A stretch of 56,729 nucleotides of DNA from Deltaproteobacteria bacterium (GCA_018266075.1 JAFEBB010000051.1:1-56729); one strand, 5' to 3'; positions 1 to 56,729 are shown, counted from the first letter of the stretch. The notes: a model not told the origin generated them from the letters alone. Made by a program: numbers and translations.

Positions 1-61
1 CACGATGATCCATCTGCACCAGATTGCCCAGCCGCCTTAACTGATCGGCATTGGGTCTAGG

Positions 62-1450
62 TCAGCCGCAGCCCGGAGCTGCTGCCTGCCTCGCCCACTC
101 CGCCCTGAGCGCCTTCAACCATCCGGGGTCGGTTAGCAATTCGACCGCGCGTTCGATTGCGGCGTCCCGCTCTCCCCCGGACACACGCTGGTTGTTGTTC
201 TCCTGCTCCCTGGCCTTCGACGCCGCGTCGAACGCAGCGAGGGCTTCGGCACGAGTGGGTTCGGATGTCTTGTCCCAGGGGCGGTCCTTCATCTTGAGCT
301 TGAAGCTGGCGAGGAGGTCCTCGAAGTCCTTGTCCTTGTCCCGCTCCAAGCCCTCCAGCCACCGCGCACGAAGACTCGCGTGCTCGGGGCTTCCCTCGGC
401 ACTCAGCTCGGCCATGGCGGCCAGTGTCCTGGAGACCTCCTCTTGCTCTTCAATGGAAAGCGCGTGCACAGAGAGAACCCGAGCGCCGTCGATGTTGCAC
501 CGGTGCACGTCCCCTTTCGCGAGCAGCCTCCTGAGTGCGTGGTCGACTGCGGCAACACTGGCACCTAACTCCCAGGAGAACGACTTGTTGGACCTCAGGG
601 TCCAGCTCTCCTCGGCGATCGCCTTGTAGACCTTGTCCTTGAGGCGAGAGCCGGCTCGCCTCGGCGAGGGCGTCTCCGGAGTCAATGTGTATACGCGCCT
701 TCCAGCAACGCGGTGAGCGAAGATTCGCTTCTCCGCAACGGCCGTGGTGATCACCGAGTGCACGTGGCTTCGCACGACGCACAACAGGTTCGCGATCTCG
801 CGCTCCGTGGCTTCGAGGACGCAGCCGGGCGCGCTCGCCACGAGGGCGCGTAGCTGCTCGCGGGTACGCATCCGCTGCGGCACCTGGCTACCAGCGGGCC
901 GAGTGAGTTGGTGTCCGAGTTCAACCCCCGGAAAGTAGCTGATCCGCGTGATCAACCTGGTTCCATCATCGTGGAGGTGATTGAGGTGGAGATAGCCACT
1001 GAGCTTCGCGCGCTCCAGGTACGCACGAAGTTGGTGCGGTGTACACCCGACGAGCGCGCAGAGCTTGTTGTCCTTGTCCCTCGTGGTCTTCCCCCTGGAC
1101 CTGCACGCGTTCGCCACACGGAGGGCGCCCTCGTCTTCGGTGCCATCGAAGACCAAGTAGATCCTCCGGTCGCGCCGCCACCGGACGGGCGTTCCGCTCT
1201 CCCCTGGAAATGCGCGTGCAGGAGACGTCTCGATCAGGATCCGCCCGGCGTTCACAAGGTCTTCAAGTGCGCGCCGCCAGCTCCGGTGCGACATGCCCGT
1301 TGTGGCTCGCAGGGTCTCGTCGGATGCCCTGCACGCCTCGATGCGGGTCAAGGACTTGATCCTGTCGAGGGCGATCGTTGAACACGATTCCCTGAAGGCT
1401 TCCGCATCCAGGCGGCGCGCGTCGGCGCCCACAAACTCTAGTGCGTCCAT
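62..1450 (-). CDS. Large winged-helix-like DNA-binding protein, function unknown
   Basis: The 462-residue product is not a family I can name. It has several stretches that look like helix-turn-helix or winged-helix units, for example around residues 45-80 (ending TTGMSHRSWRRALEDLV), 205-245 (ATEREIANLLCVVRSHVHS) and 285-330 (SWELGASVAAVDHALRRLL). The C-terminal 120 residues are charged and probably helical. The start is the first ATG before MDALEFVGAD; a TTG 26 codons upstream would add an Arg-rich, shadow-like extension. No good ribosome binding site precedes either start. It runs in the same direction as the TcmP gene and about 208 bp downstream of it, so it could be the regulator or the replication/partition-like element of the island. 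No catalytic motif was seen. That it is a real gene is fairly sure; its role is not. Confidence 0.6.
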   Translation of the reverse strand: MDALEFVGADARRLDAEAFRESCSTIALDRIKSLTRIEACRASDETLRATTGMSHRSWRRALEDLVNAGRILIETSPARAFPGESGTPVRWRRDRRIYLVFDGTEDEGALRVANACRSRGKTTRDKDNKLCALVGCTPHQLRAYLERAKLSGYLHLNHLHDDGTRLITRISYFPGVELGHQLTRPAGSQVPQRMRTREQLRALVASAPGCVLEATEREIANLLCVVRSHVHSVITTAVAEKRIFAHRVAGRRVYTLTPETPSPRRAGSRLKDKVYKAIAEESWTLRSNKSFSWELGASVAAVDHALRRLLAKGDVHRCNIDGARVLSVHALSIEEQEEVSRTLAAMAELSAEGSPEHASLRARWLEGLERDKDKDFEDLLASFKLKMKDRPWDKTSEPTRAEALAAFDAASKAREQENNNQRVSGGERDAAIERAVELLTDPGWLKALRAEWARQAAAPGCG

Positions 1451-1658
1451 GCCGAAGATATACCGAGGGCACCTCCAGGGACGTCTCCGTCGCCATTCTG
1501 CTCGGTGGTGATCTCCAAACCTCTCCAACCTCGTTCTTACTTACATAGAGGATCGGAACTGAGCACGAAGCAGTTCAGATCGATCGAGGTGTAGATCGGG
1601 TTTGGAAGGGTTTGACGATCGCCACCGAGCAAGGCGGCGACGCGCAACAACAACATCA

Positions 1659-2813
1659 TCAGGGCTTCAGCAGTGAGCCCGGTGCAACCGCCGAGATGAC
1701 GTAGTCGTCCTTCGGCGTCCGCTCCCGTGGCCGCAGCCCCTCGATCACCAGCTCGTTGGCCTCGTGCATCTGGAAGACCAACTTATTCAGGTCGGTCAGC
1801 GACAGGTGGTTTGACTCCAGCATCTGTGGCCACAACAACCGGTACACGATCTTGCCCTTGGTTTTCACCATCGTGATGACCTGGTCCTTCACGCGGTCGA
1901 GGCTGTCCTGGTGCAGTCCTTCATACCGATTGTCGAGGGCGGGCGCGGTGCCGAACATGTCTAGCTGCTGATCTCCCCGATGCTGTGCCTCGTCTCGGAT
2001 TGAGCTGGCCTCCTCCCCAACCACTTTGCGCTCCACGTTCCGGAAGAGCTGGAGCGGCTCCGTGTGATGGCACCCGAGGACCAGTCGGAACCACGTGCGG
2101 TTGTGCGTGGGGTGCGGGATCGCCAGGTCGGCCGCGTACTCCAGCGAGCACGTCGTCTTGAGCCGAGACCGGTACTGGCTCATCAACGCGTCCTCCCCCG
2201 CCGAGGAGGGCGCCTCGTCGTCGGTGAGGCCGAAGAACTCGCGCATCTGCCGCACGAGAAATGACCGCTCGTCGTTCTTGAAGCGGTTGATGTGGTTGAA
2301 CATCACGTTGATCAAGACGTCCCGCTTCTCCACCCTGGCCAACGGGGCGATGTACTTCATCGCCGCGCCAGTCCAGCCGGTGGGGTCCACGAACAAGAAT
2401 GCGGCGTCCGTGCCGATCATGGTGTTGATCTTGTCGACGTACGTCCCGAACTCCCCCGGAAACGCGTGCGTCACCACTGCGCCCGAGCGCTGCTTCAAGA
2501 ACGCTTCGAGCAACTTGAACGAGGCGGGCTTCTTCTCCACGAAGATCGCACTGACGTCGACCTTGTGGCCCTTCCCATTCCAGGTCGCGGAGGCCGCCTC
2601 CAGCGCCTGGAGGCCGATGCAGACGGACGTGTCGTCCAGCTCGTCACCCTCCTGCTGCCAGGGGCCCGCGAAACAGTCGACGTACCAGAGGCGGACACGG
2701 CCGAACCTGCTTCGGGAGCCGAGCTTGTGACCCCACGCGAGGAGGTACTCGTTTAGTACCCGGTGCTTCAGGTAGGTCTGTTCCCGGTTGTGGTACTTCG
2801 GCGGTACCGGCAT
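1659..2813 (-). CDS. tcmP: Three-Cys-motif partner protein TcmP
   Basis: This 384-residue protein matches the TcmP family, named because its gene nearly always sits beside a gene for a three-Cys-motif (Gp37/Gp68, DUF5131) protein, as it does here. Recognisable features are the N-terminal KYHNREQTYLKHRVLNEYL segment, LWYVDCFAGPW (about 44-54) and LFVDPTGW (about 144-151). The last two resemble the nucleotide-binding strands of a Rossmann methyltransferase-like fold, but that is my inference. The start chosen, at MPVPPKYHN, follows a strong GGGGGGA ribosome binding site; the longer open frame upstream overlaps the divergent gene and reads like antisense. The two partners are transcribed away from each other from a 93 bp spacer. 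The biochemical role is unknown; the family is common in phage, plasmid and defence contexts. Confidence 0.88.
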   Translation of the reverse strand: MPVPPKYHNREQTYLKHRVLNEYLLAWGHKLGSRSRFGRVRLWYVDCFAGPWQQEGDELDDTSVCIGLQALEAASATWNGKGHKVDVSAIFVEKKPASFKLLEAFLKQRSGAVVTHAFPGEFGTYVDKINTMIGTDAAFLFVDPTGWTGAAMKYIAPLARVEKRDVLINVMFNHINRFKNDERSFLVRQMREFFGLTDDEAPSSAGEDALMSQYRSRLKTTCSLEYAADLAIPHPTHNRTWFRLVLGCHHTEPLQLFRNVERKVVGEEASSIRDEAQHRGDQQLDMFGTAPALDNRYEGLHQDSLDRVKDQVITMVKTKGKIVYRLLWPQMLESNHLSLTDLNKLVFQMHEANELVIEGLRPRERTPKDDYVISAVAPGSLLKP

Positions 2814-2906
2814 GCAGGTCCCCCCAGGAGTCCCAGGATAACCGAGTGCCCCGCCCTGTCGGGCGCGAATGCTATGTCTACGGACTGCTCCACGGAGCTG
2901 GCGGCC
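2814..2906. promoter_or_regulatory. Divergent promoter spacer between tcmP and the DUF5131 gene
   Basis: These 93 bp lie between two start codons pointing away from each other, so promoters for both partners must lie here or inside the opposite gene. The end nearest tcmP carries its C-rich ribosome binding site complement; the other end carries GGAG for the DUF5131 gene. I see no clear -35/-10 pair or palindrome. Confidence 0.4.
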
Positions 2907-3629
2907 ATGAGCGATCACAGCAACATCGAATGGACGGACGCCACCTGGAACCCGGTGCGGGGTTGCCGGAAGGTCTCGCCGGGCTGCAAGCACTGCTACG
3001 CGGAGACGTTCGCGGAGCGTTTCAGGGGAGTGTCCGGGCATCCGTTCGAGCACGGCTTCGACCTCCGGCTCGTGCCCGAGGCGCTGGAGCTGCCGCTGAA
3101 GTGGAAGAGGGCCAGGCTCATCTTCGTGAACAGCATGTCCGACCTCTTCCTGGAGGACGTGCCGGTCGACTACATCAAGAAGGTCTTCTCGGTTATGCAC
3201 CGAGCGTCCCACCACCAGTTCCAGGTCCTGACCAAGAGGGCGGACAGGTTGGCGGAGCTGGCGCCCCAGCTCACCTTCACGCCGAACATCTGGATGGGGG
3301 TCAGCGTCGAGAATGCGAAGTACACCTGGCGAATCGACGAGCTGCGGCGGGTGCCGTCCCAGGTCCGGTTCTTGAGCATCGAGCCGCTGCTCGGGCCGCT
3401 GGAGAACCTAAACCTCAAGCACATGCACTGGGTGATCGTCGGCGGCGAGAGCGGCCACCACGCCCGGCCGATGGACCCAGAATGGGTCCGCTCAATTCGA
3501 CAGCAGTGCCGACGCGCGCGCGTGCCCTTCTTCTTCAAGCAGTGGGGGGGCGTCCAGAAAAGCCGTGCCGGGAGGCTTCTCGACGGCCGTACGTGGGATG
3601 AGATGCCCAAGCTGATGGCGGCCAGCTGA
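2907..3629 (+). CDS. Three-Cys-motif protein, Gp37/Gp68 (DUF5131) family
   Basis: The 240-residue product has the family hallmark near its N terminus: NIEWTDATWNP at 6-16, then Cys20, Cys27 and Cys30 in the spacing C-x6-C-x2-C, followed by YAE. Other conserved blocks are IFVNSMSDLF, FQVLTKRADRL, WMGVSVEN, FLSIEPLLGPL, WVIVGGESG and PFFFKQWGG, all in the usual order. Length is typical. The three cysteines suggest metal or iron-sulfur binding in a radical-SAM-like barrel, which is inference. The ATG before SDHSNIEW is preferred over one 33 bases upstream because GGAG sits about nine bases before it. Together with the divergent tcmP it forms the standard TcmP / three-Cys pair. Confidence 0.9.
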   Translation: MSDHSNIEWTDATWNPVRGCRKVSPGCKHCYAETFAERFRGVSGHPFEHGFDLRLVPEALELPLKWKRARLIFVNSMSDLFLEDVPVDYIKKVFSVMHRASHHQFQVLTKRADRLAELAPQLTFTPNIWMGVSVENAKYTWRIDELRRVPSQVRFLSIEPLLGPLENLNLKHMHWVIVGGESGHHARPMDPEWVRSIRQQCRRARVPFFFKQWGGVQKSRAGRLLDGRTWDEMPKLMAAS

Positions 3630-3738
3630 ACCAGAGTGGTACGGTGATTTCGGCTGGATAAACCGGTCAGCGGCGCCGCGGATGCGGCGATCGTTCACAT
3701 AGCGGTCGGCGGAGCCGACACGCGCAAGGAGAAGTACG

Positions 3739-4914
3739 ATGGCGAAGTTCATCGTGGAGTCCCCGTACGTCCGCAGGTTGCCAGACCCTGTCTTCGGGCC
3801 CAACGCGCAGCGGACGATCTTCATGGTGCCGGTGCATGCGGTACCCACCGGCATCCCGCGCGACCCCAACCCCCGCGCCCCGGACATCAACAAGTCGGTG
3901 TGGAAGGACATCAGGCGCCACCTCCTCAACGAGGAGGGCGAGCCCAACACCTTCCACCTCAAGAACAAGGGCATCACCATCTTGGCGTCCGAGGTGGAGA
4001 AGCTCTCGGAGGAGAAGTACGCGCTGCACTTCGAGCCTGGCGACGGAATCGTGGACGGCGGGCACACGTACGAACTCCTCACTGACGCCGCGGATGACAT
4101 CGCGCGCCTCGGCGCGTCGGACGTGCCCCTGAAGCAGTTCGTGAAAATCGAAGTGCTGACCGGCTTGCCCGCGAACCTGGTCACGGAGATTGCGGGAGGC
4201 TTGAACACCGCCATCCAGGTGCAGTCCTACTCGCTCGAAAACCTGCGTGGCAGCTTCGACTGGCTCAGGGCTGCCCTCGACACCAAGTCGTACGGAAAGC
4301 ACGTCGCGTTCAGAGAGAACGACGACGGCCTGATCGACGTCCGCGATGTCCTGGTCCTGCTCGACCTCTTCAACATTGCCGAGTTCCCCAACGCCAGCTC
4401 CGAGTACCCCCTTCGCGCGTACGGCTCCAAGCAGAACGTGCTCGAAAGCTACGTGGCGCACCCCGAGCACTACAAGGCGCTGGAGCCGCTGCTCCACGAC
4501 ATCCTTTCGCTCCACGATCTGATCGGCAGCGAGGCGCGTAGCAAGCACAACGAGACGGGCGGCAAGGCCGGAAGCTTGGCCTTCGTCGAGGACAAGAAGA
4601 AGGGCACCTTCGACTTCCCGTTCTTGGGTAGGAAGAGTGAGTACCGCCTGAGCCGGGCAGCCCTCTTGCCGATGCTCGGCGCATTCAGGTGGATGGTGAA
4701 GTCGAATCCCACCTCGGGGAAGCTCGAGTGGGACGGCGGCTACTCGATGGTGCTCAAGGTCTGGGAGGCGGCGGGCGGCGAGTTGATGCGCGCCACGCAG
4801 GTGACCAGCGCAGAGAACAACCGGCTGGTTCATGCCATCGGCCGCGCCAGGAACCACTGGCAATCGCTCCACAACATCGTCGCGAAGCACCACCTCATGA
4901 TGACCAGGCGGTAG
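3739..4914 (+). CDS. AIPR (abortive infection phage resistance) family protein
   Basis: The 391-residue protein shows the two signatures of AIPR-type proteins: NKGITILA at residues 76-83, and an IVDGGHTYELL block at 104-114, equivalent to the family's 'NGxQT' or 'DGGHR' motif. AIPR proteins were named from a lactococcal abortive-infection system, but their activity is not settled. After the motifs comes a helical region with QVQSYSLENLRGSFDWL, which fits the family. The start is backed by AAGGAG seven bases upstream. It lies 109 bp after the DUF5131 gene and about 100 bp before the AlbA_2-like gene on the same strand, so the four plus-strand genes may form one transcript. No frameshift or truncation was seen. 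Confidence 0.8.
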   Translation: MAKFIVESPYVRRLPDPVFGPNAQRTIFMVPVHAVPTGIPRDPNPRAPDINKSVWKDIRRHLLNEEGEPNTFHLKNKGITILASEVEKLSEEKYALHFEPGDGIVDGGHTYELLTDAADDIARLGASDVPLKQFVKIEVLTGLPANLVTEIAGGLNTAIQVQSYSLENLRGSFDWLRAALDTKSYGKHVAFRENDDGLIDVRDVLVLLDLFNIAEFPNASSEYPLRAYGSKQNVLESYVAHPEHYKALEPLLHDILSLHDLIGSEARSKHNETGGKAGSLAFVEDKKKGTFDFPFLGRKSEYRLSRAALLPMLGAFRWMVKSNPTSGKLEWDGGYSMVLKVWEAAGGELMRATQVTSAENNRLVHAIGRARNHWQSLHNIVAKHHLMMTRR

Positions 4915-5013
4915 CTGTTGATGTTGTGCCCTGCCGCCCCTGCAGCCATTGGGGGGCGGCAAGGTGCTCCCCGTGCGATGTGTCTCTGAGGACCGCCGTG
5001 GATGGAGGAGACG

Positions 5014-5882
5014 ATGTTCAACCAGATCAACAACGTTGATGCGCTCCCGAAGGCGGGCGGCAACTACGAGAGCATCGCTCTCGACTTCAAGACCAAGTAC
5101 AAAAGGAACGGCCCTCCACCCGGAAACTTCGACCAGTTCGAGATGGCGAAGGACGTCGCGATGTTCGCGAACGCGAACGGAGGGGTGATCCTCGTTGGTG
5201 CGAGAGAGAGCCCGGTATCAGGCGTACTGGACGGGTACGAACCGTTGACACCAGAGGATGCCAAACACCACGCCGATGCCTTCAACGACGCGATCGCGGA
5301 TAGGTGCCACCCGAAGCCGCTCGTCGACCTGGCTGTCTTGGACGCACCGAGCGGCGTCAACCGCGTCGTCGCCGTGAACGTGTGGCCCTTCCCGGGACAG
5401 GTCGTTGGTGTTGGCGTCGCGGCAGCCGCGCTGACGGCTATGGCGACCGGGCCTTCGTCTTCCCTCTTCGCGTTGGGCGCAACTGCACGTTCATCAGACC
5501 GGACCAACTTCCCATGCTCATGCTCCCCGATGTTCGGCGCACTGCGATCCTTCTCGACCAGGTTCTCGGCAGCGGGCGGAACAAGAAGATCCAGGTGTGG
5601 CTCGGTGCCACTCCCGAAGGACTCGATCTGGAGCGCGTTGATGCCATGAAGAACGTCGCCATCTTTCGAGGTGCAGATGGACCACTGCCCGGCGTTCCCG
5701 GCAGCGGCAGCCTCGGTACGTTGTCCGTACAGGTCCCATTCGAGGCGGTCCGCGCGATCTGGCAGTTGTCGTCCGGCGAGTGGGAAATCCTGCTGTCTGG
5801 CACGATCGAGAGGAGTGGTGGGGCCCTCCGGTACATGCCCCTTGGCGGGAAGTTCCCGTTGGTGAAGAGCACCCTCCGATGA
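5014..5882 (+). pseudogene. AlbA_2/Schlafen-type putative ATP-binding protein, frameshifted
   Basis: The N-terminal part looks like the AlbA_2 (divergent AAA-4, Schlafen) domain: YESIALDFKTKY, then EMAKDVAMFANANGGVIL, then VSGVLDGYEPL. This frame continues to about VNVWPFPGQVVGV and then degenerates into Ala/Ser-rich sequence. In the frame two bases along, the protein resumes from about 5437 as DGYGDRAFVFPLRVGRN and runs sensibly to the stop at 5880-5882. The switch must occur between about 5405 and 5440. No slippery heptamer is visible, so a one-base loss or a sequence error is likelier than programmed frameshifting. The start at 5014 is preferred because GGAGGAG lies just before it. The end overlaps the next start codon as ATGA, which indicates the intact ancestor was translated through the second frame and coupled to the nuclease-like gene. 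Confidence 0.7.
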
Positions 5883-6844
5883 GCACCGTGGCCTTCTTCG
5901 CGTCGGGCGATGCCGATCCGTCCTACGAGAACATCCGCGACTCGGACCTGTTCACGGACGTGAAGGCGCGCATCGAGGAGCTGTGGCCACGTTTCGCGGC
6001 GGTGTGCGGTGACCCTCAGGCCAAGTTCCTGAGCGAAGCCAGAACGACCTTCAACGCCCGTGTGTGGGAGATGTACTTGGCCTGCGTCTTGATGGACCAC
6101 GGCCTGCAGCTCACCAAGCCGCCCTCCAACGGCCCCGACGTGCTCGCCGACACAGCGGGCGGGAGGCGCCTCTGGGTCGAGGCGGTCGCTCCCGGCACGG
6201 GGAAGGGCGACAACAAGGTCCAGCGCATCGTGGGCCAGGTCGGGAAGTCGCGCGGCGGCGGGACGTGGCAGCAGTACAATCTCGACCACGACAAGCACAT
6301 GCTGCGGTATCTGAAGGCCTTGGAGGACAAGCTCGGCCAGCTCCGCGAGCGTCTCGCAGCCGGCGTCGTACAGCCGGATGACTGCTACGTGGTCGCGATC
6401 AGCGGCGCCAACCTCCCGGACGCGGACCTGAACCAGGAGGTCCCCTACATCGTCAAGGCGCTCCTGGGCATCGGGGACGCCGTGATGACCGTCCCGATCG
6501 GGAGCGAAGGCGTTGATGTTGATGTTTCCCATCCGCCCCGATCTGCGATCAAGCAGTCGGAGAGGCGCGAGGTGGTCGCGGGCCCTTTCTGGACCGACGA
6601 GTACAAGCTCATCTCGGGGGTGCTCTTCTCGCCGTACGACATCGCGAACACGCCGGCCCACATGGGTGATGATGACCTTCTGTTCGTCCACAACCCCATG
6701 GCGACTTCGCCGCTGCCGCACGGGACGATGACGTTCGGCAGGGAGGTGTGGTCGGAGGCGGGCTCCGAGCACTACGTGCTGGTCGGGAATAACTTCCGGA
6801 CCGTCAAGGGCAAGAGGCCCAACTTCTTCCGCGCAGCGGGGTGA
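5879..6844 (+). CDS. Putative PD-(D/E)XK-like nuclease of a defence cluster
   Basis: The 321-residue product is not in a family I can name. Residues around 60-105 fit a restriction-endonuclease-like core: RVWEMYLACVLMDHG, then GPDVLADTAGGRRLWVEAVA. The Glu in the first helix, the Asp of GPDV and the Glu of WVEAV are spaced like an E...D...ExK site, but the last position reads E-A-V rather than E-x-K, so catalysis is uncertain. Later segments, DDCYVVAISGANLPD and YKLISGVLFSPYDIANTP, look like a conserved C-terminal half. The start overlaps the stop of the AlbA_2-like gene by four bases (ATGA), which implies translational coupling and probably joint function. It is the last plus-strand gene of the cluster and faces a convergent gene after 96 bp. 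Confidence 0.6.
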   Translation: MSTVAFFASGDADPSYENIRDSDLFTDVKARIEELWPRFAAVCGDPQAKFLSEARTTFNARVWEMYLACVLMDHGLQLTKPPSNGPDVLADTAGGRRLWVEAVAPGTGKGDNKVQRIVGQVGKSRGGGTWQQYNLDHDKHMLRYLKALEDKLGQLRERLAAGVVQPDDCYVVAISGANLPDADLNQEVPYIVKALLGIGDAVMTVPIGSEGVDVDVSHPPRSAIKQSERREVVAGPFWTDEYKLISGVLFSPYDIANTPAHMGDDDLLFVHNPMATSPLPHGTMTFGREVWSEAGSEHYVLVGNNFRTVKGKRPNFFRAAG

Positions 6845-6940
6845 CCGGGAGCATCACAAGCGCCACGCTCGCAGGCCCTTGGACGACTCTCTCCCTGCAT
6901 GCGCGGGGGCCGAGCGAGCCGCCACCGCGACCCCAATATT

Positions 6941-7549
6941 TCAGCGAAGCCAGGTTGTTGGCACCCAGGTGCCGCCCAGGCTCACGAACCGCTGGCCCCA
7001 CTTTTCGTACGGCAGATATTCGCTCGCGGCAGGGCAGTCACCTGCGCGAACCCGGACGATCTGAACGCGAGCGACGCCTCCGAAGAGGAGAATCTCGCCG
7101 TCGACCCTCGCGAAGTTTCGCACCTCCTGCGACACCAAAGGACTGTTCGCAGTGAAGTCCGGGAGAGTGCGCGGATCGATGATGCTGGCGCCACACGCGG
7201 TGGTCGCGAAGTAGGGCAACGAGCAGCCGAAGCTCCACGTGTGAACAATCTCGATATCCCACACCGCCACGAGGCCATCCTGACGACCAGCAGACGTGGC
7301 GAAGTAGCAGGCGACGTCGGGCAGCACGGTGAACGATCGAGCGTGGTCCGTGAGCTGACTCCGGACGTGGCCGATGGTCGTGCGCGAGGCCGCAGCTGCT
7401 ACCCACTCGTTGAACCCGTGAAGGGGCCTTCGCGCGGCGATGATGCCTTGGTGCGCGAGCGGGTCCCCGGACCGGCTGATGCCCCGAAACAGCCGCAGGT
7501 AACCGCGATCGAGCTGCGGGCCCGCCATCCGTACGGTCTGCACGATCAT
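6941..7549 (-). CDS. Putative ADP-ribosyltransferase-fold protein
   Basis: The 202-residue product carries what looks like the R-S-E signature of the ADP-ribosyltransferase fold. Arg22 is in LRLFRGIS, Ser72 in the SFT of HARSFTVLPDVACYFA (strand followed by a helix and an FA motif), and a Glu in VDGEILLFGG (Glu152) precedes a final VQIVRVRAG strand, as in 'ExEilL..gt.f.V' of known ARTs. The assignment rests on motif order alone and should be checked by structure prediction. The start at MIVQTVR has a clear GGAGG eight bases upstream. The gene stands alone on the minus strand, downstream of the helicase, with 204 bp between them in which I see no gene. In this setting it could be a toxin or effector that modifies host or phage targets. 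Confidence 0.55.
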   Translation of the reverse strand: MIVQTVRMAGPQLDRGYLRLFRGISRSGDPLAHQGIIAARRPLHGFNEWVAAAASRTTIGHVRSQLTDHARSFTVLPDVACYFATSAGRQDGLVAVWDIEIVHTWSFGCSLPYFATTACGASIIDPRTLPDFTANSPLVSQEVRNFARVDGEILLFGGVARVQIVRVRAGDCPAASEYLPYEKWGQRFVSLGGTWVPTTWLR

Positions 7550-7753
7550 GCGTCGCCTCCAACAGCCATCAAATAACGGGCATCCACCTGCCCTGCATGG
7601 CCTCGAGTGCACCCACGGAAGGCCAACGACAAGAGCTTCGCCTCCGAGAACTGCAAGGTCTTCGTGGAGGTCCCACCCTCGCGGCTGTACCTGGAGCTCG
7701 ACGGCCTCCGAGTCCATGTCGCAAGCGGGCGGCTCTCACCGACCGCAGAGTCC

Positions 7754-10700
7754 TCAGCTCCCGGCCTTCTCGCTGCCCGAGGCCGAAGGCTCCTCGGCCG
7801 GCGCGAGGGCCGCTTCGATGCGGCGGACCACATCGTCTGGCGCCTGCCGCCACTCGCTGGCGAGCACAACCTCCACACTCCAGCCGAAGGTACGGAGAAG
7901 CGCCGGCCGGACGCGGTGGCGTTCGTCGGCATCTCCAGTGGAGTAGTGGGCGTCGGTGTCGAGGAGCACGGCCAGCCGGTGGTTGGCGTCGTCGTGGCGG
8001 CGCACGGCGAGCTCGCAGCGGAATCGCGACCCGCCCACGCCGCGCTCCACCTTCCAGCCGCGGGCCTCAAGGGCCTCGGCCAGCGAAGCAGTCGCGGCAT
8101 CCATGGTGTTGGCGGCGTGCTCGGCCTCGCGCGCGGTTGAAACGCCGCGCAGCGCGGCGCGGGCGTCGGCATCGTCGCCGCGGGAGAGCGCGGCGGCGTA
8201 GCGCAGGTAGCCGCGGAGCGTGCTCGCGCCTGTGTTGTAGTCGTTGGTGATGTGCGCGTCGTCGATGGAGCTCACCACGGCCAGGTGGTGGCGGGCGCGC
8301 GAAAAGATCACGTTGAGGCGCTTCTCGCCGCCGCGCTTGTTGATGGGGCCAAAGTTCATGCGCATCTGGCCGTTGGCGTCGGGGCCGTAGCAGATGCTGA
8401 GGATGATGATGTCGCGCTCGTCGCCCTGGACAGTCTCCAGATTCTTCACGAAAAGCCCGCAGAACTGATCGTCCTCGGTGCGCTCGTACTCGGCCTCGAG
8501 CCGGGCGCGGAACTCGGCATCCCGCTCGGCCACGCGCCCCAGCGCGGCCTCGATCTCGCCCTGCTGGGCCTCGGAGAAGGCCACGATGCCGACGCTCTGC
8601 TTGGTCTCCGCGAAGAGCCCGCGAAGGAGCTCCGCGATGTACTCGGCCTCCATGCGGTTGGTGCGGCTGTCGTAGGTGGCACCGTCGAGCCGGTGGTGGC
8701 TCACCGAGCGCTCGAGGAGGAGCCGCGCGCCGTTGAAGCCCGCGGCCGCGCTCGCGGCGCGAATGGGTGCACGCGACACGCTCCGGCCCGGGGTGGGCAC
8801 GGTGGCGAGCTTGCCCTCGTAGAAGGCTTGGTTGGAGAACTGGATGAGGGCTTCGTCGCGGCTGCGATAGTGCCAGCCGAGCATCGTCGACGGCAGGGTG
8901 CGGGCGGCGTGGGCGAGCAAGCTGTCGGCGTCGAGCTCGTAGGAGATAGCCTGGCCGCCCTCGTGGAAGGTGACCGCGGTGCCGTCCTCGTCGGGCGCGG
9001 CGCCGAAGAAGTTGGTGGGCGGGAGCTGCATCTCGTCGCCCACGACGATGCACTGCTCCGCGCGGTGGATGGCGGGGATGGCGTCTTCCAGGGGGATCTG
9101 GCTGGCCTCGTCGAAGATGACCACGTCGAAGTACTCGCTCGCGAGCGGCAAGGTGTCGGCCACGCTCAGCGGGCTCATCAGCCACACTGGCTTCAGATCG
9201 CGGATCACCAATCCCGTCGGGCCGGTCATGAGCTCGCGGATGGCCTTGAAGCGCATCACCTTGCCCATCTCGTGCTCGAGGTCGCGGCGGCCGGCGGAGT
9301 AGTCGCGCTTGAAGGCCTTGTGGTCTGCGCTCTGCCCCGCCGCCGACTGCGCCGCCCGCTGCACCCGCTCCAGGAACGCCAGCCGCGCGCGTTCCACCAC
9401 GTGCGCGGCGTTGGCCTTGCGCAGCCGGGAGTGGGCGGCGTCGAGCTGCTCCTGCAAGAGGCCCACCGCGCGGCCGGTGAGCGCGGCGGTCGTGGGCTGG
9501 GCATGCATGGAGGACACGATGGCCCGCTCGCACACCGCCCACTCCAGGCTCTCCGGCCGGAGCGGAAGCTCGCGCAGGGCATCGGCCACCCGGGGCGCGC
9601 CCACACGCAGCGCTCCCAGCACCCGACACAGCTCGGGCAGGCTCGCAGCCTTCTGGCTCAACGTCGTGAGCTCGCGTTGCAGTTCGGCGAGGGTGAGCCG
9701 CTGATGGCCGTCGAAGAGCGCGCCCAGCTCGCCGCTGAGCCGCTCCACCTCGGGCGCGTAGGCGGCGAGCGTCTCTGCCCAGGGGCCGGCATCGGGAGCG
9801 ACCAACTCGGCCTTGAGGGCGCGTTCCGCGCTCGTCCAACTTCCCCGCGCGTCGAGCTCGGCGACCAGCGTCTGCGCGCCGTCGAGATCCGCCAGGCCGA
9901 GGGCCTGCGAGCCCTCGCGCCGCGCCAGCTCCAGCGCGTCCTCGGCCTGGTAGCGGGCGTCGAGCAGCTGCAGCGCGGAGAGGTATGGCGGCGGCACCAG
10001 CGAGGCGCGGAAGTCGAAGCGCTCGCGCAGGATGCTCCGCAGCCGCCAGAAGCTGGGGAAAAAGAATCGCAGGAGCTTCTCGTGCCAGCGCTGCGCGAGC
10101 GCGGTCACCGCCGCGAGATCCGCGCGGGAGATGGGCGTGCGCCAGGCCGCGGCGGCCTTCAGCGCGCCAGCCACCAGCTCTGACTTGGTGGCGATGGTCG
10201 CCAGGGTCTGCTTGAAGCGCCGATAGAGCTCGCTGCTCGAGTCCAGGAGCGCGAGGGCGCCAGCCTTGGCCAGCGGCTGGACGCGCGCCGCCAGCCGCGT
10301 TCGCTCTACCGCCGCGGCGAGCACGAGCGCGGTCCCGTCTCGGCCGACCGCGTTCGGCGTCCGCGACAGCTGCTCCAGCGCAGGCACCAACTGCTCGAGA
10401 GCGGTGGTCACCAGCTCGATGGGCCGCTCCGCGCGCAGCACGTCGTCGCGCAGCAAGCGCGCAGGATGGCGCGCGAGCACGGGCTCTTCGCCGAGCGCCA
10501 CGAGCAGCTTCGAGAGGCGGGCCACCTCGTCGCGGTGCGGGAGCAGCTCGCGGTGCAGCGGCAGCCGCTCGGTCTGCGCGGGCGCGAGCTCCACCTTCGC
10601 GTTGCCGAGCTCGATGGACCGCCGCACCACCTTCACCAGCGGCTCGGTGCTGCCCTCGGCGGGCGCGGTCATCCACTGGTCGAGCCGGGTGAGCTCGCCC

Positions 10701-12937
10701 AGCGGCGTGGCCACTTCTGCGAGCCGCACCTCGCGATCTGCGGGCGGCGGCGGCTGGTCCGCCGAGCCCATCCACGCGTCGTACGACTGCTTGAGCGCGC
10801 CCACGAAGCTCTTCTTGTCGCCCTGCGAGTCGTGGATGACGGTGGTGAGCCGATCGAGGCCGAGCTGGCGCAGCCGGTAGAAGACGACATCCAGCGCCGC
10901 GCGCTTCTCGCACACGAACAGCACGCGCTTGCCGCGGGCCACCTGGTCCGCGATGAGGTTGGTGATGGTCTGCGACTTCCCCGTGCCCGGCGGCCCTTGA
11001 ATGATGAAGCTCGCGCCAGCGCGCGCGCGAGCCACCGCGGCCTGCTGGGTGCCGTCGGCGGCGACGACCGTGAACTGCTCGGCGAGCGGCGCCGGCGACA
11101 GCGGCTGCAGCGCGGGCCGGGCGTCGGCCGAGAAGAGCTGATCGAAGGGCTTGTTCGGCCGCTCCTCCGCGAGGAGTGCGTCGTAGTCCCGCACCAGCGA
11201 CATCTTCTGGTAGTCGAAGTTACCCAGCGTGACGGTCGTGAGATCGAAGCCCCAGCGGTACGGGCCACCTTCGTCGCCGGCCTTGCGCAGCGAGAAGAGC
11301 TCCTTCTCGAGCACCCGCTCCGATTGCGAAGCGGCCATCTGGGTCACGCGCGGGCGCGGCTTCTCGAACATCGCGGCCGCGGGCGCCTCCGACGGCGAGA
11401 CGCAGAGCGCGAACAGCCGCAGCCCCAGCGGCTGGAAGTTGTCACGGCGGTAGCTGTACTCGAGCCCGTCGCGCGAGCGCACCCCGCGGCCCGAGAGCTG
11501 CCGGCGCTTGCGGAAGGCGTCGAGGCGGCGCAACACGCGCGCGTGCACCAGATCGATGGCCGGCTGGTCGATGCGCTCCAGCACGACCGCCGGCTCCGAC
11601 GCCTGGATCTGCTCGGTGAGCACCGCGAAGAGCCGCTCCAAGCTGCCCGGCTCGGCGAGGTTCACCGCGTCCGGGAGCCGAATGCCGTACGTCTGCGCCA
11701 GCACGTGGCGCAGCACCGGGTTCACCTCGGCGAGCTCGGAGGTGGCGGTGAGCAGGTAGGCGTCGCGGACGCCCTTCTTGCGCGTGAGTTCCACCGGCAC
11801 CAGCAACAGCGGCGAGTGCACGCGCTCCTCGGGCGCGTTCTTGAGGTCGTGCCAGTGCAGAAAGCAGATGGCCAGCTTGAGCGAGGAGAAGCCGTACTCC
11901 GTCTTGGCGCGCGCGGCCGAAGTGCGCAGCTTGTCGAGGGCAGGCGCGGCGAAGGGATAGTCCTCGAAGCGCAGCCACTTCCCCAGCGAGAGCGGCTCGT
12001 GGTGGGCCAGCGCCTCCACCAGCGGCGGCCGACAGGTGAGCAGCGCGTCGGCGGAGACGTTGCGAATGTCGAGCACCAGCGGCACCGAGAGCTCGGTGAG
12101 GTCCAGCGACTGTGCGGTGGGCTTGAAGTAGAGGAGCCGGTTGCGCCGGGTGAGGTCAAAGAGCTGGCTGCGCAGGCGCTCGCAGATCACCCCGCGGCGG
12201 CTCTGCTGGGTCTTGGCCACTAGCCCGCGGATCTCCTCGAGGTCGAGCTCGGGGCGCAGCTCGTGCTCGCGGTGGCGCTCCAACGCGGCGAGCAGGCTGC
12301 GCAGATCCGGCGGGCGCTTGGACCGATCGAGATCGGTCATCTGCTCGATGGCGCGCGCCACCATGGGGTGGATGCGCGGGTTGCGGCGCCGCACGTCGCG
12401 GCGGGCGTCAACGAATGTGCGCAAGTGATCGGCGTCGCCGAGGTTCTCGTCGAGGGCAAGGCTCGCGAGGATGAGTCCGAGCACGTAGATGTCGGTGAGC
12501 GGATCCTGGTGCTCGAGCTCGTGCTCCCAGCACACGTAGCCGGGCAGGTACACAGGCCGCGTCAGCGGCGCGCCGCGCTCGCCCACCGCGAGGTCCTCGC
12601 GCTTGAGGCCATCGTCGGTCTCTTCGGTGCGCAGCCGCGAGCGGACTCGGAGCGCGCCCGAAGGCCCGTCCGTCAGCGCGGCCAGCTTCTGCGTCGCCTT
12701 GCGCGGCGGCCCGCAGCGCGCGTTCTCGAACCAGAGCCGGCCGCCGAGAGAGAGCACGTCGGCCGCGCCCACCAGCGGCGCCACCAGGCCGCGATCGTGG
12801 ACCTCGAGCACCTGGCGCAAGAGCGGGAGCGCCGCCCCGAGGACATCGTCGGTGCTTCGCTCGTGCTCGCTGCCGCCCAGGAGCTCGGTGAAGGGCACGG
12901 GCGCTTCGGACTGCGGACTCGCTGCGGGCGCGGTCAA
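7754..12937 (-). CDS. DUF4011 superfamily 1 helicase with kinase-like N terminus and Vsr-like C terminus (Hhe type)
   Basis: This 1727-residue protein has three parts. Residues about 130-220 resemble the C-lobe of a protein kinase (DPLTDIYVLGLILASL, later RSKRPPDLRSLLAALE) without the N-lobe catalytic residues, so a pseudokinase is likely. The DUF4011 signature RLRSQLFDLTRRNRLLYF lies at about 254-271. A superfamily 1 helicase follows: Walker A GPPGTGKSQT near 647, DEASQIPLEDA near 1272, GDEMQLPP near 1297, WHYRSRDEA near 1353, VQGDERD near 1500 and NVIFSRARHH near 1540. The last 90 residues (LDTDAHYS, ALLRTFGWSVEVV, SEWR) fit the Vsr/MTES_1575-like nuclease domain. DUF4011-helicase-Vsr proteins are a known antiphage type, Hhe, though the DUF3320 part is not obvious here. 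Its ATG overlaps the stop of the protease gene upstream (ATGA), so the two are translationally coupled. Confidence 0.85.
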   Translation of the reverse strand: MTAPAASPQSEAPVPFTELLGGSEHERSTDDVLGAALPLLRQVLEVHDRGLVAPLVGAADVLSLGGRLWFENARCGPPRKATQKLAALTDGPSGALRVRSRLRTEETDDGLKREDLAVGERGAPLTRPVYLPGYVCWEHELEHQDPLTDIYVLGLILASLALDENLGDADHLRTFVDARRDVRRRNPRIHPMVARAIEQMTDLDRSKRPPDLRSLLAALERHREHELRPELDLEEIRGLVAKTQQSRRGVICERLRSQLFDLTRRNRLLYFKPTAQSLDLTELSVPLVLDIRNVSADALLTCRPPLVEALAHHEPLSLGKWLRFEDYPFAAPALDKLRTSAARAKTEYGFSSLKLAICFLHWHDLKNAPEERVHSPLLLVPVELTRKKGVRDAYLLTATSELAEVNPVLRHVLAQTYGIRLPDAVNLAEPGSLERLFAVLTEQIQASEPAVVLERIDQPAIDLVHARVLRRLDAFRKRRQLSGRGVRSRDGLEYSYRRDNFQPLGLRLFALCVSPSEAPAAAMFEKPRPRVTQMAASQSERVLEKELFSLRKAGDEGGPYRWGFDLTTVTLGNFDYQKMSLVRDYDALLAEERPNKPFDQLFSADARPALQPLSPAPLAEQFTVVAADGTQQAAVARARAGASFIIQGPPGTGKSQTITNLIADQVARGKRVLFVCEKRAALDVVFYRLRQLGLDRLTTVIHDSQGDKKSFVGALKQSYDAWMGSADQPPPPADREVRLAEVATPLGELTRLDQWMTAPAEGSTEPLVKVVRRSIELGNAKVELAPAQTERLPLHRELLPHRDEVARLSKLLVALGEEPVLARHPARLLRDDVLRAERPIELVTTALEQLVPALEQLSRTPNAVGRDGTALVLAAAVERTRLAARVQPLAKAGALALLDSSSELYRRFKQTLATIATKSELVAGALKAAAAWRTPISRADLAAVTALAQRWHEKLLRFFFPSFWRLRSILRERFDFRASLVPPPYLSALQLLDARYQAEDALELARREGSQALGLADLDGAQTLVAELDARGSWTSAERALKAELVAPDAGPWAETLAAYAPEVERLSGELGALFDGHQRLTLAELQRELTTLSQKAASLPELCRVLGALRVGAPRVADALRELPLRPESLEWAVCERAIVSSMHAQPTTAALTGRAVGLLQEQLDAAHSRLRKANAAHVVERARLAFLERVQRAAQSAAGQSADHKAFKRDYSAGRRDLEHEMGKVMRFKAIRELMTGPTGLVIRDLKPVWLMSPLSVADTLPLASEYFDVVIFDEASQIPLEDAIPAIHRAEQCIVVGDEMQLPPTNFFGAAPDEDGTAVTFHEGGQAISYELDADSLLAHAARTLPSTMLGWHYRSRDEALIQFSNQAFYEGKLATVPTPGRSVSRAPIRAASAAAGFNGARLLLERSVSHHRLDGATYDSRTNRMEAEYIAELLRGLFAETKQSVGIVAFSEAQQGEIEAALGRVAERDAEFRARLEAEYERTEDDQFCGLFVKNLETVQGDERDIIILSICYGPDANGQMRMNFGPINKRGGEKRLNVIFSRARHHLAVVSSIDDAHITNDYNTGASTLRGYLRYAAALSRGDDADARAALRGVSTAREAEHAANTMDAATASLAEALEARGWKVERGVGGSRFRCELAVRRHDDANHRLAVLLDTDAHYSTGDADERHRVRPALLRTFGWSVEVVLASEWRQAPDDVVRRIEAALAPAEEPSASGSEKAGS

Positions 12938-14127
12938 GGCGTGTCTCCCTGCTGCGCGGCGCGCTCGAGCAAGGCGGGGAAGCCCTTGCGCAGCTCCTCG
13001 AAGGCCGTCTTTCTCAGCTTCAGCTCGTCACGCGCGACCTTCTCGAAGCTCTCCGTGAGCGCGAGCGCGTCGGCGGTGGTCCAGGCGTGGGCGAGCGCCA
13101 CGTCGCCGAGCACCTCGTCCACCAGCGCGAAGTCGAGGAGCACGTACGCGAAGTACTCGCCCACCGAAGCGTCCGCGGTCCCCTCCGGCCACGCCGGCTG
13201 CGCCTGCTCCACCGGCTCCAGCCTGGGAAAGAACGCGCGCGCGTGGGCCATCACCGGCTCGGTGCGGAACCAGCTGGGCGCCACGATCCGCGCGATGAGC
13301 GCGCGGGTCTGCTCGGTGAGCGCGAGCTGGTCCAGCACGTCGAGGGCGTCGAAGGTGGTGGGCCCCTGGACCATCTTCGCGATCGTCGGCTCGGCGTCGG
13401 CGCCCAGGGCGTGCCAGAGCGAGATGGCGCGCGCGCGAACGAACGTCTCCGGATGCGACGTCCCTTGCGAGCTGAGCGACTTCTTTGCGAACAGCTCCTC
13501 CGCCTGGCGCACGTAGGCCGCGGGATCCACCTCGGACAGGCCGGTGTGCACCTTGACCAAGCAGCTCACCACCGCGAGCGGATCGCCGCAGGCGAGCAGC
13601 GAGCCGCGGTCGGCGAAGATCTCCGTGTAGCGGCGGGCGCGCACGGCGGTGCTCACGAAGCTCGGCTCGGCGCCATGGTGCGAGGCGATGCTCTCGATGA
13701 GCTCGCTGGCCACGCGCAACGAACCTTCGTCCAAGCGCCAGAGCACGGCGTGCGCGAGCTCGTGGCCCACCAGCGCGGTGAGCTCGAGGTCCGTAAGCGT
13801 CGAGAGGATCGGCCCGCTGAGGACCACGTGCGCCTCCCCGGGGATGAAGCAGAGCCCGGCGTTCATGCCCACGCCTTCGTGTGCCTGGTAGAACGTCACC
13901 GGCAGGTTCAGCCCCAACGCCTCCTGCGCGCGCTGGGCCGCGGCATAGAGCCCCGGGTGCGCGGCGGGCTCCATGCGATAGCTCGACTGCAACAAGCTCA
14001 AGCGGACAGCGTCGGCCTGCTCCGCGGCGAACCCGTCGGACGCGAACCATTGCCAGCGGCCGCTCTCGCGCTCTCGCAGATGGTTTCGAAGGCGAATCAA
14101 GTACTGCGGAGGCTCAAGCACGGGCAT
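12934..14127 (-). CDS. M48-like zinc metalloprotease, coupled to the DUF4011 helicase
   Basis: The 397-residue protein has a zinc-binding HELAH motif at 122-126 (ALVGHELAHAVLW) and a likely third ligand, Glu169, in TEIFADRGSLLA, the arrangement seen in M48 peptidases. No membrane segment or signal peptide is obvious, unlike HtpX, so it should be cytoplasmic. The region after 185 is helical with an EEL..K...S.HPETFVRARA segment, also usual for M48 proteins where HPET-like residues follow the core. It is the first gene of a two-gene operon: its stop overlaps the helicase start by four bases. A protease so tightly linked to a defence helicase suggests that it activates, cleaves or senses something for the helicase, by analogy with protease-linked immune systems. 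That role is inference. Confidence 0.82.
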   Translation of the reverse strand: MPVLEPPQYLIRLRNHLRERESGRWQWFASDGFAAEQADAVRLSLLQSSYRMEPAAHPGLYAAAQRAQEALGLNLPVTFYQAHEGVGMNAGLCFIPGEAHVVLSGPILSTLTDLELTALVGHELAHAVLWRLDEGSLRVASELIESIASHHGAEPSFVSTAVRARRYTEIFADRGSLLACGDPLAVVSCLVKVHTGLSEVDPAAYVRQAEELFAKKSLSSQGTSHPETFVRARAISLWHALGADAEPTIAKMVQGPTTFDALDVLDQLALTEQTRALIARIVAPSWFRTEPVMAHARAFFPRLEPVEQAQPAWPEGTADASVGEYFAYVLLDFALVDEVLGDVALAHAWTTADALALTESFEKVARDELKLRKTAFEELRKGFPALLERAAQQGDTP

Positions 14128-14277
14128 GGAAGCCCATCCTAGCCAGTTACAGGGTTTTGGAGCCCTTCGAGTCGTACACAGGTCATCGCCGGCTCCCGCA
14201 TTACAGTGCGCTTGGGCGCTACCGGCAGCCAGAGGCTGCGGAGCGTCACACGCACTGGGAACACACGAACCTCGCCC

Positions 14278-14562
14278 TCAGCACAGATGCGATCTGTGCA
14301 GGTGACGCGCCATGGCCGCGGCAAGGCCACAGCGCGCCTGGTCGTCCTCGTCGAGCTGGGCGGCCTCGAGTTCTGCGTGGAGCGCCACGCAAGTCGCGCA
14401 GCCCTCGTGCAAGCCGTGCAAGTCGATCTGCCGAAAACGGGCTTCGACCGGCCCATCGCCCTGCCCCGCTCGTTGCCAACCCCGCGAGACTTCTCGATCC
14501 GCCTCCCCGCCAACAGGCACCGACTGGAGCCGCTCGGCGTGTTCGATTCCTTCCGCGCTCAT
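14278..14562 (-). CDS. Small hypothetical protein with CxxC motif
   Basis: A 94-residue reading frame starts with MSAEGIEHAERLQSVPVGG. It contains a HEGCATCVALHAEL segment, whose C-x2-C flanked by histidines could bind zinc, and ends HLHRSHLC. Composition is balanced rather than Arg/Pro-rich, which favours a real gene over a shadow, but I know no family. The start lies only five bases from a perfect ten-pair hairpin that covers any ribosome binding site. A six-codon mini-frame begins within that hairpin and ends overlapping this ATG. If real, translation may depend on opening the hairpin or on coupling to the mini-frame. Confidence 0.4.
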   Translation of the reverse strand: MSAEGIEHAERLQSVPVGGEADREVSRGWQRAGQGDGPVEARFRQIDLHGLHEGCATCVALHAELEAAQLDEDDQARCGLAAAMARHLHRSHLC

Positions 14563-14567
14563 CCGGG

Positions 14568-14591
14568 GCCCCAGGTCATGCGACCTGGGGC
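14568..14591. repeat. Perfect 10 bp stem, 4-base loop hairpin
   Basis: GCCCCAGGTC, loop ATGC, GACCTGGGGC: all ten pairs match. On the plus strand it is followed by TTCGACTTTT, so it could act as a Rho-independent terminator in that direction, though I see no plus-strand gene ending here. On the minus strand it sits immediately upstream of the 94-residue ORF, where it could mask translation initiation. Confidence 0.6.
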
Positions 14592-14611
14592 TTCGACTTT
14601 TCCGGGCCCGC

Positions 14612-14713
14612 TCAGAACGGGCAGGTGCTGCCGAACAGGTACGACTGCGGCGGGCAGGAGCCGTCGCCGCAGCGGCAGACGGCCTTCGCGGGCGTCGAAG
14701 CCTCCAATCCCAT
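14612..14713 (-). CDS. Possible 33-residue Cys-rich peptide
   Basis: This short frame reads MGLEASTPAKAV followed by a Cys-rich end, CRCGDGSCPPQSYLFGSTCP plus a final Phe. Four cysteines in the last 21 residues and a stop directly after SGT-like turn residues resemble a small disulfide-bonded or modified peptide, or the tail of a lost larger protein. It lies about 60 bp after the hemolysin III gene on the same strand and 21 bp before the hairpin. The short length makes chance possible, so confidence is low. Confidence 0.25.
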   Translation of the reverse strand: MGLEASTPAKAVCRCGDGSCPPQSYLFGSTCPF

Positions 14714-14774
14714 GCTGTCCCGCCGCGCGTTGGACGTCGACGGCGTTCTTGGTGCCGTGGAACTCGGCGGTCGG

Positions 14775-15440
14775 TCAAGCGGCAGCGGCGCGGACCAGGT
14801 TCAGCACGGCGACGAAGTGCAGCGCCGCGCCAATCAGCGTCAGCGCGTGGAACACCTCGTGGTACCCGAAGACGCGGGGCGACAGGCGCGGCCACCGGGT
14901 GGCGTAGGCCAGCGCGCCCAGCGTGTAGGCGATGCCGCCCACGAGCAGCGGTCCAAACGTCTCCGCGCCCAGCGCATGGACTGCGGTGCTGAAGTACGGC
15001 ACCAGCGTCCAGCCCACCGCGATGGCGAGGATCGCCCCCACCACCTTGGGCGCCTGCACCCAGAAGAGCGACTGCAGGATCCCCAGCGCGGCCCCGCTCC
15101 ACACGCAGAGCAGGAGCCGTGTGCCCTGCGCCTGCGGCAGCCCGAGCAGGGCGATGGGCGTGTAGGTCCCCGCGATGAGCACGAAGATCGACGCGTGATC
15201 CGCGCGACGCATGCGGGCCCGCGCGCGGGGACTCCAGCGGACGGTGTGGTACGTGGCGCTCACCGTGAAGAGCGCCACCAGGCTGGCCGCGTAGAGGCCC
15301 GCTGCCAGCGCGGCGCGCGCACTCGGCGCCACCGCCACCAGCACCGCGCCGGCACCGAGGGCCGTGGCCGCCGCGAACTGGTGCAGCACCCCGCGCAGGC
15401 GCGGCTTCTCCACCGGCCTCGCCGCGTCCAGGGCGCTCAT
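14775..15440 (-). CDS. Hemolysin III / PAQR-family membrane protein (TrhA/YqfA-like)
   Basis: The 221-residue protein has about seven hydrophobic segments and the conserved residues of the hemolysin III (PAQR) family: SATYHTVRWSP in the N-terminal third, HASIFVLIAGTYTPIALL in the middle and GYHEVFHALTLIGAALHFVAV near the end. The conserved histidines are those proposed to bind zinc. Members in bacteria have been linked to membrane fluidity control, which fits its partner here: its ATG overlaps the stop of a lipid desaturase gene by four bases, so the two are translationally coupled. The longer open frame upstream is the desaturase in another frame. Regulation is probably shared with the desaturase through the TetR operators at 16239-16279. 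Confidence 0.9.
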   Translation of the reverse strand: MSALDAARPVEKPRLRGVLHQFAAATALGAGAVLVAVAPSARAALAAGLYAASLVALFTVSATYHTVRWSPRARARMRRADHASIFVLIAGTYTPIALLGLPQAQGTRLLLCVWSGAALGILQSLFWVQAPKVVGAILAIAVGWTLVPYFSTAVHALGAETFGPLLVGGIAYTLGALAYATRWPRLSPRVFGYHEVFHALTLIGAALHFVAVLNLVRAAAA

Positions 15441-16216
15441 GCCTCGCTCCCGGAGGGCAGCGCCGCGCCCTCCCGCGGGATGAGCGCCGCCCGGTGGATG
15501 GTGCACAGCCCCAGCTTCTCCAGCGCCACGCAGCTCGCGTAGCCGAGGTCGATCTCCGTGCGCCGGTGCGAGAACGACGCCGAGCCGGGATGGGCGTGGT
15601 GGTTGTTCTGGAAGCCCTCGCCAAAGATGAGCCACGCCGCGAGGTGGTTGTTGCGCGAGTTGTCCCGGGTCTCGAAGTTGCGGCCGCCGATGGCGTGCCC
15701 CAGCGCGTTCACCAACCCGCCCTGCACCGGGTGGCTCATCATCCCCAGGAGGTAGGCCACGCCCAGCAGCCAGCCCACGCTCACGCCCAGGAACATGCCC
15801 ACCGCCGCGTGCACCGCATAGGGCAGCCACCAGAGGCCGGAGCGGTTGAGCACGTTGAGGTCGAAGTCGAGGTCCTTGGCGTAGCGCATCACCTCCGGGT
15901 CCTTCTTGAGCAGCGCCACCAGGATGCGCTCGTAGCTCCGCAGCTGCTCCAGGCCGATGCCCAGGAGGCCCACGTTCATGGGCGAGTGCGGATCGAGCGG
16001 GGTGTCGGAGTGCGCGTGGTGGAGCCGGTGCATCACCACCCAGGCGCGCGGATCCAGGCCGGTGAGCCAGTTGCCGCCCACCACCAGCGCCCGCTTCAGC
16101 CGCGGGTGCAGGGTCACCGACTGGTGCGCGAGCGCGCGGTGGTAGCCCACGGTGATGGTCAGGACGTTGGCCAGGTACGCCGCGACAAAGACAGCGAGGC
16201 AGAGGACGAGGTACAT
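15437..16216 (-). CDS. Membrane fatty acid (acyl-lipid/acyl-CoA delta-9 type) desaturase
   Basis: The 259-residue protein has the three histidine boxes of di-iron membrane desaturases: HRALAH at 26-31, HRLHH at 63-67 and FQNNHHAHP near 210, along with hydrophobic segments at the N terminus and around 130-165. It introduces a double bond into saturated acyl chains in the membrane, using an external electron donor not encoded nearby. The start at MYLVLCLAVF follows GGGAG; a longer frame would run through the operator region. It is the first gene of a two-gene operon with the hemolysin III-type gene and is divergent from a TetR regulator. Short for eukaryotic-type desaturases but normal for the bacterial subfamily. 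Confidence 0.9.
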   Translation of the reverse strand: MYLVLCLAVFVAAYLANVLTITVGYHRALAHQSVTLHPRLKRALVVGGNWLTGLDPRAWVVMHRLHHAHSDTPLDPHSPMNVGLLGIGLEQLRSYERILVALLKKDPEVMRYAKDLDFDLNVLNRSGLWWLPYAVHAAVGMFLGVSVGWLLGVAYLLGMMSHPVQGGLVNALGHAIGGRNFETRDNSRNNHLAAWLIFGEGFQNNHHAHPGSASFSHRRTEIDLGYASCVALEKLGLCTIHRAALIPREGAALPSGSEA

Positions 16217-16238
16217 GGAGCACTCCCAGTGAGCCTGG

Positions 16239-16279
16239 TTACCAATAAGTAAGCTACGCGCCGGTAAGTTACTCACCGG
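16239..16279. promoter_or_regulatory. Candidate TetR operators in the desaturase/tetR divergent promoter
   Basis: Between the two divergent start codons, 16261-16279 reads CCGGTAAGTTACTCACCGG. This 19 bp imperfect palindrome matches its own reverse complement at 14 or more positions, with perfect CCGGT/ACCGG ends. About 10 bp away, 16239-16252 reads TTACCAATAAGTAA, with perfect TTAC/GTAA ends and a central AT. Such paired palindromes are typical of a TetR protein controlling itself and a neighbour. Confidence 0.6.
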
Positions 16280-16295
16280 TAGGTCCGGAGTCAAC

Positions 16296-16925
16296 ATGGG
16301 CGGGAAGAAGCGTCTCTCCGCGGTCGAGCGCCGGGTGCAACTGCTGGAGATCGGGCGCAAGGTCTTTGCCCAGCGCGGCTACGAGGCGACCTCGCTCGAC
16401 GAGGTGGCGGCCAAGGCCGGCATCTCCAAGCCGATCATCTACGAGCACTTCGGCGCCAAGGAGGGGCTCTACGCGGCCATCGTGGACCACGAGCTGGAGG
16501 CACTCGTGCGGCGGGTGTCACAGGCCGTCTCCCACGGCTCGCCGAGGGCGCGCTTCGAGGCCGCGGTGCTGGCGTTCCTGGTGTACGTGCGCGACGAGCC
16601 CGAGGGCTTCGCGGTGCTCACCCGCGACTCGCCCACCGCCTCGCGCTCCGGCCTCACCCGGGTCATCGACGACCTCGCCCCGCGCGTGGGCGACATCTTC
16701 CAGAGCGAGTTCCAGCGCGCGGGCTACCCGGCCAAGGTGGCGCCCATCTACGCGCACGCGCTGGTGGGCATGGTGACCCAGGTCGGGCAGTGGTGGGCCA
16801 GCGAGCACAAGCCGTTCGCGGTGGAGCACGTGGCCAAGCACGTGGTGGCCCTGGGCTGGATGGGCCTGCGCCACCTGCCCCAGGAGCCCGAGCTCACCTC
16901 GGCCCGGAGCGGGAAGAAGAAGTAG
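16296..16925 (+). CDS. TetR/AcrR family regulator, likely controls the desaturase operon
   Basis: The 209-residue protein has a standard N-terminal TetR DNA-binding domain: RRVQLLEIGRKVFAQRGYEA, then TSLDEVAAKAGISKPIIYEH, FGAKEGLYAAIVDHE, at about residues 12-60. The remaining 140 residues form the usual ligand-binding helical domain, with WASEHKPFAVEHVAKHVV near the end and a Lys-rich tail. It is divergent from the desaturase/hemolysin III operon with palindromes between, so repression of both is the simplest model. In mycobacteria and pseudomonads TetR proteins next to desaturases sense acyl-CoAs; the same ligand class is plausible here but not shown. Confidence 0.9.
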   Translation: MGGKKRLSAVERRVQLLEIGRKVFAQRGYEATSLDEVAAKAGISKPIIYEHFGAKEGLYAAIVDHELEALVRRVSQAVSHGSPRARFEAAVLAFLVYVRDEPEGFAVLTRDSPTASRSGLTRVIDDLAPRVGDIFQSEFQRAGYPAKVAPIYAHALVGMVTQVGQWWASEHKPFAVEHVAKHVVALGWMGLRHLPQEPELTSARSGKKK

Positions 16926-17165
16926 GGACCCCGACGCTCCGCGCACCGTCGCGCCCGCAATGGGCGGCGGTCGGCGCTCCTCCAGCGCACCCAGGCGCTC
17001 GGGAACCCTGCGGCCGACATTCGATCTCGACCCGGCAGGCGCCGGATGCGCATGCCACCACGTCGGAGACGCAAATCATGCACCGCTTGGGTCTGGAATC
17101 GCGGAGTCGGCCCCACGACTCACGCTTGGCCTCGCGCTCGCATTGGCGTTCCTCGCGGAGCGCAC

Positions 17166-19790
17166 GTGCCCTCAGAGATCGCCACCTGGCTGCTGCCACC
17201 GAGTCGCCTGCTTCCCCAATTGGGCGCGCGCGAGGGCGGACTCTCGTCTCCCGAGGCTCGCTTGCGGCTGGAGCAACACGGGCCCAACGAGCCCGTGCCC
17301 CACGTCCACAAGGGCCCCGCAGTCGCGGTTCGGTCATTCCTTGCCAACCCGCTGATGGTGATCCTGCTCGCGGCGAGCGTGGTCTCGGCGCTCCTCGGAG
17401 AGCCGGTCGACGCGCTGATCATCTTCGCCATGATCGCCCTCGGTCTGGCGCTGAACGTCCTCCAGACCTATCGCTCCCAGCGCACCATCGAGCGGCTCCG
17501 CGCGGGACTGGCACCCACCGCCACGGTGCTTCGCGATGGAAATTGGTGCGAGCTCCCGCGCCGCGAGGTGGTCCCCGGAGACGTCTTTCGTCTCTCGGCG
17601 GGCGACCTCGTCCCGGCCGATGCGCGCCTCCTGGAGAGCCGCGACCTCCACATCAATCAAGCGGCGCTCACCGGCGAATCGCTGCCGGTCGAAAAGGACG
17701 TGCTCGACGCCACCTCGACCGAGCTCCTCTCCAACCACTCGGTCGTCCTCTTCGGTACGTCGGTCGTGGGAGGCACGGCGACCGCCGTCGCCTTCGCAAC
17801 GGGAAAGGACACCGCCTTCGGCGACATCGCGTCGGTCATCGCCGCGCGCCCGCCGGAGACGGAGTTCGAACGCGGCGCCTCGCGCTTCGGCCTCCTCATC
17901 ATGCGCACGGTGTTCGTCCTGGTGATTGCCGTGGAGCTCGCCGCGCTCGCCGCGGGACGGCCAGCCTTCGAGTCTCTGCTGTTTGCCGTGGCGCTGGCGG
18001 TGGGCCTCACGCCCGAGTTCCTGCCGATGATCTCCACGGTCACCCTCTCGCGAGGGGCCCAGCACATGGCCAGCAAGCAGGTGCTGGTGAAGAACCTGGC
18101 CGCCATCCAGAACTTCGGGAGCATCGACATCCTCTGCTGCGACAAGACCGGCACCCTCACCAGCGGCGAAATGCGCCTGGAGCAGCACCTCGATCCGTTT
18201 GGCGCCCCGAGCGAGCGCGTCTTCCTGCTCGGCTATCTCAACTGCCTGCACCAGACCGGAGTCCAGAACGGGCTCAACGAGGCGGTCCTCGCGCAGGCGA
18301 CGTCCCGGAACCCGCTCGACGCCGCGGTTCTCGGCCACGGCCAGCCGGACGTGCACAGCTACCGCAAGCTCGACGAGATCCCCTTCGACTTCGAGCGGCG
18401 GCGCCAGTCGGTCGTCGTCGAGTGGGGCCAGCAGGAGCGGCTGCTCATCACCAAGGGCGCGCCCGAGGCCGTGCTGGAGCTCTGCACCTCGATCGAGCTC
18501 GAGGGCAAGTGCGAGCCACTCACCGATGCGTCTCGCGCGCGCACGCGCGCCACCTTCGACGGCTTGAGCCGCGAGGGCTTCCGCATCCTCGCAATCGCCA
18601 CGCGAACGGTTCCGGTTCAAGCGGCCTATGACAAGCGCGAGGAGCACGACTTCGTTCTCAACGGCTACCTGGCGTTCATCGACCCGCCCCTCGAGCGCAC
18701 CGCCGTGGCGCTCCAGGCGCTGCACCGCGACGGCGTCGAGGTGAAGATCCTCACCGGCGACAACGAGCTCGTGGCACAGCACGTCTGCAAGCAGGTTGGG
18801 CTCCACGTGCGCCGGGCGGTGCTCGGGGATGAGCTCAGCCGAACGACGGATGCCGCGCTGGCCAAGGTCGCCGAGGACGCGACAGTGTTCGCGCGCGTCT
18901 CGCCAGCGCAGAAGAATCGGATTCTCCAAGCGCTCAAGAGCCATGGCCACGTGGTCGGCTTCCTGGGCGATGGGATCAACGACGCGCCGTCCCTCCATGC
19001 GGCCGACGTGGGGATCTCCGTCGCGAGCGGCGTGGACGTGGCCAAGGATGCCGCCGAGATCATCCTCCTCGAGCGGGACCTCGCGGTCCTTCACGCGGGG
19101 ATCATCGAGGGGCGAAAGGCGTTCGGAAACATCGTGAAGTACCTGCTCATGGAGACGAGCTCGAACTTTGGGAACATGTTCAGCATGGCCGCGGCGTTCC
19201 TGTTCCTGCCGTTCCTCCCCATGCTCCCCACGCAGATCATCCTCAACAACTTCCTCTATGACCTCGCGCAGGTGACCATCCCCACCGATTGGGTGGACCC
19301 GACCTTCATTCGCAAGCCGCGGCGCTGGGACATCGCCACCATTCGAAACTTCATGCTCGCCGTCGGTCCCATCAGCTCGCTCTACGACTTCCTCACCTTC
19401 GCGGCGCTGCTTCGCGTCTTCCACGCGCCGGAGCAGCTGTTTCAAACCGGCTGGTTCGTGGAGTCGCTGGCCACCCAGACCCTGGTGATCTTCGTAATTC
19501 GCACCAGCGGCAATCCGTTCCGCAGCCGCCCGAGCCTGCCGCTGACGATCACCACGCTTTCGGTGGTCGCGGTCGGGCTGGTGCTGCCGGTCTCGCCGTT
19601 GGCGAAGCTGTTTGGGTTCACGCCACTGCCGGGGTCCTTCTACGGCTTCCTCGTGGTCGCGACCCTGACCTACGTGATGCTCGTGGCCGTGATTCGGGGC
19701 TGGATGGTTCGGCGAGAAGCAGGCCGACCCACGCCGCAACCGCCCCGGCCTGAGCTCGCGCCGCCGAGCGACGCGGTGGCGCACGCGTGA
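17166..19790 (+). CDS. mgtA: MgtA-type P-type cation (Mg2+) ATPase
   Basis: The 874-residue protein has all P-type ATPase marks: an N-terminal cation ATPase segment (LEQHGPNEPV), TGES at about 168-171, the phosphorylated Asp326 in DKTGTLT, KGAPEAV, the hinge GDGINDAPSLHAADVG, and a C-terminal membrane part. The tail PTDWVDPTFIRKPRRWD resembles the 'NVDpe.i.kPqrW' block specific to MgtA/MgtB magnesium importers. The GTG at 17166 is chosen since GGAG lies six bases upstream; a longer frame from 17046 would add an Arg-rich segment. The roughly 240 bp before it hold no gene I can see. No MgtC, CorA or clear leader peptide is nearby. It opens a cluster of stress-type genes. Confidence 0.9.
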   Translation: MPSEIATWLLPPSRLLPQLGAREGGLSSPEARLRLEQHGPNEPVPHVHKGPAVAVRSFLANPLMVILLAASVVSALLGEPVDALIIFAMIALGLALNVLQTYRSQRTIERLRAGLAPTATVLRDGNWCELPRREVVPGDVFRLSAGDLVPADARLLESRDLHINQAALTGESLPVEKDVLDATSTELLSNHSVVLFGTSVVGGTATAVAFATGKDTAFGDIASVIAARPPETEFERGASRFGLLIMRTVFVLVIAVELAALAAGRPAFESLLFAVALAVGLTPEFLPMISTVTLSRGAQHMASKQVLVKNLAAIQNFGSIDILCCDKTGTLTSGEMRLEQHLDPFGAPSERVFLLGYLNCLHQTGVQNGLNEAVLAQATSRNPLDAAVLGHGQPDVHSYRKLDEIPFDFERRRQSVVVEWGQQERLLITKGAPEAVLELCTSIELEGKCEPLTDASRARTRATFDGLSREGFRILAIATRTVPVQAAYDKREEHDFVLNGYLAFIDPPLERTAVALQALHRDGVEVKILTGDNELVAQHVCKQVGLHVRRAVLGDELSRTTDAALAKVAEDATVFARVSPAQKNRILQALKSHGHVVGFLGDGINDAPSLHAADVGISVASGVDVAKDAAEIILLERDLAVLHAGIIEGRKAFGNIVKYLLMETSSNFGNMFSMAAAFLFLPFLPMLPTQIILNNFLYDLAQVTIPTDWVDPTFIRKPRRWDIATIRNFMLAVGPISSLYDFLTFAALLRVFHAPEQLFQTGWFVESLATQTLVIFVIRTSGNPFRSRPSLPLTITTLSVVAVGLVLPVSPLAKLFGFTPLPGSFYGFLVVATLTYVMLVAVIRGWMVRREAGRPTPQPPRPELAPPSDAVAHA

Positions 19791-19890
19791 GCTTCACCCG
19801 CGGGTGCACATCAGGCCGTGCGCCGGGCGCACCTCGTCGGGGTGGGTGAGGTCGGCAGCGCCGGGCCTGCGCGCCCGTCGAGCCCGACAG

Positions 19891-20649
19891 TCATTGGGCC
19901 ACCCAGCCGCCGTCGACCGCGATCGCCTGTCCGGTCACGAAGGAAGCCATGCTCGAGCACAGCCAGGTCACCACGTTTGCGATCTCCTCGGGCGTCCCCA
20001 CGCGGCCCACGGGCTCACCCGCCACGAGCGCGGACTCCATCTCCGGGCGCTGTCGGATCAGGCGGTCCACCATCGCCGTGCGAATCGCGCCTGGGCAGAC
20101 CGCGTTCACCCGGATGCCGTCTCGGGCGTGCTCGAGTGCCGCGGTCCGGGTCAGGCCGACGATGCCGTGCTTGCTCGCGACGTACGCGGGCAGGTCCCTG
20201 AAGCCCACCAGGCCCGCGATGGACGCACAGTTCACGATTGCCCCGCGCCCCTGAGCCCGCATCTGGGCGAGCTCGTGCTTCATGCACAGCCACACGCCCT
20301 TGAGATTCACGGCCAGCGTGCGGTCCCAGTTCTCCTCGGTGCACGCGACCGTGGAGGCAAGCTCTCCCTCGATGCCCGCGTTGTTGAACGCGAAGTCCAG
20401 CCTCCCGTACGCCTCGAGCGTGTCGCCGAAGAGCCTCGCCACCTCGCTCGCCTTGGCGACGTCTGCCCGGATGAAGCGCGCCTCCCCCCCCTCGCCGCGA
20501 ATCTGTCGGACTGCTTGCTCGCCAGCCTCGCCCTGCACGTCCGCGAGGACCACCCGCGCGCCCCCCCGCGCGAAGGCCAGCGCGGCTGCCCGCCCGATGC
20601 CGGTGCTCGCGCCGGTGACGAGCGCGACGTCTGCCTTCGAAAAGCCCAT
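19891..20649 (-). CDS. SDR-family NAD(P)-dependent oxidoreductase
   Basis: The 252-residue classical short-chain dehydrogenase has TGASTGIG at 12-19 for cofactor binding, NNAG at 89-92, Ser143, and the catalytic Tyr156/Lys160 in YVASK. The acidic Asp37 after strand two (VVLADV) favours NAD over NADP. The C terminus has the usual SFVTGQAIAVDGGW. AGGAG precedes the start. Substrate cannot be told. It is transcribed against its neighbours and faces the P-type ATPase gene convergently with 100 bp between, so it is probably monocistronic. Confidence 0.92.
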   Translation of the reverse strand: MGFSKADVALVTGASTGIGRAAALAFARGGARVVLADVQGEAGEQAVRQIRGEGGEARFIRADVAKASEVARLFGDTLEAYGRLDFAFNNAGIEGELASTVACTEENWDRTLAVNLKGVWLCMKHELAQMRAQGRGAIVNCASIAGLVGFRDLPAYVASKHGIVGLTRTAALEHARDGIRVNAVCPGAIRTAMVDRLIRQRPEMESALVAGEPVGRVGTPEEIANVVTWLCSSMASFVTGQAIAVDGGWVAQ

Positions 20650-20800
20650 TGCCGCTCCTGCGAAGCCTGCGGCGAATCTGGGTCGACTCGAGTCGGGTCA
20701 CAACACCACGAGCGAGGGCCTGCCGCGGCCAGCGCGCTGGGGGCTCGGCCGCCCGCCCTACTCATCCCGGCTGTGCTCCGAGCGGGTTCACTGCCCGTTG

Positions 20801-20905
20801 CAGCTCACCGAGCTGCCGGGCGGAACGGTCTGGGCAAAGAGCGCTGGAAAGGGAAAAGGGGCCACCTTCATCGTCGAGTTCCCCATCGTCGATGTTGCGC
20901 TGAGC
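20801..20905 (+). pseudogene. Remnant of a sensor histidine kinase (HATPase C-terminal end)
   Basis: Within an otherwise gene-free 419 bp, the plus strand encodes ELPGGTVWAKSAGKGKGATF followed by IVEFPIVDV. This matches the end of the histidine kinase ATPase domain, normally '..HGGTV.A.SAG.G.GATF.v.LP.', right up to the last strand. Upstream the frame holds no N, G1 or F boxes and no H box, so only the tail survives. It suggests a kinase (or hybrid kinase) gene was deleted here, in line with the nearby universal stress genes, which often sit beside such regulators. Confidence 0.65.
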
Positions 20906-21068
20906 GGCGCGGACGACGGCGCCCCCACGCGTCGTCCGACGGGGACGGCCACGCGCTCTGCGAGCCGCAAACGGAGCGCGCGCCCCGCAGGCGCCCAACC
21001 CGCCGACGGGGACCGAGCGCCCCTAGCTTCTCGGGAGCGCTGACGCGCGCCGCCAACGGGGAAGCTGA

Positions 21069-21728
21069 ATGCAGATCGACCGCGACTTCGAGCGCACGGT
21101 TCACCTGAGCAACGGGCAGCTCGTCCACATCCGGTTGCTGCGCCCCGGCGACGAGCGGCTGCTCCTCGAAGGCTTCAGCAACCTCTCCACCGAGGGCCGC
21201 TATCAGCGGTTCCACGGGGCCGTGGCGGAGCTCTCGCCCACGTGGTTGCACTACCTCGCCGACGTGGACCAACGAGACCACATCGCGGTGGGCGCCTACT
21301 CGGACACCGCCCCGCAGCACGGCCTGGGGGTCGCTCGGTGCGTGCGCTTTCCCGAAGATCCGACGGCGGCCGAGGTGGCGGTCACCGTGGTCGATCGCGC
21401 GCAGCACCAGGGCCTGGGCAGCATGTTGTTCGGCGTCCTCTCGGTCGCGGCCTACGAGCGGGGCATCCAACGCTTTCGTGCGTGCGTGCTGGGAAGCAAC
21501 GCCAACGCGCTCTCGCTGATCCACGGTCTGACGCCGCTGACGAGCGAGCACTGCAGCCAGGGCGAAGTGGAGATCGGGATGGACGTCGCTCGGATCGCCG
21601 AGTCGGTCGCGAGCCTGGAGGGCGACCACCCTGGCCGCGCCTTGCTCAAGCTGGCGGCCCAGGGGCTCGTGTTCCGCCCCCCGAGGTCCAGGATGTCCGC
21701 GAGCCCCGCTCCACCCGCGCCGCACTGA
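21069..21728 (+). CDS. GNAT-family N-acetyltransferase
   Basis: The 219-residue protein has an N-terminal VHIRLLRPGDERLLLEGF start, typical of the acetyltransferase domain in protein lysine acetyltransferases of the Pat type. It then has AEVAVTVVDRAQHQGLGSML, where the Q-x-x-G-x-G/A-like QGLGSML loop binds acetyl-CoA. The last 60 residues are an extension of low similarity with a Pro/Ser-rich end. Substrates in this subfamily include acetyl-CoA synthetase lysines, which would fit a stress-metabolism cluster, but the substrate is not shown by the sequence. It starts after an A/G-rich GGGGAAG, 160 bp downstream of the kinase remnant. Confidence 0.85.
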   Translation: MQIDRDFERTVHLSNGQLVHIRLLRPGDERLLLEGFSNLSTEGRYQRFHGAVAELSPTWLHYLADVDQRDHIAVGAYSDTAPQHGLGVARCVRFPEDPTAAEVAVTVVDRAQHQGLGSMLFGVLSVAAYERGIQRFRACVLGSNANALSLIHGLTPLTSEHCSQGEVEIGMDVARIAESVASLEGDHPGRALLKLAAQGLVFRPPRSRMSASPAPPAPH

Positions 21729-21811
21729 CGAGAGCTGCGCGCCAGACACCAGAACCCGTCTCGAGACCCTGCTTCCAACGCCGCCAGCTGCGCGGGTTAT
21801 TGAAACTCGCT

Positions 21812-22393
21812 TTAGCGCCGCGACGCCGGACCCGAAGGAGACCGGGGCGCACCAGGCAGGGGAAACTCGCGGTGCCAAGAAGGCGCGAGGTACTGAAACC
21901 CAAGGGCGCTGGTCCAGCCGCGAATGCTGGCCAGGTCCCGGAAGTCGCCCTCGGGGAAGCCCTGAACGCGGAGCAAGAGGCGCTCCCAGAACGGGTGGTC
22001 TCGGTAGTGAAGCTCCCCGGCAAAAGCGCCCACCGAAGCGGGAACGAGGCGCTTCAACCGACGAAGCGCGGAGACGACGTGGCCCCGATCGCGGACGAGG
22101 CCTGGGAGGCGCTCATCCCACATCTCCATCCCCACCGCGAAGACGGCGAACCGCCGGTCGAGCAGCTCGGCCTGAAACCGCTCGAGAAAGGCCACGGCCT
22201 CGGGGAGCCACCTCCCCCGATAGATCGGCGCGCCCACGATCACGCCGTCGAAAGGCCGAACGTCATCGACCCGATCGACGGGGCTGACGACGATGTCGGC
22301 ACCCAGGGCCTCGAGCGTCCGGGCAACCTCCTCCGCGATCGATTTCGTCGAGCCGTACCGGGTCACGTACGTCACGAGGACTTGGGGCCGCAT
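21812..22393 (-). CDS. Flavodoxin-domain protein (HemG-like)
   Basis: The 193-residue product begins with a flavodoxin phosphate-binding loop, VLVTYVTRYGSTKSIAEEVA (about 5-24). It continues with FDGVIVGAPIYRGRWLPEA, the same arrangement as in HemG-type protoporphyrinogen oxidases and other flavodoxin_5 proteins, then FAVFAVGME and FAGELHYRD. It probably binds FMN and takes part in electron transfer. The substrate need not be protoporphyrinogen, since similar genes sit in anaerobic or stress clusters with universal stress proteins, as here. It is followed convergently by the GNAT gene, with 83 bp between. C-terminal 30 residues are Pro/Ser/Arg-rich. Confidence 0.82.
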   Translation of the reverse strand: MRPQVLVTYVTRYGSTKSIAEEVARTLEALGADIVVSPVDRVDDVRPFDGVIVGAPIYRGRWLPEAVAFLERFQAELLDRRFAVFAVGMEMWDERLPGLVRDRGHVVSALRRLKRLVPASVGAFAGELHYRDHPFWERLLLRVQGFPEGDFRDLASIRGWTSALGFQYLAPSWHREFPLPGAPRSPSGPASRR

Positions 22394-22490
22394 GTCCCAC
22401 CTGCTGGCATTCAGGTAGTTCTGAAATGCGCCAGTGCAACGTATCGCTCGTCACGACAGCGTGTGGTGACGCACGTCCTGGAGCTGCCGG

Positions 22491-22667
22491 CAGCTCTGGG
22501 CGGAAGGCCGGATGCGCGATGGAGATGAGGGCCTCGCCCTGCTCGCGCAGCGTGCGACCGTGCAGGTTCACCGCGCCGCGCTCGGTCACTGACCGGTTGA
22601 TCGCGGAGACCGTCGAGCGCTGCCGGATGACGTCCGGGGCGTTGGTGCGCTCGCCACCGTGGACTCC
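22491..22667 (-). pseudogene. Remnant of an acetyl-CoA hydrolase/transferase C terminus
   Basis: The minus strand between the two neighbours carries QRSTVSAINRSVTERGAVNL followed by HGRTLREQGEALISIAHPAF and RPEL. This is close to the C-terminal motif of acetyl-CoA hydrolases / 4-hydroxybutyrate CoA-transferases (VTE.G.a.L.GrsLreRA.aLI.IAHPdFR). The rest of the roughly 430-residue family is absent, and the segment before it breaks into another frame near 22667. The 331 bp between genes thus hold a decayed gene end and nothing else I can identify. Confidence 0.7.
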
Positions 22668-22724
22668 ACCGCGGGGTTGTCGTCCACGAATGCGGAGAGC
22701 CGCGGACCGCCGTTCTCCTGCCGC

Positions 22725-23153
22725 TCAACTTCGAACCACGGCGACAGGGCAATGCGCGTGGTGCACGGTCTGCTGGCTGACGGAGCCCATGAGGAGGCTC
22801 GCGAATCCGCCGAGTCCCCTGTTCCCCACGACCACGAGGATCGCGTCGCGTGACTGGTCCAGGATGGCTTTCACGGGCTGGTCCATGACCACGCGTCCCT
22901 CGACCTTCAGCGACGGGTGGAGGTGACGTGCCTTGGAAATGGCCCGGTCCACGTTCTGACAAGCAAGCTCTTCGAAGGCCGTGATGAGCGATGGATTGAC
23001 GGCGGGCGTGGCCCCGGCGTGCATTCCGATGGGCAGTCCCCAGGCGCTCACCACCCGCAGGTTCGCCCCCCGGAACTCCGCTTCCTGGGCTGCGAACTCG
23101 AGCGCCTTGTCCGCGTACGACGAGCCGTCGACGCCCACGACCACTGTCGCCAT
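22725..23153 (-). CDS. Universal stress protein (UspA family)
   Basis: The 142-residue protein is a single Usp domain. It starts with TVVVGVDGSSYADKALEFA and ends with the ATP-binding loop VVVGNRGLGGFASLLMGSVS and HCPVAVVRS. The G-x2-G-x-G-x9-G-(S/T) pattern that marks ATP-binding members is present. GGAGG precedes the start. It lies 29 bp after the CBS-domain gene on the same strand, so the two likely form an operon. It closely resembles the second universal stress protein at 23848-24291, which is divergent from this pair, suggesting an old duplication. Confidence 0.92.
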   Translation of the reverse strand: MATVVVGVDGSSYADKALEFAAQEAEFRGANLRVVSAWGLPIGMHAGATPAVNPSLITAFEELACQNVDRAISKARHLHPSLKVEGRVVMDQPVKAILDQSRDAILVVVGNRGLGGFASLLMGSVSQQTVHHAHCPVAVVRS

Positions 23154-23182
23154 TGCGGCCTCCCGCTCGAATGCTCGGTGCG

Positions 23183-23632
23183 TCAGTGCCGGGACTGGCT
23201 GGTGGAGCGCGGCCACCGGGCGGTGCGCCGGGTCGCCTTGGGTGCACGGCCCGTCGCGGGCCGCTCTCCGTGCGAGTGAATCCACTGAAGAAGGTCGGTG
23301 GTCGTGAGGATGCCCACCAGCTCCTTCTTGTCGACGACGGGTAGGCACCCGATGGAGCGGCCCTTGAGAAGCAGCGCCGCCTTCTCGAGCGGCATGGTGG
23401 GGTTCGCCGTCACCACCTTGCCCGTCATCAAGTCCTCGACCGTCATGCGCTGCCTGCCGGAGGCGCCGACCTCACGAAGATCCTGATCCGAGAGCACACC
23501 CACCACCCGGCCACGCTCGGTGACAACCAGGTGGTGAAAGCGGCCGTTCTTGAGCCGCCGCCAGGCCTGCTCCGCCAAGGCTCCGGGTGAGATCGTCTCG
23601 GCAAGCGGGGTCATCAGTTCGCGGATCCGCAT
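23183..23632 (-). CDS. Tandem CBS-domain protein
   Basis: The 149-residue protein has two CBS units: MRIRELMTPLAETISPGALA to VVGVLSDQDLREV (about 1-54), and MTVEDLMTGKVVTANPTMPL to LVGILTTTDLLQWI (about 62-117). The remaining 30 residues are a basic tail. CBS pairs bind adenine nucleotides such as ATP, AMP or ADP and act as energy sensors. A stand-alone copy next to universal stress proteins is common in clusters for low-energy or low-oxygen survival. It is the first gene of a CBS-usp operon and divergent from a second usp gene with 215 bp between them. Confidence 0.9.
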   Translation of the reverse strand: MRIRELMTPLAETISPGALAEQAWRRLKNGRFHHLVVTERGRVVGVLSDQDLREVGASGRQRMTVEDLMTGKVVTANPTMPLEKAALLLKGRSIGCLPVVDKKELVGILTTTDLLQWIHSHGERPATGRAPKATRRTARWPRSTSQSRH

Positions 23633-23668
23633 GGTTCTCCCGGTTCACGCCGCGCAGCTGTCCTTGGA

Positions 23669-23787
23669 CCCTTCACCGGCGCGCGGGCGTGGTCTCTTGA
23701 AAATGCGCAGCGTCCAGGAGGGGGCCAAGCCCCGCCTGCCAAGGCCGTGGCAGCGAGCCGGCACGGTCCGCGCAGCGTGGTGAAGGG
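23669..23787. promoter_or_regulatory. Divergent CBS / usp control region with 9 bp inverted sites and a sigma-54-like element
   Basis: The 215 bp between the two divergent genes contain CCCTTCACC at 23669-23677 and its exact reverse complement GGTGAAGGG at 23779-23787, about 100 bp apart. This layout suits a regulator bound near each promoter. In addition, 23760-23774 reads GGCACGGTCCGCGCA, which keeps the GG(N10)GC spacing and the GGCACG half of sigma-54 promoters, though the -12 part is GCGC rather than TTGC. It points toward the plus-strand usp, starting about 75 bp upstream of the ATG. Confidence 0.3.
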
Positions 23788-23847
23788 AACGCGGGTGGCT
23801 GGCGTCGCGACGTCCACCACGCGATGGGCCTGGCCCCGGAGGTCACG

Positions 23848-24291
23848 ATGGAAACCATTGTCGTCGGCGTGGACGGCTCAGAATGCGCGCACCGGGCACT
23901 GCTCTTCGCAGCCGAGGAGGCCGTGTTCCGCCAAGCGGCACTTCGCGTGGTCTGCGCCTGGACGCTGCCGGTCAGCGTGAACGTCGCGGGGGGCCTGGGG
24001 CCGCTCGATTCTTCGGTGGTGACCGCATTCCGTGACGCGGCCCGCAAGACGGTCGACGAAGCGGTGGCCGAGGTGCGCCGCAGACAGCCTCACCTCGAAG
24101 TCGTGGGACGTGTGGTGAACGATCAACCCGCCAAGGCGATCATCGACCAGGCGCGGGGAGCGACCCTCGCGGTGGTGGGAAGCCGCGGACGCGGCGGGTT
24201 CGCCAGCTTGCTCTTGGGTTCCGTGAGTCGGGAAACCGTGGAGCACGCGCCCTGCCCGGTCGTCGTCATCCGTGGGTCAGGGCACGCTTGA
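23848..24291 (+). CDS. Universal stress protein (UspA family), second copy
   Basis: The 147-residue protein has one Usp domain, from ETIVVGVDGSECAHRALLFA to the loop VVGSRGRGGFASLLLGSVSR and CPVVVIRGSG. The ATP-binding G-x2-G-x-G-x9-G-S signature is present. The chosen ATG has GGAGG six bases before it; an ATG eight codons upstream lacks one. It resembles the copy at 22725-23153 in order of motifs (VDGS, DQPVKAI/DQPAKAI) and is divergent from the CBS-usp operon, so the three genes are probably under common control. Confidence 0.92.
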   Translation: METIVVGVDGSECAHRALLFAAEEAVFRQAALRVVCAWTLPVSVNVAGGLGPLDSSVVTAFRDAARKTVDEAVAEVRRRQPHLEVVGRVVNDQPAKAIIDQARGATLAVVGSRGRGGFASLLLGSVSRETVEHAPCPVVVIRGSGHA

Positions 24292-24340
24292 TCCGCCAGA
24301 CGCCAAGGGAGCTTCGCGCCCGAGAGCGAGAGCACACGAC

Positions 24341-25816
24341 CTAGTGTGCCGTGGCGCCTGCCACGGGCGGCGGCCTGCGCTCCTCCAGCGCGTCGAGGCG
24401 CTCGATGATCGCCGCGTACTGCATCAGGTGGCGCACCCCCAGAAAGCGCTCCACCACCCGCTCATGCCCGCGCTTGCCCATCTGCGCGGCGAGCTCCGGG
24501 TTGCCGAGCAGCTGGAGCAGGGCCTTGCCAAAGCCCATCAGGTCGTGCGGATCGCGCAAGAGCAGGCCGCTCACGCCGTCGTCGATCTGATCCACGATGC
24601 CGCCGATGGCGCTGGCCACCACCGGGCGCGACTTCCACATCGCCTCGGTGACGGTGAGCCCGAAGCCTTCGCGGATGCTCTTCTGCACCACCACGCGGGC
24701 GTGACGCTGCAGCGCGTTCACGATGGCGGCGTTCTCCTCCACGTCGTGCATGGGCAGGTTGGCGAGGTGCACCCGGCCGCGGTGGGCGTCCCGGAGCCCT
24801 CGCCAGCCCTCGACCACGGCGTCGAACACCTTTGGCCCTTCGGGGTCGTCGGCCACCGCGTTCACGTGCGGCCCCGCCACGATGAGGTGCACGTCGGGCG
24901 GCGCGCCCTCGTCCAGGATCTGCGCAAAGCCGCGCACCACGCCCAGCGGATCCTTGAGCTCGTCCCAGCGCGACACCTGCACCACGAGCGGAGCGTCCCA
25001 GGGTGGAGGCGAGCCGTGGGAGAGGACGTCGGCGCAGCGTTCGAGGGGCGCGGTCGTGCCGTCATCGCGATGGAAGAGCGGTGCGGGCTGGGCGCCCGCG
25101 GTCTGCACCAGTCCCACGTGGGCCAGGATGCTGCGGATGTCGGCCTCGGGCATCTCGTAGTTCTTGGCCGAGAAGGGATCGATGGACGGCACGATCACGT
25201 CCACCTGCGCCTCCAGCCAGGCCGGCACGTACGCCGCGCGCGAGAACACGGCCGAGTGCACGCCGCGCAGGTATGGCTCCAGGAACGCCCAGCCCAGCTC
25301 GGTCTGCGCGTTGTGCTTTTCGGTGCCCACGTGCGAGCGCCAGATCACCCGCGCCCCCTCGCGCTGCAGCACCGGCACCAGCCCTGCCGTCTGGGGATCG
25401 TGGAGCAAGACGACGTCGCGCGGGTTGATGCGCTCGAGGAGGTCTCGGGTGTTCTCGGCCAACGTGGCTTCGTAGATGGCGCGCTCGTCGAGCCCGAGCG
25501 GCGTGCCATCGCCCGACTCGCCGTGCAGCGCGTTGTGCAGCCGCTTGGTGATGTGGAAGAACTCGGGGCCGCCGCGGATCACCAGCCAGCGCACGTCGAC
25601 GCCGGTGGAGCGCGCATAGGCGAGCAGCGAGCGCAGCATCTCCGCCACGCCTCCGCCGGCCGCGGTGCTGTTCACGTTCCAGATGGTGCGGTCGCGCGCG
25701 GTCTCGCGCAGGTAGCGCGCGTGCTCCTGGGCCTCGGCCACGCGCGCCGCCCCCACGATGGGCACGAAGCGCTCCAGCGGCGCCGGCTGGATGGGCACCT
25801 CGAGCACGGACTCCAT
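24341..25816 (-). CDS. treT: Trehalose glycosyltransferring synthase (GT4)
   Basis: The 491-residue protein has the fold and motifs of GT4 trehalose synthases that join NDP-glucose to glucose: RTIWNVNSTAAGGGVAEML near 43-61 with the Gly-rich donor loop, WLVIRGGPEFFHITKRLHNA, VVLLHDPQTAGLVP, VIWRSHVGTEK, VVQVSRWDELKDPLGVV, HLIVAGPHV, and the catalytic end block VQKSIREGFGLTVTEAMWKS with VASAIGGIVDQID. Length matches TreT. Trehalose would serve as an osmolyte or carbon store in the cytoplasm. The TreT activity is reversible in archaea; direction here is unknown. It is monocistronic on the minus strand and divergent from atoE, with a weak ribosome binding site. Confidence 0.88.
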   Translation of the reverse strand: MESVLEVPIQPAPLERFVPIVGAARVAEAQEHARYLRETARDRTIWNVNSTAAGGGVAEMLRSLLAYARSTGVDVRWLVIRGGPEFFHITKRLHNALHGESGDGTPLGLDERAIYEATLAENTRDLLERINPRDVVLLHDPQTAGLVPVLQREGARVIWRSHVGTEKHNAQTELGWAFLEPYLRGVHSAVFSRAAYVPAWLEAQVDVIVPSIDPFSAKNYEMPEADIRSILAHVGLVQTAGAQPAPLFHRDDGTTAPLERCADVLSHGSPPPWDAPLVVQVSRWDELKDPLGVVRGFAQILDEGAPPDVHLIVAGPHVNAVADDPEGPKVFDAVVEGWRGLRDAHRGRVHLANLPMHDVEENAAIVNALQRHARVVVQKSIREGFGLTVTEAMWKSRPVVASAIGGIVDQIDDGVSGLLLRDPHDLMGFGKALLQLLGNPELAAQMGKRGHERVVERFLGVRHLMQYAAIIERLDALEERRPPPVAGATAH

Positions 25817-25906
25817 GCGGAAAGCTGGAGGCGGCGCGCGCCCGGGCCAAGCAGCGCCCGCGCGACCATGCGCTCGCTGGGACGGCTTCTGTGCTCAGAT
25901 GCGCGC

Positions 25907-27256
25907 ATGGCGCGGCTCACCGCAGTCTTCGTGGCGCTCGTCCGGCGCTTCCTGCCCGACCCGTTCGTCTACGCGGCGCTGCTCACCTTCGTGGCCCTGC
26001 TGGGCGCGCTCCTCGCCGGCCCGGCCTCCGGCGCGACGGTGCCCGCGAGCTGGCCCGAGGCCTGCCTGGTCGCCTGGTTCGCGGGCGCGTTCAAGATCCT
26101 CGAGTTCGCCATGCAGATGGCGCTGATGCTGGTGGCCGGGCACGCGCTCGCGGAGGCACCGGTCGTTCACCGCGGGCTCGAGGCGCTGGCGTCGCGCGCC
26201 AGGAACCCGCAGGCGGCGCTCGCGGTGACGGTGCTCGTGTCGCTGTTCGCCTGCTGGCTGAACTGGGGCTTCGGGCTCGTCGTGGCGGCGCTGCTCGCGC
26301 GGGAGATGGCGCGGAACGTGGCCGGCCTCGACTTCGCGCTCGTGGTCGCCGCGGCGTACTCGGGGTTCTCGGTCTGGGCGAGCGGGCTCTCGAGCTCGAT
26401 CGCGCTCACCTCGGCCACGCACGGGCACGCGCTGAACTTCATCGAGAAGCAGACCGGCCACGTGGCGCCGCTCTCGAGCACGCTCTTCGCGCCCTTCAAC
26501 CTGGTGCCGGTGCTCGTCTGCGCGGTCGCCCTGCCGCTGATCTTCTTCCTCCAGAAGCCTGCAGCCGAGGCGGTGAGTGCGCAGGAAGCGCTGAAGGCAC
26601 CGGACGTCATCGAGGCGGTGCCTGCGGCCCCGGAGGGTCTGGCCGGCACGCTGGAAAAGCTCCCGCTGACGACGGCGCTGGCGCTGGTGGTGTTCGCGTA
26701 CCTCGGCGTGCGGCTCGCGCGCGGACAGCTCTCGCCGGATCTGAACACGGTGATCGCGCTCTTCCTCGCGCTGGGGATGCTCCTGCAGCCGCGCGCGCTG
26801 GCGTACGTGCGCGCGTGGAACAAGGCGGCGAAGAGCGTGGGGCCGCTCTTGCTGCAGTACCCGCTCTACGGCGGGATCATGGGGCTCATCTCGGCGTCGT
26901 CGCTGGTGGAGCGGCTCGCGCACGCGACGGCGGCCGTGTCCACGCGGCACAGCTTCGCGCTGCTGGTCTTCCTCTCGAGCAACGTGGTGAGCCTCTTCGT
27001 GCCCTCGGGTGGCGGGCACTGGGCGGTGCAGGGGCCGATCGTGTTGCCCGCGGCGGCGCAGCTCGGGGTCTCACCCGCAGCGACGGCGATGGCCGTGGCC
27101 ATGGGCGAGCAGACGGCGAACATGATCCAGCCCTTCTGGGCGCTGCCGATCCTGGCGATCGCCGGCCTCGGCGTGCGCGACGTGATGGGCTACTGCGTGC
27201 TCACGTTCCTGGTGACGCTCAGCGTGTTCGGGCTCTCGCTGGTGATCTTCACTTAG
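25907..27256 (+). CDS. atoE: Short-chain fatty acid transporter AtoE
   Basis: The 449-residue, roughly 12-segment membrane protein follows AtoE (SCFA transporter family) throughout: FVALVRRFLPDPFVYAALLT, AWFAGAFKILEFAMQMALML, VSLFACWLNWGFGLVVAALL, AAAYSGFSVWASGLSSSIAL, PLYGGIMGLISASSLVE, and the hallmark VPSGGGHWAVQGPIVLPAA followed by EQTANMIQPFWALP. It would import acetate, propionate, butyrate or acetoacetate. No atoDAB genes are adjacent, so feeding into CoA transferase is inferred only. Start 25907 is preferred; an ATG at 25868 would add 13 residues. Its end overlaps the convergent beta-helix gene by eight bases. Confidence 0.92.
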   Translation: MARLTAVFVALVRRFLPDPFVYAALLTFVALLGALLAGPASGATVPASWPEACLVAWFAGAFKILEFAMQMALMLVAGHALAEAPVVHRGLEALASRARNPQAALAVTVLVSLFACWLNWGFGLVVAALLAREMARNVAGLDFALVVAAAYSGFSVWASGLSSSIALTSATHGHALNFIEKQTGHVAPLSSTLFAPFNLVPVLVCAVALPLIFFLQKPAAEAVSAQEALKAPDVIEAVPAAPEGLAGTLEKLPLTTALALVVFAYLGVRLARGQLSPDLNTVIALFLALGMLLQPRALAYVRAWNKAAKSVGPLLLQYPLYGGIMGLISASSLVERLAHATAAVSTRHSFALLVFLSSNVVSLFVPSGGGHWAVQGPIVLPAAAQLGVSPAATAMAVAMGEQTANMIQPFWALPILAIAGLGVRDVMGYCVLTFLVTLSVFGLSLVIFT

Positions 27257-28583
27257 CGCTGCACGTCGGCCGCGCCGAATCGTTGGGCTGCAGCGTGACC
27301 TCGCACGAGCAATCGATGAGATACGGCTCGTGCACCTCGCGCAGCGCATAGCCTCGGAGCTGCAGCTTCGAATTCTCGATGCAAGCCAGGCCCGCGTTCG
27401 GGGCACCGCGGAGCTCGAGTCCATCGATGCGCAGCTCCGCCTGGTGCTCCAACGCCAGCCCCGCGAGCCCGGCTTGCTCGATGACCACGTCTTCCATCCG
27501 TCCCGAGCCGAGCTGCGCCTCGATCGCAGGGCCCTCGCAGCGCCGCGCGAGCAGATCCTGTCCGTCGACGGTGGACGCATAGAGGAACAGCGCGTTGCCG
27601 AAGTCGTCGTGATCCGCGCGCACGTCATCGACGACGAGGTTGCGGAAGTGCACCTTGGCGCCGCGCGCCATCACCGCGACCGTGCCCGGACGCCGGATGC
27701 GCACGTCGTCGAGCTCGGCATCGCCGCCGACGAGCATCAGCGCGGCGTCGCGGCTCGGACCGACGGCAGCGAGGTCGTGCGCCACCACGTGGGCCTCCGT
27801 CGATGCGACCACCGCGCGCTTGCAGCCCGACGCAATCGCGCCGGTGAGCGTCACCTTGGCGCCCTCGCGAACTTCAACGGCCACGTCGCATCCGGTGAAG
27901 ACCGGCTCGCCCAGCTCGAGCGTCCCCGCGGATGCGAACGTGCACGAGCCGCGCAGATCGTCGAAGCGCGCATCCTTCAGCGAGACCTTCGAACCGATCG
28001 CGTGCACGCCCGTCACCGGGCCCTGGATCTCCAGATCTTCGCCGGTCAGCGTGCCGTCCTTCAGCTCGACTGCGCGACGAAATGGCCCAGCGATGTGGAC
28101 GCGCTTCACGTCAATCACGCCCGGGCCACGCAGCCCGATCGCCTGGGCGAACGAGCTCTGCAACTCCACGTCGACGAGCTCGCAATGAGCGCCCGCGTCA
28201 CACACGATGGCCACCTCCGGCTGACCGCGGAGCCTCACGTGCTCGAGCTGCGCCGCGCCTTGCTGAATCTGCACGCCCACGCGTCCACCCTGAACGGACA
28301 GGTTTGCGAGCGTCGCGTCGGATCGGATCCGGATCGCCACCTCCGCGTCCGCGGGCGCGGCGAGCACCACCTGACCGTGGCCTTCGAGCCGCACCCGGCG
28401 CCCGAGCTCGAGCGGTCCTTCATAGAGCCCGGTCTCGATGGCGATCGTCGCCCCGTCGGGTGCCGCAGCGAGCGCATCGCCCACGCGCGTGAACGGGCGC
28501 TCGGCGCTGCCGTTGCCGCCCAGCGGCGCGCCCGCCTGGACGTGCACCACCGGCGTCGCGGCGAAGATCAGCGCGATCCACAT
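27249..28583 (-). CDS. Exported right-handed beta-helix protein
   Basis: The 444-residue protein starts with a short hydrophobic MWIALIFAATPVVHVQA segment that can act as a signal sequence. It then has GNGSAERPFTRVGDALAAAP, typical of the N-terminal entry of DUF1565/beta-helix proteins. The body is a long series of about 22-residue rungs with V/I/L alternation and Gly/Asp turns (for example LEGHGQVVLAAP, LANLSVQGGRVGVQI, LEHVRLRG), as in pectate lyase-like folds. No clear active-site motif was seen; it may be a surface or periplasmic binding protein or lyase. It is the last of four minus-strand genes and ends overlapping atoE. Confidence 0.75.
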   Translation of the reverse strand: MWIALIFAATPVVHVQAGAPLGGNGSAERPFTRVGDALAAAPDGATIAIETGLYEGPLELGRRVRLEGHGQVVLAAPADAEVAIRIRSDATLANLSVQGGRVGVQIQQGAAQLEHVRLRGQPEVAIVCDAGAHCELVDVELQSSFAQAIGLRGPGVIDVKRVHIAGPFRRAVELKDGTLTGEDLEIQGPVTGVHAIGSKVSLKDARFDDLRGSCTFASAGTLELGEPVFTGCDVAVEVREGAKVTLTGAIASGCKRAVVASTEAHVVAHDLAAVGPSRDAALMLVGGDAELDDVRIRRPGTVAVMARGAKVHFRNLVVDDVRADHDDFGNALFLYASTVDGQDLLARRCEGPAIEAQLGSGRMEDVVIEQAGLAGLALEHQAELRIDGLELRGAPNAGLACIENSKLQLRGYALREVHEPYLIDCSCEVTLQPNDSARPTCSAK

Positions 28584-28596
28584 GCCGGCGAGGTTC

Positions 28597-29046
28597 TCAC
28601 GCCTTGGGCTTGTCCGTCAGGAGCAGCTTCTCGCGCGGTCCGCCGTGCGGCGCAGGCGGCACCTCGCCCGGACGCAAAGCGCGCCGCAGCTCGCCCGTGC
28701 CGTAGCGCTCGGCCAGCTCCTCGAGCGAGAGCCCCACGGCCTGCGCGAGCATGGGCATCGCGTCCCGCGCATGCACGAAGACGAGGTCCTCGCCGACGAA
28801 GAGCGAGAGGAACAGGCCCTCGAACTCGGGCGCGCGCGCGCCGCGCGACTCCAGGTGGTACACGAGCCGGGGGAGGATGTTCGCGGCCAGGTCGGCGAGC
28901 GACGGCTCCCCTTCCACCACCAGCTCGTACGAGAACGGCTCCTCGGCGCCGGCGCGCTCGCGCGCATCCTGGATGGCGGCGTTGGCCTCCCTGGCTGCGG
29001 CGCGGTGGAACGAACGGTCGAGCAACGGCTTCAAGGACGGGTCCAT
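28597..29046 (-). CDS. Hypothetical protein, 149 residues
   Basis: I do not recognise a family. The protein begins MDPSLKPLLDRSFHRAAARE and includes ELVVEGEPSLADLAANILPR, LVYHLESRGARAPEFEGLFL and MLAQAVGLSLEELAERYGTG, ending in a Pro-rich tail REKLLLTDKPKA. It is soluble and has no signal peptide. The start at 29046 is preferred over an ATG 12 codons upstream. It lies 13 bp upstream of the beta-helix gene and 69 bp after the M23 lipoprotein gene, all on one strand, so it may be cotranscribed with both. Confidence 0.7.
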   Translation of the reverse strand: MDPSLKPLLDRSFHRAAAREANAAIQDARERAGAEEPFSYELVVEGEPSLADLAANILPRLVYHLESRGARAPEFEGLFLSLFVGEDLVFVHARDAMPMLAQAVGLSLEELAERYGTGELRRALRPGEVPPAPHGGPREKLLLTDKPKA

Positions 29047-29115
29047 GACCCAAGGATGGCGCCGCTCGACGCCGCGCGCCACCCCAAGCGTGCCCGCTCG
29101 CCCGACGCGTCGGCG

Positions 29116-30030
29116 TCAGTTGGTCCGGCTGACGGCAGAGGACTCGTCCTCGTCGGGATCGCCCAGCTCCTCCAGCGGATCCACTGCGCGGCCGTGCCGC
29201 CAGACCTCGAAGTGCACGTGCGGGCCGGTGGCGCGCCCGGTGGCCCCGGCGAGCCCGACCGCGCCGCCGCGCTCGATGGCGTCGCCCTGGCGCGCGAGCA
29301 GCTGCGAGAGGTGGCCGTAGCGCGTGATCGTTCCGTCGAGGTGGCGGATGGCGACGAGCAGCCCGTAACCCTGGCGGCGATCCGCCTCGACGACGACGCC
29401 GCGCGCGGCCGCGGTCACCAGCTCACCCGCGTCGGCGGCGATGTCCACGCCCTCGTGGCGCTTCCAGCTCTGGTGATCCAGCGGATCCAGCCGCGGACCA
29501 AAGAGCGACGTCACCTGCGCGGGATGCACGGGCCAGGCGAGGAGATCATCGGCGGGATTGGGCGCGCGCCGCGAGGATCCCAGCCGAGCGCCGAGTGCGC
29601 GGCTCCGCGCGTGCGCCGCCGCTTCGAGGCCATCGGGCAACGCGCGGTACGCGCGATGGTCTTCATCGAGCTCGGCCTCCACGGCCACGCGCGCGCGCAA
29701 GAGGTCGTTCCGCGACGCCTTGAGCTGGCCGGAGAGCGTCTGATCCACGGCGGCGAAGAGGCCGTTCCAGGCCCGCAGGCCGTCGAGCGGCATGGGCTCT
29801 CCGGCGCCCTGCGCGCGCAGCACGCGCTCCACGCCGCCGAAGCGGTAGGTGCTCACCGCGAGCGGCGAGAGCTGGGCACGCGCGGAGATCTCGTCGGAGG
29901 TCAGCGTGGCCGAAGCGGCGTTCTCGTCGGCTTCACTCGAGGCGTACCCGGCCTCGGCCCAGCCCATCTTGGGCGCGGGTGTGGAGGCACAGCCACCGAG
30001 GAGCGCCAGCAATGGCAAGGCTCTGCGCAT
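29116..30030 (-). CDS. M23-family LytM peptidase lipoprotein
   Basis: The 304-residue protein has a lipoprotein signal, MRRALPLLALLGGCAS, with a lipobox ending at Cys14. A helical middle follows, then a C-terminal M23 domain: TSLFGPRLDPLDHQSWKRHE with HEGVDIAADAG (zinc ligands His and Asp), YGLLVAIRHLDGTITRYGHL, and ATGRATGPHVHFEVW with the final His-x-His. All metal ligands look intact, so it can be a peptidoglycan endopeptidase or a LytM activator on the periplasmic face of the outer or inner membrane. It is directly downstream of the PilB/GspE-like ATPase gene with a 63 bp gap. Confidence 0.92.
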   Translation of the reverse strand: MRRALPLLALLGGCASTPAPKMGWAEAGYASSEADENAASATLTSDEISARAQLSPLAVSTYRFGGVERVLRAQGAGEPMPLDGLRAWNGLFAAVDQTLSGQLKASRNDLLRARVAVEAELDEDHRAYRALPDGLEAAAHARSRALGARLGSSRRAPNPADDLLAWPVHPAQVTSLFGPRLDPLDHQSWKRHEGVDIAADAGELVTAAARGVVVEADRRQGYGLLVAIRHLDGTITRYGHLSQLLARQGDAIERGGAVGLAGATGRATGPHVHFEVWRHGRAVDPLEELGDPDEDESSAVSRTN

Positions 30031-30093
30031 GCTCCTCGACGATAGCTCGAATCGTCCCGAGGCCCGGCATCGTAGCTGCCTCGGATCCGTGGA

Positions 30094-31833
30094 TCAGCGC
30101 GCGCCTTGGCCCGCGAGCAGGTCGGGCGGCAGCAGCGTGGGCAGCTCCTCGAAGGCGATGAGCCCCTCTTGCACCAGGCGCAGCGCCTCGTCGCGCAAGG
30201 GCCGCAGCCCGGCCTGGTGGGCCACCTCGCGGAGATCGTCGACGGCGAGCGAGCGGGCGATCGCGCGCCGCACCGCCGGTCCGGCCGGCAGGTGCTCCAC
30301 CACGGCGATGCGCCCGTAGGCGCCGTGGCCGCCGCAGGCGTCGCAGCCGCGACCGCGGAAGCACCGGAAGTCGGCGGGCGCGCCATGGGGAAACACCTCG
30401 GCCAGGAGCGCCGGGTCGGCCGTGACCGGCGCGCGGCACTGGGGGCACACGCGCTTGGCCAGGCGCTGCGCGAACACGGCCAGCAGCTCGCTGGCGATGG
30501 AGTTGGGGTGCATGCCCAAATCGAGCAGGCGCTGCACCGCGTCCACGGCGTCGTTGCAGTGCAAGGTCGACAGCACCAGGTGGCCGGTCTGCGAGGCGCG
30601 CAGGGCTTCGAGGGCGGTCTCGCCGTCGCGGATCTCGCCGACGAGGATCACGTCCGGGTCCTCGCGGACGAAGGCGCGCATGGCGCTCGCGAACGCGAAG
30701 CCCAGCTCGGGGTGCACCTGCGTCTGCTGCACGCGATCGATCGCGTACTCGATGGGATCCTCGACGGTGATCACCTTCCGCGCGCTGTCCTGGGCCAGGA
30801 CCTGGAGGCCCGCGTACAGCGTCGTCGACTTGCCGCTGCCGGTGGGCCCCACCACGAGCACCAGGCCCTGAGGGCTGTCGAGGAGGCGGCGGTACGCGGC
30901 GGCGGCCTCCTGTCCGAAGCCGAGGTCTTCGATCTGGAGCGGCTTCTGCTCCTGGGGCAGCAGGCGGATGACGGCGTGCTCGCCCCAGAGCGCAGGCTGG
31001 GTCTGCACGCGCAGGTCGTAGGCCTTTCCGCCGGCCGACGCCGCAAAGCGGCCGCCCTGCGGGGTGCGGCGCTCGGCGATGTCGAGCTGCGCGCGGATCT
31101 TGAGCACGTTCAAGAGCCCGGCGAGCTGGACGGCGTCGAGGCGGTAGCGCTCCAGGTCGCGGAGATCACCGTCCACGCGGATGCGCACGCGCACCCGGCC
31201 GCCGTAGCGCTCGAGGTGGATGTCGCTCGCGCGCTCGCCAATGGCGTCGAGGAGGATGGACTCGAAGAGCGACACCAGCTTGGGCTCGAGGCCCGTGGCG
31301 CTTCGGGCCACCAGGTCCGCGCCGCCGGCGACTTCGGCGGCGAGCTCCGGCGCGGCATCCACGTGGCCCACCCGCTGGAGGTCGAGGGCGCTTCGAATGC
31401 GGCGCAGGTCCGTGGGCGTCACCACGCGTCGGTCGAGGACATCGACCCCGAGCGCATGGCCGAGGTCGTCGTGGCCCAGACCGGGCTCGCTCGTGGCCAC
31501 CACCAATCGATTGCTGACGCGCGCCACGGGCAGCACGTGCTCGCGCTCCAGGAACTTGCGGTTGAGGTTCTTGGCCACGGCGGCGTCGGCGATCTCCAGC
31601 AGGGCCTCGGCCTCGTCGAAGGGCAACCCGAACTGCGCCGCCAGGCTGCGGTAGACGGTGCGCTCCTCCACGAGGCCCTTGTGCACCAGGGCTTCGCCGA
31701 GCCGGACGCCCTCGTGGAGGGCCTGAGCGACCACGCGCTCCAGGGCCTCGCGTGAGATCGCGTTTGCTTGCACGAGCAGGTCGCCGAGCCGGGCGCGCAC
31801 GGGCGCTGGCGTGGGGTGGAGCGGGGTTGCCAT
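30094..31833 (-). CDS. Type II secretion / type IV pilus ATPase (GspE/PilB family)
   Basis: The 579-residue protein has an MshEN N-terminal domain (RARLGDLLVQANAISREALE, LHEGVRLGEALVHKGLV, AAQFGLPFDEAEAL) and a C-terminal hexameric ATPase. The latter shows VVGPTGSGKSTTLYAGLQ near 325 (Walker A), VEDPIEYAIDRVQQTQVHPE (Asp box), DPDVILVGEIRDGETALEAL (Walker B), QTGHLVLSTLHCNDAVDA (His box) and the four-cysteine zinc site CPQC...GRGCDACG near 459-500. It powers assembly of a pilus or pseudopilus at the inner membrane. No GspC-N or PilC/PilT genes are nearby, so it is an isolated copy. The M23 gene follows on the same strand. Confidence 0.92.
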   Translation of the reverse strand: MATPLHPTPAPVRARLGDLLVQANAISREALERVVAQALHEGVRLGEALVHKGLVEERTVYRSLAAQFGLPFDEAEALLEIADAAVAKNLNRKFLEREHVLPVARVSNRLVVATSEPGLGHDDLGHALGVDVLDRRVVTPTDLRRIRSALDLQRVGHVDAAPELAAEVAGGADLVARSATGLEPKLVSLFESILLDAIGERASDIHLERYGGRVRVRIRVDGDLRDLERYRLDAVQLAGLLNVLKIRAQLDIAERRTPQGGRFAASAGGKAYDLRVQTQPALWGEHAVIRLLPQEQKPLQIEDLGFGQEAAAAYRRLLDSPQGLVLVVGPTGSGKSTTLYAGLQVLAQDSARKVITVEDPIEYAIDRVQQTQVHPELGFAFASAMRAFVREDPDVILVGEIRDGETALEALRASQTGHLVLSTLHCNDAVDAVQRLLDLGMHPNSIASELLAVFAQRLAKRVCPQCRAPVTADPALLAEVFPHGAPADFRCFRGRGCDACGGHGAYGRIAVVEHLPAGPAVRRAIARSLAVDDLREVAHQAGLRPLRDEALRLVQEGLIAFEELPTLLPPDLLAGQGAR

Positions 31834-31898
31834 GACCCATCGAGAATGCAGTGACCGCGCCAGACTTCAGCCCGGGCGGACACGATCCAAGTGGGGAT

Positions 31899-31938
31899 GC
31901 AGGACTTGCGCGCACGTGAAGTCGCGTGCACGTCCTGC
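31899..31938 (-). terminator. Hairpin after the acyl-CoA dehydrogenase gene
   Basis: The arms GCAGGAC (31899-31905) and GTCCTGC (31932-31938) are perfect complements, with a weaker inner pairing of GCACG and CGTGC. It lies about 40 bp beyond the acyl-CoA dehydrogenase stop and before the next minus-strand gene, where a terminator is expected. No T-run follows, so Rho may be needed. Two GTTAACGA direct repeats (31948-31955, 31960-31967) lie just before it. Confidence 0.4.
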
Positions 31939-31977
31939 GCTGCTGATGTTAACGAGGCTGTTAACGACGAGCGGGTG

Positions 31978-33801
31978 CTAGAAGCACTCCTCGGGCACGT
32001 CCATCAGCTCCAGCGAGCTGTTCTCCACGTGCTTGCGCGCGAGGGTGAGGTTGGGGAACACGTTCTTGGCGTAGAAGCGGGCGCTGGCGATCTTGCCGTC
32101 GTAGAAGGACTTGTCTCCGGCGTTCTCGCTGCGGCGCCTGAGCGCCACCGTCGCGTGCCGGATCAGCAGCCAGCCGACGACGAGCTCCGCGGTGGCCATG
32201 AGGATGCGGTTGCCCTGGAAGCCGGCGTGGTACAGCGACTCGCCCACCTTCCCCATCAGCGCGCCGTACATGCCCTCCACGTCCTGGAGCCCGCGCGCGA
32301 GCAGCTTGCGCTCCTCGGCCAGCGCGTCGCCGCCGTCCTGGCCCTCGGCGGTCTCGCGGATCTTCGCGAGCAGACCTTGCAGCGTCTGGCCGCCGTCGCG
32401 CGCCACCTTGCGGAAGATGAGGTCGAGCGACTGGATGTGCGTGGTGCCCTCGTAGAGTGAGTCGATCTTCTGGTCGCGGATGTACTGCTCGGCCGGGTAG
32501 TCCTGGAGGAAGCCCGAGCCGCCGTAGCATTGCAGCGAGACCTGGAGCAGCTCCGCGGCCTTCTCGGAGCAGTAGCCCTTCACCAGCGGCAGGAGCAGGT
32601 CGTTGAGGTGGTGCAGGTCCTTCGCCGCCTCGGCCTTGTGGCCGCCGAGCAGCTCCACCTGGTCCTGCACGCTCGCGGTGAACAGCGCCAGCGCGCGCAT
32701 GCCCTCGGCGTGGCTCTTCTGGAGCATGAGCATGCGGCGCACGTCCGGGTGCTGGGTGATGCGCACACGCGGCGCGCTCTTGTCGGTGGCCTGAAGCAGA
32801 TCCGGGCCCTGCACGCGCTCCTTCGCATACGCCAGCGCGTTCAAGTACGCGGTCGACAGCGTGGCCATGCTCTTCATGCCCACGGCCATTCGGGCCTGCT
32901 CGATGACCGCGAACATCTGCCGGATGCCGTCGTGCACGTTGCCCACGAGGAAGCCGCGGGCCGGCATGCCGTCGCCGAAAGTCATCTCGCAGGTGGCGGA
33001 GGCCTTGATGCCCATCTTCTTCTCGATGTTGGTGCAGAACGCGCCGTTGCGCTCGCCGAGCGAGCCGTCCTCGTTCACCCAGAGCTTGGGGATGATGAAG
33101 AGCGAGAGGCCCTTGGTGCCGGCGCCGGCGCCCTCGGGGCGCGCGAGCACGAGGTGGATGATGTTCTCAGCGTGGTCGTAGTCGCCGTTGGTGATGAAGC
33201 GCTTCACGCCCTCGATCTCGTAGAGGTCGTCCTTGATGTGGCGGGCCTTGGTGCGACCGGCGCCCACGTCGCTGCCGGCGTCGGGCTCGGTGAGGACCAT
33301 GCAGCCGCCCCACTTGCGATCCACCACGTGCTGCACGAAGCGCTTCTTCTGCGCGTCGGTGCCGAGGCGGTCGATGATCCGCGCGATGAAGCTGCCGAAC
33401 AAGTAGAACGCGCAGACCGGGTTGGATCCGGCGACGAGCTCGAAGCCAGCCCACGCGACGGTCGGCGGCGCGCCCATGCCGCCGAGGTGCGAGGGCACGT
33501 CCAGCATGTCCATGCCCGCCTCGTAGTAGGCGGCGAGCGACTTCTTCACGCCCTCGGGCAGGTGCACGTTGCCCTCGGGGTCGAGCTTGAGCGGCACGCG
33601 ATCGCCTTCGGCGAAGCTCGCGGCCAGGTCGTTCACGCACACCTTGCGAAGCTGGAGCAGCATCTCTTTCGCCGTGTCCGCGTCCATCTCCGCGAACGGC
33701 CCCTTGCCCAGGCTGGTCTTGCCCACGTCGAGGAACTCGAAGAGGTTGAAGAAGGTGTCGCGGATGTTGTCCTTGTAGTGCGGGGCGGCGGACGTGCTCA
33801 T
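31978..33801 (-). CDS. Acyl-CoA dehydrogenase (long form)
   Basis: The 607-residue flavoprotein has the acyl-CoA dehydrogenase core: VLTEPDAGSDVGAGRTKARH (FAD/substrate segment), VKRFITNGDYDH, KMGIKASATCEMTFGDG, QCYGGSGFLQDYPAEQYIRD and DSLYEGTTHIQSLDLIFRKV. The latter holds the Glu (YEGT) that acts as catalytic base in this group. The extra 40-residue N terminus and C-terminal tail match the 600-residue bacterial subfamily used for fatty-acid beta-oxidation. It forms the trans-enoyl-CoA while reducing FAD, then ETF. Start 33801 was chosen at MSTSAAPHYKD; the frame upstream is open for 36 more codons but has no support. An 18 bp inverted repeat lies 30 bp upstream. Confidence 0.92.
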   Translation of the reverse strand: MSTSAAPHYKDNIRDTFFNLFEFLDVGKTSLGKGPFAEMDADTAKEMLLQLRKVCVNDLAASFAEGDRVPLKLDPEGNVHLPEGVKKSLAAYYEAGMDMLDVPSHLGGMGAPPTVAWAGFELVAGSNPVCAFYLFGSFIARIIDRLGTDAQKKRFVQHVVDRKWGGCMVLTEPDAGSDVGAGRTKARHIKDDLYEIEGVKRFITNGDYDHAENIIHLVLARPEGAGAGTKGLSLFIIPKLWVNEDGSLGERNGAFCTNIEKKMGIKASATCEMTFGDGMPARGFLVGNVHDGIRQMFAVIEQARMAVGMKSMATLSTAYLNALAYAKERVQGPDLLQATDKSAPRVRITQHPDVRRMLMLQKSHAEGMRALALFTASVQDQVELLGGHKAEAAKDLHHLNDLLLPLVKGYCSEKAAELLQVSLQCYGGSGFLQDYPAEQYIRDQKIDSLYEGTTHIQSLDLIFRKVARDGGQTLQGLLAKIRETAEGQDGGDALAEERKLLARGLQDVEGMYGALMGKVGESLYHAGFQGNRILMATAELVVGWLLIRHATVALRRRSENAGDKSFYDGKIASARFYAKNVFPNLTLARKHVENSSLELMDVPEECF

Positions 33802-33831
33802 GCGAGGCTCCAGGCGCGCGGGGAGGCGCTT

Positions 33832-33849
33832 GTTGACCCGAGAATCAAC
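33832..33849. promoter_or_regulatory. Candidate operator upstream of the acyl-CoA dehydrogenase
   Basis: GTTGA at 33832-33836 and its reverse complement TCAAC at 33845-33849 enclose eight bases, giving an 18 bp operator-like palindrome about 30 bp before the acyl-CoA dehydrogenase start. The spacing fits a TetR- or GntR-type regulator of fatty-acid degradation, but no regulator gene is adjacent. Confidence 0.3.
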
Positions 33850-34083
33850 CGCGCCGACGCAGCATGTCAATTGGGCTCGGAGCCATGTGGCGCAAGGGCG
33901 CGGGATCACGAACGCCCTTCACGCGAGAAGCGGCATCGGCCTTCGGCCGCGCGGGGAGACTCTGCGCTCGATCGGCTCCGGAGAGGCGCACTCGGCGCCT
34001 GGGTCTGGCTTCTTGGAAGTGGGGCGCTCGTCGTTTCCGCCAACTCCAACGATGCGCCAGGCTCGAGGGTGCCGGGGGGCCTG

Positions 34084-34159
34084 CCCGGGAATCATTAAAT
34101 TCAATTTTATCATCAGTGGAGTTACGCGTTTGAGCAAATCCAATTTAATTAAGCCCGGG
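34084..34159. repeat. AT-rich imperfect inverted-repeat element
   Basis: Inside a 498 bp gene-free gap (33802-34299), CCCGGG at 34084-34089 and at 34154-34159 bracket a core (34090-34153) with only 18 G/C of 64 bases. Beyond the palindromic CCCGGG ends, the arms stay complementary through ATTAAATT on the left and AATTTAAT on the right, so about 24 bp pair with five or so mismatches. It could be a small non-autonomous mobile element, a protein-binding site or a structured RNA. I see nothing else in the gap except the operator at 33832. Confidence 0.55.
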
Positions 34160-34299
34160 ACCACCACCCGACCTGGCTCGAGGCAAAGCCTGAAAACCGC
34201 CCCCTCCCCAAAGGCGCGTCTCCGCGTGCCTGGCATCCGAGTTGGCCCTCGCGCATCCCGGGCTTCGGCTTCGACGCCGAGTGGTCTACAACCCGCGCG

Positions 34300-36882
34300 A
34301 TGGCTCCCACGCCGCTCCCCATCGATCCGCTCTTGCCCGAGGTGGTCCGCGTCCTGAAGGCGGGCAACGCGCTGGTGCTCGAGGCCGAGCCCGGCGCGGG
34401 CAAGACCACGCGCGTGCCCTGGGCGATGCTCGAGGGCGGCGTCGCGGGCGCCGGCGAGATCGTGGTGCTGCAGCCGCGTCGAATCGCCGCACGACTCGCC
34501 GCCCGGCGCATCGCCGAAGAGCACGGCGAAGATGTCGGCCAGCGCGTGGGCTACCAGGTCCGCTTCGAGGACGTGAGCTCGGCGAAGACGCGCATCCGCC
34601 TGGTGACCGAAGGCGTGCTCACGCGAAAGCTGGTCTCGGATCCGAACCTGCGCGGCGTGGGCGCGGTGGTGCTCGACGAGTTCCACGAGCGGCACCTGCA
34701 AGGCGATCTCGCGCTCGCGCTCTTGCGGCGGCTGCAGCTCGGCGCGCGGCCGGATCTGAAATTGGTGGTGATGTCGGCGACGCTCGAGGTGGATCCGGTT
34801 CGCGCGTACCTCGGCAACGCGCCGAATCTGAACGCGCCGGGACGCCGCTTTCCGATCGACATCCAGCACCTGCCCCAGCCCGATGATCGCCACCTCGACG
34901 TGCAGGTGGGCGCGGCGCTGAAGCGGCTGGTGCGCGAGAGCCTCGAAGGCGATGTGCTCGTGTTCCTGCCCGGCGCCGCGGAGATCCGACGCGCGTCCGA
35001 GGCCGTCGCGCCGGTCGCGAAGGATCACGATCTCGACGTGGTCCCGCTGCACGGCGATCTCTCGCCCGAGGAGCAGGACCGCGCCGTCCGCCGCAGCCGG
35101 CGCCGCAAGGTGATCCTCTCCACCAACGTCGCCGAGAGCAGCGTGACCATCGACGGCGTGGTGGCCGTCATCGACTCGGGACTCGCGCGCATCGCCGGGC
35201 ACTCGCCGTGGAGCGGCCTGCCCACGCTCAAGACCGGCAAGGTGAGCAAGGCCTCGGCCATCCAGCGCGCAGGTCGCGCGGGCCGCACCGGTCCCGGCCG
35301 CTGTCTGCGGCTCTTCACCCAGCACGACTTCGACGGACGTCCAGACCACGAGCCGCCCGAGATCGCCCGACTGGATCTCGCCGAGACCGCGCTGGCGCTG
35401 CATGGGCTTGGCGTTAACGATCTGGTTAAGTTCGGCTGGTTCGAGCACCCGCCGGATGCCGCGCTTCAAGCGACCGAGGAGCTGCTCGCGCGGCTGGGCG
35501 CCATCGACAAGTCCGGCGCGATGACCCAGCTCGGCGAGCAGCTGCTGCGTTTCCCCCTTCATCCCCGGCAGTCGCGCGCGCTCCTCGAGGCGCGTGCGCA
35601 CGGCGCGGCGGATGACGGCGCGGTGCTCGCGGCGATCCTCGGCGAAGGCGATCTCATGGCCGGCTCGCTCTTCGGCTCCGGGCCACGGAAAGCGAAGATC
35701 AGCGCGCCGAGTGATCTCGTGGAGCAGCTGCACCTCTTCCGAGAGGCCGAGCGATCGAATTTCAACGCCGATCGCGTGCGCGGGCTGGGCCTCGACGTGG
35801 GCGCGGTGCGTTCGGCGGATCGCGTCCGAAAGCAGCTCCTGCGCGTTCGCACCGATGACAAAGCGGGCCGGCCCGTCGACGTGGAGAAGGCGCTGCAGCT
35901 CGCGGTGCTCGCGGGCTATCCGGATCGCGTGGCGCGCCGTCGGCCGGGCGCGGGCAATCGCGAGCTCCTGCTCGCGGGCGGCGGAACGGCGGCGCTCGAC
36001 GAGGCGAGCGTGGTCCAGGACGCTGAATTTCTCGTCGCCGTCGACGCCGAGGAGCGCGCGCCATCTCGGATGCCAGGTGCCTCGCGCTCGGGCGTGCGCG
36101 TGCGGCTCGCGAGCGCGATCGAACCCGACTGGCTGCTCGAGCTCTTCGGCGAGCGCGTCACCACCGACACCGAGCTCACCTGGAACGCAGACCTGGAGCG
36201 CGTGGAGGGCATGGGGCGCATGCTCTACGACGGCCTGGTGCTCGAGGAGTCGAAGGAGACGAACCTCGATCCCGACGCGTCCGCGAAGGTGCTCGCCGAG
36301 CACGCGCTCGAGAGAGGCGCCGCCGCGTTCGCGCCGCCCGACGAGCTGGAGCGCTTCGTGAACCGCACGCGCTTCCTCGCCGAGGCCGCGCCCGACGCGA
36401 ACGTGCGCGCCATCGACGACGCCGAGGTCAAGGCCGCGCTCCTCGAGCTCTGCCACGGCAAGACGCGCTTCTCCGAGCTGCGCGACGCCTCCCTCCTCGA
36501 CGTGCTCAAGGCGCGGCTTGGCGCTTCGCTCGCCAAGCTGGACGAGCTCGCGCCGGAGCGGCTGCGGCTGCCCGGCGGCCGCGGCATCGCCATCCACTAC
36601 GAGCCCGGCAAGCCGCCCTGGGCCGAGAGCTACCTCCAGGACTTCTTCGGCATGGCCGAGGGTCCCAAGCTCGCGCGCGGCCGCGTGCCGCTGGTGCTGC
36701 ACCTGCTCGCGCCCAACAAGCGCGCGGTGCAGGTCTCGACCGATCTCGCCGGCTTCTGGGAGCGCCACTACCCGGCGCTGCGCAAGGAGCTCGGGCGCCG
36801 CTATCCGCGGCACAGCTGGCCCGAGGATCCGCGACATGCAACGCCGCCGGCGCCCCGTCCGCCCCGCGGACCGCGGCGCTGA
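34300..36882 (+). CDS. hrpB: ATP-dependent helicase HrpB (DEAH-box)
   Basis: The 860-residue protein is a full-length HrpB. It has Walker A GAGKTT at 32-37, QPRRIAARLAARRIAEEHGE, GYQVRFED, VTEGVLTRKLVSDPNL, DEFHER at 126-131 (DEFH in place of DEAH, as usual for HrpB), MSATLEVDPVRAYL, VLVFLPGAAEIRRA, STNVAESSVTIDGV and RAGRAGRTGPGRCLRLF. The C-terminal HrpB-specific domain includes HYEPGKPPWAESYLQDFFGM and YPRHSWPEDPRHATPP. It is an RNA-helicase-like ATPase of unclear physiological role. The start ATG has no strong ribosome binding site and follows the AT-rich element at 34084-34159 by 140 bp. Confidence 0.95.
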   Translation: MAPTPLPIDPLLPEVVRVLKAGNALVLEAEPGAGKTTRVPWAMLEGGVAGAGEIVVLQPRRIAARLAARRIAEEHGEDVGQRVGYQVRFEDVSSAKTRIRLVTEGVLTRKLVSDPNLRGVGAVVLDEFHERHLQGDLALALLRRLQLGARPDLKLVVMSATLEVDPVRAYLGNAPNLNAPGRRFPIDIQHLPQPDDRHLDVQVGAALKRLVRESLEGDVLVFLPGAAEIRRASEAVAPVAKDHDLDVVPLHGDLSPEEQDRAVRRSRRRKVILSTNVAESSVTIDGVVAVIDSGLARIAGHSPWSGLPTLKTGKVSKASAIQRAGRAGRTGPGRCLRLFTQHDFDGRPDHEPPEIARLDLAETALALHGLGVNDLVKFGWFEHPPDAALQATEELLARLGAIDKSGAMTQLGEQLLRFPLHPRQSRALLEARAHGAADDGAVLAAILGEGDLMAGSLFGSGPRKAKISAPSDLVEQLHLFREAERSNFNADRVRGLGLDVGAVRSADRVRKQLLRVRTDDKAGRPVDVEKALQLAVLAGYPDRVARRRPGAGNRELLLAGGGTAALDEASVVQDAEFLVAVDAEERAPSRMPGASRSGVRVRLASAIEPDWLLELFGERVTTDTELTWNADLERVEGMGRMLYDGLVLEESKETNLDPDASAKVLAEHALERGAAAFAPPDELERFVNRTRFLAEAAPDANVRAIDDAEVKAALLELCHGKTRFSELRDASLLDVLKARLGASLAKLDELAPERLRLPGGRGIAIHYEPGKPPWAESYLQDFFGMAEGPKLARGRVPLVLHLLAPNKRAVQVSTDLAGFWERHYPALRKELGRRYPRHSWPEDPRHATPPAPRPPRGPRR

Positions 36883-36927
36883 GAGTCGGAAAGTTGCATC
36901 CCCCCATCGTCGAAGCAGGATGAAGGG

Positions 36928-38091
36928 ATGCGCACCCTCGCGCTCGGGGTCCTGCTCAGGGCCCTGACGCCCACCGCCGCCGCTGCGACGCCCGCGCTCG
37001 ATCCCGCGCTGGCGCAGAAGGCGCTCTGCGCCGGGCCGTGCGCGGTGCTCATGAACACGCCCGTGGGCCAGGACGGCTCGGGCCGCGCGCTCGTCCTGGT
37101 GGGCGTGGCCTCGCCGCGGAACGCCGGCGAGCGGCTCCCTCGCAGCGAGAACGACGCCGACAAGCGCTGCCTGGCCGAGCCGTATGCGCTCCTGCACGTG
37201 AAAAACGGAAACGTGGAGCAGACCGAGCCCATCGTCACCTTGCGCGCCAAGGGCTGCGGAAGGGATCGCGAGGAGCTTCGGCTCTCGGGCGACAAGGTCA
37301 TCTACGACGTGCAGGGCGGCCAGCAGTGGACCTACGTGGAGCTAACGACGTGGCAGCTCGCGCCGGTGCTGCGCGTGGTGGAGCGCTACGAGGAGAAGTT
37401 CGCGCACGAGGGCGCGCCCGGGCAGACCGTGGATCGCCAGCTCGACGCGAACCTGGTGACCGTGGAGCGGCGCCTGCCGTTCTGCGGCGAGGTGGTGCAC
37501 GCCGACGGTCACGAAGCTGCGCCGCACGCGACGCTCAAGTACGACGAGATTCCCCTCGCGCAAACCCCGGGCGACTGGAAGGCGCCGGGATTTTCGCCGG
37601 CGGCGCTCGACGTCGACGCCACCGGCCAGACCGGCTTCATCCTCCTGGGCAACCCGGGCGCGGCGAGCGACGCGCACTTCCGCGCCGCGCTGCTCGCGCC
37701 GGACACGCTGTGGATCGAGCTCCAGGACGACCACCTCGTGGAGACCGGCGGCGACGCGTTCGAGCTGGCCTGGGGCGAGGCGCTGCCCCCCTTCCCTTCC
37801 TCGTGCGTGCCGAACCCCGGCGCCAAGCGGCCCCCGCACGACGGCGGCAAGGTGGAGCTCGCCGAGCTGCCGGCCAAGCCCTCGAGAGCGAGCACGCTCC
37901 AGGTCGAGCGCGCCGGCGTGGACGGCAAGCTGCGCTTGCTCGTGCACCTGCCTTCGGCGCCGGGCTCGCTGTGCCTGGTCTACGACGATTCCGACGACGG
38001 CAAGACCACCAAGCAGCGGCTGGGCACGTGCACGCTCAAGCCCGACGAGCCGCTCTCGCTGGGCGCGGTGGGCGCGGGCCGGAGCAAATAG
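36928..38091 (+). CDS. Exported hypothetical protein, 387 residues
   Basis: An N-terminal signal sequence (MRTLALGVLLRALTPTAAAA) is followed by a mature protein with Cys pairs (ALCAGPCAVLM, KRCLAEP, AKGCGRDR, LPFCGEV, PSSCVPNP, GSLCLVYDD, GTCTLK) that probably form disulfides in the periplasm. I recognise no domain; the central part alternates in a beta-rich way. It lies 45 bp after hrpB on the same strand. Another secreted protein of similar style (43162-44202) occurs later in the window, but they do not look like close relatives. Confidence 0.75.
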   Translation: MRTLALGVLLRALTPTAAAATPALDPALAQKALCAGPCAVLMNTPVGQDGSGRALVLVGVASPRNAGERLPRSENDADKRCLAEPYALLHVKNGNVEQTEPIVTLRAKGCGRDREELRLSGDKVIYDVQGGQQWTYVELTTWQLAPVLRVVERYEEKFAHEGAPGQTVDRQLDANLVTVERRLPFCGEVVHADGHEAAPHATLKYDEIPLAQTPGDWKAPGFSPAALDVDATGQTGFILLGNPGAASDAHFRAALLAPDTLWIELQDDHLVETGGDAFELAWGEALPPFPSSCVPNPGAKRPPHDGGKVELAELPAKPSRASTLQVERAGVDGKLRLLVHLPSAPGSLCLVYDDSDDGKTTKQRLGTCTLKPDEPLSLGAVGAGRSK

Positions 38092-38142
38092 TTGGCTCCC
38101 GGGTTGCGCGCTGTGGCCGGGTCGTCGAGACTCGCGGCTCCC

Positions 38143-39846
38143 ATGAAGACCGTCCGCGCCAAGCTGGTGGCCCTGGTACTCGCTTGCGTCCTCCCCGCGG
38201 TGGTGGGCGCCGTGCTCCGCGCCCGCGACGCCGAGAGCGACCTGCTCAGCCAGGTGCAGCGCCGCGTGGATCGGGTGGGCAGGTCGTTCGACGCCGAGGT
38301 GGAGGAGGACCAGGGCTGCGCGCGCACCGAGCTCACCCTGGCCACGCGCGACCCCGGGTTCCGGGCCGCGCTCGCCAGGGGCGACGCGAACGGCGTGCAG
38401 CCGCTGGTGGCCGCGCTGGGCAAGCTCGATCTCGACACCCTCGTAGTCGTGAGCGACGCGCAGGGCAAGGTGCTCGCGGCGTCGGGCGAGCCGGGCCGCG
38501 CGCCCAAGCAGCTCGCGAACCTCGGCGCGCTCTGGCACGGCGCGCTCGTCCAGGGCCTGTTCCCGCTCGAGCTCGGCGCCGGCCAGGGCTACGCGCTCGT
38601 CGACGCCGCGCCGGTCATCGAGAACGGCGCCCAGGTCGGCGCGCTCGCGCTGGTCACGCCCATCGACGCCGACTACCTCGAGCACATCGAGACCAAGGTG
38701 AACGCCGACCTGGCGGTGAAGGTGAACGAGAAGCTCGTCGCCAGCTGCCCGGGCCATCCGGATCCAGAGCTGGAGTCGCACCAGGACGAGGCGGTGCTGG
38801 AGTCGTCGGGCGACAAGCTCTACGCGCTCAAGACCTTCAAGCCGCAGAAGCTCCAGGGGCCGAACATGCTCGTGGAGCTCACCGCCTCGCGCGACGTCAC
38901 CGCGCTCCGCGACGAGGCCCACAAAGATCTCTGGCGCTCCATCGAAGTGCTCGCGGGCGTGCTGGCCGTCGTCCTCATCATCGCCCTGCGCTTCGCGTCG
39001 CGCATGGGCCGCGCGGTGCGGAACCTCTCCAGTGCCGCCGGATCGGTGAAGGGCGGCAAGTACGTCACAGTGCCCGAGGTGAAGACGCACGATGAGCTGG
39101 AGACGCTGGCCACCGACTTCAACGCCATGGTCGCGGGCTTGAAAGAACGCGACCAGCTCCGGGATACGTTCGGCCGCTACGTCACCCGGCAGATCGCCGA
39201 CCACCTGTTGGCGGGCAAGGTCGCGCTCGGCGGCGAGCTGGTGCCGGTGACGGTGCTCTTCTCCGACATCCGCTCGTTCACCAGCATCAGCGAGCGCATG
39301 GAGCCGCGCGCGCTGCTCGACTTCTTGAACGAGTACTTCAGCGGCATGGTCGAGAGCGTGATGCAGCACCACGGCGTGGTCGACAAGTTCATCGGCGACG
39401 CGATCATGGCCGTGTTCGGCGCGCCCGTTCCGCACCCGGACGATCCCTTGCACGCCATCCAGGCCGCCCTGGAGATGCGCGCGCGCCTGCAGAAGATCAA
39501 CGTGGCCTTCAAGGCGCGCGGGCTGCCGGAGATCCGCACCGGCATTGGCATCCACTCCGGGCAGGTCGTGGCCGGCAACATGGGCCACGAGCAGCGCATG
39601 GAGTACACGGTCATCGGCGACGCGGTGAACCTCGCCTCGCGCCTGGAGAGCATGACCAAGGAGCTCCACGCCGACGTGATCCTCAGCGAGGACCTCTACA
39701 AGCAGGTGGAGGCCAGCGTGGAGGTGGAGCCGCTCCACAAGATCAAGGTGAAGGGCCGCGAGCAGGAGGTGATGGTCTACAAGCTGCTCGGCCTGAAGGG
39801 CGAAGTGCCGCCCTACGTGAAGCCGCCCGAAAAGGGCGCGGCCTGA
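38143..39846 (+). CDS. Membrane-bound class III adenylate/guanylate cyclase with HAMP
   Basis: The 567-residue protein has a transmembrane start (AKLVALVLACVLPAVVGAVL), a periplasmic sensing domain to about residue 265 and a second membrane helix (IEVLAGVLAVVLIIALRF). A HAMP-like linker (RMGRAVRNLSSAAGSVKGGK, LATDFNAMVAGLKERDQLRD) precedes the C-terminal cyclase domain. This has LFSDIRSFTSISERM (first metal Asp near 374), HGVVDKFIGDAIMAVFGAP (second Asp near 416), RTGIGIHSGQVVAGNMG and YTVIGDAVNLASRLE. These residues suit cAMP production, with DKFIGD supplying the purine-binding Lys. Start 38143 is preferred since the upstream frame has no good site. It may be cotranscribed with the gene before it (51 bp). 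Confidence 0.93.
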   Translation: MKTVRAKLVALVLACVLPAVVGAVLRARDAESDLLSQVQRRVDRVGRSFDAEVEEDQGCARTELTLATRDPGFRAALARGDANGVQPLVAALGKLDLDTLVVVSDAQGKVLAASGEPGRAPKQLANLGALWHGALVQGLFPLELGAGQGYALVDAAPVIENGAQVGALALVTPIDADYLEHIETKVNADLAVKVNEKLVASCPGHPDPELESHQDEAVLESSGDKLYALKTFKPQKLQGPNMLVELTASRDVTALRDEAHKDLWRSIEVLAGVLAVVLIIALRFASRMGRAVRNLSSAAGSVKGGKYVTVPEVKTHDELETLATDFNAMVAGLKERDQLRDTFGRYVTRQIADHLLAGKVALGGELVPVTVLFSDIRSFTSISERMEPRALLDFLNEYFSGMVESVMQHHGVVDKFIGDAIMAVFGAPVPHPDDPLHAIQAALEMRARLQKINVAFKARGLPEIRTGIGIHSGQVVAGNMGHEQRMEYTVIGDAVNLASRLESMTKELHADVILSEDLYKQVEASVEVEPLHKIKVKGREQEVMVYKLLGLKGEVPPYVKPPEKGAA

Positions 39847-39917
39847 ACGAAGCGCGCGGTTTTCGTGGAAGCGCGCCAGCGTGTTTGTGAGACTTCCCGC
39901 AGCTCGGGAGGTCCTTC

Positions 39918-40907
39918 ATGGACATGGAATATCGACGGCTGGGCCGCAGCGGCCTCAAGGTGAGCGCGCTCTCCTTCGGCGCGTGGGTAACATTCGCCGG
40001 CCAGCTCAGCGACGACGACGCCAGGAAGTGCATGGCCGCCGCCTACGACTCCGGCGTGAACTTCTTCGACAACGCCGAGGCCTACGCCCGCGGCAAGGCC
40101 GAGGAGCAGATGGGCCGCGCGCTCAAGGCGCTCGGCTGGCGGCGCGAGAGCTACGTGCTCTCCACCAAGATCTTCTGGGGCGGCGAGGGGCCCAACGATC
40201 GCGGGCTCTCGCACAAGCACGTCATCGAGGGCGTGAACGCGGCGCTCAAGCGGCTCGGCGTGGAGTACGTGGACCTCTGCTTCTGCCACCGGCCGGATCC
40301 GGAGACGCCCATCGAAGAGACCGTGCGCGCCATGGACATCCTCGTGCGCCAGGGGAAGGTCTTCTATTGGGGCACGAGCGAGTGGAGCGCCGCGGAGATC
40401 GCCCTCGCCGACGGCGCGGCCCAGCGCTGCGGCCTGGCGCGGCCGGCGATGGAGCAGCCGCAGTACAACATGCTCGTCCGCGACCGCTTCGAGAAGGAGT
40501 ACACGCCCATCTTCCGCGACCTGGGGATCGGGACCACGGTGTGGAGCCCGCTCGCGTCGGGGCTGCTCTCGGGAAAGTACGACTCGGGCATTCCCAAGGA
40601 CAGCCGGCTCGCGCTCAGCGACTACGCCTGGCTCAAGGACGTGGTGCTCGCCAACGAGAAGCTGGAGAAGGTGCGCCGCCTGGCGCCACTGGCGAAGGAG
40701 CTGGGCGCGACCCGAGCACAGCTCGCGCTGGCGTGGTGCTTGAAGAACCCGAACGTGTCGAGCGTGATCACCGGCGCGAGCAAGCTCGAGCAGGTGCAGG
40801 AGAACATGAAGGCGCTCGAGGTGCTGCCCAAGCTGAACGAAGAGGTGATGAAGGACATCGAGTCGATCTTGGGCAACGACCCGAACGCGGATGAGGACGA
40901 GGACTGA
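39918..40907 (+). CDS. Aldo/keto reductase, Kv-beta/YghZ-like
   Basis: The 329-residue AKR has the catalytic tetrad Asp51 and Tyr56 in [11 protein letters not shown], Lys84 in [11 protein letters not shown] and His124 in [10 protein letters not shown]. It also has the NADPH-binding [12 protein letters not shown] and a C-terminal [38 protein letters not shown] and TKIFWGG place it with the voltage-gated potassium channel beta-subunit and YghZ group, which reduce aldehydes such as methylglyoxal. No channel gene is nearby. GGAGG lies six bases before the ATG. It is 71 bp downstream of the cyclase on the same strand. The tail (NADEDED) is acidic. Confidence 0.93.
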
Positions 40908-40919
40908 CCGTCACGAGCC

Positions 40920-40948
40920 GATGCGCCCGCTCTCTTCGCAGGCGCATC
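40920..40948. terminator. Hairpin between convergent genes
   Basis: GATGCGCC (40920-40927) and GGCGCATC (40941-40948) pair perfectly over eight bases with a 13-base loop, between two convergent genes 57 bp apart. It can end transcription from both sides. No T-run follows on either strand. Confidence 0.5.
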
Positions 40949-40964
40949 GACCGCCGCGAATCCG

Positions 40965-41468
40965 CTAGCGCTTGATGCCGTTGATGCGGTCCGACTCCTT
41001 CTGCGTGAGCGCCGCGAACTTCGCGTGCATCTCCGGCTGGAACTTGGGGTTGGGCTGCCCAAGGATGGTCGGCGCACCGACGATGGGCGTCCAGTAGCCC
41101 TCGCACTCGAGCCAGGCCTGGTGGTGCGTGCCGTTGTTGGCGAGCACCAGGTGGTGGTTCATGGGCTTGCCGTCCGGGCCCTTCTGGAACGCCATCTCGG
41201 CGTGCACCTTCGCGTAGAACTCGAGCGTGCAAGGCGCCTTGCCGCCGCGCGCCTTCGCCTGCGCCGCCTGGTACAGCGGCATGAACGCCATCGCCGTCTT
41301 CCCCATGTCGGCCGGGTCGCTCATCTTCTTGGTGAAGCCCGTCTTCGACTCGAGCCACTCCGCCGGGGAGACGCCGTTCGCCTCGGCGATCGCGTTCTCC
41401 TTGGCGACGTCGCCGCCGGTGTCGGCCATCAGCGCGCAGAGGTCGGCGTATTTCTCGATCGTGATCAT
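40965..41468 (-). CDS. Hypothetical protein, 167 residues
   Basis: I do not recognise a characterised family. The protein starts [20 protein letters not shown], includes [20 protein letters not shown] and [18 protein letters not shown], and has [20 protein letters not shown], whose several His residues and Glu/Asp could bind metal. It ends [14 protein letters not shown]. It is soluble, has no signal peptide and starts after a GGGG-type ribosome binding site. It is the sole minus-strand gene between convergent and divergent neighbours. Confidence 0.7.
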
Positions 41469-41565
41469 TGTGCGTGCCCCGTGGAAGAAGCGTCGACGCT
41501 AGCGCATCCCGCAATCCACGCGCCGTGACTTTCGTCATGCATTTGGGAACGAGATTCCGTCCCGT

Positions 41566-41945
41566 TCAGAACACCCAGCCCGCCGTGAGCTTCGCGAGGA
41601 ACTCGAACGAGACGTGTCCGTCGGCGGCCTCGAAGGGAATTCCGCCGCCGAGCACCAGCCGCAGCGAGAGCTTGCTCACGGGCACGAGCGTGTAGCCGCC
41701 CATCGCGTACGCGCCAACGCCTGCAGGCGCGGGACGAAGCGGGTTGTGCTCGCCGTAGAAGAGCCCGCCCTCGGCGACCAGGCCCGATGCGTCGAGCGGG
41801 TTCACTGGGGCGTGGGCGTGAGCGGCGGCTACGTTCCGTACGCCCAGCCGACGCGTGCAGCGAACGACGCGCTCGGCGATTCCGCGCGCGCCGAGGACGC
41901 CATGAGCAACGCGAGCAGCGTCAGCGCGGGTGCGAACCGGTTCAT
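41566..41945 (-). pseudogene. Outer-membrane-barrel-like protein, frameshifted
   Basis: A signal peptide begins at 41945: MNRFAPALTLLALLMASSAR, cleaved after ARA, then ESPSASFAARVGWAYGT and a stop. In the neighbouring frame the protein continues as VAAAHAHAPVNPLDASG with LVAEGGLFYGEHNPLR, GAYAMGGYTLVPVSKLSLRL and a final FLAKLTAGWVF. The end with an aromatic C terminus (VF) and Gly-aromatic alternation is typical of outer-membrane barrels. The frames join near 41840, so a one-base change or sequence error breaks this gene. The intact product would be about 125 residues. Confidence 0.55.
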
Positions 41946-42016
41946 GCGCGCATCGCATCACGGCTGGCGAAAGCGGGCCACGGAATGCACGTTCCACGCC
42001 GTGCTACCGTCGACGC

Positions 42017-43144
42017 ATGACGCGACGACTCCTGCTCTTCGCGACGCTCCTCGCAGGCTGCAGCTCCGCGACTATCAGCTCCTCGAGCGGAAGCACGAGC
42101 GGCGGCACAACGGCCACCGGAACTTCGGGCAGCTCCGCTGCCAGCACCAGCGGCACCTCGAGCTCATCGACGACTTCGTCGAGCTCGAGCACCTCGTCGA
42201 CAACCGGCAGCAGCGGCCCGGCGACGCTCTCCTCGCGCTACCCCGGTGACGTGGGCATGGATTCGGATCCCGCCGTCATCTGGCATGAGGATTTCGAAGA
42301 AGGTTCCGTCGCGTCTGTCGTGGCGCGCTACGACAGCCACAGCAACGACCCCGGCATGCAGCTCGTCGCCGACGTTCCCCCTCGCAGCTCGGGGACCAAC
42401 TCCATCAAGTGGACCGCCGGCGGCTCCGGCGCGAACGCCACCGACGTCTTCAAGCAACTTCCTGATCACGACGAGGTCTGGGCGCGTTGGTACGCGAAGT
42501 ATCAAGCGGGCATCCCGTGGCATCACACGGGCGTCTGGATGGGTGGATACAACCCGTCCGAGACCTACCCGAATCCGCAAGCCGGCCTTCAGCCTGCAGG
42601 CGACGATCGCTTCTCGGTCGCCATCGAGCCGGTCTTCAACGTGGGTGCCGAGCCTCTTCGGCTCGATTTCTACAATTACTGGATGACGATGCACTCGTGG
42701 ATGGCCACGCCGGATCCGTCGACGGGTACGGCGTACTATGGAAACTCTTTAGTTCATCAGAATGCGTTCACGGTCGACGAAGGCCAATGGATGTGCATCG
42801 AGGTGCACATCAAGCTGAACACGGATCCTTCGTCGGCCGTGGGTGGCGTGCTCGAAGTTTGGAAGAACGATGCGCTCGTGCAGACGTTCGGCGAGCAAGG
42901 CGCGCTCGGCTACTGGCTGCGCGACAAATTCTGTCCGCAGACCGCCGACGGCTCGGAGTGCACCGACTACCCGCCGGCTCCGGGCACGACGATGATCCCG
43001 CTCGATCTTCAGTACCGAAGCACGAGCAACCTGCACATCAACGCCTTCTGGCCGCAGAACTACATCACCGACACGACCACCGAAGGCTCTGTGCAGTACG
43101 ACGACATGGTCGTCGCCACCGAGCGAATCGGCTGCCTGCAGTAG
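42017..43144 (+). CDS. Lipoprotein with Ser/Thr linker and polysaccharide-lyase-like jelly-roll domain
   Basis: The 375-residue protein begins MTRRLLLFATLLAGCSSA, with a lipobox LAGC. About 45 residues of nearly pure Ser/Thr/Gly follow (TSGTSSSSTTSSSSSTSSTT), a flexible linker common in surface proteins. The domain from about residue 75 reads VIWHEDFEEGSVASVVARYD, ARWYAKYQAGIPWHHTGVWM, GGYNPSETYPNPQAG, FYNYWMTMHSW, DEGQWMCIEVHIKLN and GVLEVWKNDALVQTF. Such a concanavalin-like fold occurs in PL14/PL20 polysaccharide lyases (alginate or glucuronan) and in LamG-type binding domains. Catalytic residues are not certain. It sits 71 bp from the broken barrel gene, divergently. Confidence 0.75.
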   Translation: MTRRLLLFATLLAGCSSATISSSSGSTSGGTTATGTSGSSAASTSGTSSSSTTSSSSSTSSTTGSSGPATLSSRYPGDVGMDSDPAVIWHEDFEEGSVASVVARYDSHSNDPGMQLVADVPPRSSGTNSIKWTAGGSGANATDVFKQLPDHDEVWARWYAKYQAGIPWHHTGVWMGGYNPSETYPNPQAGLQPAGDDRFSVAIEPVFNVGAEPLRLDFYNYWMTMHSWMATPDPSTGTAYYGNSLVHQNAFTVDEGQWMCIEVHIKLNTDPSSAVGGVLEVWKNDALVQTFGEQGALGYWLRDKFCPQTADGSECTDYPPAPGTTMIPLDLQYRSTSNLHINAFWPQNYITDTTTEGSVQYDDMVVATERIGCLQ

Positions 43145-43161
43145 CCCCTCGAGGACCGACG

Positions 43162-44202
43162 ATGACCTTCCTGGTTCATGCAACCGCCCTCGCGCTCCTC
43201 GCCGCCGCACCCGCGCCTGCGAAGGATGACGGCCTGCCGCCGTCGCGACCGCTGGGAGTATTGCTCGGGCAGAGCAGCCTCCTCTTGACCGGATGGCCCG
43301 TGCTTCACGGCAGTGACGGCTCGTGCGGCAAGCCCGTGGCCTACTGGCACGTGCGCGACGTGCTCAAGGGCGACAAGGATTTGAAAGGCAAGGTCGTCGC
43401 GATCTACGGGAGCGCTCCGCCCATTCGCGACGCGCGCAGCACGATGATCTCGCTCACCGGGAGCGCCGACTGCGCGCAGTTCGCATGGCAGCAAGAGATC
43501 GGTGGCGATTCCATTTCGCGGTCGATTCAGAAGCCCGAGAGCTGTCAGGCGCAGCTCGAGGTCGTGAATCGCGTCCTGAGCGGTCTCGCGACCGACTGCG
43601 ACGCGGACAACGACTGCGAAGCGTTCTCGCTTCATCCCAACGCGTGCGAGCGGCCGCATCCGTATTCGAAGCGCGCGAAGACGGCGCTCCCCCCGTGGTG
43701 GCCCGCGCTCGCGACGCGCGCGCGGCAGGCGTGCAGCGCCGAGTGGTCGAGACAGCCAGCGTGCGCGCCCGTGGTGATGCCTGCGCACTGCCACGAGCAC
43801 GTCTGCGTGGAGGGCCCTGCGATCGGCGCTTCGCCGCTCGCGCGCGCGAGCATCTCCGAGAGTTGCAGTCCCACGGACGGAAGTGCGACGAGCATCTCGT
43901 TCCGGCCGCAGGGCGTGGACTACCCGCAGCTCTCCGTGAACTGGTGGAGCGGAGATCGGCCGCAGCGGGGCGCAGCGGGCACGTTCGATATCCAGGGCAG
44001 CACCGGGAGCTCCGGCCTCGGCGCGACCTACTGCGCGGCCGAACGAGCCTGCCAGCCGCTCCGCGCGGTGAAGTTGCACCTTGAGGTGGGCGCAGACGGC
44101 AAGGGCAAGGTGGAGCTCGAAGGCGAGACGCCGAGCGGCGAGAAGCTCCGGGCCAACGTGCCCGCGGAGTTCGCGCCGTTCAAGCGCGTCTTCTGCGGCT
44201 AG
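43162..44202 (+). CDS. Exported Cys-rich hypothetical protein, 346 residues
   Basis: The product begins MTFLVHATALALLAAAPAPA, a signal peptide, and the mature part has about 14 Cys (for example SADCAQFAW, ATDCDADNDCEAFSLHPNAC, AHCHEHVCVEG, ATYCAAERACQP), many probably paired in disulfides. The CDADNDC run recalls calcium-type loops or myxobacterial 'DUF' Cys-rich domains, but I cannot name one. The first half (WPVLHGSDGSCGKPVAYWHV, RDVLKGDKDLKGKVVAIYG) is beta-rich. GAGG precedes the start and the gene is 17 bp after the lipoprotein gene, so the two are likely cotranscribed. Its end overlaps the convergent GNAT gene by four bases. Confidence 0.75.
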   Translation: MTFLVHATALALLAAAPAPAKDDGLPPSRPLGVLLGQSSLLLTGWPVLHGSDGSCGKPVAYWHVRDVLKGDKDLKGKVVAIYGSAPPIRDARSTMISLTGSADCAQFAWQQEIGGDSISRSIQKPESCQAQLEVVNRVLSGLATDCDADNDCEAFSLHPNACERPHPYSKRAKTALPPWWPALATRARQACSAEWSRQPACAPVVMPAHCHEHVCVEGPAIGASPLARASISESCSPTDGSATSISFRPQGVDYPQLSVNWWSGDRPQRGAAGTFDIQGSTGSSGLGATYCAAERACQPLRAVKLHLEVGADGKGKVELEGETPSGEKLRANVPAEFAPFKRVFCG

Positions 44203-44675
44203 AGCGCGAGCTCGAGGTACGTGACGCGCTTGTCCGCGTTCTGGAGCTTCGCGCTGCCTACCTCGCGAAAGCCAAGCGCCGCATGGAACGCATCCGACGC
44301 CGGATTGGGCGGCTCGCTGTTCACTTCACACACGACGCGAACCTTTCCGGCCGCGCGAGCGCGCGCGAAGAGCTCGGCGTACAGCGCACGTGCCAGCCCG
44401 CGGCCGCGATGCTCGGGACGAACGACCACGCGATCGACGTACACGAAGCGCGAATGGCGGGCGCGAAACCAGAGGAAGTTCTCGTTCTCGTAGGGCGCCG
44501 CTTCGTCGAAGGCGATGAGCAGCGCTTCGCAATGGGCAGTCCAGCGTGCGAAGAACGCGCGCTCGACGAGTCGCGCGAATGATTCGGACGTCTGCAGCGA
44601 GAGCTCGATCGCGTGCGCGTTGTTGAGGGCGAGCGCGTCGGGCAGCGTGGCCGCGTCGATCGGTCGGGTGGACAC
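44199..44675 (-). CDS. GNAT-family N-acetyltransferase
   Basis: The 158-residue single-domain protein has the GNAT core, FVYVDRVVVRPEHRGRGLAR (residues about 84-103), with the R-x2-G-x-G/A acetyl-CoA loop, then ALYAELFARARAAGKVRVVC and FHAALGFREVGSAKLQN. It resembles the group with a YVDRVVV strand often annotated as 'GNAT acetyltransferase, Rv2669-like'; the substrate is unknown. It begins two bases after the stop of the MFS gene on the same strand, so they form an operon, and they may act together on a compound the exporter handles. Confidence 0.85.
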   Translation of the reverse strand: MSTRPIDAATLPDALALNNAHAIELSLQTSESFARLVERAFFARWTAHCEALLIAFDEAAPYENENFLWFRARHSRFVYVDRVVVRPEHRGRGLARALYAELFARARAAGKVRVVCEVNSEPPNPASDAFHAALGFREVGSAKLQNADKRVTYLELAL

Positions 44676-44677
44676 GG

Positions 44678-45910
44678 TCAGGTCTCCGTCGCCAACGCTT
44701 CCGGCTCCGTCTGATACTTCCGCAGCCCCGGCGCCAGCAGCGCGACCCCAATCGCCACCGCCGCGCAGATCAGCCCGCCCGAGATCACCGACACGCGCGC
44801 GTCGAACAACTTCGCCACCGCGCCCGCCTCCGCCTCACCGAGCTGTGGCCCGCCCATCGCGAAGATCATGTTGATGCTCGTCAGCCGCCCGCGCATCGAG
44901 TCGGGCGTGAGCGTCTGACGCAGCGTCTGGCGCACCACCATGCTCGCCGTGTCCGCGCCGCCCGAGATGGCCAGCGCCAACAGCGCGACACCGAAGCTCG
45001 ACGACTGCCCGAACACCGCGATGGCCATGCCGTACAACGCCACCATGCTCACCACCGTGAGCCCTTGCTTGCGAACCGGCGGCCGCGCCGACATCCACGT
45101 GCCCACCAGCGCCGCGCCCGCAGGCTGGGCCGCGTAGAGCAGGCCCAACCCGCGCGGACCGACGTCGAGCAGCTGATCCGCGAAGATGGGCATGAGCAGC
45201 ATCGCGCCGGCGAAGAACGTGCCCACGGCGTCGAGCACCATCACCGAGAGGATCACCGGCGTGCGCACCAGGAACGTGAGCCCCTCGCCGATGGCCGAGA
45301 GCTCCATCGGCCGCCGCGCGCCCGACACCTCGCGCGTCTCCATCATCGCCACCGCGGCGATCACTGCGCCAAACGAGACGATGTCGAACACGTAGATCGG
45401 CATCACGCCGAACCGCGCCAGCACCACGCCACCCAACGCGGGCCCGCCAATCTGCGCGAGCTGCCACACCGTCGCGTAGATCGAGAGCGCGTTCGGCAGC
45501 TCTTCCGTGCTCACCAGCCGCGGCAACATCGACTGGCGCGCGGGGATCTCGAACGCCGCCGCGCCTCCCGCGAACGCGGCCGCTGCGTAGATGATCGGCG
45601 CGGACACCGCGTGCATCATCGTGGCCGCCGCGAGTGTCAGCGACGAGAGCGCGAGCGCGAGCTGCGCGGCGATCATCAACTTGCGGCGATCGAGCGCGTC
45701 GGCCACCACGCCGCCGCCCAACGCCAGCACCACCATGGGCACGACCCTGAACAGACCGAGCGCGCCCATGGAGAGCGGGTCGTGCGTCACCAGATAGAGC
45801 TGCCAGACCACCGCCACCTGCTGCATCTGCGAGCCGGTGAGCGAGACGGCCTGGCCCACGCAGAGCAAGCGAAAGTCGCGGGACTGGAGCGCGGCGAAGC
45901 GGGTGGCCAC
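44678..45910 (-). CDS. MFS exporter (EntS-like)
   Basis: The roughly 410-residue protein has about 12 membrane segments and the MFS_3/EntS-type signature: FAALQSRDFRLLCVGQAVSL at the N terminus, LFRVVPMVVLALGGGVVADA with LDRRKLMI (loop 2-3 motif), FEIPARQSMLPRLVSTEELP, NALSIYATVWQLAQIGGPAL, and a C-terminal RQTLRQTLTPDSMRGRLTSI. Family members export enterobactin, drugs or other small molecules. The start is uncertain: GTG at 45910 is chosen, but a GTG at 45931 directly after GAGGGGA is possible. The open frame further upstream runs through the divergent sppA gene and is not coding. A GNAT follows two bases after its stop. Confidence 0.88.
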   Translation of the reverse strand: MATRFAALQSRDFRLLCVGQAVSLTGSQMQQVAVVWQLYLVTHDPLSMGALGLFRVVPMVVLALGGGVVADALDRRKLMIAAQLALALSSLTLAAATMMHAVSAPIIYAAAAFAGGAAAFEIPARQSMLPRLVSTEELPNALSIYATVWQLAQIGGPALGGVVLARFGVMPIYVFDIVSFGAVIAAVAMMETREVSGARRPMELSAIGEGLTFLVRTPVILSVMVLDAVGTFFAGAMLLMPIFADQLLDVGPRGLGLLYAAQPAGAALVGTWMSARPPVRKQGLTVVSMVALYGMAIAVFGQSSSFGVALLALAISGGADTASMVVRQTLRQTLTPDSMRGRLTSINMIFAMGGPQLGEAEAGAVAKLFDARVSVISGGLICAAVAIGVALLAPGLRKYQTEPEALATET

Positions 45911-46024
45911 GGAGCGTGAGATAGCACGCACTCCCCTCGTTCGCTCGCGCGCGCGGCCTTCAAACTTATTCGCATGCTCGGCCCGGGCCCCGGTGCTTAT
46001 GCTCGCCGGACCCGTGGAGGCCTC

Positions 46025-48508
46025 ATGGCCCGCCGACTCGTCCCTGTCTTGCTGGTTCTCGTCGCGCGCGCGGCTTCGGCGGCGCCGACGTTGCCGCCCA
46101 CGCCGCCCGCCGTCGACCAGACGATCACGCTGCCGGCGGCTTCGGCCGCGACCGTCTCTGGCGCCGACGCGACGCTCGTCAATCCCGCGGGCCTCGGGTT
46201 CACCGGCGGCCTGGAGTTCGACTACCTCTACCAACACTCCGTCGCGAGCGACCGCGTGGGCAACGGCGGCTACCTCGCCTGGGACATGAAGGGCCTCGCG
46301 CTCGGCTTCTCCATGGAGTGGGTGCACCACGGCAGCGGGCCCGACTTCCGGCGCACCACCTACGCGCTCGCGCTCGGCGACGACACGCTCTCCATCGGCG
46401 CGGCGTTCCACGTCTACGGCGGCTCGTTCTCGCTCGCGTTCGATCAGCTCACGAGCTGGGACCTGGGCATCGCCGCGCGGCCGTTCCGCTTCCTCTCCGT
46501 GGGCTTCTCCGTGCTCGACGTCGACGGACCGGCGTTCACGCGCACCGTCGACCTGCCTGCGCGCTTCGACATCGGCGTGGGCATCCGCCCCGGGTTCGAT
46601 CGGCTCACCCTCACCGCCGACCTCGTCGTCGACGACAAGGGCGGCTTCGACGACGCCGCCCTGCTCTACGCGGCGCACTGGCGCATCGTGGATGGGCTCA
46701 CGCTCTACGGCGGGCTCACGCACTACTACAACCTCGACGCGCTCGCGGGCACCGTGGGCCTGCAGCTCGACGCGCCGCACGTGGGCGTGGCCTACGCCGC
46801 GGGCGCCGACTCGGGCTTCAACGCCATGGAGAACACCATCGGCGTGCGCGTCTCCAGCGCACGCTACGCGTCGGCCTTCGAGGGCACGCAGTTCGCCGTG
46901 CTCGACTTGAACCAGCTCCTCTCCTCGAAGACCTCGCTCCCCGAGCTCGTCTTCGGCGGCGGCGGCGCGGATCCGTACCTCTCGACGCTCGCGCTCCTGC
47001 GCCGCGCCAAGAGCGACACCGCCATCAGCGGCGTGGTGCTCAAGTTCGGCAGCGTCCAGGAAGGGCTCGGCTCGGCGCACGTGATGGAGCTGCGCGAGGC
47101 CGTCGCCGCGCTGCGCACCTCGGGCAAGCCGGTCATCGCGCTCCTCACCGACGCCGACGACCAGGACCTCTTCCTGGCCAGCGCCTGCGACAAGATCTAC
47201 GCCGTCCCAGAAGCCGCGATGCTCATCAACGGCCTCTCGTGGGACACGATCTTCCTCGGCGAGACGCTCTCGCGAATCGGCGTCCGCATCGACGTGGCCC
47301 GCGTGGGCGCATTCAAGAACGCGCCGGATCAGCTCACGCGCTCGGACATGTCGCCCGAGCAGCACGAGGCCGAAGAGTCCTTCTTGAAGACGGTGTACGG
47401 CGAGTACACGAACGCCGTGACCGCCGCGCGCAAGATCGACAAGGCCAAGTTCGACGACGCGCTCTCGCACGGCATCCTCACGCCCCAGCAGGCGAAGGAC
47501 CTCGGGCTCATCGACGGCATCGCCTATCCGGATCAGCTCAACGAGCTCGCGACCGAGGTGCTCGGCCGCCGCGCGACCACCGTGCGCGACTACGCGGATT
47601 GGAACAGCTTCCCCGAGCGCTGGGGCTCGGCGCCGCGCATCGCGCTGGTGCGCATCCAGGGCGACATCATCGAGGGCAAGGGCGGCTCGGGGCTCGGCGG
47701 CAGCGTGGCCGGCTCCGACAGCATCATCAAGGGCATCGAGGCCGCGCGCGACGACGACACCGTGCGCGCCATCGTCGTGCGCGTGGATTCGCCGGGCGGC
47801 AGCGGCAACGCGTCGAACCTCATCGAGCGCGCGATGGAGAAGGCGCGAGAGAAGAAGCCGGTGGTGGTGAGCATGGGCAACACCGCGGCCTCGGGCGGCT
47901 ACTACGTGGCCGTCGGCGGCGACGCGATCTGGGCCGAGCCCACCACGCTCACCGGCTCCATCGGCGTCTTCGTGATCAAGCCCGACACCTCAGGGCTCCT
48001 CGAGAAGCTCAGCATCCACGACGTGACGCTGAAGCAGGGCGAGCGCGCGGACATCTTCAACTTCACCAGGCCGTGGAGCGAGGGCGAGCAGGCGGCCATG
48101 CAGGGCTTCGTCGACGCCTTCTACGATCGCTTCATCACGTTGGTGGCGACGCGCCGCAAGCTCGACAAGGCCGCGGTGGACAAGGTGGCACGCGGGCGCA
48201 TCTGGAGCGGCGCCGACGCCAAGCAGCTCGGGCTGGTGGACAAGCTGGGCTCGCTCGATGATGCCGTCCGCGACGCGAAGGAGCGCGCGGGCCTCGATCC
48301 CGACGAGCGCGCGGAGTTGGAAATCTTCGGCGCGAGGTCGAGCCTGCTCCCCGACTCGCTGCTCGATACCGCCGCGCACGACGAGGTGCAGCAGACGCTC
48401 GGAGATCTCGGCTTGAAGGAGACCGCGCAGGACACCTACCGCGCGCTGCGGCTGGCGCAGACGCCCGGTGCCGTGGTCGCGCTGCCCTTCTCCTACCGTT
48501 TGCGCTAA
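46025..48508 (+). CDS. sppA: SppA-type signal peptide peptidase fused to an outer-membrane barrel-like domain
   Basis: The 827-residue protein has a signal peptide (MARRLVPVLLVLVARAASA) and then about 280 residues that look like an outer-membrane barrel of the PorV/FadL type (LVNPAGLGFTGGLEFDYLYQ, YLAWDMKGLALGFSMEW, GVRVSSARYASAF). From about 300 comes a tandem SppA peptidase of the 67 kDa kind: a first half with the general-base Lys in ARVGAFKNAPDQLTRSDMSP near 431, and a second half with the nucleophile Ser in NTAASGGYYVAVGGDAIWAE near 624, followed by TLTGSIGVFVIKPD and ARGRIWSGADAKQLGLVDKL. Both catalytic residues are present. GGAGG precedes the start. Usual SppA is about 600 residues and anchored in the inner membrane, so the fusion is odd. 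Myxobacterial genomes do carry similar long forms, as far as I recall. Confidence 0.87.
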   Translation: MARRLVPVLLVLVARAASAAPTLPPTPPAVDQTITLPAASAATVSGADATLVNPAGLGFTGGLEFDYLYQHSVASDRVGNGGYLAWDMKGLALGFSMEWVHHGSGPDFRRTTYALALGDDTLSIGAAFHVYGGSFSLAFDQLTSWDLGIAARPFRFLSVGFSVLDVDGPAFTRTVDLPARFDIGVGIRPGFDRLTLTADLVVDDKGGFDDAALLYAAHWRIVDGLTLYGGLTHYYNLDALAGTVGLQLDAPHVGVAYAAGADSGFNAMENTIGVRVSSARYASAFEGTQFAVLDLNQLLSSKTSLPELVFGGGGADPYLSTLALLRRAKSDTAISGVVLKFGSVQEGLGSAHVMELREAVAALRTSGKPVIALLTDADDQDLFLASACDKIYAVPEAAMLINGLSWDTIFLGETLSRIGVRIDVARVGAFKNAPDQLTRSDMSPEQHEAEESFLKTVYGEYTNAVTAARKIDKAKFDDALSHGILTPQQAKDLGLIDGIAYPDQLNELATEVLGRRATTVRDYADWNSFPERWGSAPRIALVRIQGDIIEGKGGSGLGGSVAGSDSIIKGIEAARDDDTVRAIVVRVDSPGGSGNASNLIERAMEKAREKKPVVVSMGNTAASGGYYVAVGGDAIWAEPTTLTGSIGVFVIKPDTSGLLEKLSIHDVTLKQGERADIFNFTRPWSEGEQAAMQGFVDAFYDRFITLVATRRKLDKAAVDKVARGRIWSGADAKQLGLVDKLGSLDDAVRDAKERAGLDPDERAELEIFGARSSLLPDSLLDTAAHDEVQQTLGDLGLKETAQDTYRALRLAQTPGAVVALPFSYRLR

Positions 48509-48535
48509 ATCGTTCGGGGGGACGGAGCGCGACGA

Positions 48536-49000
48536 ATGCCTGAGAAGATTTCGCTCACCCTCTCCAACGACGAGCTGTCCACCTTCCTCGCCGGGTTCAA
48601 CGAGCTCGCGTTCGTGCGCGCCTTCGGCGTGAAGGTCTACCTGCTCGACGAGTGCCACGTGCGCTCGGTGATCGATCCGCTCAGCGAGAACCACCGCGGG
48701 GGCATCCAGAGCTCGGCCGTCAACGGCGGCGTGATGGCCAGCATGTTCGACCTCGCGCTGGGCATGCCTGGCCTGCTGCGCGCCCAGCCGGACTTGCGCA
48801 CCGCGACCGTGCAGCTCTCCATGAGCTTCATGAAGGCCGTGCGCGGCAACAAGCTCGAGGTCGTCTCGTGGATCGCGCGCGCGGGCGCGGGGCTCCTCTT
48901 CACCGAGGCGGAGCTGCGCGACGAGGCAGGCGAGGTCTGCGCCTCGGCGCTCGGCGTGGTGCGCATGCTCGAAGGCCACTCCGAGCAGCGGCGGTTTTGA
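48536..49000 (+). CDS. Hotdog-fold thioesterase (PaaI family)
   Basis: The 154-residue protein has the hotdog signature: VDPLSENHRGGIQSSAVNGG-like text with GGVMASMFDLALG (helix bearing the Asp), then TVQLSMSFMKAVRGNKLEV and VSWIARAGAGLLFTEAELRD. PaaI-type thioesterases hydrolyse aromatic or acyl-CoA esters. The usual HxxxNxxD-like motif is changed (S-S-A-V-N-G-G), so activity is not certain. It lies 28 bp after sppA on the same strand and faces a convergent LysR gene four bases from its end. Confidence 0.8.
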   Translation: MPEKISLTLSNDELSTFLAGFNELAFVRAFGVKVYLLDECHVRSVIDPLSENHRGGIQSSAVNGGVMASMFDLALGMPGLLRAQPDLRTATVQLSMSFMKAVRGNKLEVVSWIARAGAGLLFTEAELRDEAGEVCASALGVVRMLEGHSEQRRF

Positions 49001-49003
49001 GGT

Positions 49004-49924
49004 TCAGAGCTTCTGCGCGCTGTCGAGCGCACCGCGCATGGCATCGATGAGCGCGCGCTGGTCGCGGGCGAGCACGCGGTCACCGTTGCAGGCGAAGAAG
49101 AGCGGCTCGTGCACGTCCCAGCCGGTGACCTCGAGCAGCTCCAGCGTCCCCGCCTCGAGGTGACCGGCGGCCGCGATCATCGGCCCGAACACCACCTGCT
49201 CCGAGCACGCGGCAAGCTCGAGCCCGAGCCCGATCGTCGCAACCTCGTGGCCCAGGGTGCGCTCGCCGGGCTGCAGCGGACAGCCGTCGTCGACGGGCAC
49301 CATCTGCCCCGAGTCGTGCACCACCGGGCTGATGAAGGGAATGTTGCGCAGCCGATCGAGCGTGAGCGGCGTCTTGCCCAGCTTCCTCGCCGTCGCCGGC
49401 GACGCGTAGAGCCCGCGGCGGATCTCGCCGAGCCGCGTGGTCACCCAGCTCCGCGGGAAGCGCTCCGGACCCACGGTGAGCGCGGCCTCGAAGAGCGCCT
49501 CGCCGGCCATGGCGCGCACGATCGCGGGCGCGAGCTGCAGCGCGCGAAGTCGTAGCTGCGGCTGCGAGCGCGCGACGACCGGCAAAAAGAACGACGCCAG
49601 ATAGCTCGGCGCCGCCAGGGCGAGCTCGCGGGTGTTCTCGCCGCGCGGGCGCTCGAGGTGGCGGAGCTGCGTCACCATCTCTTCGAGGTGCGGCACCAGG
49701 CGCGCCGCCTGCTCGCTCACGGCCACGCCGCGCGACGAGCGCGTGAAGAGCGCCGTGCGCAGCTGCTTCTCGAGTCGATGGACGGCCTTGCTCACCTGCG
49801 ACGGCGTGACGTCGAGCTCGCGCGCGGCGCCGGTGACGGTGCCCGTGCGGCGCACCGCGAGGAACGTCATCACGTCGGCCAGTCGAAGATCCGCGATGGA
49901 CCGGCTCCGCTCACCGTCCGACAT
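49004..49924 (-). CDS. LysR-family transcriptional regulator
   Basis: The 306-residue protein has the N-terminal LysR winged helix (IADLRLADVMTFLAVRRTGT, VTGAARELDVTPSQVSKAVH, RLEKQLRTALFTRSSRG, residues about 9-65) and a substrate-binding-like C-terminal domain. The start at 49924 is supported by GGAG seven bases upstream. It lies 66 bp downstream of the glutamine synthetase gene on the same strand, so it may be cotranscribed with it or have its own promoter. It is convergent with the thioesterase gene. Its target is unknown; the GS operon is the obvious candidate. Confidence 0.92.
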   Translation of the reverse strand: MSDGERSRSIADLRLADVMTFLAVRRTGTVTGAARELDVTPSQVSKAVHRLEKQLRTALFTRSSRGVAVSEQAARLVPHLEEMVTQLRHLERPRGENTRELALAAPSYLASFFLPVVARSQPQLRLRALQLAPAIVRAMAGEALFEAALTVGPERFPRSWVTTRLGEIRRGLYASPATARKLGKTPLTLDRLRNIPFISPVVHDSGQMVPVDDGCPLQPGERTLGHEVATIGLGLELAACSEQVVFGPMIAAAGHLEAGTLELLEVTGWDVHEPLFFACNGDRVLARDQRALIDAMRGALDSAQKL

Positions 49925-49990
49925 GACAGGGCTCCAGCGTTTCCACACTGGAAATACCCTGCCGGCTTCCTTTTTGAAAGCCCGGCCTCC

Positions 49991-51406
<1,416 letters not shown>

Positions 51407-51480
51407 CGCTACACCCCGTGCCGTCGCTGTGAGCTTGAGCATGGGCCATCGCCCGGCGGGCTGTCGACCCAAGCGTGCGG

Positions 51481-51507
51481 AAATGTCGTCACGACGCGGT
51501 TACATTT
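51481..51507. promoter_or_regulatory. Candidate operator between the glutamine synthetase and amidotransferase genes
   Basis: In the 106 bp spacer, AAATGT (51481-51486) and its exact reverse complement ACATTT (51502-51507) flank 15 bases. The site ends five bases before the amidotransferase ATG and lies 75 bp from the other start, so a protein bound there could block both. It overlaps the amidotransferase ribosome binding region, so the site would repress strongly. Confidence 0.4.
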
Positions 51508-51512
51508 GAAGC

Positions 51513-52217
51513 ATGAGCCTCGGCATCCTCGTGCTCCAGGCCGGACAACCGGCGCCCGCGCTGCGAAATCGCGCAGGCGACTATGTCGACTGGTTCGCCG
51601 ACGCGTTCGGATCCGAGATCCAGCTCGAGCCGCTGCCCGTCTTTCAGGGCGCGCCCTTTCCGGATCCGCAGCTCTTCGACGGCGTGCTCATGACCGGCTC
51701 GCCGCTCTCCGTGACCGACTACGACCGCGAGCCGTGGATGCGCGAGGCCGGCGCGTACATGCTGCGCGCGTCGGCGCACAAGCCGGTGCTCGGCGTGTGC
51801 TTCGGCGAGCAGCTCCTGGCGCGCGCGCTCGGCGTGGCCGTCGCGAAGAATCCGCGCGGACGCGAGATCGGCACCATCGACATCGGCCTGAACGACGAAG
51901 GCCGCGCGCATCCCATCCTCGGCAAGCTCGACACGACGACCTTCAACGCCACGCACGAGGACGTCGCCGTCGAGCTGCCGAATGGCGCGACGCTGCTCGC
52001 GCAGAATGCGTTCGGCGTGCAGGCGTTCTCCGTCGACGCGAAGATCCTCGCGGTGCAGTTTCATCCCGAGCTCGACGCCGCGCGCATGCGCACGGTGATC
52101 GAGACGCGCGCCGAGCCGCTCAAGTCCGAAGGCATCTACGAGCGCGCGCGCGACTCCGTGCGCGAGACGCCCGCGGGCCCGCAGCTGCTCGCCCGCTGGG
52201 CCGCGTCGCTGCGCTAG
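51513..52217 (+). CDS. Class I glutamine amidotransferase
   Basis: The 234-residue protein has the nucleophile Cys96 in PVLGVCFGEQLLARALG, and His184-Pro-Glu186 in AVQFHPELD, completing the catalytic triad. The N terminus (GILVLQAGQPAPALRNRAGD) resembles GMP-synthase-like GATase proteins. Members next to GS-like enzymes include gamma-glutamyl-gamma-aminobutyrate hydrolase relatives, so it may hydrolyse the gamma-glutamyl product or supply ammonia; context supports an amine catabolism unit. It starts right after the operator candidate at 51481-51507 with a weak ribosome binding site. The SPFH gene is 27 bp downstream. Confidence 0.9.
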   Translation: MSLGILVLQAGQPAPALRNRAGDYVDWFADAFGSEIQLEPLPVFQGAPFPDPQLFDGVLMTGSPLSVTDYDREPWMREAGAYMLRASAHKPVLGVCFGEQLLARALGVAVAKNPRGREIGTIDIGLNDEGRAHPILGKLDTTTFNATHEDVAVELPNGATLLAQNAFGVQAFSVDAKILAVQFHPELDAARMRTVIETRAEPLKSEGIYERARDSVRETPAGPQLLARWAASLR

Positions 52218-52244
52218 AGTGCGCGCGCTTCCCGGGAGGGGACG

Positions 52245-53207
52245 ATGAATCCGCAAGACGCCAACCAGCTCATGAACTCCGCCGCGCAGATGCTCGCCCA
52301 GCGGCGCCAGCAGCAGATGTCGCAGCCCGTCTCCGGCTTCCACGAGTCGCTGGGGCGGCCGTTGCGCGTGGCCCTGTTCCTCATCGTCTGGTTCTTCGGG
52401 ACCTTGCTCACGGTGCTCATCGCCGGCGGCATCGGTGGCGTGGCGGGCGCGAGCCTCGGCGCACCCGTCGGGTTCGTGATCTCGTTCCTGCTTGCGTTCT
52501 GGGTCAGTCGCGTGGTGCGCGTGGCGGCGCAGTGGGAGCGCGGTGTCATCCTGCGACTGGGCAAGTTCCACGGGCTGAAGGGGCCGGGCGTGATCCTGGT
52601 GTTCCCCGTCGTGGACAACGTCCAGTTCGTGGATACGCGCTTGCTCACGCTCGACGTGCCCGGCCAGCAGGTCATCACCCGCGACAACGTGCCCGTGGCC
52701 ATCGACGGCGTGGTCTTCTTCCTCGTGAAGGATCCGGGCCGCGCGGTCACCACGGTGCAGGACTACCGCTTCGCCGTGCGCCAGTATGCGCAGGCCGCGC
52801 TCCGCGACGTGATCGGCTCGATGACGCTCGACGAGCTCTTGAGCGAGCGCGACCAGATCCAGGCGAAGGTCGCCGAGGCGGTGGAGTCGCGCAGCCAGGC
52901 CTGGGGGATCCACATCGACAGCATCCGCCTGCTCGACATCAACATGCCCGAGGAGCTCAAGCGCATGATGAGCCGTCAGGCGTCGGCCGAGCGCGAGAAG
53001 CGCGCAACGATCACCAAGTCGCAGGGCGACGCCGAGGCCGCCGCGAACCTGGCGCAGGCTGCGACCACCATGGCCACCAGCCCGGGCGCGATGCAGCTCC
53101 GCACCTTGCAGACGCTCGATGGCCTGGGCAGCTCGCCGTCGAACACGGTGGTGCTCGCGGTGCCCGTGGAAGTGCTGGATCTGCTCAAGCGGCTCGGGAC
53201 GCACTGA
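52245..53207 (+). CDS. SPFH/Band 7 membrane protein (slipin/stomatin-like)
   Basis: The 320-residue protein has an N-terminal cytoplasmic segment, two close hydrophobic stretches (VALFLIVWFFGTLLTVLIAG, GAPVGFVISFLLAFWVS) and a SPFH core: AQWERGVILRLGKFHGLKGP, GVILVFPVVDNVQFVDTRLL, DVPGQQVITRDNVPVAIDGV, AALRDVIGSMTLDELLSERD and WGIHIDSIRLLDINMPEELK. A coiled-coil tail with ASAEREKRATITKSQGDAEA follows. The end differs from usual slipins by being short. It scaffolds membrane microdomains. The extra Gly-rich N-terminal membrane region is longer than in most slipins. It follows the amidotransferase by 27 bp; a link to it is not clear. Confidence 0.92.
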   Translation: MNPQDANQLMNSAAQMLAQRRQQQMSQPVSGFHESLGRPLRVALFLIVWFFGTLLTVLIAGGIGGVAGASLGAPVGFVISFLLAFWVSRVVRVAAQWERGVILRLGKFHGLKGPGVILVFPVVDNVQFVDTRLLTLDVPGQQVITRDNVPVAIDGVVFFLVKDPGRAVTTVQDYRFAVRQYAQAALRDVIGSMTLDELLSERDQIQAKVAEAVESRSQAWGIHIDSIRLLDINMPEELKRMMSRQASAEREKRATITKSQGDAEAAANLAQAATTMATSPGAMQLRTLQTLDGLGSSPSNTVVLAVPVEVLDLLKRLGTH

Positions 53208-53220
53208 GTCTTCGCGCACG

Positions 53221-53745
53221 CTAGTGCGACGTCAGCCACCAACCCACGATGGATCCGAGCGCCGGTGCCGCGACCACCGCCGCCGCCAGCGACGCGCCCA
53301 CTGGCCGTCGACGCACGCGCTTCTGCGCCGCCGTGAGCCAGAACCACCCGAGCTGCAGCGCGCCCACCGGCGCAGCCAGCACCGCCGAGAACGCGACCAT
53401 GAACCCCACCGGCGCCACCGTCACGCCCGCGAGCGCGCCGACGATTCCGCCCCACACCGCCCCGACCGCGAGCCCCGCGGCGATGAAGAACGCCCGCGGC
53501 GCACGCCCCAGCCTCCAGGAGATGAACCGCGGCGTCAGCGCACCGAGCAAGGCCCCGGTCGCGAGCCCAGCCACGCCCGCCGCCGTCAGGTACGACCACG
53601 CCCACGACTCGTGGATGATCCCCGTCATCACCATCGCCGCGAAGGGCGCGCCCACGCCGCTCGCGCCGCCCACCAGGGTGAGGTCGCGCATCCACGGCCA
53701 GGCTGAACCGGAATCGGGAACGAGGGCGGTGCTTGATCCGGCCAT
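53221..53745 (-). CDS. Small multi-spanning membrane protein, unknown
   Basis: The 174-residue product has about five hydrophobic stretches (LTLVGGASGVGAPFAAMVMT, YLTAAGVAGLATGALLGALT, FIAAGLAVGAVWGGIVGALA, VAFSAVLAAPVGALQLGWFW, AAVVAAPALGSIVGWWL), so it is integral to the membrane. I recognise no family or motif. GGAGG seven bases before MAGSSTALV supports the start; a longer frame upstream is not coding. It converges on the SPFH gene with a 13 bp gap. Confidence 0.75.
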   Translation of the reverse strand: MAGSSTALVPDSGSAWPWMRDLTLVGGASGVGAPFAAMVMTGIIHESWAWSYLTAAGVAGLATGALLGALTPRFISWRLGRAPRAFFIAAGLAVGAVWGGIVGALAGVTVAPVGFMVAFSAVLAAPVGALQLGWFWLTAAQKRVRRRPVGASLAAAVVAAPALGSIVGWWLTSH

Positions 53746-53969
53746 GGGCAGACCTCCGACCTGCACGTCGATGTGAACGCAGCGAACCGGCAAAGGTTCC
53801 AGGCCCGCCGCGTCCCTTTCACAACCAGGCGAGCGGCCGAGCATTCCGCAGCTTCACGCGCCTCGACGCCGCGCTGCGCCGTGGTCGGGCTTTTGTCTCC
53901 CGCGGCACGCCTGGGCTAGCCTTGAGGTGGACGGCGCGCGCAGGCCGAAGGCGCGACGGCGAGGCGGCG

Positions 53970-54779
53970 GTGAGCACCTGGGACTCGCAACTGCGGAAGT
54001 TGAAGCGCGGCCTTCGCGATCTGGGCGGCTATCTCGACTTCGATCGCCACGGCAACGAGATCAAGCGCCGCACGGACTTCACCCGGTGTCCGCGTCCGGT
54101 GCTGCTGCTCTACGGCTTCTGGAGCACGCGCCGCGTCTTCGAGGTGCTCGAGGCGCGCCTGCGCCGCGACGGCTACTGCGTCTTCAGCGTGAACCTGGGC
54201 GGCCTCTTCGACGTCTTCAACACCAAGGGCATCGACGCCTGCGCCGAGAAGATCCGCGACAAGGTCGAGCGCCTCTACGCCCGCTACGACCTCGGGCCCC
54301 TCTCGATCATCGGCCACTCCAAGGGCGGGCTCATCGGCCGCTATTACGTGAAGCGCCTGGGCGGCGAGAAGCGCGTGAAGACGCTCATCACGCTGGCCGC
54401 GCCGCACCACGGAACGCCCCTCGCGTACGCCGGCGTGGTGCTCACCGGCGCGTTCTCCAAGAGCGTGTGGCAGATGACGCCCATGAGCCGCTTCATCCGC
54501 CGGCTCAAGATGGGCCCGTTCCCGCGCAACGTGCGCTTCGTGTCCGTGTATTCGAAGGCCGATCGCGTGGCGCCCTTCCCCACCTGCCTGCTCGAGACCG
54601 GCGAGGGCGAGAACCTCTACAACGTCGACGTGCCCGGCGTGGGCCACCACGACTTCCTCACCCGCCGCGCGGTGTACCAGGTGATCCAGCGCGAGCTGGC
54701 CCTGGGCTACGGGCTGCAGCCACCCAAGCCCAACCTCCACGCCGTGAGTGATCCCGACCCCACCGGCAGCGATCCCTGA
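53970..54779 (+). CDS. Alpha/beta hydrolase (lipase class, PGAP1-like)
   Basis: The 269-residue protein has the alpha/beta-hydrolase nucleophile elbow IIGHSKGGLIGRYYVKRL (Gly-His-Ser-Lys-Gly), preceded by PVLLLYGFWSTRRVFEVLEA (the oxyanion strand region) and followed by LITLAAPHHGTPLAYAGVVL. The order matches bacterial lipase/triacylglycerol-like hydrolases with an AAPHHGTP motif. The C terminus carries DRVAPFPTCLLETGEGENLY and GVGHHDFLTRRAVYQVI, with the likely catalytic His. No signal peptide was seen. GTG at 53970 is used because GAGG precedes it; the open frame upstream is Arg/Pro-rich. Substrate is unknown. Confidence 0.83.
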   Translation: MSTWDSQLRKLKRGLRDLGGYLDFDRHGNEIKRRTDFTRCPRPVLLLYGFWSTRRVFEVLEARLRRDGYCVFSVNLGGLFDVFNTKGIDACAEKIRDKVERLYARYDLGPLSIIGHSKGGLIGRYYVKRLGGEKRVKTLITLAAPHHGTPLAYAGVVLTGAFSKSVWQMTPMSRFIRRLKMGPFPRNVRFVSVYSKADRVAPFPTCLLETGEGENLYNVDVPGVGHHDFLTRRAVYQVIQRELALGYGLQPPKPNLHAVSDPDPTGSDP

Positions 54780-54874
54780 GCTCCGTCGCGCACCGTCCCC
54801 GCAACCGCGCCGCACGGCCGGTGTTCAACCTGTCGAGGTGCCCGGATTCTGGGGCCACGACGAGGGTTGCGCAC

Positions 54875-56050
54875 ATGCGCGCGGCGTCTTTGGCGATCGT
54901 GTTGGCCATCGCGCTTGGTGCGCCGCGGTCCGCTGGCGCCACCTACGTCGGCGACGAGCTGAGCCTGGGCACCACGCGGCCCACGCCCGAGAACCCGCGC
55001 TCGGGCACGATCGGCGAGACACTCTACGGCAGCATCGACGCCAGCCAGACGCTCTCCTTCATGGGCCGGCTCTCGCTGCTCCACGATGACGCCGTTGCGC
55101 CGCAGGCCGGGGCCAACTTCGGCGCCGGCGGTGGCAACGTGCTGCTCTTCACCACCGGCGTGGACTGGGAAGCCACCAAGCACTTCAACCTCGCGGCCAC
55201 CATCGACTACTCGCCCAAGGCGCAGCAGAACTCGGACAGCACGCTCACGCTCGATACGGCCGCGGGCACGACGCTGCCCGTGGACAGCCTCTTGCGCACG
55301 AACGCGTCATCGTTCGGCGCCACGCTCACGCTGGCGTACGACACCATGGACCTCGACGCCGAGACGCCCTCGAACTTCGAGTGGGCGTTCGCGGTGAACC
55401 TGGGCGCCATGCGGCTCAACTCGCAGCAGTCGATCGCCCAGCTCGCGTTCTACGACAAGCTCACCAACCGAGAGCGCACACTGAGCGTCTCGGCCATCAA
55501 CGATACCTACTGTCCGAAGCACCCCAAGCAGCCCATCTGCAAGGTCGCCGCAAACCTCACGGGGCAGACGGAGTCGCTGAGCCAGTTCCCGCTCGAGGCG
55601 GACATGACCGTCACCCTCTACGAGAACACCGACGTGGGCCTGGCGGTGACGTACTTCGCGTACTCGGAAGATCCCACCGCGCTCGGCTTCTTCACTGTGA
55701 GCGCAGCGGGCCGCACCTCGCGGCCGTCGGGCTCGCTGGAGTTCGGCGCGGGCATGCCGCTCGCGCCCGAGCAGCTGGTGGTGCGCCCTGATGTGGGCCA
55801 CGCGTTCGGCCCGGTGTACGCGGACCTGTACGCGGAGTACGGCAACTACCTCGACGACCAGGGCCACGAGGTCGCGCTCGGGCTGAAGCTCAAGTGGCGC
55901 ATCAACCACAACTGGCGCATCTACGGCCTGGCCGTGCTCAGCCGCGAGACCCCCGGGCCCGGCCTCACCGCCGACGCCGACCCCCAGAGCGATGCGACCC
56001 TGCCGGTGATCACGAGCGCGTTCACCCTGGGGCTCAGGTACACCTTCTAG
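54875..56050 (+). CDS. Outer-membrane barrel protein, DUF3570-like
   Basis: The 391-residue protein starts with a signal peptide (MRAASLAIVLAIALGAPRSA) and a beta-barrel with aromatic-flanked strands (FNLAATIDYSPKAQQNSD, FGATLTLAYDTMDLD, WAFAVNLGAMRLN, VGLAVTYFAYSEDPTALGF, FAYSE, YADLYAEYGNYLDDQGHEVA, LGLKLKWRINHNWRIYGLAV), ending LGLRYTF with the terminal aromatic residue used by the Bam machinery. The end and strand pattern resemble DUF3570-type barrels in related genomes, but no specific function is known. It lies 95 bp after the hydrolase gene. Confidence 0.75.
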   Translation: MRAASLAIVLAIALGAPRSAGATYVGDELSLGTTRPTPENPRSGTIGETLYGSIDASQTLSFMGRLSLLHDDAVAPQAGANFGAGGGNVLLFTTGVDWEATKHFNLAATIDYSPKAQQNSDSTLTLDTAAGTTLPVDSLLRTNASSFGATLTLAYDTMDLDAETPSNFEWAFAVNLGAMRLNSQQSIAQLAFYDKLTNRERTLSVSAINDTYCPKHPKQPICKVAANLTGQTESLSQFPLEADMTVTLYENTDVGLAVTYFAYSEDPTALGFFTVSAAGRTSRPSGSLEFGAGMPLAPEQLVVRPDVGHAFGPVYADLYAEYGNYLDDQGHEVALGLKLKWRINHNWRIYGLAVLSRETPGPGLTADADPQSDATLPVITSAFTLGLRYTF

Positions 56051-56153
56051 GGTGCACGGGTTTCCCCGCGTGACGACGACGCGCGCGTGCTTGGGGAACG
56101 GTACAGGTGATCGGTGTGCGGTGATCGGGGGTTTGCCGGATTAGGATTCGCAC

Positions 56154-56618
56154 ATGGCCCAGTCCAAGTGGGAGCGGATCCTCGAGCTCGAGGCCAAGCC
56201 CAAGACCCTCGAGACCCACCTCGTCGACGAGGCCGCCAAGCTGCTCGCCAGCGAGCTGCGCGGCACGTTCCCACCTGAGACCGGCGGCTTCCACGACGCG
56301 CGCGAGGAGGCCAAGTTCGCGCCGCTCTTCCAGGAGCCGCGAACGCGTCCTGGCGAAGGCGTGTACCGCGCCGGCTTCCACCTCGCGCGCCTCGACTTGA
56401 ACCACGAGCTTGAAGAGCACGCCCTCTACCTGCGCGAAGAGCGCTTCAAGCCCTTCGCGCCGGGCGAGCACGACAAGCTCGCGCTGCTGCTGCTCTCGCG
56501 CTGGCTCACCGAGCAGCTCTTCGCGTTGAAGGAGCAGCTGCACACGCCGCTCAAGCGCGCGCGGCTGGTGGAGATCCTCGACAAGGCCGAGCTCATCCTG
56601 CTCGGCCCGAAGCATTGA
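56154..56618 (+). CDS. Hypothetical protein, 154 residues
   Basis: I do not recognise a named family. The protein begins MAQSKWERILELEAKPKTLE and contains EHALYLREERFKPFAPGEHD and a long amphipathic C-terminal helix, LWLTEQLFALKEQL-like, ending LVEILDKAELILLGPKH. It is soluble, with no signal peptide. About 103 bp without a gene precede it and hold a GTGATCGG direct repeat and a GTTTCCCC/GGGGAAC inverted pair. Confidence 0.65.
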   Translation: MAQSKWERILELEAKPKTLETHLVDEAAKLLASELRGTFPPETGGFHDAREEAKFAPLFQEPRTRPGEGVYRAGFHLARLDLNHELEEHALYLREERFKPFAPGEHDKLALLLLSRWLTEQLFALKEQLHTPLKRARLVEILDKAELILLGPKH

Positions 56619-56630
56619 GCTCGCATCGCG

Positions 56631-56729
56631 AAATCGTCTCCCCGCGTCGCTCAGGAGCAGATTTTCCCGGCAAGATCTCGATCCCACCTACATCCGCACA
56701 CAATTTCGCGCGCAAAATCATCTCCCCGC
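56631..56729. repeat. Two near-identical 15 bp repeats at the window edge
   Basis: AAATCGTCTCCCCGC (56631-56645) and AAATCATCTCCCCGC (56715-56729) differ at one position and lie 84 bp apart, both preceded by CGCG-type bases. The region after the last gene may continue as an array beyond the window. No other feature was seen in these 111 bases. Confidence 0.35.

Follow-up and report, generated by a model that had tools for sequence, protein, structure and literature searches.

A gene for an M48-type zinc peptidase and a gene for a large DUF4011 helicase form a coupled pair in a Deltaproteobacteria bacterium (GCA_018266075.1), and we regard it as nearly certain that such pairs represent an obligate, mobile two-gene system. 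The whole stretch of DNA that was analysed, 56,729 nt of the contig JAFEBB010000051.1, is referred to here as the window. Judged from its sequence, the pair is probably an undescribed relative of anti-virus helicases in which a protease has become the weapon. Our preferred reading, which holds about half of our confidence, is that a nucleic-acid-sensing helicase controls an M48 protease effector, most likely acting against phages or plasmids.

Results

Both genes are located on the minus strand of the window, with the protease gene (12934-14127; 397 aa, P0002) upstream of a gene for a pseudokinase-DUF4011-SF1 helicase-Vsr-like protein (7754-12937; 1727 aa, P0001). An earlier note on this DNA had described an M48-like protease and a 1727-residue helicase, and both open reading frames were confirmed where it had placed them. 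Opposite-strand reading frames over the pair, such as 8252-10183 on the plus strand, were rejected as high-GC shadow frames. The protease stop codon TGA and the helicase start codon TTG share the 4-nt overlap TTGA (12934-12937, minus strand; junction CTTGACC). The translational coupling claimed for the pair was upheld, but the overlap had been given as ATGA, which is the form of most relatives and not the one found here. An overlap of this length was common to 18 of the 21 intact pairs, and in every intact pair the protease gene was directly upstream of the helicase gene, overlapping it or a few bases apart. A mirror-tree comparison of the protease and helicase distance matrices from these 21 pairs gave r=0.975, a value reached by 0 of 2000 permutations, and dN/dS values of 0.10-0.29 for both genes indicated similar purifying selection.

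The pair was the only copy found in the 7.84-Mb assembly of the window genome. A scan of one genome per species with a single protease sequence gave no matches, and the scan that succeeded used a three-sequence alignment (A2), again against one genome per species. This protease-only scan detected 11 homologues in Myxococcota, Verrucomicrobiota, Planctomycetota and Pseudomonadota, with loci from Verrucomicrobia, Phycisphaeraceae, Anaeromyxobacter (two), Massilia, Luteolibacter, Xanthomonas and Pseudomonas. All 11 had the helicase immediately 3', 41-45% identical over its length, and the Pseudomonas copy of the pair was frameshifted. Within the Massilia family the protease was present in 13 of 294 genomes, adjoined by the helicase wherever the contig allowed, and the reverse search of the 294 genomes with the N-terminus of the helicase returned the same 13 at E<1e-50; seven further matches were weak and DUF4011-only. 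The earlier note would have been undermined if no second genome showed an M48 gene upstream of a DUF4011 helicase, and this objection falls away because at least 25 genomes in four phyla carry the pair. No protease homologues were found on plasmids, phages or IMG/VR viral contigs. The idea that the two genes are chance neighbours or an annotation artefact is refuted by the two-way co-occurrence, the conserved overlap, the purifying selection and the fusions described below, and we give it virtually no credence.

Several copies of the pair were incomplete or rearranged. One genome (G495) had a second, partial protease copy (L124:217-735, E 3.8e-60) upstream of an intact pair, which suggests recombination or duplication at the locus. 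Broken copies were seen at L072, L127 and in G328 (L132/L134), in the form of a frameshifted protease and helicase, a degraded helicase and a protease divided over two contigs, and frameshifts had broken the copies in L072 and G441. Such broken or interrupted copies are as expected for a costly accessory system.

Two other genomes of the same taxonomic order encoded these functions as a single chain, M48-TerB-DUF4011-helicase-MTES_1575, in single open reading frames of 2088 and 1970 aa (L040:13196-19459 and L041:10981-16890). The fusion in L040 had an additional C-terminal stretch of ~85 aa that resembled the end of BREX-6 PglZ (33 bits). The fused helicases branched apart from the main split clade in the helicase tree, on long branches, so the functions may have been joined independently a second time in the fusions. 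The split protease has a conserved all-helical C-terminal domain (12937-13365, minus strand) whose position matches that of TerB in the fused proteins. This C-terminus had no Pfam match in the split form, whereas the fused G020 form reached 29.6 bits against TerB, above the cut-off, and a profile comparison of the split C-terminus with the fused TerB was only 10% probable.

The protease scored 27.7 bits against the Pfam M48 profile (PF01435; cut-off 20.3), and the Anaeromyxobacter oryzae protease scored 33.9 bits. An alignment of 21 pairs showed that the HEXXH motif and a downstream glutamate ligand were present: H122, E123 and H126 of the HELAH zinc-binding motif (residues 122-126; 13750-13764, minus strand) and the third zinc ligand, E169 of ExxxDR (13621-13623, minus strand), were invariant in 21/21, as was His225-Pro226. 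An AlphaFold (AF2) model built with 13 relatives had a pLDDT of 89.8 and an M48 gluzincin fold, and its best VIA alignments were to the Zn-peptidase 3c37 (Z 9.4), BepA (9.3) and ZMPSTE24 (8.7). The protein is thus predicted, from family, zinc site and fold, to be an M48-type zinc peptidase. A search of the protease for a transmembrane segment found no hydrophobic stretch long enough to span a membrane, which suggests that it is soluble and probably cytoplasmic. No PADLOC model matched the protease, and in NCBIfam only HtpX models did, far below their cut-offs.

The domains of the helicase protein were all above their Pfam cut-offs: DUF4011 (PF13195; residues 259-413, 11699-12163), the AAA_11/AAA_12 parts (PF13086/PF13087) of an SF1 helicase of the UPF1/Smubp-2 type, split by a long insert (8258-11080), and a C-terminal MTES_1575/Vsr-like PD-(D/E)XK domain (PF18741; 7805-8086), all on the minus strand. 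The closest solved structures to the helicase were Smubp-2, SEN1 and UPF1, and K654 of Walker A and the DE of Walker B were invariant in 21/21 helicases. Residues 12-234 (12236-12904, minus strand) were modelled as a protein-kinase C-lobe with a VIA Z of about 15. The N-lobe with its lysine, the HRD of the catalytic loop and the DFG were all absent from this region, as seen in the alignment and in the truncated fold, so the name pseudokinase, used in the earlier note, is justified. WGR, a domain found in PARP1 and DNA proteins, ended 18 of the 21 paired helicases (14 by a strict pattern and four by eye) and was absent from the window copy.

The active-site block of the Vsr-like domain appears from the alignment to be eroded. 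Most protease-less DUF4011 helicases retained the block vEcDG..YHS..RDRDRLR. In 21/21 paired helicases the conserved glutamate of this block was a leucine, the G and H were not retained, and the loop after the glutamate position was deleted or scrambled in several, with a deletion in Luteolibacter and in one Verrucomicrobium. The earlier note had assumed that a protease was added to a working helicase-nuclease, and this assumption fits poorly with a nuclease block that looks eroded in all members. The same erosion points to the protease as the effector. The reverse arrangement would be a Hhe-like helicase-nuclease in which the Vsr-like domain cleaves DNA as the effector step and the protease is only a regulator, through zymogen-like processing or release, or through destruction when the nuclease is unneeded. 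Such an arrangement gains from the homology of the helicase to Hhe and ProA over the helicase and the C-terminal domain, from the retention of that domain in every member, and from two acidic residues of the nuclease core, the first (Asp in 20/21) and a later Asp (21/21). Moreover, the E. coli Vsr enzyme is active without that glutamate, and some protease-less helicases (L074, L075 and L101-L103) have lost it too, so residual nuclease activity is possible. The loss of the glutamate, G, H and loop argues against it, as does the window copy, the only one in which the first acidic residue is Glu, and no member lacks the protease or has a degenerate protease site. We therefore consider a nuclease effector rather improbable and retain the protease as the likelier effector.

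Among DUF4011 helicase-nucleases, which form a large anti-phage class, the earlier note had filed the helicase with Hhe. This was rejected, as the helicase scored 437 bits against the equivalog cut-off of 2000 bits (Hhe_antiphage, NF042953; PADLOC PDLC02194) and the helicases of the pairs formed one separate clade with 100/100 support. Membership in ProA was rejected as well (antiphage_ProA equivalog, NF058533; 677 bits, cut-off 1500). Like Hhe, the paired helicase has DUF4011, then a split SF1 helicase and, at the C-terminus, an MTES_1575 domain; unlike the single-gene Hhe, it always has a protease partner, a pseudokinase N-terminus and the eroded block with Leu for Glu in 21/21. The top-scoring known models, ProA and the PADLOC candidate PDC-S37, are anti-phage or candidate anti-phage, but their best stretch covered only helicase residues ~568-1724 and they matched no protease component. 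PDC-S37 was the nearest PADLOC profile (668 bits, residues 561-1721), with no curated cut-off given. The claim that a protease is not part of the described Hhe system agreed with our searches: no description of an M48-DUF4011 pair was found in the papers searched, and none in the PADLOC and NCBIfam profile libraries.

Two groups of helicases outside the pairs were noted. A Hhe-like helicase of A. oryzae (L042:8330-15126) retained VECDG, had no protease and fell in a clade separate from the paired helicases; the gene downstream of it overlaps by 4 nt and its product starts with a DnaJ-like domain. A DUF4011 helicase of ~1490 aa (L101-L103 and L156-L158) was present in many of the Myxococcaceae-like genomes searched, where it is near-core, with the nuclease glutamate changed to Leu, CDG kept and no adjoining protease seen. 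A linked protease was rejected for L101-L103, as inspection by eye found no protease gene adjoining.

The pair moves. In the Xanthomonas relatives G513 and G526 the flanks of the pair were contiguous, with 292 and 112 bp between them, and 7.4 kb lay between the same flanks in L071, showing that next to nothing besides the pair was inserted. The site was rejected as a defence hotspot, as in G506 it holds an apparent MarR regulator and an apparent FAD oxidoreductase. The flanks also differed between nearly all Burkholderiaceae pairs. In the window, 21 nt (14541-14561, plus strand) exactly repeat the 3' end of tRNA-Lys(CTT), with a terminator-like hairpin behind them; they are a probable attR, 414 bp upstream of the protease gene. 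The full tRNA-Lys(CTT), in direct orientation with respect to these 21 nt, lay close to the beginning of contig C2 and beside a tyrosine integrase (L150, G000:C2:2777-4162), and the left arm of the window had a G+C content of 63-66% versus 70-71%. Further cargo genes in this arm were AIPR (3739-4914), SLFN_AlbA_2 (5002-5649) and a PD-T7-5-like gene (5780-6844), in a row on the plus strand and possibly a further defence operon (3739-6844). To their left were a TcmP-like gene with a weak PDC-M30A match (1662-2870, minus strand) and, divergent from it, a DUF5131/phage Gp37-Gp68-like gene identified by eye (about 2907-3629, plus strand). By these features the pair is probably the last cargo of a defence-carrying genomic island at tRNA-Lys, split over contig C2 and the window contig; its extent would be at least ~18 kb, with the joining of the contigs probable.

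Elsewhere, most pairs lay among ordinary chromosomal genes and not in defence islands. PADLOC found few defence-type proteins among 131 neighbours; among the matches listed, these were essentially one R-M locus and the PD-T7-5-like gene of the window. Defence-type neighbours were thus present for the window pair and absent for most other pairs. This usual location would suit a role in genome maintenance, in which the helicase frees nucleic acid of proteins bound or crosslinked to it and the protease degrades them, by analogy with the DNA-protein crosslink repair of SprT, SPRTN and Wss1, to the benefit of the cell but with no antiviral function. The WGR domain at the end of 18/21 helicases would suit DNA repair too, and the protease had a weak SprT-like match (E 7e-4, below cut-off), with a DPC-repair protease ranked low among its Foldseek matches. 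However, the helicase relatives with a name are annotated as antiviral, and the patchy presence of the pair (13/294 and 2/35 genomes), its transfer across phyla, its insertion as a cassette and its frameshifts mark it as accessory and not as core maintenance. A maintenance role is unlikely in our assessment, and we return to the sensor-protease reading. The usual location of the pairs outside defence islands, and a WGR that would also suit repair, hold our confidence in that mechanism at about one half.

Discussion

The invariant protease and ATPase sites, the dead kinase and the eroded nuclease are most simply read as a system with proteolysis as its output. In the mechanism that we propose, the large protein would be the sensor, composed of a UPF1-like SF1 motor, DUF4011, a pseudokinase scaffold and a catalytically weakened Vsr-like domain, in most cases with a WGR at the C-terminus. 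It would bind foreign or aberrant nucleic acid and move along it, and an ATP-driven rearrangement would activate the co-translated M48 protease, which we propose is stably bound to it. The activated protease would then cut a phage or host protein, and infection would be stopped. A stronger version, in which the kinase and the Vsr-like nuclease are both dead, the SF1 helicase does nothing other than sense nucleic acid and fire the bound M48 protease, and the system is a widespread form of immunity, is one that we offer only tentatively.

An antiviral role is favoured by the homology of the helicase to the anti-phage Hhe and ProA and to the candidate PDC-S37. The same sensor-protease logic could instead serve competition with plasmids or other mobile elements, or a stress response, with phage not being the target. 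The pair moves as an isolated cassette, here on an integrated island, and elsewhere showed no biased association with phage-defence genes, as might be expected for such a role, but the homologues of named function are anti-phage, and we think this alternative very improbable. Defence against phage or plasmid under control of the helicase remains our preferred reading.

Mokosh (MkoA/MkoC) joins kinase or helicase and nuclease modules in one defence system. The paired helicase had a weak, partial match to MkoA (126 bits), and Mokosh has a PLD nuclease and no M48 protease (PMC10952713). The coupling of a nucleic-acid sensor that switches on a protease would resemble the caspase-like protease of type III-E CRISPR and the CHAT-protease system Borvo, with another protease fold and another sensor, and CHAT proteases are a precedent for immunity by a protease effector (PMC10952713). 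M48-annotated zinc peptidases occur in at least one functional anti-phage island, the RRDM island of EPEC, where the peptidase is linked to type I R-M and DarTG and there is no DUF4011 helicase (PMC12255303).

A two-gene system is simple to test and would open a way to identify the protein that is cut to halt infection. M48 gluzincins, whose known roles lie mainly in the quality control of membrane and envelope, would be added by the pair to the immune proteases. A lineage with an eroded nuclease and a strictly retained M48 protease would separate sensing from killing and would be a natural effector-swapping experiment. If the reading is true, proteolysis has taken the place of the nuclease as effector in the Hhe lineage, and M48 proteases would be a previously unrecognised class of immune effector.
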